NCBI GenBank assembly: GCA_021432605.1
Contig: MU271143.1
Coordinates: forward strand, 2,427,277-2,491,276
Reading direction: 5' to 3'
Source: Coniochaeta sp. PMI_546
Taxonomy: Eukaryota > Ascomycota > Sordariomycetes > Coniochaetales > Coniochaetaceae
DNA: 64,000 nucleotides
Part shown: positions 1 to 64,000 of the stretch, piece after piece
Position numbering within the stretch: position 1 is the stretch's first letter
Layout of the letters: the number at the start of each line of letters is the position of its first letter
Made by a program: the position numbers and the translations under genes
Notes under the pieces: generated by a model
What the model was told of the DNA's origin: nothing
The model's input: only the letters and a program-made list of their open reading frames with translations
Databases searched by the model: none

Positions 1-2038
1 TCTTGATGCTGGGAAACGACACCAGGAACCATCAAGGAAGTTGAACTACTTGCAGTATGTGCTCACACCGAACTTTTGATTTATATCGTCACCATAGACC
101 ATCAGTGGATCGTCCGTGATGGAGAACGAGTCTTCATCAACCACGATACAGTGTTGTCTCTCCTTCCATACCATGAATCGCAAGTTTTACAGATATCACA
201 AACATGGGGAGCCCCGGGTTCCATCAAAGCGCGATGCATGTCTAATCGTATCCTTCTTGTCCGAGCAGCGATGCCAAACGGCTCTCCTGACGGTTTCTTA
301 TACAGGCTATGTCGTATCAACACGACAGGAGATCGCGACCAAGGTAAAGGCCGCCGTTACAGTTGCAACCGACGGTAACATGGCGTGTAATGGAGGTGCC
401 GACTCCCAATGCTACCCTCGATCTTAGGAGGCTCTGATATATCCCAGCTCGCGGCCTCGTCGGGGTAACAAGAGTCTCGCTGGGGGGTCAGGAAGTACGA
501 TGGAAGCACCAACGAAGTTTGTTGGTTCAGCGTGAAATGCCGGCCGTCTCGGAACCAAGCGTCGCAGCAACCGCCTGCCTGTAGCTGTCTAGCTTCTGGT
601 GCGCGTGATGTGGAGTTCCACGTTTCTCGTGAAGTCGCCAAAGAAGCGAACCGGCAGTGTGAAAGCTCTTTGCTTGGGGGGACCAACCAACGGTGTGCAT
701 GAGGGAGCCTCGTCGTTCAATTTGCCCCATTGTGATGGTGGTTGAATATATTAAAACAAATTGGAGGGCCACGAGGCAAGGACGTGCGAACGCAGCACCA
801 CTCGACATGAACGAATCACAGTTCGTAATTATGGTCTTTGAGAGCTCTGATCTTCTGGGCATCTAGGGTCCTCATCTATGCAGTGGTGTGACAGATTGAA
901 GCTACCGCATTAGCTGTCGATAATGAGTGGATGAATACAATACACCACCTACCACAGTACACATACGCTTTGTGCAGGTCATCCACGACATACCACAATT
1001 ATGCGTTGTCAATATCCCATGGCATCAAATGTGGATTTTCTCGACATCCCCTCCCTGCCCTCACAGCGAAAGTCCACAGAATGAATTTGCGACACAAGGG
1101 CTGTTCAACGGCTCTTCCCCACCTTCCCCGCATCCAAGCTACATTCGGTTAGCACGAGATCTTCTCCAAGTTCCACTCCCCTTGCAGCTCTTAGCTCCAG
1201 ACAACGACGTCGCGACCATCAACCTCGCTTGTGCACCTCTGGTCGGGTTCTTGCGAGCTGTCGTGGAGCACAATGCGTCAAAGCTGAGAATATCGGCCCA
1301 GAAACCAGTAAGGCGGGTATCGGATATGCTGGGACTCAGCAGAGGCGAGCCTCTAGCTGCATTCGCTTGAGTGACTGCAATCTGCGAGACCTGCAACCGA
1401 GTTTCTCGACCAAGACTGCACAGTGGCCAGGCCAATCGCCAGCGGCTACATCCAACTGCTACCCTGGATCTGTACCTATTGGTCCTCGATATGCTGTCAA
1501 CTCATTCCACATGTACATCCGACAAGGATATCAACCAAGTCCCGGCAAGGGGATCGCCCTAGCCGACCGAAAGACCGCACATGGGGGCGAGTGCAGGCGA
1601 GACTCGCCGGATAAATTGCGAATATCACGGAAGAAGTCAGTCACTTCCTCTTTTTGGAAAGCGGGTATATCGCACTTGCAGCGCTGTCGTGACTGGCCAG
1701 GACTCCCTGTCTGATTCGAGCGAATCGATGATTCTCTCATGGAGACATGTGTCAGTGATACAACGAAGGGAAAGTGACGTTGAAGAGAGCGGAGAAGGAC
1801 GTGAATCGGAGAGACAACGTGGCTTTAATGGACACTGGAGGTTTTCTAGAGTATTTTTTTACCGCCATATTCATGCCTGTACATGTTCTTGCTAGCTAGC
1901 CGTTGGCTGATACGATCTTTCAGTGCCACCACAATCTAGACAACAACCTACAGAATAACAAAAGAAACCAAGCCTGCGGCATCAGACTTCTTGGCGCCAT
2001 CTCTATCCGTGCTCCACACCTTCCAGACGCATTGAACC
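1..2038. other. Intergenic, no gene recognised
   Basis: Open frames exist on both strands, but the longest (927-1370) begins with GTG rather than ATG, and none shows a domain or plausible splice structure. The last few hundred bases are pyrimidine-rich and are the likely promoter and 5' leader of the lactonase-like gene that starts at 2039. Confidence 0.6.
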
Positions 2039-3517
2039 ATGTCTCTCCGATCCCTCCTTCAGGCTGGCGCCAGCGCCCTCGCCGGCCTGGCCCTTCTGCC
2101 GAGCGCCTCCTCGGCCACCCTGCTCTATGTAGCTTCATACGCCGGCACCATCACGACGCTTAACCTAACCACCACGACTTCCGGTCAGCCTAGCTTGGAG
2201 TCTGTTGCGTCTTCTGCCGGCTGCGGGCCTAACCCCTCGTGGTTGACCCTGGACAAGGCCACGTCGACCCTTTACTGTCTGAACGAAGGCCTAAACGCAC
2301 CAAATGGATCTCTGGCGTCCTTGCATACATCGCCCAACGGTGCTTTGACGCCACTGAGCAATATCACCACCCCGTTAGGCCCTGTCAGCGGTGTCATCTA
2401 TGGGAGTGGCGGGTCCGGTATCGCTCTGGCTGAGTAGTAAGTGACCACCCATTTCTGATGTGTTCCAAATCCCAGTTCAGAGGCTCGCTATATGCGCCTT
2501 GAATGGGTGTTGTCCCGAGAACTTTGAGAGGCCGCTGGAAGTCCTACCATGTATCCCATGAATATTCAGGGTCCTCACACCTAAATTGTCGCAGCTTGGA
2601 CAGGCCCAGTCTACGCACACTTGATTAACGAATGTGTAACCCTCACTGACACGAGTGTTATCACACAACAGCTCGGGAGGGTCCATCAGCTCCTACGCCA
2701 TCTCCGGTTCCACGCCTACGGAGGTTTATGCGGAGTTCTTCCACCACGTTCCACAAAGTGGGCAGAATCCGGGTCGTCAGGAGGCCTCGCACCCGCACGA
2801 GGCCGTTCTCGACCCGACAGGCAACTTCCTGATCGTTCCCGATCTTGGCGCGGACCTTGTCCGTGTCTGGAACGTCAACCAAAAGACTCTGGGGCTCACC
2901 GCTTCCGCGCCCCTGGTCGCTGCCGTCGGTAGCGGACCCCGTCATGTCGCCTTCCTGAAGACTGCGTCAAGGACGTTCATGTACCTCATCAGCGAGCTGG
3001 CCAATACCATCACCGTGTATGACATAACGTACAAGTGCGACGGTAGTCTGGGCTTCAAGCAGGTCTTCATCACCAACACTCATGGCGACAACTCGACGCT
3101 TCCTTCTAGCGTCACTGCTGCTGAGATCCATCTTTCTGTGAGTAACTACGAAAGTCTTTCAACTCGCCTTAAACCATTGCCTCTTGCTGACTTCTCGGTA
3201 CAAAGCCCGACAACAGGTACATCATCGTCACCTCCCGCGGCGAGACTAACACACCTACCCCCGGTGACCCGCTCATCACCTTCAGCGTCAACACCGAGAC
3301 CGGCGCTCTCGCACACGTCCAGACCATTGGGACAGGCGGTCTGATTCCTCGCCAGTTCTCCATCGACAAGACCGGGACGCTTGTCGCGGTCGGAACGCAG
3401 GGTGATGGCCGGGTTACTGTCTTTAAGAGAGATGTTTCCACTGGCCTGTTAACAGGACCGGTCGCAAATATTGCCATTCCTGGTGGACAGGTCACTTGTG
3501 TTGTTTTTGATGAGTAG
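2039..3517 (+). CDS. Secreted lactonase-like seven-bladed beta-propeller protein
   Basis: Three exons are inferred: 2039-2436, 2672-3137 and 3206-3517, giving 391 residues. The first 25 or so residues form a typical signal peptide (MSLRSLLQAGAS, then a hydrophobic stretch ending near PSASSA), so the product is probably secreted or enters the secretory pathway. The mature part reads like the 6-phosphogluconolactonase/carboxymuconate-cyclase beta-propeller family, with the repeated blade pattern LLYVASYAGTITTLNL, GSGPRHVAFLK, EIHLSPDNRYIIVTSRGE and a C-terminal GGQVTCVVFDE. In fungi such proteins act on lactones or have unknown substrates, so the reaction cannot be fixed from sequence. Intron 1 is long for this window (235 nt); introns have GT-AG borders. 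Family assignment is solid; the exact function is unknown. It stands alone in a gene-poor stretch. Confidence 0.85.
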
Positions 3518-6500
3518 ATGGGCGCGCAGGGAATGACATGGGAGATACTACGGGCATGTACATAGCTAGCTAGCTTGAGGAAGGGAAAAGCTTCAACCAG
3601 GGAGCATGGCTGGTAAGGGAAAAAGCAGACAAGGTGTGTACATATGGGACTAACCAAAAACAAATAGAGATACAGTGCGTAGCTCAGAACCTTTTCTGCC
3701 TGCATTTCCCACCCCCATCTTACTTACCCTGTCCATATTACAAGAGAGTAAGAAAATCTCATGCATCATGTGCGTTTTTGCAGCTGTGTTCCATGCACCT
3801 CGTGAAAACCCATCCCCCAACGGGATTCCATGGCAGCACCATCCTGCACGCATGCGTGCAAAGCACGTGCAACTCGAATGTCCTGTCCGTTTACAGCGAT
3901 CGAGAGACCATGGATGCCTGCGCAGTCGGAGGGCTCTATGTCTAGGCCTCCTGACTGACTTTGAGAGGTTGGACATGTGGCCGCACAAGATGCGTCCAAA
4001 GACGGGTAGCGAGAGAGGAGTTTTCTCTCCCGTTCGGGCGACATACATTTGCAAGATTACTCTCCAGTCGAACCCACGCGGTGGCTCCCCATCTCGGTGG
4101 ACGTTTAGGAGAGCCTGCCTTGGATATTGACGTGGTAGGTGGCGAGTAAGAGCCTCAAGCGAGCTCTGCGAGATCATGTATTACAGGTTGGTCGAACAGA
4201 TTGGTGGAGACGAAGCATATTCGCTTAGTCCCGAGAATGGCCACGAGGGGAGAAATGAGACCAGGGGGAAGAGCGATATCAATATCCAGCATGGAGCTCG
4301 TGATCGGTGGGGTCTATGAGGCTGAGAACGGGAGTATAGTGCGGCGTATGATCAAAATAGAATTTGGTGACTTTGATTGTGCTTTGCTGTTATGATGATG
4401 ATTGATATCAACGAGAGACGCCTATGGCAGAGTCGTGTTGACGGTTCATTACATTACAGGACAGGCAGAGCAGCGGGATGCGTTGACTAGGTCGATCATA
4501 CACATGACCCGAGCCGGGCGGCAAGCAGTCCGTCTGATGTTGCGGATATGATCTGCGACTAGACCCAGGCTTTCCTGATGAGGTTGACCATCAGCAACTT
4601 TACTTGCCGTATGCGGTAGCGGAAGCTAATGAGGGGGGGCAAAGGAAGTCGAAAGGTTTGTCTCCAGTTGCTGGATGTGAGAGGACGTGCTCGGCCCTCA
4701 TGGTCTGAATTCGTCTCAGATATGCCTCAGATGGGCAAACTTCAACTAGAGCGAGGAAATTGATCATATCTCGGGACCCGGCCAAGCCAAAGCTGGGGTT
4801 GAAGTCGTGAGCCGTGAAGTTTCTAAATCTCTGACAGCATGCATCTCTCATCTCCGTTGTTTCGCAACTCGAGAAGCGTGCGCTCATCTTGATCCCCAAG
4901 GATGCAATGCGATGGCTGGAGATCAAGTGGTAAACCAGACAATGTCGAAGTTTGGTTCAGCGCAAAAGTGCAATGTCGGTGAGGGGTAACCGCAGCAGGG
5001 CGGTGTGGGCAGACATCTGAGAGGTCAGTTGTGTAAGTGCAGGCTTGGAGTGATTAGACAAAGATGAGAACCCGTGAGAGTCCACCGGGCACCGACCGGA
5101 GGCGGCCAGGCATCAGAGCTCGGAGATGCTCAATCTTGAAGTCTTCGCCTGGTGAGTGCTGCGTTCGCTACCATTTCACACGCGGCCTGCAAGTAGACTG
5201 GGTACATGAGAGGCAACTTCTTCGTTCTATGCACTTTGATATATTGACGATCCCACTGGTGAGGTCGATGAAGAGCGACCAAACAACCAAGCTTCTTGAG
5301 CGTCATGACCCTGGCGAGGCTGCTTCTACGGTACCGTGTGCTTCTCCGCATGCGGCCTCCGATGATGCTCGGCGCCGGGAGATTAGGTAGGTCGTCGGCA
5401 ACTTCAACTTTGTTAAGACTCTGGTCGTAATTGATCGATACACCGTAGATGGCGTGAGGTAATTGTCAAATTGAGTTTCCCAATCAATGCAACCTACTGA
5501 TTTTGGTCGGAGAAGCAGTCCTCTGCGCTCTGGAGTTGTGATATCAATCAACCACGGAACGGGAAACAAGGCCCAGCCATATCGTGCCCACGGTTTCCTC
5601 AACAAATCACCGATAGGCCAAAAACGTGCTGTCTAAGAAAACTGCATTACCTTACCTCATATATCGTACGAAACACGGACACCGGCGAGTGCCACCGTGG
5701 GTCGTGAGTACTTGCCCCTAACCTGTTGCGCGCGGCAAAGCGTAGCCGAGCAACTCGACGACATGGGCACATGCGTGCTTCTGCAACGACTCAACAAAAC
5801 CGTCTATGGGCTTTAGAGTTCAAACAGGTCACAATGTGTCGATTAATATCTGTGGTGGCTGTTCGGAGCCTCATGACCCTCTCAGCTCTTGACCGTCTCC
5901 ACCGTCTCCGCGTCCGGGGCCGTTGACTTAGGGAGAAGCGGACTCGAGCACCCGGTGACCTTGGAGTGCATGCAGGATTAGTCGATAAGTGCATATTTCA
6001 AGAATCACTGCAATATGCAGTTAGTGGATACTTCACCTTCCTTGGCTCTCCCAAATCAGGAATGGCAAGGCGCAGGCCAAGAAGCAAGCAGGCCACGAGC
6101 CGCCAAGGGTTTAACTGCATGCATTCGGACCGAGAAGCTCCTCCGCTCGCTCTGTGACTGGCCTGCCTTCTGCCTGGGTCTTTGAGTCGGCGGTCGATTG
6201 TTGGGTGCTCTTGCAGTACAGCGATTGCACGCACGTGGTGTGCAGTAAAGTCGGTCGAAAACCACAAGCAACAGAAGGATTCACAACCTGCGTTGGCGAT
6301 ATTTTGGCGATTCCCACAGTGTTGGTTCGGATCACTGCCGATGCGTATTATTATCTTCGGCTGTCTCTGACTGCTCACAGAATGCAGCTTACGGTGGGAC
6401 GATCGTGAGGGTTCTACGGGTTTACGCGCGATCAAGTCGCCTACGCCTCAGAATAGAACGGTACCATACAGGTACTTGCCGATGTCGCCGATATGCCACA

Positions 6501-8479
6501 ATTGTCTTCATTCATTTTCGTGACCAAAATAGGTCTCGACGTAGGATGACAGGTGGTGGCACCGCAAGCCGTGGCTCTGGTCCAGACAGGAAGGTAGAAG
6601 GAAGCTGTCTTATCAAGTCCACTATCGAACTTATTAGAGGCAGTTGGTCTGATGACCACAGACAGGATCCAGAGGCAAATGGCCTTGAGTATTCCAAGGA
6701 GTTGACACGCGGGACCAGGGCAGGTGCTGTTGGCGTATCTTGACAGCCATGTAGGGTATCTAGATCGTTCTCGAATGTTGAACTCGAGTTCACAGAGCTT
6801 CCTGATCCATAGGCTGGGGTCTGCTGAAGTTCTGTTGAAATTGCAAAGGACCGGTGTAACTGATGTTGGGACCGACTTTATGCTAAATTGGAGGTACATC
6901 GAATATCGTTCACAAGCGCATAGAACGTGCAAGTACCCCAGCGAGGCTAGCTCTCAGACCGTTGATGGATGCGATGGCGTAGTTCAAGGGAGTGCGAGCC
7001 CCATATGTAGTGGCAATGTGGCAGCTTCATGAGTGTAACACTTCACACAGACCATAGCAATAGCAGCCAAGAGTAAGAGGATGCGTGGTACAACCAAGCA
7101 GGCCGCACAAGCAGCACACCTTGGGAGACGTGTGAATAGTAAGAGGTGGGGGTGGTCAGCTCAGCGACCTTTGGCTTCATCCATCGCATAGAGCTCATCA
7201 GTACTATTCCCTTCATCCGTCTACCCTCCCCCCCTTCAGAAGCAGGCAAACGAGTAGACTGTTATTGGGAATCTCGACGATCTTCCAAGGTAAGCAGTGA
7301 CGACAGCAGGCAAGTGAGAAGAAGCCGATCTAGGGGCATGGCGAGGCACGCATTCCGGCGCAAGAGATTTGGTGCCTTTATAACCGTGAACGAACCTCTG
7401 GATGCAATGGATTCACCAGTACGGCGTGTAGCAAGTTGTGGCCGTCGGAAACCATCATAATCTCGTAGGGTCGAACAGTCTATACTGTAGCAACATGTGT
7501 CTACCTTGTCTTGTCACCTCATCAACCCGTATAGCTAGAACGTAGAGAATATGGTATGTTCCTACAAGTTGGAAACCCCAGCCCATAGATAAGCTACCCC
7601 TGTGGTACATACCTAGTGTACGTGCATGCGAGATGAAATGAGGCAGTGAACGGAGACAGCTGGAATGGCAGCACGGATAACCCGATCTGAATGTCGCTAC
7701 CAGTTTGATTGTGTGGCTATCCTGGCTGTCACAAAGTCTCAAGCCTGATACCTATGTCCGTGTTGAAGAAGGCGCGACTTTCAGCAGCAAAAGGGAAAAG
7801 CGGCACTCCGCATGTCACTGCAGTGCCTGCTCCCGCTGTGCCCCGCAGGCCTGCAACTCCAGATTTTCTCCATCTGGCCCCACCCCTCCCCCTCCTTCAC
7901 TCTCCACCAAGTCCACACACCCTCCCCCGGACGACTCGAGGTTAGCGCCTTTCCATTTCCATCTCGTCCGTCTCTTGGGACCCCATATTCTCATGTATCT
8001 AGTGAGGTATTGCATGGCAACCCCTTCATTCAAATACGACGAGATAATATGTATTCCAGAGTGGTCCTCTCAGCCGGTGCCGATTCGACTCTCTCTTTTC
8101 CTCCTCCATCAACATATCGACTCGTATCACGACTTTTCTGAGAACATCTTTACATTGCCGATATTGGAGACGATTGTCGCCTGAGTTTCACTCACACATA
8201 GTTGCTTTTGACCATTATTCTACCCTTACGACTTTGTATCATGTAAAGCATAAACCGAGTTGACAAACCGCTGGTCCATGCTGAGAATCTGACAGCCGCC
8301 ACCCGCCGTCGCACCAAGTGATCCTTTTGGTGCCGCTCGGAAGTTTGATCAGAGCCGGCTTCCTCTTCTTCACAAATATCCCCAATTTAGCTGGTGTATG
8401 AGTTGAGGGAAAGTCTCTTCCGGGAGCGAAATCGCCCATCACGTCGGCCACCGCTTTACGCAGTATTCGCACGCTTAAT
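3518..8479. other. Gene-poor stretch of about 5 kb
   Basis: No convincing gene, RNA or mobile element was found. Several frames of 100-160 codons exist on both strands, but they overlap each other, often lack an ATG, have low-complexity or basic compositions, and show no motif. One copy of the TACCTTACCT decamer lies at 5648-5657. Near the right end the DNA becomes C/T-rich (7850-7930), consistent with a promoter or leader for the regulator that starts at 8480. Confidence 0.5.
5648..5657 (+). repeat. TACCTTACCT decamer, copy 1
   Basis: Exact copy of a ten-base word that occurs five times in this window, always between genes. This copy lies in the gene-poor stretch and is not next to any gene start. 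Confidence 0.6.
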
Positions 8480-10769
8480 ATGTCGCCGTCCTCAACGGGC
8501 GACTCGCCTCATTCAGGTGCTGGAGGATTGACTGCAACATCACAGCCAACTGCGCGGTACCCTCTACCTAGCCGAGAAGGGTTTTCGATTGAGATTCCGT
8601 CACCGCAGTTGAACGCGATAAATGGGGGGAATTCGCTGAAATCGCCTACATCGCTTAAGTCCGCCAGGACCCAGAGCTTTAGCAGAGAAGGAATTCTTGG
8701 TTCGGCTCAGAAAGCCAGAAATCTGTCACAGTCGTCCGAGAATCGTCCGGAGGCGCTTTCGAACGGAATGCAAAACGGGCAGAGCGACGAGGGAAGCATC
8801 AATCCACTGAAGAGGAGGAACACATCTGCTGAAGTTGACTACCCACGGCGACGAGCCACGATCGCTGTAAGTTCCAAAGCTAACTCGGGTGTGTGTTGTG
8901 CTCATATAGTGGTGTGCTGACTGGCTCGTAGTGTGAAGTCTGCCGTTCACGCAAGTCGCGATGTGATGGAACGAAACCAAAGTGCAAACTTTGCACTGAG
9001 TTGGGAGCTGAATGCATCTACAGGGAGCCTGGAATCAAGTTGGATGCCGGCGACAAGCTTATTCTCGAGCGGTTGAACCGCATCGAGAGTCTTCTTCAGA
9101 TGAACATGGTCAACCCTGCAAGCAACGGCCTTGGAATGTCCCACAACTCTCCAAATCTAAGCAACGGAACTGCGCTGAGCGGAGAGAACATCCTGCTGCC
9201 TACGGATCCTGGCTACGTCTCGGTTATCCCGAGTGGAGGTCTTGGTACTTGGTCAGCTCCTGGCACCAATATTTCCATCATGCCCAAAGTCCACACCAAC
9301 GCTGCACTTCACCTGCTTCAGTGGCCCCTGATCCGGGATCTCGTCTCGCGGCCGTACGATCCTCAAATCCTGCTACAGATGGAAATGGCGCGCGAGCCCT
9401 TGCACTCGCTCACAAAGACACCATGCGTTGACCTCTCCAACACAGCTGCTTATATCGAGGCTTATTTCGAACGTGTCAACGTCTGGTACGCGTGTGTCAA
9501 CCCTTATACGTGGAGAAGCCATTATCGAATCGCTTTGTCAAACGGCTTCAGAGAGGGCCCGGAGAGCTGTATTGTCCTCCTCGTGCTCGCGCTCGGTCAG
9601 GCCAGCTTGCGCGGAAGTATATCGAGGATTGTGCCCCAAGAAGATCCTCCAGGCCTTCAGTATTTCACGGCTGCTTGGGCGTTGCTTCCCGGTATGATGA
9701 CTTCGAATAGTGTACTCGCTGCACAGTCTCACTTGCTGGCCGCGGCGTACCTTTTCTACTTGGTTCGACCGCTGGAGGCATGGAACCTGCTCTGCACAAC
9801 CAGCACCAAGCTGCAACTACTCCTCATGGCGCCAAACAGGGTCCCGCAGGAACAGAGGGAGCTGAGCGAACGAATCTACTGGAATGCTCTGCTTTTCGAG
9901 AGCGATCTATTGGCCGAACTCGACCTACCTCATTCGGGTGTCGTTGCCTTTGAAGAGAACGTTGGACTCCCGGGAGGGTTTGAAGGGGAAGAACACGAGG
10001 CAGTGGGACGCGATGACCTATGGTATTTCTTGGCTGAGATTGCACTACGAAGGCTTCTCAACCGAGTCAGTCAGCTCATCTACTCGAAGGACTCGATGGC
10101 CTCGACAACCAGTCTGGAACCGGTGGTAGCTGAGCTCGACTTCCAGCTCACACAGTGGTACGAGAGCCTTCCAGGACCATTGCAGTTCCCTTTCACGCGC
10201 GGCATACTTCCGGACCCGGTGCAGACGGTTCTTCGTCTCCGATTCTTTGCCTGCCGGACAATTATCTACCGGCCATACATACTGGCAGTGCTTGACAATG
10301 AACAGGCCTTATTGGACCCCGCGGTGCGGGAGAGCTGCCATAAATGCCTAGAAGCCTCGGTCCGGCAATTGGAGCATATCGCTGCACAGTAAGTCTTCCC
10401 TCGCTTCTTATTGGCTTCCGTGTTCTTTCCCGATTGCCCTAACGAGATCCTTTTTTACAACGATCTCGCATCTGTAAATTCAGGCCAATCTAATGATTTC
10501 GCCGCAGTCACGCCGGCCACATGCCGTACCTCTGGCAAGGCGCTCTGTCCATCGTGTCGCAGACGCTGCTGGTGATGGGGGCTACCATGTCCCCTTCACT
10601 TATGAGCATCCTGTTGACGCTCGTGCCTCACCGGGAGAGCATTGACCAAATGATCAACGAGGTCGTTACTGAGATTGAACGGTATTCTGTCCTAGCCCCT
10701 AGCTTGAGCCTCGCCGCCGAAATCATCAAGGAAGCCGAAATGAGGCGGAGAACGTTCCTGAGCGGTTGA
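8480..10769 (+). CDS. Zn2Cys6 fungal transcription factor
   Basis: Exons 8480-8866, 8932-10388 and 10508-10769 give 701 residues. A Ser/Pro-rich N-terminus of about 128 residues precedes the binuclear zinc cluster at residues 130-157, with spacing C-x2-C-x6-C-x6-C-x2-C-x6-C (CEVCRSRKSRC, then CKLC and C157). A linker and short coiled region (KLILERLNRIESLLQ) follow, then a long helical fungal-specific regulatory domain (residues about 220-600) with the usual ACVNPYTW-type start. Intron 1 falls exactly before the first zinc-binding cysteine. Such proteins bind CGG half-sites in the nucleus; target genes cannot be told from sequence. There is no adjacent pathway gene that would suggest what it controls. 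Confidence 0.9.
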
Positions 10770-13542
10770 GGGGCCCAGCTGCAGTGAGACGCTCTCCCCG
10801 CAGTCTACTGCAGCGACACAACAGCCCTGCCGACTTTAACGAGAACTACGGTCGCCTAACCTGCGGTTCCGATGGCGTGGATTGACTGGTCGCACTCCAG
10901 CTTTACATGCACCCAAAATAAAATCAGCTCCCAACTCAATGCATTCGATTGCAAAAATCGCCGGATACACCGCGCCGGCCGCCACGACCAGTTCATACGC
11001 TAAAAGATTCACCACCGCTGACTTGTCACTTTTTTCCTTCTCAGTCCAAGGCCTAGCTTGGCACCTGGATCAATTACGGCCCTCGCGGATTCTCGCCGAG
11101 CGCAATCGTGTATGTATGCACCCCATGTTAGTGGTACATGCATATCCTTGACAGATTACTCTGTACCCGGCGCTTTGGCAATATCAGATTGCAGGAGGAA
11201 GGCATCAACTCCGGCTCGCTGCCGCTTGAGCAACCCGCACCCTGGAAACCGCGCAGTACTAAAATGGCCGTGCAAGTCGGTACAACCGTGCAGGAGAAAG
11301 TGGACTCCCGGAAACTGGTGGACGACAAGACGGATACATGCCTTGTGATGACGACGACCACTCTGCGGCATGTCTCTTGATTTTATTCCGTCGGACTTGT
11401 CGCAAGAAGTTCCCCGTTGGTGGCCATGAACGACCGGCCGTGATACTTATTGCGACACTTTGCGAAAAGTAAGCGACGAGATTCGACAACCGCAAGTGCT
11501 AAAGCAGGACGGCGCCGCCAGGAGAGACTTGTTCCATGGTGCGGAGGGGTTTTGCTATCTGGGGTTGCACACAGCACTGCATGTCTGGTCGGTTCGGCTT
11601 TCTGGTTGGAGGGATTCCCAGGGTTACGGGCCGCAATTCCGGATATCCCCCACACTCGAGCAATTATTCCTCTCTATTTCAAATCGTCACAAATCACCCA
11701 GAGCCCTTGGACCGGAGGGAGGGAAGGCGGCGCGCACTCTCTTCGATTGCTCCTTATCACATGACATCTCACGAACCTGTTCGTGGTTATTTGTCTGTCC
11801 GCCATCACGTATGGATCTCGGCTATTTCAACTGCCACCTCCATCGGTAAGAGGTGGACAACAAGGCTATACTTTGGTTATACTTAACACAATACGTTGAA
11901 ACACCTACAATTCTGCTCCTATCTACAACACAGATCTTTGGAGGAAAATAAGGCGGCGTCGGATTAGTGGGGAGATGGCGGCAGGCTTCTGGAAGGCCTT
12001 TTTTGGAATGATTGAAATGAACTAAGTGACATGTTGGTCGTGAGGACGAATAGGTTGATCCTGCAAGGAAGCACTTATCCTTCGACTTTGTCAATCTTCG
12101 TCGGCGCAACTTCATTTTTGCGCCAAAAACTGTATTATCTTCTTGTATGATATTTGACTTGACGTTTTCATCTAGGGCATGTGTTGGCAGCCTCTCCCCT
12201 TGCAACTCACGAGTACCAAATGGCCATGATTTTGTCACGACTGGGAATCCATGTAATAGAATCGGTCAACATATCTTGATAGGCTAACACGCTCTACACG
12301 CTTTGTAACCGAGTAAGCAGAGACATCACAGCCGCGTGCTATGGCCTCGCAAATCACATACAAACCGGGGCCCCGATAATCGAATGCATGAAGATATCCC
12401 CACTCGACGTCGGGTAGAGCTTCTCCGCAGCCACGTATTTTGCGGGGTAGAGAAGTTCGGACGAAGCCAGATTATCGAGTGGTGCAAGATCGACGGCCCT
12501 GAAATCTCCTGCACACATCCAGATCTTTAGTGGTGGCCTTTCTACACTCTACGATGGGAGCTCAGAACCTAGAACGGTGCCAATTGCACACCGGTGTATG
12601 CCACAGACAGCCCACCTACTTTGACGCAGCAACTTAAGACATGGCGACGAGGTTAGTGGCTCTGTCCGCGGAGCAGACATGGTGGACGACCGCGGAAGCC
12701 CCTTGCAGTTCTACACCAAGTCTCCATGTGTTCTGGCGCTATCCGAACACTTAACTCGGCGTCCCCGAGTTAATGGCGTAATCTTGTATCTGCCCTCAGG
12801 TATATGTCGTGTGTTCTGATTCATGCAGTTGATTGAGCTTGGCAATATACGTCCGCCTTTCATACTACAAACGTGGCTAAGGGTTGAAGAGCTATAACCT
12901 TGGTACAAAGCAGGCAGCAAGAGAACAGAGGAAGTCTGTGGTCGCAAGACCGGCTTGCATGAGCCGGGAGGCGATGATCAGCGAGAATTTGTCCTTAGAT
13001 CCAAGTCATACAGCAGCAGCCCAACGTCAAAACCTGGAGAACCATGACAATGGAGGGTCTACGGCAGTTAGCAATCGATGTTCTCAGTCACCGGTTATGT
13101 TTTGGGCATTCGGGATCTGAAGTCCATTCTTGACCGAAGTTTACCCTTTCGTGGGACGGCAGGTGCAGCTCCGCAGTGGAACCTTCTCCAACTGTGGCGC
13201 AAACTCAAATGGTGGCGCAAGTGCTTATTCATCCTTGCTGACTTGCCTCACGTGATATTGCCCCTGAGAAGGACGAGATTTTGCAGTGGAGCGATGACGT
13301 CGGACTTGTCAGTGTTGACTTAGCTCATCCCAACTTGAGGGAGTCACATAGCGAGAGTTGATCCGTCTATCGACCGACATTTCCGTTGAATTCCAGAGAC
13401 AATTGAGACGAGTTTCGGTCATTTCCTTAGAGGAGACACATCGACGATGCATGCTGCCGCAATATAACAAGCGATAATTCCTTCTTTGCGTTATTCGTTG
13501 ATCGTTGAGAAGCAATCCGCGCAACCCACGTCCTCCCTCACG
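10770..13542. other. Intergenic, no gene recognised
   Basis: About 2.8 kb without a supported gene. Frames of up to 138 codons are present on both strands but overlap, carry no motif and have no matching splice signals. The stretch just upstream of 13543 is the presumed promoter of the NADH dehydrogenase gene. Confidence 0.5.
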
Positions 13543-15685
13543 ATGCTTGGCACCCGCCTTGCACGTCAAGCAAACGGGAGTCTCATCTCCCAAAGAGCTT
13601 CTTCTATCATCCGGTCACAATACCGCCTGCCGCAAACGCGATCTCTAGTGACGAAGACGCGAAATACTGCCTCCAATCCCACATCCGAGAGCGCCTCGCG
13701 CCTCAATGCCTCGCGAACGCGGCCATGGCAACCGATATTCTTCACTTCGCCGGTGGGAGCCCGCTGGCTGTCCGGTAAACCCTTGCCGCAGCGCAGATCG
13801 AGACTGCTGAACTTCGCCTACCGCACAGCCGCGTGGTTCGGGAGCTCAGTGGCCTTCCTCGGAGCGGGCGTCATCCTCTTCTTCCTCTACGACGCGAGCA
13901 CGTACGTGGATCACGGGACGCAGTCCGACATCAGAGTCGCACAGCTGGCGCTCAACCCGCGCCGCGGTGGCCCAAAGAACCTGCCCATATGCGAGGTCTT
14001 GATCGACGACGACGACTCGCCCGAGAAACAGGCACAGAAGGAGAAGCCCAAGCTGGTCATTTTGGGCGGGGGTTGGGGCAGCGTTGCGCTGTTGAAAGAG
14101 CTGAACCCGGATGACTACCATGTCACGGTGATTTCCCCCCAGAATTACTTCTTGTTCACTCCGATGCTTCCCTCCGCCACGGTTGGGACGCTGTCGCTGA
14201 AGTCTCTGGTTGAGCCGATACGGAGGGTGCTATCGCGTGTCAAGGGGCATTTCATTCGAGCACAGGCCGAGGATGTCGACTTCTCGGCAAGGCTTGTCGA
14301 GGTCTCACAGAAGGATGCACAGGGCAAGGATGTCAGATTTTATGTGCCTTATGACAAGCTGGTGATAGCTGTTGGCTCTGTGACGAACCCCCACGGCGTC
14401 AAGGGCCTCGACAACTGTTTTTTCCTTAAGGACATCACTGATGCTCGCTTGATCCGGAACCAAGTCATCAAGAACTTGGAGCTAGCATGTTTGCCCACCA
14501 CAAGCGACGATGAGCGAAAGCGGTTGCTGTCTTTCGTTGTGAGCGGAGGCGGACCTACAGGTGTCGAGTTCGCTGCTGAGCTCTTCGACCTGCTGAACGA
14601 AGATCTGACCCTCCACTTCCCCAGGCTACTTCGGAACGAGATTTCAGTCCATCTTATTCAAAGTCGCGGCCACATTCTCAACACTTACGACGAGGCCGTG
14701 TCCAAATACGCCGAAGAGCGCTTCGCCCGCGACCAGGTCCAGGTCCTTACTAACTCCCGCGTTCAGGAAGTAAGGCCTGATGCCATCGTCTTTACCCAAG
14801 CCGATGCCAGCGGGAAGATCGTCACCAAAGAACTGCCCACAGGCTTCTGCCTCTGGTCCACAGGCGTATCTCAGACCGAGTTCTGCCAACGCCTAGCGAA
14901 GAAGCTCGGCGACTCGCAGACCAACCGCCACGCCCTCGAGACAGACACCCACCTCCGCCTCAACGGCACGCCCCTCGGCGACGTCTACGCCATCGGCGAC
15001 TGCTCCACCGTCCAGAACAACGTGGCCGACCACATCGTCACCTTCCTCCGCAGCCTGGCGTGGAAGAAGGGCAAGGACCCGGAGAACCTCGAGCTCCACT
15101 TCTCGGACTGGCGGGGCGTCGCGACCGAGGTGCGCAAGCGCTTCCCCCAGGCGGCGGGCCACCTTAAGCGGGTCGACAAGCTCTTCGCCGAGTACGACAA
15201 GGACCAGTCCGGCACGCTGGACTTTGGCGAGCTGAGGGAGCTGCTGAAGCAGATCGACAACAAGCTCACCAGCCTGCCCGCCACGGCGCAGCGGGCCCAC
15301 CAGCAGGGCCAGTACCTCGCTCACAAGTTCAACAAGCTCGCGCGCATGGCGCCCGGGCTGAAGGCCAACGAGATCATGGAGGGGGACCTGGATGCCGCGG
15401 TCTACAAGGCGTTTGAGTACCGTCACCTGGGCAGCCTGGCGTACATCGGCAACTCGGCTGTGTTTGATCTCGGAGAGGGGTGGAATGTGTCTGGTGGCCT
15501 GTGGGCGGTGTATGCCTGGCGGTGGGTGTACTTTGCTCAGAGCGTCAGTTTGAGGACGAGAGTCCTCTTGGCGATGGATTGGGCCAAGAGGGGTCTGTTT
15601 GGGAGAGGTAAGTTGATCCGTGACTCTCTGGACTAACTCTTGCATGATGATTGCTAACGAGTCGATAGATATGATGGCTTATTGA
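13543..15685 (+). CDS. nde1: External, calcium-binding alternative NADH:ubiquinone oxidoreductase, mitochondrial
   Basis: Exons 13543-15607 and 15669-15685 give 693 residues. The first in-frame ATG (MLGTRLARQ) opens a basic, Ser/Arg-rich mitochondrial presequence, followed by a hydrophobic segment near residues 102-121 (FGSSVAFLGAGVILFFLYD). The first dinucleotide-binding fold is at about residues 170-185 (LVILGGGWGSVALLKEL) and the second at about 330-345 (SFVVSGGGPTGVEFAAEL). An EF-hand near residue 547 (DKDQSGTLDFGEL) lies inside the oxidoreductase domain, as in Neurospora NDE1, so activity is expected to respond to calcium. The enzyme oxidises cytosolic NADH at the outer face of the inner membrane and reduces ubiquinone without pumping protons. 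The last exon adds only five codons, ending in GRDMMAY. Confidence 0.95.
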
Positions 15686-16031
15686 GGAGTACATCTCGAA
15701 CGAAGTAGATGAGTTGTAAATATGGGAGGGGGTTTTGCCAGCGGTATAGACGTAGTAGAGCAAGGGCGTGTCTAATGCGGTGTCGCTGTGTAGACCATAT
15801 AATGACGCTGAGACGACTTGATTTTATTCGGAAAGTTTAAGCAAGTAACGTTTGTGGCTAATAGACACATGCTGGATTTTATAAGCCTTGAAAGATGGTC
15901 TCCCATTGTGGTACAACTTCAACGGCGTGACCTTGGTGCAACGTTCGTCATAAATAGTATTGATTCCCGAGGTAACCTCTTGAAATGGTGGCGCACCTGT
16001 CAACGACGCCGCCCTCATCATTTCCTTCTTT
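15686..16031. other. Convergent 3' ends of NDE1 and NOP53
   Basis: 346 bp between two stop codons on opposite strands. It should hold both 3' untranslated regions and polyadenylation sites. No other feature is visible. Confidence 0.6.
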
Positions 16032-17424
16032 CTACTCTAGACGGAAGTCCTTATGCGTCCATTTCTCAGTAACCTTCCTGTTAGCCTTCTTCCTGAACGG
16101 AATGTTCCTCCTGGCCTCCAGCTTGCCGCGCACCAACAGACTCCTGTACCGGTCCTTGAGCAGGTTACCCTCGGGCTTCAGCAGCCTCAACGAATCCTGC
16201 AGCTCGTCCGGCAGTACGAGCTCAAGATCCTTCTCCGGCAGCCTGAACTTGCCCAGCTGCTTGCGCCTCAGCTCGGCGTCGTCGACCTCGGACTCATCGT
16301 CGCTCATCTCCAGCTTCTCGAGCGCGCGGGCACGCTCCCGCTCCACGACCTCGTCAGCGAGCTCCTCTATCCTCTTGGCCTGCTCCTCCTTCTTGCGCTG
16401 CGCCTCCTCGGCCTTCTTGCGTCGCTCCTCCTCCTTCCTGCGCTTGATCTTGTTGCGCTGCGCCTGCGTCTTGCGCTCGGGCCGCTTGGCCTTGACGGAT
16501 AGCTCCTCGCCGCCGGACTCGAGGCCCTCCCAGGCAGAGTCCTCGTCCCACTCGGACATGTCGGCCCGGGCCTCGGCCGCTTCTGCCTCGGCGGCGGAGC
16601 GGGCTGCTGCCTCAGCCTTTAGGCGATCGGCCTCGAGGGCCGCGAGGCGCTTGCGCTCTGCCTCGACGACCTTCTCTGACTCTTCGAGGAGGCGTTGCTC
16701 GTAGTCGTTGAAGGCGGGGTTGTAGCTGTACCCGCCCTTGGGCTTGGGCACGGCAGCGGGGGCTTTGCCGCTGGCTGTGAGGGGAATTGGCTTGTGGTGC
16801 AGAGTTGGGGGAGCGTTGGGCTTGGTGGGGGCCTTGATGCTGAAGTCGTCGTTTAATTTCGCGGGTTCAATCTTTGTTGCTGCGGGTGGTGCTACGGACC
16901 AGGGGTCGTAGGTCGCTTCTTCGATGTGTACCGTGGTTTCGTGGGTGCCGTCGGCGACCTTGCGTATGCGGATGAGCTCCTTCTGTGTCACGTAGGTGGT
17001 TCGCTGGCGTTTTTCGGGTAGGACACCATCAGTGACTCCATCCCCGGGCCGTTTGCGAAGGGAGACGGCTGGGACTGCTGAGCGTTGGGCGATGATCTCG
17101 TCGGCTCTGAGGTTCTTTTGCTTCTTGGGCAGTTTCTTTGATATGGCCTTGTCGCCGGCAACATCGAGTGTGAAGAGGTCTTTGGACTCCTTCTCTGCAA
17201 CAACGCCACTGCAGTAACTGTTAGTTCATGCCTGGTGGATGAACCGAGCGGTAAAAAGGCATGCATTACCCTTGAATTATTTGCTCAACACGCTCCTCGA
17301 GGCCCTTCTGGACATCTGTAACGTCGACATTCTTTCTCCATGCCTTTTTGCCCTTCCTTGACGGCTGCTTGAACTGCTGAGGGGCTTCGGGATTGTCCCC
17401 GGAGAGGGGTTTTAAGACAGGCAT
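16032..17424 (-). CDS. nop53: Ribosome biogenesis protein NOP53
   Basis: Two exons on the minus strand, 17424-17270 and 17208-16032, give 443 residues. The start MPVLKPLSGDNPEAPQQ is the first ATG; the longer open frame begins with TTG. The protein has the family pattern: a basic N-terminus (SRKGKKAWRKNVDV), a central part with DLFTLDVAGDK and KLPKKQKNLRADEI, then a long highly charged coiled-coil-like region (QRNKIKRRKEEERRKKA) and a C-terminal block GKFRLPEKDLELVLPDEL to KWTHKDFRLE. NOP53 recruits the Mtr4-exosome to pre-60S particles in the nucleolus for 27S/7S pre-rRNA processing. It is divergent to YPT6. Length fits the family. Confidence 0.93.
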
Positions 17425-18049
17425 ATTTGCAAATTGACAGTGAGGATTTTGGGAGTATGTCAAACAAGCAAGGTAGATAAGGTAGATGTTTGTATGGCTT
17501 TTCCAGGAGGACGAGCGGTGTCGACAAGTTTTGGCGGGGCGGCTTCCAAAATTTCCAGACGGATAAGACTGCCCAGCAAAACGGGAAGCTTATCGTCACG
17601 TGCCGCCAATTCGACTCTGTGGTGGAGGGTCCAGAACTCGCTGGACGCCGGAACAGGGAACAGACAGCGCGAGCCATCAATCGCCGTGCTCCGACTGACA
17701 ACGAGGCGTCGGGAAACAGTCCTTCCCCTTTTCGATTTCGGCTCACGACGAAGAAACCCGGCCGCCCAGTCACGGAGATCCCGCAGCATCCACGACAGCC
17801 AGTTTCGCCACAACGAAGAAGTTAAATCAATTCTACACTGACGATTCGACGGTTGAATCATCCAAAACGTATTGTTAATACCTCGCTGTCCTTACTGTCC
17901 AACTCCCAAGCACCGCTGTGGATCGTCTTTACTGGACCGTGCTTTCCAAATAAACATCGTCATCGTTTCCCGCACATACCGACGACGACCACCAGCGCAG
18001 CCGCACGACTGACAATATCGCGATCTCTCACACATACCATACATCCAAC
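17425..18049. promoter_or_regulatory. Shared divergent promoter NOP53/YPT6
   Basis: 625 bp between two start codons facing apart. It must contain both promoters and leaders. No specific binding site is assigned with confidence. Confidence 0.5.
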
Positions 18050-18898
<849 letters not shown>

Positions 18899-19410
18899 CC
18901 GTATGCGGCGAAGATGGATCGGAGAGGGAGACTTGTGGAGAAGTGGCGGCCTGAGATGGGAGATGTGCCTTTGGTGAAGGTCAAGAGCCTCTGGTTTGGA
19001 ACCTTGGAAAGATAGGGATCATGGGAGAGATATGACGTCCGGAGGGATCGGCCACAAGGGTCGGGCGGTCATGACGGCGTCCAGTCTAGGTTACAGCCTG
19101 GTCTCGCGATGGTTATTGCCATCGTTCATGACAGAAGATGCGGCGCTGCTCTGTTCGTCGATAGGCAGACTAGTAAGCATAGCGTTGATAGAGGGGGTTG
19201 TCCTTGTCTCGCATTAGCGTCAAGAATATATTCTTAAATAATATCAGCCAAGACACGGACGCCGCCGTAGGCTGTGCAGACTGTGAGCGGGACGAAAGCT
19301 AGAAACAGATCGCCTGGTGGTCTTCACACAGGGATACTATGCAGTATGAAGACATGAAATACAGACAAGTGACCATATATTTTGCATACTCCTGGCCCAG
19401 TGCTCTAAGA

Positions 19411-19442
<32 letters not shown>

Positions 19443-19534
19443 CCTTGGAGATACACTTTAAATCTGTAGACTAACATGCGGCGAAACGCTCAAAAGCGTG
19501 ACCTCGCCTAATAGCTCATGCTTCCGCCATCTTC
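18899..19534. other. Convergent 3' ends of YPT6 and SYO1
   Basis: 636 bp between opposing stop codons. It holds a dinucleotide microsatellite at 19411-19442 and otherwise only presumed 3' untranslated sequence. Confidence 0.55.
19411..19442. repeat. (AT)n microsatellite
   Basis: Twelve AT units at 19411-19434, then GTATATAT. A simple repeat, likely to vary in length between strains. Confidence 0.95.
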
Positions 19535-21644
19535 TTATTTCGGTGCGTTCTTCCTCTTATTATTCACAAATTTTCTCAGATCGAAAATCGCCTCGTCAGC
19601 TCTACCCCTCAGCTCGCCAAACAGCCTCTTGTCGATGCGCTTGGCCATGGTCTTGACCTTTGGCGTTATCTCGTCCAAGTGCTTGAGGAAGTCGTCCTTC
19701 CAGAAGACGGCCTTCTCACAAGCCGCGTGCTTGTCTCCATAGATGTCAACAAGCTGGTTCAGAGCCTCGATCGCGTCCGCCGCAGGAGTCCTAGGGAGTC
19801 CGGATAGGACCGTAAGGAGGAAGACACCTATTTCCCGGTTACGGTCGAGGGGTGCCGGATCACGAGCTAGCTGGCCAAGCACCCCGATGCACTTGACGCC
19901 AAGACCCTGGAAGGGATCTTGAACTTCCTCGCCCCCTGCTTCTGCTTTGGAGTTGGAAGCCCCCTGGCCCTTCGAGGCCTGGTAGAGGACCATGAACCTC
20001 CTGTGCTCGTCTCCCTTGAGTGGCGTATTGCCGCCCAAGCTTCTAGAGACCGCCCAAGCTATGCTCGTGACGACAGTAGCAAGCTTCAAATCCGCCGTAT
20101 CCGACTCAAGCACAGTAGCTACCGACTTTGACCAGATCTTCTTCGCCGCGGGGGCCCAGGCTCGATATATGCCCTGGTTCTCCTGGTTGCTGAAGTCGAA
20201 GCACGCCACAGTCCAGGCGATGTTGTTGAGCGCCGAATATGCAAGGCTCTGCACGGCAACAGCTTCGTCGCTGTCCGGAGAAATCTGAGTCCACTTGATG
20301 CACTGCGGAACCGCCAGTTGTATGAGCCTCTTGAGAGTCGGGAGGTCCTCCAAGCTCGATTCTTCGGGTACGTCGTCGTCGGCGCCCGTGACCAGTTCCA
20401 TGTCCTCTTCTAGCTCGTCTTGGTCCATTTCGTCGTCCGATTCCTCGTCGTCCTCGCCGAGTTCTTCATCATCAGCAGGCTCATCCTCACTCGCTGGGAC
20501 ATCCGGCTCGTCTTCATCCATAGGTTCGCCGTCTTCGATCCCGCCCCACTCCTCTACAATCTTCGCTCTAGGTTTCGCCTTCTTTTGCTGCTTATTCAGT
20601 CTCTCGAGAGCGCTCTGAAAGTCTGCACCTATCGAGGCAAGAACCTCAAAAGCTACTTGCAAGACTTCCGCCGGGTCTGTACCATGGTTTCCGTTCGACG
20701 CATGATTTAAGGATGTCTGCTCCAAAACCTTGACGACCGATGGCACGAGAATCGCATCGCTCGCGTCGCCGACACCAGGGCTGCCGTCTTGCCATTGTAG
20801 AGAGAAGAATACGTTGTGAAGCACTCCACAAGACAGCATCCCTCTTGATCCCCCAGAATCTTTGAGCTTTAATAGTTGGTTATAGCAGTGAGTTTCCTGG
20901 TCGTCGACGAGAGCCTGGCCAAAGTCGAGGTTCTCTTCCGAGAGTGCCATGAGCGAAGATAGAATTTCATCCAGGAGATCAACAGGTGTGGTCGTGTTTG
21001 CGATTAGGAAGAAAAGGAACCGGAGGATTGTCCGGTTGGCGACAATACTTTGTAGAATCTCATCGCGGGCAACCGAGAGAGCACCTATTAAGAACACTAG
21101 ACAGCCGGCTATATCCCATACACGGTCCTGTTGTGCTTTCGGTGTCTTTGTAAACGGCGTCTCTGCGGAAGTGAGAGCATTTACGACCTACCGAATTCAG
21201 TCAGTGCCATGTTCCTCGGTGAAATAGTCATGCATCAATAAGGAAACTCACAGCCTTGCCAGCATATTCAATGGCTGTGAGAACATCAAGCCTGAACAAG
21301 TGCACGGCGAAGTCACTCTCTTCCTCCTGGACCAGGACTCTCAAGATATTCCAACCTGCAGCCCGGCTCTCGATGCTGCTGTCGGTGAGAGTCTCGTTAA
21401 GGACAATGTGCACAATCTGCTCGCGAAGGAGCAGTTTTCTGCACTTGGGATCCTGGACGATGTTGGCAATAGCTCCTGCTGCGGCAGTGCGGTTCTTGAT
21501 GTCTGGGCTCTGCAGGTCCTTCACAACGGGCAGAATGCGAGACTCGCGAAGAGCGATCAGTTCCGGGTCTGACAGAGGCTTGACTGGCTTGGCGATAGGG
21601 TCAGATCGAGCTCCCTTCTTCCTGTTCTGTCGCGACTTCCCCAT
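19535..21644 (-). CDS. syo1: Symportin SYO1, ribosomal protein import chaperone
   Basis: Minus-strand exons 21644-21252 and 21187-19535 give 681 residues. The N-terminus MGKSRQNRKKGARSDP is a basic nuclear-targeting segment. Armadillo/HEAT repeats follow (for example ILPVVKDLQSPDIKNRTAAA and SSIESRAAGWNILRVLV). A long acidic loop (residues about 330-390, rich in Asp/Glu such as DEELGEDDEESDDEMDQDEL) lies in the middle, as in the Chaetomium protein. SYO1 carries ribosomal proteins uL18 (L5) and uL5 (L11) together into the nucleus with Kap104. The C-terminus ends in DLRKFVNNKRKNAPK. Length matches the family. It is divergent to the membrane protein gene at 22150. Confidence 0.92.
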
Positions 21645-22149
21645 TTTTTTTCTTGGATTTTATTCCCCCCGTTGTATTGAAGGTTTGGGGTGGATGTGAG
21701 GGAGCGTCGATGAAGAATATCTTGGCTCGAGATACCTGAAGATGGTCGATAAATAAAAATTCACCTTGACAGCGTGGGGTCGCTCCTTATCGGTCGCCCA
21801 CCAATCTTATCTACGGCTGCCGGGTCTGGTCTGGGGTAAAATCAAGGGGTCCTGCTGGCGCCTTTGTCAGGCTTAGCGGCCGTTAATTAGAGTTTCGATC
21901 CGCTGCAGGGTTGCGAACCACGTTTCCTTTCCTGCACGCCATTCATCTTATCTCATCTCCTTTCCGACGTCGTCGAGCTTTGGTTTTCTCTGTTCGCAAC
22001 TGCAACGCGGTAGATACGGAGGAGTCCACATTACCTCAGTTGCTTGTATACTCGGACAACGATGCTGATGTTGAGATGACGATCCACAAAGCGCTATCCT
22101 CCACGCTCTAGCTCACGAGACCAGTCCTGGTCGCAAAGAGCCCTCGATC
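21645..22149. promoter_or_regulatory. Shared divergent promoter SYO1/glycosyltransferase-like gene
   Basis: 505 bp between two start codons facing apart. Pyrimidine-rich near 21940-21990. No individual binding site is called. Confidence 0.5.
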
Positions 22150-24412
22150 ATGCGCCTGTGGGGGAGACTGAGCTCCATTTTCCTCAGCGATGAGGAACTT
22201 GGCAAGAAAGACGACGATCACAAGCCCGCTGTGCTTCCCACCATACGGTCTCAGCAGCACTGGACACCTGCTCGGCCATCCCCTCGAAAGACGCTCAAGC
22301 GCCTGGCCCTGGCAATTGTGATCGGTTTCGCCGTCTACCTGTTCATACATAACATCCCGACCGATCTACCCATACGCGACCACCGACGCCCTGTATACAC
22401 ACATGGGGATGGCGAGACAATTCATCCTTTCCAGCCGCCGTCGAAGAAGTCCAAACCGCCGCCACCCAGCCATGCTGGACACGACGCAGAGGCGCCGGTG
22501 CCGGCCTACAGCGGCCCCGTAAAGTTCATGAACCTCGCCGGATCATTACATGCTATATCGAGCACAAGAGGTGGATTCGTGATGAACAAGAACATCTTGT
22601 TTGCCGCCTCAAGCTTGAAAAGTGCCGCGGCGCTTCTTCCCATCGCATGCCAGATGGGCTCGGAGTTGAGGAACTATGTCCACTTCGCACTAATGAGCAG
22701 GAGTGAGATTGAAATAGATGAGTTAAGAGCGGTCAATGGGGTTGATGAGTCGTGTCATGTCATATTCCACGGTAAACATACCCCCATTGTCACTGTCCCC
22801 ACGTACAAAAATCAGAACCAGGATGTATGTAGCTAATAACCGCGTAGACGCCCGACCAGACTATCCAGCCATATCCACGGAGGCACGACTAGCGACTGCC
22901 GCCAGTCGTGCATTATGTATGCGAATGAGGCCCCCTCCCCCAAGTGCTGTGATGAATCTAATGCGTTACAAGTCCATATACACTCGTACATGCATCCGCA
23001 AGCTGTTATAGTTGATGCCTCGACCATCGAAAACGTGCACTTTCTCAGGGCAATAAGGATGCAAGCACGCGGCATGGGGATTCCCGTGATTGATCTCCCA
23101 CAGGACTCGCAGAAGCACTTGGCTTATATGACGAAGCTTGATAGCTCGTCGCTTGCTGGTAAGCAAACAGTGCTGCAAACACTAAATTAAAGTTCTCCAT
23201 ACTAACTCACTGCCGCAGCTTGGAATAAGTTCCACGTGGATATTCTCGTCCACGCATCCTCCGGTGCATCAGGCAGCTTGATTAGGCTCCTGAAGTCCTT
23301 AAGCGCGGCGGACTATACGTCATGCGCGGTACCGCATCTCACCATCGAGCTGCCCCACGATGTCGATGCGTCGACGCAGGAGTTCCTGAAATCTTTCCAA
23401 TGGCCGCCGGCCCATATCGATAATCCGACAAATGTCAATCAGCTCTCACTACGCCACCGGATCGCCCGGTGGAGCTTGAACGAAGAAGAGAGCTCTATCC
23501 GGTTCTTGGAATCGTTCTGGCCTGCCAGCCCTCCGGACTCGCACGTACTTGTCCTCTCACCTCAGACTGAATTGTCACCTCAGTTCTTCCATTGTGAGTT
23601 CTTTGACCCAGCTTCAAGGCTTATACAAACGGCACTAACACGCCGCAGATCTTCGGTACTCAGTACTAGAGTACAAATACTCTTCCGCCGCGCTCATGCA
23701 GGAATGGGACACACGGTTGATGGGCATAAGCCTCGACCTCCCTTTGACCCATCTCAACGACTCGATGGCTTTCAACCCCCCGACAAGGAAAGACGCCTCA
23801 CAACAACCAACCGAACACCCCGCAGCAGACGGCCCAACACCCTTCCTCTGGCAAGCACCGAACAGCAACGCGATCCTCTTCCTCGGCCAAAAGTGGGTCG
23901 AGCTCCACGGCTTCGTCTCCCGCCTGCTCGACGTCCAGCACCGCCTCCCCGCGAGTCCAGCGTCTTTTCTCTCCTCCAAGACTGTAAGCAAGAAATATCC
24001 CTCCTGGCTGGAGCACGCCCTCCGCCTGTCCCGGGCTCGCGGGTATTGGACCCTGTACCCCGGCGACGGCACGTCGGGTAATCTCGCCACCGTGCACACG
24101 GAGCTGTACAAGGCGCCGGAGGAGTACGAGGAGGAACTTGCGCTCGAGTCTGGGGAGAGAAAGGAGTCGGTGGCGGGACAGAAGACGCTTGCGACCGGGC
24201 TGGTGCTCAATGGAGGCGGCTTGCTGCCGCCCTTCCGGGAGCTGCCACTCTTGAGCTGGGATGGCAGGGTGGTGGGGTTGGAGGAGCTGGATGCTGCTGC
24301 GGCGGAGTATACGACGGAGTTCAGAGGGAGTGTGGGCGGGTGTGAGGATCTTAGGCCGCTGGATTTGCTGGCTAAGCCGTCGGCGGCGGACTTGTTTTGT
24401 GAAAGGGAATAA
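22150..24412 (+). CDS. Type II membrane protein, fungal glycosyltransferase-like
   Basis: Five exons (22150-22771, 22848-22916, 22973-23158, 23219-23593, 23649-24412) give 671 residues. A cytoplasmic tail of about 55 residues precedes one membrane span (LALAIVIGFAVYLFIHN), then a Pro/Lys-rich stem and a large lumenal domain, the layout of a Golgi glycosyltransferase. Conserved-looking blocks include GGFVMNKNILFAASSLKSAA, HSYMHPQAVIVD, DILVHASSGASGSLIRLL and SPQTELSPQFFHYLRY. The likeness is to fungal proteins annotated as glycosyltransferase 2; no donor or acceptor can be named. All four introns are GT-AG and 55-76 nt long. Function is inferred from architecture and recalled similarity. Confidence 0.8.
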
Positions 24413-26359
<1,947 letters not shown>

Positions 26360-28110
26360 AAGCCTATATCCATCTATGCATTCTTCCCAATGACCTTCCG
26401 CGGTTTAAGAAGGGGAATTGAATTCCTGCTCCTCGCCGTTTCACGTCATTATTTCGCAGTCCTACCGTCGATTCAAAGGGCCGCTTTGTCCCTTACGAGT
26501 ACTATACATAACATAGAGGAGCGACGATCATTTTCCAAGACTTATATCCCGCCTCGGCGAATAATGCACAGAGACGCCGCTGGTGGCAGTACTTTCACAA
26601 AGCCCTCCTCGAGATCTAGACTCTAGAGGCGATTCTCATCCTCAGGCATGACCGTGCTGGAGACTCCCGGGGATCTATGACAGTTTACCTCTGGAATTTC
26701 TGTGTATGTGTAATCCGAAAAAAAAAAGACCTTACACATACAGTTGGGCTGACGCAACATCGATAGTAATGGTCCTGTAACGCTCAAACACACCGTTGCC
26801 TTCTTGCAGCCAGATTGCAGATTCTCATGGGTCACTTGATTACCCCTTACAGACTGGTGAACTGGCCTCGTATTCCAACGAGAAATCATATTCGCATTTA
26901 CAACAGATATCTCATTGCTGAAAGCATAGGTGGCACTCTCAACCGAAATCACTTCCCTTATGGCATAACAAAACAACAAAATCACATCATCTATCTATTT
27001 GCATATGATTTCAGCCTGGTTCCAGGGAGGAACTAACCAAATCCTAGAAACTCCCTCTCTCGTTCGAAACGCTAGTCTAAGCGGCTGACCACCGAGAAAA
27101 CGGTACAATGTCCATCGTAAATCAGCTCTTAGGTGAGACTGAGAACGCTCTTATGGATAATGATAGAAACAGCCTTCCTTGCTAGAGTATGGAATGAAGC
27201 CACGTCCTTTTTAAAGTTGGCTTTCGACAGGTATTCTCACAGCTGGGTTCCTATCCCCGGTGTGGCCAGAATTATCTCTACTCATGTTTCAATTTGGTGA
27301 CCTACCACTTTGAAAATCCGTATATACAGGCAATTCGAATCACCGATGTTGTCCGTTGAAGGACTCAGCATTCTGTTCGAAGTAAGTCTGTTGCCTGCAA
27401 GTAATGCTTCGTCTTACATCACTCCTTTAAAGTGCTACCTACAATCGACACCACAACGGTTTGGTGATGAGTACACAGACAGGTTGATTATACTTTGCTT
27501 ACGGGTATCTACGACTTTGCAATATGACTATCAAAAGAGCTGTCTTCGGACACTGCTGGTAAAGTTATTCGACGCTGAAGTGAGACGCAAGTCTATTCTT
27601 CAAGATTTATTTTTGTTTAAATTCCGTAAATCAACTATTTGATGCTGGTGGAGTGGCCGACGCGGCAAGTAAAGCTGTGATGGGCAACAAACGGTGAGTT
27701 CATTATCGTCCAGGATGAGGGAGAATTCCCGTAACGAAAAGCGAAAATGACAACGCTATTCGGTGTCAGTCAAGCATATCTCAGGGATATATGATAGCCG
27801 GCATCCAAAATCTGTTGGAGACTCACTCATTCACATGAACCTGAGGCTCAGTTGGTAATAATCTTCCATGAAGAGCTCTACTTCTGTATATGCCACAAAT
27901 TCGTGGGTTCAAGGAGGAAGAATTTCGAATACCTGCAAGTAAAAATCACTGATACGCACTTATTCTTTACTTCACTTCCATTCACGGGATAGCACGATCC
28001 TGTCGAAAGATCTGAGAACCGCTTCACCAAGTCAAGAAAGACCTCAATCTGTGTTCATAGACTCATCAACTATCATACCAACTTGGCCACTTCCACATAT
28101 GTACAGACCC
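26360..28110. other. Intergenic, A+T-richer than neighbours
   Basis: About 1.75 kb without a supported gene. Base composition looks richer in A+T than the flanking genes and the open frames are short or motif-free. This is compatible with old, mutated sequence, but no element family could be named. Confidence 0.5.
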
Positions 28111-30290
28111 TTAGACGCGGAACGGAAGACGTGTCTCGCCAGGGGCATGGTAGTCCGGCACCTTCATCTCGAGCGCCTCGCCAGAGTATCCAAGATCTTC
28201 AGCCACCAGCGTGGCCGCCTTCTCGCCGATCAGCAGCGCGGTCGAGTACCTAATTATTCCATCTCATTAGTATCATAGTAATCCTCCTTACGGTTCGCAA
28301 TGAAAAGGACTTACGTGTTGCATCCAACATTGTCGGGGCAGATACTCAGATCAGCCACCTTCAACCCCTTCACACCATGGACATTCAGACGCTCGTCCAG
28401 CACGCCATGCTTGACAATGCTATTGCCCTCCCTCGGCGCCATGGAACAAGTGCCCAAGCTGTGCCAAGTGCTCTCAACATGGCGTTTGACCCACTCCTCG
28501 ACCGCCTCGATATCCTGCTTGCTGTACTTGAGATCCTCTCTCAGATCCCTCTTATTCGAGCTCAGGATATTGGCCTCGGGCTTCCTATCCGGCTCGGGCA
28601 AATGGCTACTCCAGCTACCGTGCGTGATACCAGCACTCAAGTTGCCCGGCAATGCATACGCCTTGGTGGTCGCCAGATCCATATCATTCGCCCTCGCAGG
28701 CGAGTCGTACGCGAAGAAGGGGTGCATATTTTCCACCTCGCCGGCGTAGGCGTCCATCCGCCTCGCCGTCTCGCGGGACTTGATGTAGCCCCACACCATG
28801 GGCGCCATGTCGCGCTCGTCGTTCATGAAGCCGGTGTCGAAGTCGGGCGTCTCGTACGGGTTGGCCGACCTGATGTGCGTGCTGCCGCGCGAGAAGGGGT
28901 ACTCGAGGAAGTGGAACATGGAGAAGAACTTGCCGGGCGGGAGCAGCATGTGGTCGCCAAAGAAGCCGGCGATGACGCTGTAGTGCATCACGGGCTTGTC
29001 CGGCTTGTTCTTGAAGTAGGACTCCCAGCCGTCGTTGAAGTGCGGCGTCGGCCACTCCTTGAAGGCCTGCAGCTCTTCCTCGGTGGGCCGGATCTTGACG
29101 CCGGCCTCGATGCCGTTTGTGGCGAGGGGGCCGGTGCCCTTGAGAGCCCATTCGTCGAAGACCCCTTGGGTGCGGGATTGTTAGTAATCGGCTCTGTACT
29201 TGGAAAGGTAGCAGCTTAGTCTTACTCTTTTGCACGTCTGGATCACCCCGGACAAAGTCGTCGAACGACTCCGTGTCCGGTTTGGCGCGGTACACGGAGA
29301 AGGTCAGGTAATGGTCCTGGAAGTTGAGGCCAACACCCGGAAGGTCGACGATGGGCTTGACGCCAGCAGCCTCGAGCTTCTTGGGGTCGCCGATACCAGA
29401 GCGCTGGAGGATGAGGGGCGACGACAGGGTACCGCCCGAGACGACAATCTGCTTGCGAGCCTTGAAGGTCCTGGTGTGCAACTGGTTGGGATGGAGCGGC
29501 TTGGTGGGCACCGTCTGAACAGCTACGGCGCGGCCATCCTCGATGATGACCTTGTCTACCTTGGTGTTGCAGGCCAGGTACAGGTTGGAGTGGACCGCGC
29601 GGGTGGAGTGGATATAGGCATGGGCGCTGTCGCTCCTGCGTCCGGTGTCGCGGTTGATCCACTTGAGCCAGTGCTCTGCTCCGTGGCCTGTGACGAGATC
29701 CTCGAGGTCGTCGACGGTGGGGATGCCCTGCGACTCGGTGGCGCGGAGGAAGTCGTCCTTGATAGGGTAGGTGTAGTTGCCGAAGGAGACCTTGATGGGA
29801 CCCTCGAAACCATGAATGTCCTTGTTGTGGCAGGGCCGCTGGTAGGTCTCGTGCTTTCTCATGAGCGGGATGAGCTCCTTGGTCGTCCATCCCTTGGCTT
29901 GGAAGTCGTCATAGTCAGAGGCTGAAGCACGGGTGTACATCATGAAGTTGATGGATGAGCCCCCACCGAGGATGTGGGCGCAGGGCACGACTGCCTTTCT
30001 TCCGGCAAGCCACTTCGAAGGGCGCGACTCGTAGAAGGAGGCCGTCTTGGAGTCGAGTTTCATGTTCCGAGGGTAGATACCCGGCCGGTAGACCCAGGGG
30101 TTGTTGAGGTTGCTTTCGCCTGCTTCGATGAGGAGGACGGTGAGATTGTGGTCCAGGTTGGCCAGTCTAAAGAGTGTTAGTGACGTCGAGCACGAGACTT
30201 CAAGTGATCTATCTCCTACCGGCCAGCAACGACACAACCTGCGCTCCCGCCGCCGCACACGATAATATCGAACTCTTCAGGGAGACTCAT
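28111..30290 (-). CDS. aox1: Alcohol (methanol-type) oxidase, GMC flavoenzyme
   Basis: Minus-strand exons 30290-30220, 30166-29226, 29164-28315 and 28249-28111 give 666 residues, the normal length of yeast-type alcohol oxidase. The FAD-binding start is MSLPEEFDIIVCGGGSAGC, followed by AGESNLNNPWVYRPGIYPR and GGGSSINFMMYTRAS. The second GMC signature is GGTLSSPLILQRSGIGD, and the active-site His lies in WHSLGTCSM. The family oxidises short primary alcohols to aldehydes and releases hydrogen peroxide, normally in peroxisomes. The protein ends HAPGETRLPFRV, which is not a standard C-terminal peroxisome signal (yeast enzymes end -ARF), so targeting is uncertain. The three introns (51-65 nt) are GT-AG. 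The gene borders a gene-poor, partly decayed stretch. Confidence 0.93.
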
Positions 30291-32568
30291 CGTTACTACT
30301 ATCAACTGGACAGGGAAATATAGAACGAGATGCCTTTCTCAGCGATCCTGGCAGATTGTGGGAGCCGGAGTGAAGATGAGACGGCAGAGTCTTTGGTCAG
30401 AGGTAAACCTTATATGTTCGTATCCACGGGTCCGCCTGGAGTCTCTCAGTGGCCGTCAGGCAAGAGCTTGCGATGCTGTCAATGCTCACAGTCTTGGCCC
30501 CTCCCCTTTTCCCCTCACCACTGCGCATCCGCTACATCCCTCGAGCATTGATCTAGACTCCGATATTCCTCCCAGCGAATGACATCTGCAGAGTCAACCA
30601 CTGTCTTCGCCGTTGGCAGACGTCGCCAAGGTGTGAACCCCTCTTCGGGCTTAAGATGTCTGGAACGACAACGAGGGCACCAATGAGGCCTTCATCAGGA
30701 AGTCATCTGGTTGATTGTATGCTACGCTGTTGCTCGAGGGAGGCATATGATTGTCGATGAAGAATGCTGTGCCACTGTATGCACATCGACGGGATGGGAG
30801 GAGTTGGGGTCTTGACCGGACGGGAATCTCGGCAGTATCAGTCAAACTGTCTCTAGACTCGTCTCTCCTAGCTCCTAGGGACTGATGGATGGTATCCACC
30901 CGAAAGTAAGTGCCGGGTATATTCTCCGGACTTGAGCAGATCTCCTAGGCTACAAATATGGGCTCGTGTCGACATGCTGAGCAGAATAGTAACTATCACA
31001 ACGAACTGGCTCAACTTTCTTTCCGTGCCTTGGATTCTCTGCAGCAACGTCGAACTTAAGCTGAGATACGAGAAGGCATATGGAGTCGTCCAAGTAAGTG
31101 GAGGAGAATATGAACAGGTTCGCGTGTCGTTGGTTCGAGACTTTCCATATGCGGAGAAATAAGCTGCATATCGAAACGAAGTAGCATACTGCTGCCAAGG
31201 ACGGCAACCTCATCCCGACGAGACACATCTCAACGCCTAGCCATCCAATGTCAAGAACGCGGGGTAGATCCTATCACGACTAAGTAACCGAAACGGATAA
31301 CTAGACCTGCTGCAGAAGAGAGGCAGTTGAGAACAAACTTGGAGCCTATGAGCGCGAAACTACCGACCCCTCGATGTACGGCATGTACGGTATGCCAATA
31401 AGTAGCCCGCTGCAGTTGGTTAACTTGTCGTTGCAGTGGGGTGATGTCTGCGTCCGTGTCTGCAGTCTTCATCCCACGTACACGCCCCGTAGCTACCCCA
31501 TGTTTGAAAAGTGTCTAGCCTAGACGCCGTTATTGGGCGGACTGCATCATCGTGCATGGCCTCCCGCGCAGCAACCCCCCCAGTTACCCCAGGTTATTAT
31601 GGGGTCCTTACGGCGGGTTGCCCGCTAGTGGTGGCTTATGCAGTCTATATTTGCCGTCCCTACAGCACGATCACACTCCTACTGCTATGCTATATTCAAT
31701 GGCCTCCATTGGATCCGGAAACAGGCCGGTCTTGCGGATGGCGTGTAGGGGATCTCCTCATTTGCGGCATGAAAGTCCCCTCTTTCAGAGCCTCCTCATC
31801 CGAGCACTTCCTATAGGAAGGAGTATATGGTAGGCAGTGTTTGAATCCGACTAATGCAGGCTGACGAATGAGTACCCATGTGATTTGATCCCCCAAGTCT
31901 CCAAGCTGGATACTTATCCGCCATACGCGTACGCCGGACTTACTTGTTGTGTGTTCTTCAGCACGGCTTGAGTTAGAAGAATCCAAATATTGAACTCTTG
32001 GAACTATCTACTTCCTATATCCCCCGCACTTACAAGAGTCCTTCTCCCGAGATAGGCAAGTTTCCCCGTGAGTGGGTGGCTTGCAAGCTGCCGAATCATC
32101 CGAGGAGGCCATCGAGGCACACAAGATTGTGATTTGAAATCCAGTGAGGGAGTAGTGCTTTGCAGATTGTCTCTCAGAAGTCCGAAGCTATCAGGGACTC
32201 GATCATGACACTGGTAGTCTTGAAATCGTAGCTTGTACAGCATGAAGGAAGATTGAGTCCAAAATCTGTACCATATGTGCCGTTCTTGCTACCGTTCATA
32301 AAGAGATACACAGAATTGTTAACACCATACTCCAAGAGCCTGGAATTCCTGCAAAGCTTACTCTGCGCCCTTGGTCAGTCTGTCATCCCAGTGTCTGATA
32401 GACGATCCAAATCATCACTTAAGCTAACAAAGACTCAGGAACCTGAAATATCAATCACTCCGGCCGTGCTTCGTATCAATTTCCACGACAGTAGCTACCA
32501 GATCAGATGGAAGAAGAATAATATCGACCACAAGTCAGGAACATCAGACTGCCATTCTGTCAACTGAC
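30291..32568. other. Intergenic, no intact gene
   Basis: About 2.3 kb with only short, motif-free frames. The first 300 bp is the presumed promoter of the alcohol oxidase gene on the minus strand. Nothing else is recognised. Confidence 0.5.
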
Positions 32569-33290
32569 TCAGGCACGATGTGCAGTATATGAGAAAGCAT
32601 ATTGCCCTACATCCTCCCTGATCCACTTCATGACCTCGTCCACTTGGGCCAAGTTAACTTGGATCTCTTCCGATATCTTTTCCGAAGGCACCAGACACAA
32701 ACCCCCAAGCTCCAGGCATTTGATGTGCAAATAGCTCGATTTGGTCCGCTAACAATGCTCCATGTTCGTTGATTCCTCAATGGTGAGCGGAGGAACCTGG
32801 AGAGAACTCAGACACCAAAACTGACGGAGCACAGTTCTCTAATTACGTTTTTACAGCTCTCACAGAATATGAATGATATACGTCTAGTCCGGGAGAGAGA
32901 GAAAAGTAAGAAGGTCTAAGTCCAGGTGCCCTCTCACGATTCTGACCAAGTGACGCGTGGTATCCTTAACAAGACCCTTCGTCCGAGCATTCTTAGTGAT
33001 AGGTCGCCATCTATGCGGCAGAAGGTACTAAGCTTGGATGCTTGATCAATAAAGCGCCCGGGTGTTTCTGGATCACCTTGGCTAACGGCTCCAGGTTAGG
33101 TAGAAAACTCCTTAGACTCTACAGCTTCATAGCCTTGAAGGGTCGGTCTAGAGGGTAGGTCTAGACCAAATCCCTTCACCAGTCGACGTAAGGTGTGAGT
33201 GTTCTTGATTGCATGATTCTTTGCAGGGTAAGCGATGGTTGAACAAGGTCACGCTCTAAGGTGAGTAAGTCTACACTTACTAGACCTAAC
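32569..33290 (-). pseudogene. Decayed protein-coding gene, family not recognised
   Basis: Read on the minus strand, this stretch keeps long coding-like segments broken by stops and frame changes. The best segment, ending at a TGA at 32571-32569, contains LELGGLCLVPSEKISEEIQ and VDEVMKWIREDVGQYAF; another before it reads RTVLRQFWCLSSLQVPPLTI. Further upstream are THTLRRLVKGFGLDLPSRP and, in a different frame, LRSFLPNLEPLAKVIQKHPG. Amino-acid composition is that of a globular Leu-rich protein, possibly an F-box or leucine-rich-repeat type, but that is a guess. At least five in-frame stops and two frame changes separate the pieces. Several stops are TAG where Trp or Gln would fit, consistent with C-to-T decay such as repeat-induced point mutation. 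The 5' limit is approximate. Confidence 0.5.
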
Positions 33291-33557
33291 TATAGACTTT
33301 AAGCTGCCCCTAGTGTATCGGCCGGGACTTAGGGGAAGATCCACCTCGTTTTACTAGCTCGGTACTCCACACAAGTCATTCAAGGTTCTCCGGCCGGCCG
33401 GATTGGCCCCCACAAACTTCGTTACGCCGCTCCAACGTGCAAGATCACGTGACGGAAGAACTGCCAGAGATTTCAAGGCGGGGTTCTGACGTCTTTTTTT
33501 TCTTCTCGGCAAGAACGACGACAGCACCTACAGCAGCCAGAGTTGATCCTGCGCAAT

Positions 33558-36363
33558 ATGACTATCACCGTCATTCTTGGGGCCCAATGGGGTATGTTTC
33601 TCTCCCTTACTAGAATCTCCTCGATCAGCCGATATCGGTTCGAATATCATCATACTAACCAGGACTTCTACAGGCGACGAAGGCGTGAGTACTTAGGAGG
33701 AACCGAGCACAGCCGATGACACCCGGGCTAACGATACTGGGGTACTCAGAAGGGAAAGTTGGTTGATATACAGTGCCAGGAGGCGCAACTCTGTGCCCGC
33801 GCCGCGGTAAGCACAACGTAGGCAGAATCCGGTCGACCAACGGCTTCCACCGATCTCTAAAACATCCCCAGTCGACAAGTTTGCGCCGAATCACCTGCTA
33901 ATTAACGTTAAGGGTGGGTCTAACGCTGGGCATCTCGTGCGGTTGGTCAACCTTTCTATCGATCGATATATATACATACGTATTGTGTTGCTAATGGGTG
34001 CAAAGCGTAAACGGAGTTCAATACAGGTCAGAACCAGCACACGTCGAAGGACTGGGTGGTTGCTAACATAAGGAGCAGCTTTCACCTCTTGCCCTCTGGG
34101 CTGATCAACCCAAAATGGTTTGTCAAAGATAATGATCGTTCAAGCTCCCAATGGCGAGGCTGACAAGTACCATAGCATGAACTTCATCGGTTCGGGCGTA
34201 GTGTTCCACGTGTTAGTCTCCACATGATCCTCCACCCCTAACGCGACTACCACATTGGCATCTGCTTGATGTCTCGCCTGGCTCGCGCCCCTCAACTGAA
34301 CTTGCCAAGAAGTCTGACTCTGTCCTCTAGCCCAAGTTTCTTCAGTGAGCTCAACGAGCTCGAGGAAAAAGGCCTGAGCGCGGTGCACGACCGGATCCTT
34401 GTTTCTGACAGGGTCAACGTTCTCTTGGACATGCACATGGCAGTGGATGGTCTCGAGGAGAGGGAACTTGGAGGTTCGTCCCAGAGTCTCCGACATTATC
34501 GTTGACGAACAGCAGCTAACTTCTACCCAAGACGCAGCTATCGGAACAACAAGACGCGGTACGCTACCCCACTGACTCCATGCCGGATTATCCTTTTCTG
34601 CTTCTGTCACCCTCATTGCAAGCATGCCCGAAATCTCAATAGCGGGGGCAATCTCGGTCATCGTCGTGATAGCGACACTATTTTGGCAACGAGGTCTAAC
34701 GTCCGCCACAGGCATTGGTCCCTGCTATCAGACAAGCAGAGCGGTAAGAGAGACTCATGACAATGGAGCGGACTGCTCGCTAACTTTTCCCAGCGAACTG
34801 GCATCAAATTGACTGACGTCTTCCACCCCGACCTCTTCGAGCAGAAGGTGAGGCGCTTAGCCGATGGCTATCAAAAGCGCTTCGGAGAACTTTTCGAATA
34901 CGACATCAAAGCCGAGCTTGCTCGTTTCGACGAGTACAGGAAGACGCTGAAGAAGTACGTCGTGGACGGCGTGGCCTTCATGAGATCCGCACAGCAGAGC
35001 GACATGAAAATTGTGATCGAAGGCGCAAACGTAAGGTTCTCATCCTAAGACTAAACGAATAGCACTGACTCATTGGTGGAACGAGCACCGTGCTCGTGGT
35101 CTCACAGTCCTCTATTCCTAGTCCCGCACGGATTCCTAGCTCGGGGGATCGTCAAGTCTCCCGTGAAGGAAAGGGATTGTGGGACCCTGGCGCTTGTGCT
35201 TGTTCCCAATTGAACAGGCACTCATGCTAGATGTTGATTATGGCTCTTACCCTGTAAGTTTCCGTCAACTTGGTCTTTCAGTTTGCACTCGTACTCATGA
35301 TTAACTACAGTTCGTCACATCCTCAAGTACTACGCTTGCTGGTATTATTGGTGGACTCGCACTGAACCCGAAGAACATCACAGAGACGGTGGGAGTGGTC
35401 AAGGCTTGTATGTGGATTGCTCCAAGGCCGTGATTCACTGCTGACTAGCAATAGATACCACCCGTGTCGGGGCAGGCGCCTTCAAGACCGAAGATACCGA
35501 AGAGTGCGTCTCAATCACTATCTTGAAGGCACTCTGAAGCTGACTGATAACCTTAGGATTGGTACCAAGCTCCAGGAGATTGGACGAGAATGGGTAAGGC
35601 CACAAGCGCCCTGGAGGTTCGAGCTTCGTCCGCTAACAAGATTTAGGGAACGTCGACTGGCCGCAGACGCCGATGTGGATGGTGAGTTTTCATCATGGCT
35701 CTTAGCTGCTGACAAAGTTTCTGACCGTTCTCAGGCTCGGTACGCACAATTTCAAACCTTGGATAGTAGGGAGCACAACTGACAAGCACAAACAGACCTT
35801 GTTGTCGTCAAGTACAGTAACTCGATCAACTACTACACCAGCCTTAATCTCACGAAGGTAGACAATGCCTACGGCATGCTTGTGACACGCATAAAAACGC
35901 TCTAACACTCTGTAGCTCGACGTTTTGGATACTTTCGAAACAATCAAGATCGCCATCGCTTACAAGCTCGACGGAAAGGTCAGTGATGCCGACGAGATCA
36001 TGATAGATTATAGAGACGCTAACCGTTTGGACAGGAACTGGACTCTTACCCTGCGGATCTTGACATCCTGAACCGAGCTGAGGTGGTATACCACGAGATG
36101 CCAGGCTGGCAAACGCCGACCACCAACGCGAAGACCTACGACGATCTCCCCAAGGCGGCCCGCGATTACGTCGAGGTGAGCATATTTACCCGGGCTAGCA
36201 TAACAAACAGTGTCGCTGACAACTAGCAGTACATCGAGAATTTCATCGGAGTCAAGGTACGTCGGCGCGCATACTAACCCACACCGCAATTGCTAAAGGT
36301 GGTGAGCAGATCAAGTACATCGGCACTGGTCCCGACCGTGACGCCATGATCCAGCGCGCCTGA
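33558..36363 (+). CDS. Adenylosuccinate synthetase, split into 22 exons
   Basis: The frame closes over exons 33558-33591, 33674-33684, 33750-33806, 33913-33941, 34006-34026, 34079-34117, 34176-34211, 34331-34473, 34532-34558, 34712-34743, 34794-35030, 35218-35253, 35311-35407, 35455-35503, 35557-35593, 35647-35681, 35735-35739, 35796-35857, 35916-35978, 36035-36175, 36230-36256 and 36310-36363. The 423-residue product has the family's normal length and ends. Signature 1 (QWGDEGKGKLVD) is intact. Others are NFIGSGVVFHVPSFFSEL, IEGANALMLDVDYGSYPFVT and KYIGTGPDRDAMI. The enzyme makes adenylosuccinate from IMP, aspartate and GTP in AMP synthesis. All 21 introns are GT-AG, 47-187 nt. Two sites differ from the family: GGSNAGHLVRVNG (usually GGHNAGHTIV) at 35-47, and GIGPCYQTSRARTG at 133-146, where Ser141 replaces the expected lysine. 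It could be a diverged second copy or the sole enzyme. Confidence 0.88.
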
Positions 36364-36901
36364 TTGCGCGAGATAGAGGAGGCATCCAAGGCTTGACTTG
36401 GATCGTGCACAAGGAGTGTTGGCTACCGAAGCCATTCGGTGACCCGAAGACGAATACTGCGCATTTTGGAAATTAGACTTGTATTTCTCACAGATAGGGA
36501 CATACCTTAGACTAAAACGGACAGTACTTGGATTCTGCCTCCTTCCGTACACGAGCCGTGGGTTGTGATGCATTTTGTGTGCGATCATCACTTCATCACC
36601 GTCTCATCGCAGGCTGGAATTGCTCGCGTACAGAGATGTACTCCGCCTGGAGACACCAGGTGGATATCTTCTTGGTCTCGGAACTCCTCGCACAGAGCAG
36701 TCCATGCCGCGAAGAAGGACTCCTCCGTTGAAGCCCAAACAACCCTGTCGCACATCAGCACGAGGCCCTCAGGTGGTGACCCTCTGCGTGAAAAAGTCTT
36801 AGGGTCCCAATGTATTTGACCCCCTTGCCAACTTTTTTGACCCCCCGGTCATCCTTCTGTCGCTGAATCATACTATAATCTTCAATGTTGACTGGATTGC
36901 T

Positions 36902-36911
36902 AGGTAAGGTA
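36902..36911 (-). repeat. TACCTTACCT decamer, copy 2
   Basis: Reads AGGTAAGGTA on the plus strand, about 235 bp upstream of the RFA2 start codon. Confidence 0.6.
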
Positions 36912-37031
36912 CTGTACCTTATCGGCCAATGTTAGAGGTACGTACCAGTATTGGCCGAAGTGGGGGGTCTGCGGGTGGCACCACCATTGGACGTGTACTC
37001 GATGCTAAGTCAGCACAAATTAAAGTGCTCA

Positions 37032-37057
37032 ACGCGTCTTCCGAATCCAGCACGCGT
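37032..37057. promoter_or_regulatory. Twin ACGCGT (MCB-type) boxes before RFA2
   Basis: ACGCGT occurs at 37032-37037 and 37052-37057, 20 bp apart and about 90-110 bp upstream of the RFA2 start. This hexamer is the MluI cell-cycle box bound by the MBF complex (Mbp1/Res with Swi6) at replication genes in yeasts. Its presence before a replication gene suggests G1/S-regulated transcription. Confidence 0.7.
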
Positions 37058-37143
37058 CTTCACCCCGCCTCACCAAAAGTAAACTTTCGAGAGGAGGCGA
37101 AGCTTGCATCACAGCATTTCACAAAACCACACCACACCGAATC

Positions 37144-38195
37144 ATGTGTAAGTTGTCCTTACTGTAGACCATATTCATATCTCACGAAGCGCAAATAACA
37201 ATGAGCTAATATATCTGCCATTGCTTGGAATCAGCGTACGGTGGCGGCTACTCAAAAACAGGCTACGGCGCCCAAGGCGGCGATGATGGCGGCGGCTTCA
37301 TGGCCGGCTCACAGCAAGGCAGTCAAGGAGGAGGAGGAGGAGGCTCAAAGGTACGACCCTCATTTCCCTCCCTTCATCACCTCCCACCAGAAGTCAGTCA
37401 ACAAATCCTAACCCTCGTTTGCCGCAACCCCCTTAGTCCTACGGCGACGAATCCCTCCGCCCCGTGACGATAAAACAGCTCGCCGACTGGTCGGAACCCT
37501 TCGCCGGCGCAGCAGAGGTGCAGATCGACGGCGCGCCCCTCACGCAGCTGACGCTGGTCGGCCAGATCCGCAAGATCAACCCGCAGGCGACAAACATCAC
37601 CTACACCCTCGACGACGGCACAGCGACCATCGACGTGAAGAAGTGGGTCGACGCCGAGCGCGCCGACGACGCCGACGCCGTCCAGTTCGCCGAGGACCAG
37701 TACGTGCGCGTGTGGGGCAGGCTCAAGAGCTTCAACGGCAAGAAGCACGTGGGCGCCCACTTCATCCGGGCCATCGAGGACTACAACGAGGTCAACTACC
37801 ACATGGTGGAGGCGGCCTATGTGCACCTGTACATCACCAAGGGACCGCCTGTGCCGGGCCAGCAAGCCGCGGAGGGAGGCCAGCAGAACAAGCACGCGGG
37901 CGGGAATGGGGAGAGCATGTTTGTCGATGATGGGTATGGTGGTGGTGGTGGAGGGGGCGGCGACGGGGGGGAGACGCAGCAGCAGAAACTGGCTAGGGCA
38001 TCGCCGCTCGCGAAGAAGGTGTTTGCGTATATTAACAACACACCTGGCGGGAACGAGGGAGTGTCCGTCCACATGATCGCGACCGGGACTGGATTGTCGA
38101 CGCGCGAGGCCTTCGCTGCTGCCGATGAGCTCAATCAGTTGGGCTTGGTGTACACTACTGTCGATGACGAGACTTATGCTATTCTTGAGTATTGA
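37144..38195 (+). CDS. rfa2: Replication protein A 32-kDa subunit
   Basis: Exons 37144-37147, 37235-37350 and 37437-38195 give 292 residues. The first exon is only four bases (ATGT), so the start codon and one base of Ser2 are separated from the rest by an 87-nt intron. The N-terminal 40 residues are Gly/Ser-rich (SYGGGYSKTGYGAQGG), matching the phosphorylated tail of RPA32. An OB fold follows (PVTIKQLADWSEPFAG, LTLVGQIRKINPQATNITY, YVRVWGRLKSFNGKKHVGAH), then a glycine-rich linker and a C-terminal winged helix (LAKKVFAYINNTPGGNEGVS to DETYAILEY). As part of the RPA trimer it binds single-stranded DNA in replication and repair. The promoter has paired MCB-type boxes. Confidence 0.95.
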
Positions 38196-38668
38196 GCTGG
38201 GCACCGTACTCGAGGGGGGGCAAGGATGAAGGGAAGGGTACAACTGTCTAAATACTTGGCGTTGGGGTTATGGGTTGTCCAAAGGTAGCATTTTGGTGCC
38301 GTATGTCGGAATGACGTATAATGACAGTCTTGTGCTTCTCCTTGCTGTGTCCCGCGGGGGAACTTAACATGAGAGAGATGCTGACGCAATCTATGTAAAG
38401 CTGCCTACATGGGCTGTTAGGGGGCGAATTATACCTTTAGAAAGACCGTAAGAAGCAGACCGGAACTCAATGTCTTGTGCCAGTAGTCCCAGCATGTTGA
38501 ATGCCGCAACGAAGGGAAAAAAATATCCCAGTTTACGGGATGGTTGAGTTGAGCACCATCCGATCCCCACACGCCGACCAATCTCTCCTCCCCCAGTGTT
38601 TCCTCTCACACGAACTTACCGCCGCTCGCACAAGCCACAAGTACGAGACAGGCGAGGCAGACAGAAAC
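38196..38668. other. Convergent 3' ends of RFA2 and the GNAT gene
   Basis: 473 bp between opposing stop codons; presumed untranslated and termination sequence only. Confidence 0.55.
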
Positions 38669-39687
38669 CTAACCCATCTTCCTGCCGCCCAGCTGAAACA
38701 TCTTGATCGGAGCGCTTGCAGTGCTGGAGTAAGCAACCTTGCGGGGCGGCTGGGGGTCACGAACCATGATGGACAGACGGACCGGGGCGAGCCCGCGGGT
38801 CAGGGATATGTCCCTCTTGACGTCGAAGCCGAACTTGCGGTAGTATCTGTTGTTGGCCTCCGTTGTCGACTCCAGGTAGACCGGTTGGCTCTCCGCGTCG
38901 GCCTGTTGACGTTAGTCATGGTGTCAGGATTGGAGACCGATAGGATCAAGTTGATAGAGGGAAACGAACCCGCTGGACCATGAACTCTAGCAATTTCTTG
39001 GCGTACCCCTTGCCGCGGGCACCGGGCTTCGTGCCGAGGTACAGGAGATACCAGGCCTCGTCGTCGCGATCACCCAGCACAGAGATCTTGGTGTCATGAA
39101 GCACGTTCACCAGGTCGTCGTACCGCTTGTTGCCCTCGGGGGACAGCTGGAACTTGAGGCGCCAGAGACCGCTGCGGAAGCTGGTCCACCAGCCGTCTAG
39201 ATTCTTCCGAGGTGGTAGCCTGTTGACGGACTCACGAGGAGTCTTCATTTTAGTAAAAGGATGTTGTTATCTCTTTTTCCTCATTGGTGGCGAATGAGTG
39301 TTGGGACAGGATACGGAAGCGGACACGGACATGGGGAACTCACCAGAGCGCAACGCCTTCGTAGTCCGGTCCGATGGCGGTGGCGATGCCATTGTAGCAG
39401 GTGGCAGCAACCATGTAAGTGAAGATGTCCACGTGGATCTTCCACTTGTCCTCAGCCGATACGTCGGTCATGTCATCCGAATTGACAAGGTACTGCGCCA
39501 GGTCGTCGTCTGCAAAGGCATGGGCCAGCGAGAGGCCGGCAGCCTTGCACTCCGAAAGTTCCAGGACGCGAACGCTGTCCTCCCAACGTGGCGGGACGAG
39601 CGAGCGCTTCAACTCGACGAGAGTAATGGAACTACTGCCCACGGCCTCCATGCTGGGCAACTCCTCGGTTGGAACGCAGCTAGACAA
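38669..39687 (-). CDS. GNAT-family N-acetyltransferase (5' end unresolved)
   Basis: Supported minus-strand exons are 39687-39344, 39219-38970 and 38902-38669, encoding 275 residues. The coding sequence at 39687 opens with LSSCVPTEELPSMEAVGSSS directly after an acceptor-like CTAAC...CAG, so a short upstream exon with the ATG is expected; a weak candidate ATG lies near 39866, but its donor is poor. The acetyl-CoA-binding motif is YLGTKPGARGKGYAKKLLEF, followed by YLESTTEANNRYYRKFGFDV, the end of a GNAT fold. The N-terminal half (ELSECKAAGLSLAHAFADDD) is typical of a fungal GNAT group with unknown substrates. It is probably cytosolic, since no signal peptide is visible in the supported part. Function beyond acetyl transfer is unknown. 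Confidence 0.82.
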
Positions 39688-42075
39688 CTGTCATGGAAAG
39701 TTCAACATGTTAGTTCGACAAGTCTCCAGCCCGGCACAGTTATGATGTGTGTGATTGTCAACGTACCCTTTAGGTACTACTAGTACTACTCGTACTACTG
39801 GATTTATTATTCTGTATGCTGTCACCCGTATGGACCCTGGAGAGTTGAGTTCTCGACAGGGGCATGAATCTAGATGGATGACGCAGGCAATTGAGAGCGG
39901 TACGAAGGTCAGCCGACATCAGCTATGTTTCGACGATACGATCTTCTTTTGGGAGCTGGGTATTGGTATCGTGGGTTCAGGGACAGACACTAGAGTGTCA
40001 AATGTGAGAGGAAGGGTGATGCTGTCAACCGTTGGTCTTGATAGCCGTGAGACTGGAAGCGAGGATCTGCAGAGGTCCTCAAGAGATGATGGCCCCCGTT
40101 ATGGGGGACTTTGAATGTTTTGGTTTTGGACTAGCAATGCTCAGTACGGTGGAATGTGGGTTCTGGGCTGGGGTGGAAGAAGTAAAGGAAGCAGAGACGG
40201 AGACGCTGGAGGAGCTGGGCAATAAGTAGCCTACGGGTAGCCTGGTATTCACTTGCCTCCCCGGGCCAAGGATCACAATGACATGAGTGGAGACAGTGCA
40301 GGCTTCCTGGGCCTGGGTTGCTTGGCCCCGAAGAGAGAGATAGACACTGCACGAGAGAGTGGGATGAATGCAAGAGACCCTATCCGGAAGTAGGATCTTG
40401 GGGAGCCGCATACTGCAGCATGTCACTGCATCCAGCTGGGATGGTTCGATGTTCAACAAAAGCGCCACATTTGGGAGGAATCCAAGGATCTGGCTGGGGA
40501 TGACACAGCAGAGTCGATGTGGTTGTGAGACGTAATCCGGTGTTTCCGCCAACTTCCAAGCACCGGCGAAGACAGCTGCCACGGCTTGTAAGCCGTGGCC
40601 ATCCGGAGGCAGCTCGCCTCCACACCTGAGACAGACAAAGGGAAGTGGAAGCAAGGGAGGAGGTGAGATGGACGTTGACCGAGCTCAGAAAGTGTGAGAG
40701 GCAGGCTGAGAGCGAGAGCCAACCAGCGACCAACACGAGCGTGGGTGAAGCAAGCAAAGAGGCAGTTCGCATGCGGCTACGCTTGCTTATCCTGGTCTAG
40801 AGGCTCCGGCACCTGCAGTATGTTCAATTGCATTCGAGGGTTTGACCAACGTGCGCCACGGTCGCGCTTGTAGTCTTGAATGTGCTGTGGCAAGTCGTGC
40901 CCAATCAACATCATGTCCGGTGCTGATTCGAAGCATCACCGAACTTTGCATTGCAGTGTCCATTCAGCGCCTGCCTTGGGTGCTAGGCATGTATGCAGAC
41001 CTGTCAGGTGACACAGGAGTTCAATGCAGAGCCAACAAGGATGATCCAAAGTTGACGAAGCGTCCATACACGTTACGAGATAAGAGCGTTGACTTACACG
41101 ATAACAGTGTGGTTTTGCGGGTAACCCCGACCGCCGTTGGTTGAACGTTTACAAGATGGAGAACTCCCGGTCATACTCAGCGACAGGAGGCATCAAGCCA
41201 CCAACCTAGATACCAAGACGACATGCTACAGTTCACGATACTGCGAATGAAAGTGAATAGAGTTTCCGAAACTCTCCTGATAAGCTATTAGGTCAACAAC
41301 GCCAGCTCATTGATTTATCCCAGCACACGGTCCAAAGCTATACGTCTTGACCATCTGTGGGATTTCCAGACAGTTCGCAAAGTCCTAGGCGACAGTTCTG
41401 TGTCTCGCATTTGGCAAGGAGGAGCCGAATATCTCGTGTAATAATGATAGCAAAATTAAGCACCAAAGACCCAATACAGAGAGTCCTTGTTCAGGGAAGC
41501 ATTTCGTACAGCAGAAGCTGGCACAGAACTAGTCACCCTTGCCACTCATGACCACATAAGCAACGCTCGGAGCATGGATGCGTTCATGACGAACAATCGA
41601 CTTCGAGGTCCAGCAACCGGTACGGGGGGCACCACGGTTGAGGGATGAAGCAGGGCATGTGCACTAGGGCTTAACCGGCGAGGCGAGTGGTCCAAGGCAC
41701 TGGAGTCAGGCCGACCAGTCCAGAAAAGGGAAGCGTCGCCGGCACAGCACGTCTTATATGGAAGACAACAGCTCCGTTGTAGCAGGCAGACCAAATGCTC
41801 GAAGATAGGCATCAGTGTGGGGCTTATCACAGCGAGAAAGGCTCCGTCAGGGTCAGTCTGTATGTTGGAGAAATGCTGAAAGGCATAATAAGCTTCTATT
41901 AGCACGAGTCAAGCTCGGTGTCTTATTAGGGTGGGGATATCTCAAGTGTTGCGATGTAATGAAGCTAACCCACAGTCTCCGAATGCCAACTCCAAACAAT
42001 GCGATGCATGCGGCTCACGCTTTGCAGTCCCGTGCCGTCCTATCCTATAGTCCCTTGTTCGAGCTGTCCAGCCGC
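39688..42075. other. Intergenic, no gene supported
   Basis: About 2.4 kb. The first 200-300 bp should contain the missing first exon and promoter of the GNAT gene. A 130-codon minus-strand frame with a hydrophobic start (40772-40380) is noted but not accepted. No RNA or element is recognised. Confidence 0.5.
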
Positions 42076-42987
<912 letters not shown>

Positions 42988-44096
42988 TGTCGCGATTCTG
43001 GGGGAATTGCGTCAGCGTCGGTACTATGCTAAAATGAAGACAGAAACGGCAGCTTGATTGTTCCACGAGGCGAATATAAAGAGCGCGACAGGGGAAATTG
43101 GGCTCGCCGCCACCGGCAACAATTTTGTGGGGTTTGGTCAAAGCTCCACCGATCATTGAATTCACGATAAGGATTCCCGATTCTTATCAGTGAGTGCGGC
43201 TAGACTGCGGCTGGCGACGGACTAGACCCACAAATGCCGGAGCTACCTCCGTACCTTACCTACGATGGTATTGTCGGATTTTATGTCCAAGGTAGGTACA
43301 GTCTAACTCACCTCAAACTACGGACAGCTTTCACAAGTTTTCTAGTTACCTACTTTCGTCTCTGACGAGAGGAAGAAACCCAAGATTATCACATGAGCAT
43401 GTTGCAACTTGGATCTGGCTGTAAGAGGTGTCATTTGGTTAAGGCCTTCCAGGCGCGGACTCATCAGGCCTATGATCTAATAAGACATTGACAAATGGCA
43501 TGCGTTGCTCAATTCCTTCTCGTCACAGCATCTGCATGATCCCGGAGAACTGGGATGATTACAGTTCCGTAGACCACTAGGGTGACGGATAAGTTCTTCA
43601 TCACAAGGTTGGTACGCTGATAGTTGAGACGGTGGAGAGGGTAGGAGGTCATCAAGCCAAAACCTCGTGGTCATGGAACAAGAACTCTTTCTCGAGTCAT
43701 TCTATTTTCACAAAGCGTGTTCTGAAGAAGGAACATATAGAGATGACAGAGGGCGGGGCCAATGTGTTTGGTTGCAGCCACAAGGTGAGTGCTCGCATGA
43801 ACATATGTAAGACTAGAGTAGACAGACATGAAGCTGGCGACTCCCTGCAGTACGACTTCACATACGGGCAAGCAAGGTTTTGTCACGAAGACGCTCGGCG
43901 ACATCATCATCACAGTAGGGAAAAACGGAGCGTTGCGCTGTTGGAGGGCATCCCACTAAAGTCATCAAGACAACCAGCTGGTCATGAAGAAGTAGATGTA
44001 AACCGCCACTGAGCTGTGCCATTTCAGGGGTATCATAATTCGCCGACAACCAAGGATCGTATACGAAGACCGTTTTTGATATCCAGTTCACCCGCC
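42988..44096. other. Upstream of IDI1 and 3' side of REX4
   Basis: 1.1 kb with no supported gene. The left part is the IDI1 promoter (minus strand) and has a TACCTTACCT decamer. The right part is the 3' flank of REX4. Confidence 0.5.
43252..43261 (+). repeat. TACCTTACCT decamer, copy 3
   Basis: Lies about 265 bp upstream of the IDI1 start codon, on the strand opposite to the gene. A related AGGTAGGTAC follows about 30 bp to the right. Confidence 0.6.
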
Positions 44097-45158
44097 TCAA
44101 TTCTTCCGCTTCTTCTTCGTCCCCTTCTTTTGCTGCGGCTTGGCCTTGTGCTCAATCCTGTCCTCTCCAAACCTGTTGGCATGCTCAACATCAAATGCAG
44201 GCTTGTGGCGCCTGAATAAAAGCATAGCGACCCTTGCATCTTCAATACTCGAGTGCTGACCCGTCTGTATCTCGACATCCAATATCTCCTTGGCGAGCAC
44301 TCTCAGAGCCGGCTTCGGCCCATGGCCATACTTCCTGAACCCGGAGAACCTCGCCGTATCCCGAATCAGCTTTGTCGGATGCTCCAACAACAGCGCCTGC
44401 AGGTCGTGCCGTATGTCGTGACCGACCAAGATGCGCCCCTTCAACAACTCAGCGACCTGTGCCTGAACCTCTTCAAACTTCCTGGCTTCATGCATATGCT
44501 TGGGCGCAATGCCGCTGACATGCGTCCGCCAGTCCGTCACCCGCTCCTTGGGGCGCACATACGAGTCGTACACCTGCCGGCCGTGAAAGTCGACAATACT
44601 GACCCTAGCCAGGGCTGACTCGTGCCCGTCTGCGCCGACGCCTACCATCTCGCAGTCCATCGCTAGGTACTTCCCTAGCTCTACGTCTGGGGTCAGACCT
44701 TGGTTCGGCTTCACGGAGGAGACGTCCTTGATCATGGATGTGTCTTTGATGCCGAGTCCGTAGGCTTCGGCTAGGGCCTCGGATGAGATGCCGTTGTCTT
44801 CCGCCCAGAGAGCCAGAGAGGGCGTTATGGTCGCTTTGGGAACATCTTGGGGTTGTGAGCTTTGACCGTTGCCCATTTGTGAGCCGGTGCTTGGTTTGCT
44901 GGGTCTGCCGTCCTGTTTGCGATCCTTCTTGGGCACCCTTGGCTTCAAGGTGATGGAGTTCGGACCACGCGCAACTTTCTTACGCTTCGCTAGAGACTCT
45001 CCGTAGACCCTTGCTACTTCTGAATCCAAGTCGTCTTGATCTAGGGAGGTTTTCCTCTTCAAGGAGGCTTTTTTTGATGAGGGTGAGACCTTTGGTTTGG
45101 ATTCGGCCTTGATCTGAGCCTGGAGCTTTTTCCAGTTTGACGAAAGTTCAGGTGCCAT
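44097..45158 (-). CDS. rex4: RNA exonuclease REX4
   Basis: A single minus-strand exon of 353 residues starting at MAPELSSNWKKLQ; the open frame continues upstream only from a TTG. The N-terminal 140 residues are basic and low in complexity, as expected for a nucleolar protein. The DEDDh exonuclease domain carries motif I YLAMDCEMVGVG, motif II LVGHDIRHDLQALL and motif III GQHSSIEDARVAML. REX4 is needed in yeast for the choice of ITS1 processing site in pre-rRNA. The protein ends in a lysine-rich tail (KPQQKKGTKKKRKN). No intron is needed. It is divergent to ESA1 over 345 bp. Confidence 0.94.
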   Translation of the reverse strand: MAPELSSNWKKLQAQIKAESKPKVSPSSKKASLKRKTSLDQDDLDSEVARVYGESLAKRKKVARGPNSITLKPRVPKKDRKQDGRPSKPSTGSQMGNGQSSQPQDVPKATITPSLALWAEDNGISSEALAEAYGLGIKDTSMIKDVSSVKPNQGLTPDVELGKYLAMDCEMVGVGADGHESALARVSIVDFHGRQVYDSYVRPKERVTDWRTHVSGIAPKHMHEARKFEEVQAQVAELLKGRILVGHDIRHDLQALLLEHPTKLIRDTARFSGFRKYGHGPKPALRVLAKEILDVEIQTGQHSSIEDARVAMLLFRRHKPAFDVEHANRFGEDRIEHKAKPQQKKGTKKKRKN

Positions 45159-45503
45159 GATAGCCGAGTTGCGGTTCAATAATTGTTGTTATTGTGCCAT
45201 TGGCAAGATTGACGAAGATGTTAGAGCCTTGGTCTCAAGAGGTATACGGTAAACCAGGCCAAGATGAGAACGGGAAATTTTGCTGCATGGGCGGGCTCCA
45301 TCCCGATCACATGGAACGTTTCGGGCACTAAAAGATCAACAGTGGCGGGTCTCTGCCGCCGCTAACGCGCTCAAGACAACGCGCTGTGGCGGTAAATTTC
45401 AGCCTTGCCCCTCTAACTTTCACCCTCCGTCGCAACCTGGATGGTCATCCACCTACGACTTCACATTTCCATCAATATATCAACGGCGCCATCGCAATCC
45501 ATC
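45159..45503. promoter_or_regulatory. Shared divergent promoter REX4/ESA1
   Basis: 345 bp between two start codons facing apart. No individual site is assigned. Confidence 0.5.
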
Positions 45504-47104
45504 ATGAGTCCCAGTGCGCTGAATGGCGACGAGACGGTGGGCTCTGGCGGTCCGCGCCAAAAAGGCAAAGCGACCGCCGACACGTTGAAGTAAGTCGTCT
45601 TCATTGAGTGCGATTGAGTTGAAGCTTGTCGCATTTCTGTACAGTGCTTGATGACTAACTTTTTAACTATAGAGTAGGATGCATCGCCATGGTAGTCAAA
45701 GACGGCCAACCTCGCCGGGCTGAGATCCTTAGCATAAGAGAGACGAAGAGCGGACGGCAATATTACTGCAACTTCGATAACTTCAACAAGCGACTCGACG
45801 AATGGGTGCCCATCGCGAGGATAGATTTCAGCCAGGACGTCGAGTGGCCAAATCCGGAGAAAGAAAAGGCCAAGGACAAGGTCAAGAAGAATACGGGCGC
45901 GGTCGGGAAGAAGAACGCGCCTTCGAAGAAGACCCAGAAGAGGCTGGGGAAGAGGGAGCAGTCAGTCGCCTCGGAAGGGCAGACACCGCATCCATGGACC
46001 GACTTTGTCGACTCGCAAGGACAGAAGGGGACGCCAAAGACAGAAGATGGCGATGACAAGGCCGTTGCCAGCCTGGAGATAGGCGGTACTCCTACCATTG
46101 GGCCGGATGAGATGGAGATTGACGAGGATGATACGGCCGCCGGAGCAGCCAAGAGGGAGCGCGCTTCCTCATTCAGCAGAGAGGAAGAGATTGAGAAGCT
46201 ACGGACGTCCGGTTCGATGACGCAGAACCCGACCGAAATCTCGCGGATTCGAAACATATCTAGGGTCGAGTTCGGCAGGCATGTGCTTTTCCCGTGGTAC
46301 TTCTCGCCGTATCCGGAAGCCTTCGGCCAGGAAGACTGCATGTACATCTGCGAGTTCTGCCTGGGCTACTACGGCGACTTCAAGTCATTCACGCGGCATA
46401 GGCAAAAGTGCACATTGCAGCACCCTCCCGGAAACGAGATTTATCGAGATGACTTTGTCTCCTTCTTCGAGATCGACGGCAGGCGGCAGCGCACGTGGTG
46501 TCGCAACCTGTGTCTGCTGTCCAAGATGTTCCTCGACCACAAGACGCTGTACTACGACGTCGACCCGTTCCTGTTTTATGTCATGGTCACTAGAGATGAC
46601 AAGGGCTTTCACCTGATCGGGTACTTTTCCAAGGAAAAGGAGAGTGCGGATGGTTACAACGTGGCGTGTATTTTGACGCTCCCGCAGTTTCAGCGCAAGG
46701 GATACGGTCGGTTACTGATCCAGTTTTCGTACGAACTATCCAAGATCGAGGGCAAGCTCGGGTCGCCGGAGAAGCCACTTTCGGATCTGGGATTGCTTAG
46801 TTATCGGCAGTACTGGTCGGAGAACATCGTGGACTACCTGATGAGCTGTCACGAGCGGGAGGAAAAGTGCACGATCGAAGGGATAGCGACCCACCTTGCC
46901 ATGACCACGCAAGATGTGGAGCACACGTTGCAGGCGCTGAAGATGCAGGTGTACCACAAGGGAGAGCACAAGATTGTCGTGCCTGAGAGGCTGGTGCAGC
47001 AGAGAGAGAAGGCCAAGCTCAAGGCCAGGAGAATAATCGAGCCGAGCCGAATCCAGTGGAAGCCTCCTGTATTCACAGCGTCTAGTCGGACATGGGGATG
47101 GTAG
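45504..47104 (+). CDS. esa1: MYST histone acetyltransferase ESA1 (NuA4 catalytic subunit)
   Basis: Exons 45504-45589 and 45673-47104 give 505 residues. An N-terminal Tudor-knot chromodomain is visible (VGCIAMVVKDGQPRRAEILS, YYCNFDNFNKRLDEWVP), then a charged linker, then the MYST domain. This has a C2HC zinc finger (YICEFCLGYYGDFKSF with HRQKC), the catalytic cysteine in YNVACILTLP, the acetyl-CoA loop QRKGYGRLLIQFSYELS, and the catalytic glutamate in GSPEKPLSDLGLLSYRQYW. ESA1 acetylates histone H4 and H2A in the NuA4 complex and acts in transcription and double-strand break repair. The intron lies after codon 28, before the chromodomain. Confidence 0.96.
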
Positions 47105-48151
47105 ACGTGTTATTTTACGAAGTGACGGGTCCTATGGATGTGTATGATGAGATTTTGGAGATGAGATATACCCCTATTAGCAACCACGACCTTGTTCTAT
47201 GAATTGCTGTGACATGAGATCTAGGCTAGTGCATATATGGCTTATGGTGATATCTCCTACACAGTATGCAATGACAATGTTACCGCTAGATGCGTCAGCC
47301 ATACCAACTCCACGTCTGCATTCGCCATTTGCCACTGACACGTTCCATCGTGACTTCGAACAGTACGGTATCTACCTTACCTTGAGGTACCTTTAGTGAG
47401 CAAGCGTTTGCGCCTTGATGGATCCAACTCTTCAACAACACTGAGCACAACATCCACACAGTTCTGTCAGCTTGAGAGGCAGAAGGCAAAAGGCAAATCC
47501 TTGGCTGACGGGCACGACGGGTCAGATTTGACAGTAAAGACAATGAGGAACGCGTTCACTTGGCACTTCAAATCCCGCGCATTTGCCTTTTCTCCATGGC
47601 CCTGATGGCCTATGGTATCGCCAGCCAAGAACTGCAGGGGCATTATTGACTTGGCGATCACTTTTCCACATTATATCGTTTTCTTTTTCTTTTTCTTTGG
47701 ATGACTGGAGGACGACGTATTGAGTTCTTGATACGTATTGAACTAGACGATATCTCTTATCTCCCGCATCACATCCCGCGCCGCCTCTCATTCGCCGGAT
47801 CTGCCGGTGCCCCTCCACCGACTGCCGTCCAATCTACGTCGTCCGGTATCATCTCTTAATCGCCTTTGCGATAGCAACGACAGGCTGAGCCTCAGAGGCC
47901 GCAAGAAACTTGTATTAAGCGCGGGCCCGGCGATCTGGGTTGCCCTGATTTCAAATCCCCGCTAGCATCGCGTTATCCCTACCTTACACCTTTTGAACTC
48001 CAGAGTCCAAGCTTGGACCCAGACTACCCAGGACAGCGTCCACCTGAATCTTGGGGACAGAGCGCTCCACCTTCCAGCTCACCACAACGGCGCATCGTCT
48101 GACTCTCGCTTGCCCGGAGGGTTCGTCCTCCACTTACCCGCATCGTCCAAT
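47105..48151. other. Intergenic upstream of the NirA-like regulator
   Basis: About 1 kb, with a TACCTTACCT decamer at 47373-47382 and pyrimidine-rich tracts near 47680-47700. The open frame of the next gene extends back to 47993 only through a TTG, so that part is treated as leader. Confidence 0.5.
47373..47382 (+). repeat. TACCTTACCT decamer, copy 4
   Basis: Lies 270 bp past the ESA1 stop and about 770 bp before the next start codon, followed by TGAGGTACC. Confidence 0.6.
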
Positions 48152-50886
48152 ATGGACCACCGGGGCTCACCGGCGATCATGCCCCAGGTCCAACTCGAGG
48201 GCCTGGGCAGCCAGCGTGACTCCTTGACGATCACAAACAAGAAGAAGTCGACGCGGCGGGGCGCTGACCCCGCAAACCACAAGCGGCGATGTGTGAGCAC
48301 AGCGTGTATTGCCTGCCGCAAGAGAAAGTCAAAATGCGACGGTGCTCTCCCCAGCTGCGCTGCCTGCTCCAGTGTATATGGCACCGAGTGCGTCTATGAC
48401 CCCAACTCGGACCACCGCCGGAAAGGCGTCTATCGCGAGAAGATAGACAGCATGAAGGCGCAGAGCTCCACCCTTCAGATTCTCATCGAGGCCATACTCA
48501 ACGCCGCTGAGGAGGATGTGCCGGCCATCGTGAAGAAGATCCGTACCTGTGACAGCCTGGATACGGTGGCCGAGTCGATCCTAAAACAAGACTTTACCAA
48601 TGACGACGAGGAAGAGGAGACCATTGCTGATGATGAGTATACCGGAAACCAAGTAGTCGAGGGTGAGAGGGAGCTGGCGCGCAAGATGGGCGAGCTCCGG
48701 CTCGAAAATGGCTCGGTGCGCTTCATCGGCGGAACCTCTCACCTTATCTATCTCGGAGATCCAACCGACGCATCAAATGAACCGGAGTCGGAGAACTATC
48801 CGTCGACTGAGGATCCGATTATCAGCTGGTCTGAAGTGAGCAAGGACCCGCAGGTGATAATACATCTTATCAACCTATACTTTGACTGGCACTACCCCTA
48901 CTTTACCACCCTATCCAAAAGTCTCTTCTATCGGGACTTCCTAAGAGGAAAGCCCGCGTCACAACCCAGGACCACTTCTTACTGCTCGTCGCTCCTGGTC
49001 AACGCCATGCTCGCGCTGGGGTGCCACTTCACCAGTGTCGCGGCAGCCTACGCGATACCGGGAGATAGCCGGACCAAGGGCGATCACTTCTTCGCGGAAG
49101 CCAAGAGACTAATTGTCGAAAACGACGAGTACGAGAAGCCGAAGCTTACTACAGTCCAAGCTTTAGCATTGATGTCTGTCCGCGAAGCCGGCTGCGGCCG
49201 GGAGGCGAAAGGCTGGGTGTACAGCGGGATGAGCTTCCGCATGGCGCAGGACATCGGACTCAACCTCGACATCGGAGGCATCCCGACCGACAAGGATTCC
49301 CTCAGTGAACAAGAGATTGACGCCAGGAGAATCACTTTCTGGGGCTGCTTCCTGTTCGACAAGTGCTGGTCCAATTACCTTGGACGGCTACCCCAACTAC
49401 CCAAGAACACGTACAACGTGCCGAAGTATGACGTCTTCCCGGACGAGGATGCCGAGGTCTGGTCGCCATACACTGACTCTGGATTTGACGAGTCCCTGAA
49501 GCAGCCGTCCAGGACGAGGGCAGTCGCCCTACAACTAACAAAGTTGTGTGAGATCAGCAGTGATCTATTGCTGTTCTTCTACCACCCAAACCATATAGGA
49601 AGATCGAGCGGGAAGGCCGTCGAACTGAAGAAGCTCAGTGAGCTCCACAGGCGGCTCGAAGAATGGAGAAAGGAGTTACCGAAAGAATTTGAGCCCAAGG
49701 AAGGGCAGCTGCCTCATATGATTCTGGTACAGTATGTGCTTCCCCCCCCTCGCCCCCCGCGCCTTGACTGGAACGCCGTTGACCTCGCCACTGACACCCG
49801 CATAGCATGTTCTTCCACCTGCAATACATACACCTCTTCCGCCCATTTCTCAAATACAACCCGGCCGCATCTCCTCTGCCGTCGCACGTGTCACCGCGGC
49901 GGATATGCTCCGCTAACGCAGGGGCTATATCGAAGTTGATGCGTCTCTACAAGAAGACATATAATCTCAGACAGATCTGCAACATCGCGGTCTACATGGT
50001 CCACTCGGCCTGCACCATTCACATGCTCAACCTGCCAGAGAAGACGGCCAAGCGCGACATCATCCACGGCGTCAGACAACTCGAAGAGATCGCCGAGGAC
50101 TGGCCTTGCGCCCGGCGGACCCTCGGCATCCTCAGCGTGCTCGCCCGGAAATGGAACGTCGAGATGCCAGAAGAAGCGGCCATGGTCCTGCAGCGGACAG
50201 ACGAGAAGTACGGCACCTTCAACACATCCGACGTGCCGTCTCCAAACAGGACCGCGCATGCGGTAGGCGGCACCCCTTCACCACATGCATCCGCACACTC
50301 GCCTCCCTCAAAACCGGAGCACTACAGCCCGATGGACAACCAGTTCAGCCAGCCTACCCCACCCCCGATCTCCGCCGACATACCGATCGGCTCCATCTCG
50401 CCCGGCGTGCTGGCCATGGCGGGCCAGATGCAACACAACCAAATCAACAAGCCAATGACCCACGCCGTGTCTAGCAGCTCGAGCATGACCATGAACGACG
50501 CCCTGTCAGGCGTCAACACCTCCTGGACCATGCCCTCCGTCACCGCCCAGCCGATGACCAACTTCGGACAACCCTTCACGCCCATGGCGAGCAGCGGAAC
50601 CTCGCAATCCGGCACGCGGCAGGTCAGCCCCAGCTCGATGTACGCCATCGACGGGTCCGACTGGTACCTCAAGGACGGCGTCAACTGGCAGCAGAACTTC
50701 GAGGCCTGGAACCTGGGCGGCGGCGGCGGCGGCGGCGGAGCAGCAGGTGGTGGTGGCGGCGGCGGGATGACGGACGGCTCGATGTTTATGTTCAGGGGTC
50801 TGCGCGGTAACGATGCCGACAACGGTGCGTTTGACTCGTTGAACATGTCGATGGGGAGTCTGGATCAGTTGCCTGGGCTGGATTAG
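48152..50886 (+). CDS. Zn2Cys6 transcription factor, NirA-like
   Basis: Exons 48152-49731 and 49806-50886 give 886 residues from the first in-frame ATG (MDHRGSPAIM). The zinc cluster is at residues 52-80: ACIACRKRKSKC, then CAAC and C80, with a last gap of seven. The following block VYDPNSDHRRKGVYREKID and a predicted helix STLQILIEAILNAAEED resemble regulators annotated as NirA, the nitrate-assimilation activator; that name rests on recalled similarity only. A fungal-specific regulatory domain occupies about 230-620. The last 200 residues are low in complexity, with a poly-glycine tract (about residues 823-840). No nitrate or nitrite reductase gene is nearby. Confidence 0.85.
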
Positions 50887-51264
50887 ATACCTACCTGTCA
50901 CTACCTGAGGAGTGTAAAGACTTCGCTATGTGCTATGTGCTACGTGCTATGTAAGGGCGTTCGAGGGTGGATTTTCTGTTGCATTATGGTGTATAGCAGC
51001 TGGGAGGGAATGGGTTGTCCAAACCGCTTGTTTTCGTGCAGAACTTGTAGAACAGAAGTCTGCTAGCCGGTGGTCTGTATTCATGTTTGATGGTCAACAC
51101 TATAACGCTGGTTACGCAGAAGTCACGAAATATACCAAAGTGACACTTCCTCTCATAATCGCTTCCACTCCTGACTCCTCCTGCAACCTTTATGAGTCTC
51201 TGCTCTATCACAAACCACCACCTCCCAACCCTCCTAGATACCCATCTATCCCCCTCGCCCTCAT
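50887..51264. other. Convergent 3' ends of NirA-like gene and HNT2
   Basis: 378 bp between opposing stop codons, including a short near-repeat TGCTATGTGCTACGTGCTAT at 50930-50949. No gene. Confidence 0.5.
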
Positions 51265-52294
51265 CTAAGCCAGCGGTCCCGCATCAGTAGGGCCCCCCTT
51301 GGGCCAAACCCTACTCCACCAATCCGGACTGCCCACATCAGACGCCTTCTTCTCACCCGCCGCGCCTCCCTGGCCACTCTCCTCCCGCTCCATCTCCCCC
51401 AGCACCCTCCTATACAGCCCCGCCTCCTCGACCATCTCCTCCATCGACCGGGCCCTCCTGTCCGCGTCCTCGATGCTAGGGAACCCCCCGCCGGGCCTCG
51501 GCCTGTCGTCCCCTTGCTGCTGCTGCTGCTGCTGCTGCCGCCGCCGGTCCCACAGCGCCCCGCCCACATTACCTTCCTCCCCGGCCATCTTCTCGTACAA
51601 CTCGTCGCCGCCCCCGGCCCCGGGGGTGCCGGGCTTGGCCGTGTAGCCCCTTATGCGCGGTATCACGTGGACGTGCACGTGGCTCACCGTCTGGCCGGCC
51701 TCGGGCCCGTCTTGCAGGGCGATGTTGAAGGAGCCTGCTTCTGGGCTGGGTTTGTCTGGCTTGCTGCCGTGGGGGGATGGGGGTGGTGGTGATGAGGAAG
51801 AGGAGGAGGAGGGTTGGGGGGAGAAGTAGTGCCGTGCCAGCATGCGCTCCACGCGCTGCACGACCGTGAAGAGGTCTGTTAGTTCCTCGGGCGAGAGATC
51901 CGTCAGGCGCTTGTGTGGGGTCTGGGGGCAGACGAGGACGTGGCCTGGTAGGAGGGGCTTGAGGTTCACTAGGGCGAAGGAGTGGGGGGTTGTGAGGAAG
52001 ACCTTGGGGGATGGGGTTAGCTGTTGTTGATCTCTCGTTGGCTTGGTTTGAGGTGTGATGGTGCTGAGGGTGAGTATGGATATGATGAGATGTCGAGAGA
52101 TGCATGAAGACAGAGACACCACAGTTTTGGGGATGCTCAACGGAACTTACCTGCTCTGTCACCTCAAAGTCGCCAAAGCGGATGGGGCCCTGGGTTGAGG
52201 TCATCCTCAGTCTGCGCACTGCTGTCTGATGGATGAGGACGGAATGGATTGAGGTGTTTGATATGGGCTTCCTCGCAGTCCTGAACCAATTCAT
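51265..52294 (-). CDS. hnt2: FHIT-type HIT hydrolase (diadenosine triphosphatase)
   Basis: Minus-strand exons 52294-52151 and 52002-51265 give 293 residues from MNWFRTARKP, or 263 from the internal MTSTQGPIRFG, which better matches family starts. The longer form adds a basic, Ser/Thr-rich leader that could target mitochondria, so two products are possible. The FHIT-like core is IRFGDFEVTEQVFLTTPHSF, LVNLKPLLPGHVLVCPQTPH and the histidine triad HVHVHVIPR. The family cleaves Ap3A-type dinucleotides. Two low-complexity inserts enlarge the protein: Ser/Pro-rich near 135-155 and eight glutamines before GDDRPRPGGGF. Confidence 0.92.
51514..51537. repeat. CAG/CTG triplet tract in HNT2
   Basis: Eight codons (seven CAG and one CAA on the coding strand) encode the glutamine run of HNT2, followed by CGG codons for arginine. 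Slippage-prone coding microsatellite. Confidence 0.95.
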
Positions 52295-52911
52295 GTCACG
52301 CAATTGAGATCGAATGGCATGACAGATGCAGGTACGGGTTGATGAGCCGGCAGATATAGATGAGAGGGAGGTGGTATGGTGGATGAAGATGAAGCGGGCC
52401 AATCCAGTCGGGGCAAATCACTAAGATAGCAGGCCGATCGCCCAAAATAGCTGCTGCACTACGTCAACACTTTGTTGACAGAGATTGCACTGAAGACATC
52501 ACGAGTCCCACTGAGGGGACATAACTAATTGTACCGCAGTAGACGAGTCTACGGTTTGTTGACAGGTGATGCCTTGGAAGTGGAGGGGGATAAAGTATTG
52601 AATCAGATCAATATTGTTTATTCATTCATTGCATTTCTGAGACTGTTGCTGTCTTCTATCCCTGGCCTAATAGCTGCTCTTCTCCAGTAAAGGTACACAA
52701 TGCAGTGTTTATACGGTCTGCTCGTCTAAGTAGATAAATGAGACCATCTCCTACCTGCTGTGTGTGTCGGTGTGTCGGTGCGTGTCCTCTACTAGACTCT
52801 ATGGACAAGTATCGTGATCCTGCCGAGGCTGACAGAGGAATAACATGGAAAAATAAAATATAATGGAAATCATACCAAACATATACATCGCTCTACAAAT
52901 AACGCGGGAAA
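52295..52911. other. Between HNT2 promoter and MFS gene 3' end
   Basis: 617 bp: promoter of HNT2 on the left and 3' flank of the MFS gene on the right. No gene. A GTGTGTGTCGGTGTGTCGGT stretch lies near 52761-52780. Confidence 0.5.
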
Positions 52912-54974
52912 CTAGCTGCCGGCAGTTGCCGGTATCAGCTCGTCATCCTCCAGCTCATCCTGTCTGACAAGTTCGTCAGGCCGCTCAGAAGACGGCGGTG
53001 TCGGCCCTTCCTGGTCATCCTCGTCCATATAAACTGTGTGCGGCGGTCAGCATTGGCGTTTCTGACAAAAAAGAACAAAAATCCGGGAAAGTCAAGGTCA
53101 AAACAGAACTTACCATGAGGCCTGACAAGGAAAGATGCCAGCAGCACAAACCCGAATAACACAGCAAGCAAGACGAAGAACGCCTGCGGGAACTGCTTGA
53201 CCGTCGCCGCATACAGACCGTTGAACAGCAGCGGCGCAAACACCCGCGACAGCGCATGCAGCTGTCCGATGGCGCCGAGGAGCTGACCGACCCGCTCGGG
53301 AGGGACGTGCTTCGTGATGGCGGACTGGATCGTCGCCGACCCCAGCCCGCCGAAGGCCGTGATGACGCCGCACAGCACGAACAGCGGCGCCGTCCGCACG
53401 AACACGTAGCCCGTCAGGCCGACCACGTCCGACACCAGCGCCGTGCGGAGGACCCAGATGTCGAGCCCGTCCGCGCCCGCGTTCCTCTCCGCCACCGCGA
53501 GGCCGCCCGACTCCCGCCGCCTGCGCGCGTTCGGCCGCACGCGGAAGAAGTAGTTGACCACGGGGAAGATAGCCATGAGCACCAGGAACCGGACCGTCGA
53601 GGTCAGCGAGACGAAGCGCGAGCTCTCCACCGTGCCCCACCCGAAGATGTACTGGCTGTACAGGATCGTGATGGTGCCGGAGCTCATGGCGGCGCCGAGC
53701 AGGACCATGTCGATGGCCGCAAGCGTGATCAGGTTGCGCCGCAGTCTCGCGTTTCCCGGACCGGGTGGGGCGAGGACTTTCAGCGGTCCGAAGGGGTTGA
53801 CTGTTCTCAAGGTGTGGATAAACGTGTCTACCTGTGGTGCAAACGATGCGTTGCTGTAGCTCGAAAAGACAGCCGGCGCTTCGGCCACGGCCTGCTCCTC
53901 CTTGGCGTGCTTCTCCCTCGCGATGAGCTGCTTCCTCCTCGACAAGGATTCCGGGATGATGAGCGTGACGAACAGGATGAACGCAACGTGGCAACCGAGC
54001 GTGATGTAGAAGATGGACAGGAGCGAGCCCGTCTTCTCCACGAGATACGCGGCGATGAGCGGACCGAAGGCCAATCCCGAGAACAGACACGCGTGCAGGT
54101 ATCCGATGGCAACACTGCGTTTCGACGGCGGGGTGCAGTCGCTCGTGTAAGAATGGCTGAGGACACTGCCAGCCGTGAACGAGCCGCAGAGTCCGTCGAT
54201 GACCGAACCGAGGATCAGCCACTTGTAGTGGATGACTTCCGGGAACTTAGCGGCCAGGATGATAACGATCTCTCCGACCACGCCACCTGCGGAGCAGATG
54301 GCCATCATGTACTTCCGGCCATAGCGGTCTGACAGCGAGCCCAGCTTAGGGGCGGTGTATGCGCTCAAAAGCCCGACAATCACGCTCAGGACAAGGATAA
54401 ATGTCGACACGCTGGACTGCACCTCGGGGATGCGGCACTGCGGGTTTTCGCCTCCTAATATGACGGGCGTGAAGATGAGGGTAGGGTCTGACGCGGCGCG
54501 GTCGGAAAAGTATTTGTTACAGACGAGGTCGATGATTCTGCACAGCAAAGTAGTCAGTTGAGGTACGCCTGGCAACTAGACGTCCGACATACAGGTTCAA
54601 TTTGGGCACCAGAGACCCTCCAAAGGCGAGGGTGAATAGCGCATATGGTCCGAGGAGCCACAAGACCTGGATGATCCCGTCAGTACTTCCACCGGGTCCC
54701 TGCAGTTGTGCCACGGTGTTCTGGTGACACTTACAGACGGCCGTCTCCAAGGGGGTATATCATTAAAATCTTCCCAGCCGATCCAGCTATCCGTCCTCTG
54801 ACGGACCAGTCCGTCTGCGTCACTCTCCTCGGCGCCTGCGCCGAGCAGACCTGTCTCTTCGGACGCTTCATGCGCCTCGTCCTGATACGGCTCGTGCATA
54901 CGGTATCCGCTGCCGGCTACGGAACCTACGACGGTCGACGCCGTAGGCGAAGAAGGTATGTCGTCGTTCGCCAT
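52912..54974 (-). CDS. Major facilitator superfamily transporter
   Basis: Minus-strand exons 54974-54735, 54666-54593, 54537-53114 and 53033-52912 give 619 residues. An acidic cytosolic N-terminus of about 80 residues (DIPSSPTASTVVGS, EETGLLGAGAEESDADG) leads into the first span (WLLGPYALFTLAFGGSLVPK). MFS motif A is KLGSLSDRYGRKYMM between spans 2 and 3. About twelve hydrophobic segments are visible, split by a central loop (RRKQLIAREKHAKEEQAVAE). The C-terminal tail is acidic (DELVRQDELEDDELIPATAG). The type resembles DHA1-like proton antiporters, but the substrate cannot be told. All three introns are GT-AG. It follows HEM15 on the same strand at a distance of about 1.1 kb. Confidence 0.9.
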
Positions 54975-56048
54975 GATACACGCGTCGGGCTTGCAGCTCG
55001 TCTCTATGTCGAATGCCTTTCGTGATTTTGTTGCGAAGCTATGTTCTCGACAGACTCTCCGGCCGCCGTTTTGAGTTTATCTCGTTACCGCAGACGTCCG
55101 TCATACAGGCCCGCACGTGGCGGTTCCGATGGTCTCTTTTATCGCACGAGAGTGCTTGCTAGGGAGATCTCGGACACTTGTGGCATCCCGACGCCGAGAG
55201 GAGAGTTCAGACTTGCAGATAATAGATCGACGCAGTTCAGGATCAAGCCATGTCGGGGAGATGGTTATGGGATTGAGAGAGGGACATTAGAGAGACATCA
55301 GACAGGATTTGACACACACCGGACGGCGGATTGCATTAGCCTCGAAGTCTACAAATACGTAACGGAACTTGGATGGTATGTGCATCATGAATAACATTGA
55401 TAAGCGTGGAGTCGAGTGGGATAGAGTTGGCGATGTGGGGATCCGCGGGATCGGATCTTGTGGAATGAGGAAGGTCCCGGCTTACTGGCCAGTCTGGAGA
55501 AAAGATGGCGATAGAGGACATCCCTGTTTTAACCGCTGTTACACGTGTACAATGCTTTTTCTGATACACTGTCCTGACTGTCCCCTATCAAGCTGCAAGA
55601 ATATGCCAATTGCCAATTGCCAACTGTTGCTGAGACGAACAGTGCTACGCTCTATACTTTTGGCCAATGACAGCCTTAACCCCACGACGCTCATCTTGCA
55701 TCAAGGTAAGGAGAGACGACGAATCGATGACGCATGTCCTTGCATATCTTGCGATTTATAAGCCTGCAACTTTGAGCCAGTCCTCTCGGATTTCGGCACT
55801 TTTGTCCACTTGTACACTACACCCCTGGATCCTTGTTTCACATCTTTGGGCACAAGCTCCCCCCATCGCGTTTTGTCCGTCCGGCTCGGCCAGAATAAAG
55901 TTAACTCATCCGTCAAGAGCATCAAAAGTTAAATAGTCCGACTGAACAGGGGGCATGCGCAGGCATAGACAGTAGGATGAGTTTGGTATTTTACAAGTCT
56001 AGTCATATACGCATACTTACGGTATCATACACACTCCCCTCCCATCTC
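54975..56048. other. Intergenic between HEM15 and the MFS gene
   Basis: About 1.07 kb with no supported gene. The left part is the MFS promoter and the right part the HEM15 3' flank. A near copy of the decamer (AGGTAAGGAG) lies near 55704. Confidence 0.5.
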
Positions 56049-57473
<1,425 letters not shown>

Positions 57474-58003
57474 GGCGAAGGATATGGAGCGACAGAGTGC
57501 TATGAGGGAACGGGAAAAAGTAGCTCTCAGAAAGAGACAACGTTGGAGAAAGAGAAGTGTGGTGAGTTTTTGGTGGTGAGCAATGTTCAGGGTACTCGTA
57601 AGTCCGCCCAAAAGTTCGGAGCACGTTTTGTGGCGATCTGGTTCGATGATGCCGTTGCCCCTCGTGCCAATGGGATCGGAGCAGGGGCTCAGCGAAGCAA
57701 TTGCCGGAGACTTCTCGCCAATCAGAAGCTCTCAATTTGTCGAAACAAGTCACATGCTTTCGTGACAGTGAGCTCCCGGCATAGTCCATTTTGTGTGTAC
57801 TGTATCATCCACACTAATTTCACAGTGCTTCCCGTCCAAGCACCTGGTTATCCTAGGCAAGAGCTAGGCAGGCATCGTCATAGCTTCCCCAACTCAACGC
57901 GATCCTCGCGACGGGTGCACTTACTGCATTGTATTGAATTTCATCTTCTCACCCCACCACCACTCAAGACATTTCGACACTCTCATTCCTTCTCAACATC
58001 AAG
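57474..58003. promoter_or_regulatory. Shared divergent promoter HEM15/KU70
   Basis: 530 bp between two start codons facing apart; both promoters and leaders lie here. No single site is assigned. Confidence 0.5.
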
Positions 58004-60066
58004 ATGGCCTGGGGAGGCAACAGTGACAGACGGGACGAGGGCGATGACCCTGAAGAAGCCGAGGATGAGCTTGATGAGGCCGTGAGCTCTGGTTTCTCCA
58101 GAATATGCAGAATTGCACGCTGATTGATTGGCAGAACTACAAGACACAGAAAGATGCCGTGCTCTTTGCCATAGACGTGAGCAAATCGATGGCAAAGCCG
58201 CCAGCAGGCGAAGGCGGAAAGAAGAAAGGCGACACAGACAGCGCGCTCTCCGCTGCTCTTAAGTGTGCCTACCAGCTCATGCAGCAGCGTATCATCTCTC
58301 AGCCCAAGGATATGATGGGAGTCTTGCTCTTCGGCACCGAGAAGTCCAAGTTTCGCGATGAGGATGGACGTAGTGGGTATCCACACTGCTACCTCTTCCA
58401 GGATCTTGACGTACCCTCGGCTGAGGATGTAAAGGCACTTAGGGCCCTGGTAGAAGGTGACGACGAAGACTTGCAGGACATTCTTACTCCCACGAAGGAG
58501 ACCGTTCAGATGTCGAACGTCTTGTTTTGCGCCAACCAGATATTCACAACGAATGCTCCCAGCTTTGGTTCACGCCGGCTGTTCATCATCACCGACAACG
58601 ACGATCCTCATGCCGGTGACAAGCAGGCTCGGTCGGCGGCTGCCGTGCGCGCAAAGGACCTCTACGACTTGGGAGTGGCCATCGAGCTGTTTCCAATCAG
58701 TCACGAAGATAAGCCCTTCGAACTGAGTAAATTCTACGAGGTGCGAGCGAAAAACCGCAATCGCAACGAGCTGTAAACTGACCAGAAGTAGGATATCGTG
58801 TACACTGATCCCGCCACAGAGCAAGACCTGAAGGAAAATGTCCAGACCGCCCGCTCCGGAGATGGCTTGACGCTCCTAAACTCGCTCATCTCGAACATCA
58901 ACTCCAAACAGACGCCCAAACGATCATACTTCTCACATATGAACTTCGATATCGCGCCTGGTCTGCGAATCACAGTAAAAGGATATCAGGTAATCCACAG
59001 ACAGGAGAAGCAGAGGTCATGCTACGTGTGGATGGAGGGAGAGACACCACAGCTCGCCGTAGGAGAGACAACCAAGCTGGACGCAGATGCCAGGATTGTC
59101 GCGAAGTCAGAAGTCAAGAAAGCGTACAAATTCGGAGGCGAGTACGTCTACTTCAACCCCGAGGAGCTCAAGGCTCTCAAACACTTTGGAGAGCCGTGCC
59201 TCCGCATCATCGGCTTCAAAGACAGGTCATTGCTCCCAACATGGGCTTCTGTGAAGAAGTCTACCTTCATATTTCCGAGCGAGGAGGATTACGTTGGCTC
59301 GACGAGGGTCTTTTCCGCCCTGTGGCAGAAAATGTTGAAGGACAGCAAGATGGGGCTTGCCTGGCACATAGCGCGAAAGAACGCGAACCCAATCCTGGTG
59401 GCCATTCTAGCCTCGGGGACTCCAGACGACGAGACGACCGGGACGCCATTCTTGCCAGCCGGACTTTGGCTGCATCCACTTCCTTTCGCAGACGATCTCA
59501 GGAACGTGGATCTGCCGGTTACGGCACGATGTTCTGACGCGCTCACCGACCAGATGAGGCCAATCGTGAAGAATCTACAACTGCCAAAGGGCATGTACAA
59601 TCCAACCAAGTATCCGAATCCGAGTCTGCAGTGGCACTACCGGATCTTACAAGCCATGGCGTTGGAGGAAGAGGTGCCTGAGTCTTTGGACGACCCGACC
59701 ATCCCGAAGTACAAGGCCATAGCGAAGCGAGTCGGCGGTTACATTGAAGAGTGGTCGGAGGCCCTGGCAGCCGAAGCCAAGGGCCTGATGGGGTCCCGAG
59801 CGGTGAAGCGAGAGATAGAAGAGGATGACGAGGAAGACCGGCCTGCGAAACGGACAAAGGCGGCGCCGAAGGTCAAGGCGGGCAGTCAGAAGCTTGCTGG
59901 CGCCATGACCAATGCGCAGCTGAAGCTGGCGGTGGAGAATGATACATTGAAGAAGATGACAGTCGCGGAGCTCAAAGATGTGCTGGCCAGCAAGGGCGTG
60001 AGCACGGCGGGTAAGAAGGCTGAGTTGCTGGAGAAGCTGGAGCAATGGGTTGAAGATAACGTCTGA
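58004..60066 (+). CDS. ku70: KU70 subunit of the Ku DNA end-binding complex
   Basis: Exons 58004-58081, 58135-58740 and 58792-60066 give 652 residues. An acidic start ([20 protein letters not shown]) leads into the von Willebrand-like domain ([16 protein letters not shown]). The Ku core includes [20 protein letters not shown] and [21 protein letters not shown] bridge with [20 protein letters not shown] follows, then a nuclear signal ([14 protein letters not shown]). The C-terminal SAP domain is [20 protein letters not shown] to the end. With Ku80 it loads on double-strand breaks and channels them to non-homologous end joining, and it also acts at telomeres. Introns of 53 and 51 nt are GT-AG. 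Confidence 0.96.
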
Positions 60067-60306
60067 GGGAAGTTGTGTTGCGCCGCTGGGATGTGAGTGA
60101 TTCTAATGTGTCTTATGCATCATGTGTTTGCCAGGGACGGCACTGAACGGTACTGGACGGCGTTGTTTGTTGTAACCGGATTATGAAGGCATGGGAGCAA
60201 AGGTTTGAACGTAATGTTGTTCTACAGGGCTTCCCCCGAAAGCAGCGTCGCTGGTTCGAACTCGGAACAAAATATCGTCAGCTAGGAAATCAAACTTCTA
60301 CTCTGT

Positions 60307-60333
60307 GTTATTTTATTTTATTTTATTTTTATT
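60307..60333. repeat. (TTTTA)n simple repeat
   Basis: About five tandem pentamer units, downstream of KU70. Confidence 0.9.
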
Positions 60334-60472
60334 TCTTGCTTGGAAAGGAATAATCCTACCTTCCATGTTCTTGAACCTTGAAGTGCACCTTCCTCGATGA
60401 GAGGTACTCGGAGCCCCACATTTCCGCGCTTAACTCCACGCCTGTCAACCATGACCCTCCACAAAACGTACC

Positions 60473-60482
60473 TACCTTACCT
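60473..60482 (+). repeat. TACCTTACCT decamer, copy 5
   Basis: Lies about 160 bp upstream of the start codon at 60640, within a longer CTACCTTACCTTAACC. Confidence 0.6.
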
Positions 60483-60639
60483 TAACCAAACGCGCCTTCT
60501 ACTGAATGTGATTGGGGTCGCTCCACGACATCGCCCGCCCGCCAGCATCTATCCCCTTCAAGCCACCCATAGATTGCTTTGTATCCCGCAGTGCGGCGCC
60601 TGATGAATGCGATAATCAAATAACGACGGCATCCTCAAA

Positions 60640-63600
60640 ATGGAGGTGCTCTTCGATGCCCCGTCGAGCAGTCATGGCTGCGCCTCGGTCCCCGACCTGC
60701 AGAGACAACTCCGCCAGCTCCTCGACTCCAAGGTCACTCCGACCAAAGCCGAGCATCTCTCAGTCACTTTCGAGCTACGTTCCAACGTCACATTCGCCAT
60801 CCCCGTCACAGAGGCCGAAAATGCGTCGCTGGAAGCTGGCGCAGGCGTCGATCCGCGACTTGTTGGGGGAGCGCGAACGGGCAGTACAGTCACAGGCATC
60901 GATGGACAGCTTATACGGCACATCAACACCTTCGACACCGTTATAAGCCAGTCTCAGGATGATCCAGTCGTCCAGCGCATAGTCTCCAAGCACATCATGG
61001 CCGCCGTTGGGGAAACAGACCAGGCGCATTGGATCATGCGTTCCATGACACGCGGAACACAAGGTTGGACCTTTGTCTACGGTTGCAAAGACTCCGCGCA
61101 GAGTTGGGCGAGGCAGAACGCCAAGAACCCTGCCAAAACTGTGGTCGGCGAATGGAGCAACAAGGACGGCCAAGATCCCGTCAATCTTAGTGGGTGCACC
61201 ACGGCAAACGTCCCCTCTTGTGGTGGGAGCTAACTCCTTCTTTAGGTCGCCCGGCGTTCGACTGCCGAGGAACACTCACGATTGCCTTCTCCAAGGCTGA
61301 GAAGTCCATAAGCGTGAAATATGAGCACACGAACATGCACAAGACGGTCGGGGAGCTCTTAGACTTTCTTGCTCCCCCGCCTGTACGACCACAGCCCATA
61401 GTCGTGGAAGGGCGCAAATCCATATCATCAAAGAAAACCCCAAAGAAACGTCAGGCTGCTGAGGGTGCCGAGAGTTCTGTCGAGACACCTGGCGAGGAAG
61501 GCGTCACCCCGCGTCCGAAAAGGCAGAAGAAGCCGACCCAAAATGGGGCACCCTCCACACAGAAGAAGCGATCTCGAAAAAGGAAGACTGACGACGACGC
61601 TCATATCGACCCAGCTTTGGATATGCTCCCCCCAGAGCTGCCTGGAGCTCGGCCATTGGAAAATTCGGTTGAACGTCCGCTCTATAATACTCAAGCGCAA
61701 CAGGGCGGCACGGCCAACGGAAGTACATATCCAGCCGGCCTTGTAAGCGGCGAGCGTTTCAATGGTAGCGAGGCTCAAGCTTCGGCCATGGTAGCTGGTG
61801 GAGTTCACGCGCACTCCATTCTCAACCTCCCAGCTGGAGAAGCTGAGCGGCGACGCGAAGCAGCAATTCGACTCCTCTCAGAGTCCAACGTCGACCCTCA
61901 GAGTCTGACTCCCGAGCAGTTCAGTATATTTGCCAACCAGTCGCCAGCTCTGCAGAAGGAGTCGCTCTCGATGCTTATGCAATACGGTGCTGAGCGTCTA
62001 AGAATAGTACTCCCGGACAAGGACCAGAATACGTCACAGAACCCGACTCCTCCCAGTCAGGATCAAGACGCAGAACAAAATCCTCCAGTTGATACACAGC
62101 AGTCAGCGGATGGGGCGGATGCCCCCAAGAGAAGGCGGCGGGCGAGTTGGAAGAAGGTCGGAGCTAATGACACGAACGCGGCTGATAACGTGGCTACCTT
62201 GACACAGACGGACTCTGCTACACCGCAGACGAAGCCTAGAGCCCCGAAGCTCAGTCGTGGATCGTGCACTCCCTGCCGTAGTCACAAGGTTAAGGTGTGT
62301 TAACGCATCTCCGGGACATGATAATGATATGCTAACTCAAACTAGTGCGGGAAGGAGAAGCCGTCATGCAAGCAGTGTCTAGAATTGGGCACGGTGTGTT
62401 CCTACCCTCTAGAGCAATCGAGAAAGAGCAAGGCGTTCGAGCAAAAGGCAGGGGACTCTGTGGGTGCGGGGGGGACCGAGCAACCCGTGGACATTCCCGA
62501 AGTGGTGCTCAACGAGGTTGTCGAGCCTGACGACTTGCCATCTCCAGGATTCTCATACGAAGATCCAGGTGCTCCTCCGCATCAGGATTCAGTGGACCGC
62601 GAGTCTGAGGTCGAGGCTGAAACGGAGGCTGGGCCGATACAGGACAACCCACAGTCAACATACACAGAGCCTAGCAATGGCGTCTACCGTCATGCGTCAG
62701 GTCTCACGTTTCCAGATTCGGTCTCGCCAGAAGTTACACAGCAAATGTGGACAATAGGTGCCAGGACGGATTACGATCAGGGATCCGCGCATGGTTCCAC
62801 CAATAATGGTCTTAGCCTCCCACAACAGACCCAGGAGCGTTCTAGCACGCTCTCACTTGCCGATGAAAGAGGTACAGGGAGTGCTACTACATCTCGTGTC
62901 GGTACGCATCAGCCTCAGAAATCGTGGGGCAGTTACACTGCCTCGCAAGGGTCTGGGATTGTCGATGTTCCGACATCCACGAGCTCTATCCATGCCGACG
63001 TTGGTAGCGCCGCATCCTGGCCTGCCTATTCGAACCCAGAGGCAGCGAGTCCTAAGCATGCGTCTGCCTCGCCCACGCAGCCAAGGAGGAAGGCGAAGCC
63101 AACCAACACTTCTTCTCTCAACTCGCCGAATAATCCTGGTGGAATGCATCAAGCTGCTGCCTTGGCTCAAGCTGCCATGAACTCTGCTGCTGCGAGGACA
63201 GCATCGCCTGTGCAAAACAACCAGTACGAGGCTGCAGCTCCAACTGTGCGGGCGAAGTCACGACAGGGCACGAAGCCCCTGACACGGACTCCTGTGCCTA
63301 GCCATCCCAGCAGGCAGCCTCAGGGTTCGGCTCCTGCGGCAGCTACCCACACCAACTACTCGACAGCGTCTGACAAGACTACCGGTCCGAATTACAACGA
63401 CACCTATTCTCGATACTCGACAAATGCTGATCAGTCGGGCAATGGTGTGGCCTACCAGTCATACTCTCAGCAGAATACCGCGACCGCGAGAGCATCCTCC
63501 TACTCCAACTTCGACTCGTATGGCACCCGAACTCACAATACTAACAATACCTTGCCTCTCGAGAACTCAGCTGCGCAGCAAGCAGCCTCGTCCTTCACGT

Positions 63601-64000
63601 CACCTGCCCTTTCCACGACCAACCAGTGGGGTGATGGAGCCGCACAAACCCGCGACCACGTCTCATACACCTCCAACATCTCAGACCAGGCGTCGTCATC
63701 CGTCAATATGCGTACTTCAAACACCCCGAGGTCGCAGATTCCCCCCTCCTTTAACGTCCACCCCCAAGCGCCCACACACAAAGCAACACGAGCCTCCTCC
63801 ACGGCGACCTATGACCATCCCCAGCACAACATCCCGCAAACCTCATATAACTCCTACTCCTCACAACCACAGCAGCAGACAAGCTCAACCCAACAACAAG
63901 GCTGGTACACCGGACCGGCAGCCTCAGGCTACGGTGTCGGAGAAGCACGGGGCTCTGGGACCGTCAACACCGGCTACTCGCGTGCCGCAACCGGTAGTGC
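60640..64000 (+). CDS. Large Zn2Cys6 protein with long N-terminal domain (3' end outside window)
   Basis: Exons 60640-61189, 61246-62294 and 62346 to beyond 64000 give at least 1,084 residues. The N-terminal 230 residues form a conserved-looking globular region (MEVLFDAPSSSHGCASVPDL, KHIMAAVGETDQAHWIMRSM) spanning intron 1, of unknown function. A lysine-rich linker with nuclear signals follows, then SILNLPAGEAERRREAAIRL. The zinc cluster sits in mid-protein at residues 524-551 (CTPCRSHKVKC, then CKQC and C551; gaps 2-6-6-2-6), and intron 2 falls directly before its third cysteine. The rest is Ser/Gln/Asn/Tyr-rich and looks disordered. No fungal-specific regulatory domain is seen within the window. 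It probably regulates transcription; targets are unknown. Confidence 0.85.

Follow-up and report, generated by a model that had tools for sequence, protein, structure and literature searches.

The adenylosuccinate synthetase (AdSS) gene at 33558-36363 (+) raises two linked questions: whether 21 introns truly interrupt a single housekeeping gene among intron-poor neighbours and, if so, where those introns came from. The gene lies within a 64-kb window, i.e., the whole stretch of DNA that was analyzed. It was comprised of 22 exons and 21 introns and encoded a protein of 423 aa (Table 1). All 21 introns were GT-AG, ranged from 47 to 187 nt (median 57 nt) and fell in phases 0, 1, and 2 in the proportion 10/5/6. 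Coding length including the stop codon was 1272 nt, and the introns summed to 1534 nt. A sequence-only reading of this DNA had proposed this model, and its coordinates, exon and intron numbers, GT-AG boundaries, intron lengths, protein length, and phase counts were all reproduced.

Table 1. Exons of the AdSS gene and its longest intron, with positions in the window.
Feature	Position	Strand	Length (nt)	Basis and remarks
Exon 1	33558..33591	+	34	Gene model and spliced alignment
Exon 2	33674..33684	+	11	Microexon within the WGDEGK motif; spliced alignment
Exon 3	33750..33806	+		Gene model and spliced alignment
Exon 4	33913..33941	+		GGSNAGH motif; 3' end shifted by Cryptococcus and wheat guides
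Exon 5	34006..34026	+	21	Found with bacterial and mouse guides; missed with Cryptococcus and wheat
Exon 6	34079..34117	+		5' end shifted by Cryptococcus and wheat guides
Exon 7	34176..34211	+		Gene model and spliced alignment
Exon 8	34331..34473	+		3' end shifted by mouse guide
Exon 9	34532..34558	+		5' end shifted by mouse guide
Exon 10	34712..34743	+		Gene model and spliced alignment
Exon 11	34794..35030	+	237	Longest exon; spliced alignment
Intron 11	35031..35217	+	187	Longest intron; no CTRAY near the 3' end
Exon 12	35218..35253	+		Gene model and spliced alignment
Exon 13	35311..35407	+		Gene model and spliced alignment
Exon 14	35455..35503	+		Gene model and spliced alignment
Exon 15	35557..35593	+		Gene model and spliced alignment
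Exon 16	35647..35681	+		Gene model and spliced alignment
Exon 17	35735..35739	+	5	Microexon GCTCG within the RRCGWLD motif; spliced alignment
Exon 18	35796..35857	+		Gene model and spliced alignment
Exon 19	35916..35978	+		Gene model and spliced alignment
Exon 20	36035..36175	+		Gene model and spliced alignment
Exon 21	36230..36256	+		Gene model and spliced alignment
Exon 22	36310..36363	+		Ends in the stop codon; spliced alignment

Splicing was evaluated with a protein-to-genome aligner that used BLOSUM62, a bare GT/AG rule, and an intron minimum of ~40 nt, without a trained splice model. Four guide proteins were used: an intronless bacterial AdSS (L001) and the AdSS proteins of mouse, Cryptococcus, and wheat. 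The bacterial guide recovered 21 of 21 introns base for base. The mouse guide recovered 20 of 21, missing intron 8, while Cryptococcus and wheat each recovered 19 of 21, with introns 4 and 5 fused into one. Using the bacterial guide, the AdSS locus scored 894, compared with 46 for the reverse strand, 41 for the best of 20 mononucleotide-shuffled regions, and 44 for the best of 20 shuffled proteins; no second AdSS-like place in the 64-kb window scored above 150 with this guide. The intron count remained at 21 for intron penalties of 6 to 18 and was 20 or 19 at penalties of 22 to 30. In-frame stops occurred in 15 of the 21 introns and the other six were not multiples of three; thus, none of them could stay in the transcript by itself without disrupting the coding sequence. 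Residues flanking the junctions aligned without gaps to Cryptococcus at 20 of 21 introns, and those at intron 4 aligned without gaps to human AdSS.

An ab initio gene finder gave a partial AdSS model of 14 exons at a stricter intron penalty. At a looser setting it gave 22 exons, with a protein of 402 aa and several different boundaries. This finder was not independent evidence because its splice matrices had been seeded with these AdSS introns. The stricter, partial model is the one result that favors misread introns, faulty assembly, or a pseudogene in decay, and it counts little. Such an explanation is scarcely credible against a full-length spliced protein without an internal stop and an alignment score of 894 vs. 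41-46 in the controls. The AdSS gene looks real and intact.

The predicted protein matched PF00709 over its full length (563 bits against a cut-off of 27; profile positions 1-416 of 416). It matched 22 distinct PDB sequences below 1e-20, the best being 5i33 (532 bits). We take 5i33/5i34 to be Cryptococcus AdSS and the next four PDB labels to be mouse, human, wheat, and Arabidopsis. Identity to the Cryptococcus protein was 56.7%. Eight residues were invariant among the window AdSS, Cryptococcus, human, and L001 proteins: D13, N38, G40, H41, T129, T130, R144, and R303, which are presumably catalytic or substrate-binding. The window protein differed at 28 of the 152 columns that were invariant in five references, and these substitutions included T42 to L (in NAGHT), K141 to S, and P277 to K (FPTE to FKTE); lysine 141 is presumably an active-site lysine in the Escherichia coli enzyme. 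The protein is probably a working enzyme. It would join IMP and aspartate with the use of GTP, forming adenylosuccinate and so beginning the conversion of IMP to AMP.

Nineteen other genes were predicted in the window by the ab initio finder, with 0-4 introns each, in agreement with the sequence-only reading, which had counted 19 neighbours with 0-4 introns. The 16 of these 19 genes with a finder score >20 served for comparison and contained 32 introns per 23,868 coding nt (1.34/kb). Intron density in AdSS was 16.5/kb, about twelve-fold higher. At the density of its neighbours 1.7 introns would be expected in AdSS (Poisson probability of at least 21, 3e-16). In its architecture, AdSS is a true outlier. 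Pfam matches among the neighbours were: NADH dehydrogenase, Nop53, Ras-family GTPase, lactonase-fold, GMC oxidoreductase, replication protein A subunit, GNAT, NUDIX, exonuclease, MYST acetyltransferase, Zn2Cys6 regulator, MFS transporter, ferrochelatase, and Ku protein. Finer product names for these matches are our presumption, and the named neighbours were mostly housekeeping genes. A full-length match to Syo1 (802 bits) was also found; the matching PDB protein is presumably from Chaetomium thermophilum. Together with the style of the introns, this match suggests that the DNA comes from a filamentous ascomycete, perhaps a sordariomycete. The GMC oxidoreductase at 28111-30290 (-) was highly similar to alcohol oxidase 1 (PDB 5hsa, 1104 bits). 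A hidden second intron-rich gene was sought in the unannotated stretches, where 125 open frames of at least 75 aa were listed; the 105 that were scanned gave no Pfam match, and genes with shorter exons throughout would escape such a scan. Two of the 20 frames left out of that scan were searched separately: 24839-26356 had a kinase match and 61191-62300 had none.

The AdSS introns carried the same signals as those of the neighbouring genes. A CTRAY branch site was present in 19 of 21 AdSS introns, compared with 28 of 32 neighbour introns, and lay 13-22 nt from the 3' end in 18 of the 19 AdSS introns carrying one. Donor match to RAGT averaged 2.76 in AdSS and 2.91 in the neighbours, out of 4 (p = 0.48). 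With GT-AG ends throughout and CTRAY near the 3' end in most, these are U2-type introns. Their lengths ran slightly below those in the neighbouring genes (Mann-Whitney p = 0.03), a difference that was counted against the best explanation. Along the coding sequence, no departure of the intron positions from an even spread was detected (KS p = 0.64). In intron 11, the last CTRAY match was 153 nt from the 3' end; this intron may have an unusual branch point or be spliced in two steps. Inspection of the longer AdSS introns by eye gave no convincing case of nested introns.

Six of the 22 exons were 30 nt or shorter. Skipping exon 2 would shift the frame to a stop at codon 17, and skipping exon 17 would do so at codon 307. 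To produce the protein, 21 ordinary U2-type introns would each have to be spliced out, most likely by intron definition. Since most of the introns are short and each of these contains a donor, a branch site, and an acceptor, the 5-nt and 11-nt exons could be joined without exon recognition. We infer that the transcript is spliced correctly in the cell.

As the sequence-only reading had suggested, the introns were aligned with one another, and similarity among introns stayed at the level of shuffled sequences. Pairs of AdSS introns reached a best local score of 10, and 40 shuffled sets gave 10-14. When AdSS introns were compared with neighbour introns, the best score was 14 (shuffled mean 12.9, maximum 19, 15 sets), and against the rest of the window a single match of 14 nt was found at an E of 0.01. 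Near-identical introns in many places, as in an introner-like family, were not found in the 64-kb window. No direct repeats of at least 20 nt were found within 30000-39000, which held one short palindrome. The search for repeats or a transposon around AdSS also showed three unrelated tandem arrays in the window, and this idea was rejected. The doubt that the sequence-only reading had expressed about a single introner therefore holds. A recent multiplication of a single introner-like element has the high local intron density in its favor and nothing else; given the shuffled-level similarity of the introns, to each other and to neighbour introns, and the lack of direct repeats of this size, it is very improbable.

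The search for related genes covered viral contigs and bacterial genomes, and no intron-bearing AdSS of another species was found among them. The bacterial genomes yielded one AdSS, which was intronless (L001). The viral contigs gave no AdSS match to a single-protein query and 37 loci to an alignment query. Thirteen of these loci were translated and all were open frames. The remaining 24 were judged by the match table; several were partial, including one (L038) that covered residues 1-38 at a contig end. Many viral contigs (L002-L034; the longest 508 kb) encode AdSS; for six of these proteins, identity to the fungal one was 40-42%. The bacterial AdSS (L001:3001-4251), from a Gracilibacteria metagenome-assembled genome, shared 50% identity with the fungal protein, and in the tree it fell in the branch with the eukaryotic AdSS proteins; an exchange from eukaryote to bacterium or a shared bacterial source is possible for it. 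Among the titles and opening abstract lines listed in a literature search, none concerned an intron-rich fungal AdSS. The main text of a paper on MoADE12 did not contain "intron" or "exon" (PMC9330342), and a paper on stwintrons did not contain "adenylosuccinate" or "ade12" (PMC9024468).

Composition and phylogeny were consistent with fungal, native descent. GC3 of AdSS was 0.660 (neighbour range 0.628-0.819) and codon fit was 0.077 (neighbour range 0.017-0.230); both lay inside the neighbour ranges, towards the low end. On a tree of 20 proteins the window AdSS was sister to Cryptococcus, the one other fungus included, with support of 99/98. Its end branch was 0.64, about 2.5 times that of Cryptococcus (0.26). 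Relative-rate tests counted 60-67 private changes in AdSS and 30-36 in Cryptococcus (p 0.0021-0.0029), using four outgroups that are mutually non-independent. As a lead only, on which no conclusion rests, two presumed AdSS sequences were added to the tree. The window AdSS then joined the presumed Aspergillus protein with support of 99/97; the end branches were 0.45 and 0.55 and Cryptococcus was nearer by path. Identity to this presumed Aspergillus protein was 56.7%, the same as to Cryptococcus. If the presumed Aspergillus sequence is correct, rapid evolution would characterize this protein in filamentous ascomycetes, and the gene would have been inherited vertically. The protein is fungal, and its descent within this lineage appears native.

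These results bear on horizontal transfer from an intron-rich basidiomycete, which the sequence-only reading had offered as one of three origins. The equal identities to Cryptococcus and the presumed Aspergillus protein speak for a transfer; the tentative pairing with the presumed Aspergillus protein and not Cryptococcus speaks against it. Cryptococcus was the best PDB match, but its rank says little because it was the sole other fungus recognized among the matches. Basidiomycetes are intron-richer (PMC8476143, in part) and a transferred alpha-amylase gene holds 8-22 introns among them (PMC3584928, in part), yet 16.5/kb is far above the 3.28/kb given for Agaricomycotina in the consulted part of PMC8476143 (P 4e-9). 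Codon use, GC3, and splice signals were all within those of the neighbours. Transfer is thus unsupported and, with Cryptococcus as the one other fungal AdSS compared, improbable. Dissimilar introns, neighbour-like splice signals, and native codon use leave neither a foreign gene nor a single introner burst supported.

Ordinary inheritance, in which the only AdSS of related fungi would have the same introns, kept since an intron-rich ancestor, draws on the tentative grouping with the presumed Aspergillus protein. The excess of phase 0 and the even spread of introns also fit an old set; gains fit these features too. The fungal ancestor was indeed intron-rich, with a reconstructed density of 7.6/kb, and this reading still needs an exceptional gene, as the densities are 0.98/kb for the ancestor of Pezizomycotina and an average of 0.47/kb for its living species (PMC8476143, in part). 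At 7.6/kb 9.7 introns would be expected in AdSS, against the 21 observed (Poisson P ~0.001, which gene-to-gene variance in intron density makes a guide only). AdSS density exceeds the ancestral mean; provided that this mean holds for AdSS, retention by itself is an unlikely explanation, and ordinary inheritance is possible but not favored. The three origins offered by the sequence-only reading were supported in part: an ancient intron-rich copy is unlikely to suffice by itself and the transfer found no support. The simplest reading adds gained introns to an inherited set. We place a probability of roughly 0.6 on a working AdSS of fungal descent, native to this genome, whose introns are old inherited ones together with others gained singly and not copies of one element. 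We infer this mixture, in which inherited introns would stand beside others that the lineage acquired individually. More tentative is a lineage-specific burst, in which a housekeeping gene of an intron-poor fungus would have gained many unrelated introns singly, to about twice the ancestral density, with microexons and no introner family. Because the protein evolves fast, a second or altered AdSS copy is possible, and this speed, like the replaced lysine 141, counts against the favored reading. Such a divergent paralogue, with altered function (e.g., inhibitor-tolerant), would leave an intron-poor housekeeping copy elsewhere. The long end branch (0.64 vs. 0.26 in Cryptococcus) and the changes at invariant sites 42, 141, and 277 point this way, and AdSS homologues occur within Hypoxylon biosynthetic clusters (PMC12616698, in part). 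The window proteins scanned, however, included no polyketide or peptide synthase family, the families detected in the window included no core synthase that would mark a biosynthetic-cluster resistance copy, and the named neighbours were mostly housekeeping, which makes a paralogue rather doubtful.

Little is known of how introns originate apart from introner bursts. With its roughly twelve-fold difference in density from its neighbours, AdSS is a place to date gain by comparing relatives; interest would rise sharply if the introns prove lineage-private. The gene also probes the lower limit of exon size in ordinary fungal splicing. Automatic annotation can miss or fragment such a gene, and the fungus may then seem to lack a step of the purine pathway.

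Among known systems, the fungal-type AdSS of PF00709 (5i33/5i34) shares with the window protein the full-length domain, 57% identity, and a sister position in the tree. The window AdSS differs in its faster evolution, its 28 of 152 changed invariant positions, and its 22-exon gene. Very small exons are already known, with a 1-nt exon in Arabidopsis (PMC4674806, in part), a 1-nt exon in Fusarium CYP621A (PMC12940212, in part), and a 20-nt exon in Trichoderma Xlr2 (PMC11121469, in part), so the microexon size in AdSS is notable and not a record. As described in the portions consulted, the Fusarium and Trichoderma genes resemble AdSS in having tiny, frame-essential exons within conserved motifs; AdSS differs in combining predicted exons of 5 and 11 nt in one gene of primary metabolism. 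Introner-like elements can give rise to many new introns in ascomycetes (PMC4457414, in part); near-identical copies are expected of them, and none were found for the AdSS introns within the window. In intron content, AdSS resembles an alpha-amylase gene that was transferred into Agaricomycotina and has 8-22 introns per gene: a single gene far above the genome intron average, with short introns and a donor that was not found (PMC3584928, in part). That gene is a bacterial one in intron-rich basidiomycetes, whereas AdSS is a eukaryotic-type housekeeping gene with intron-poor neighbours and no sign of transfer. The alpha-amylase is a precedent for a single gene filling with introns.
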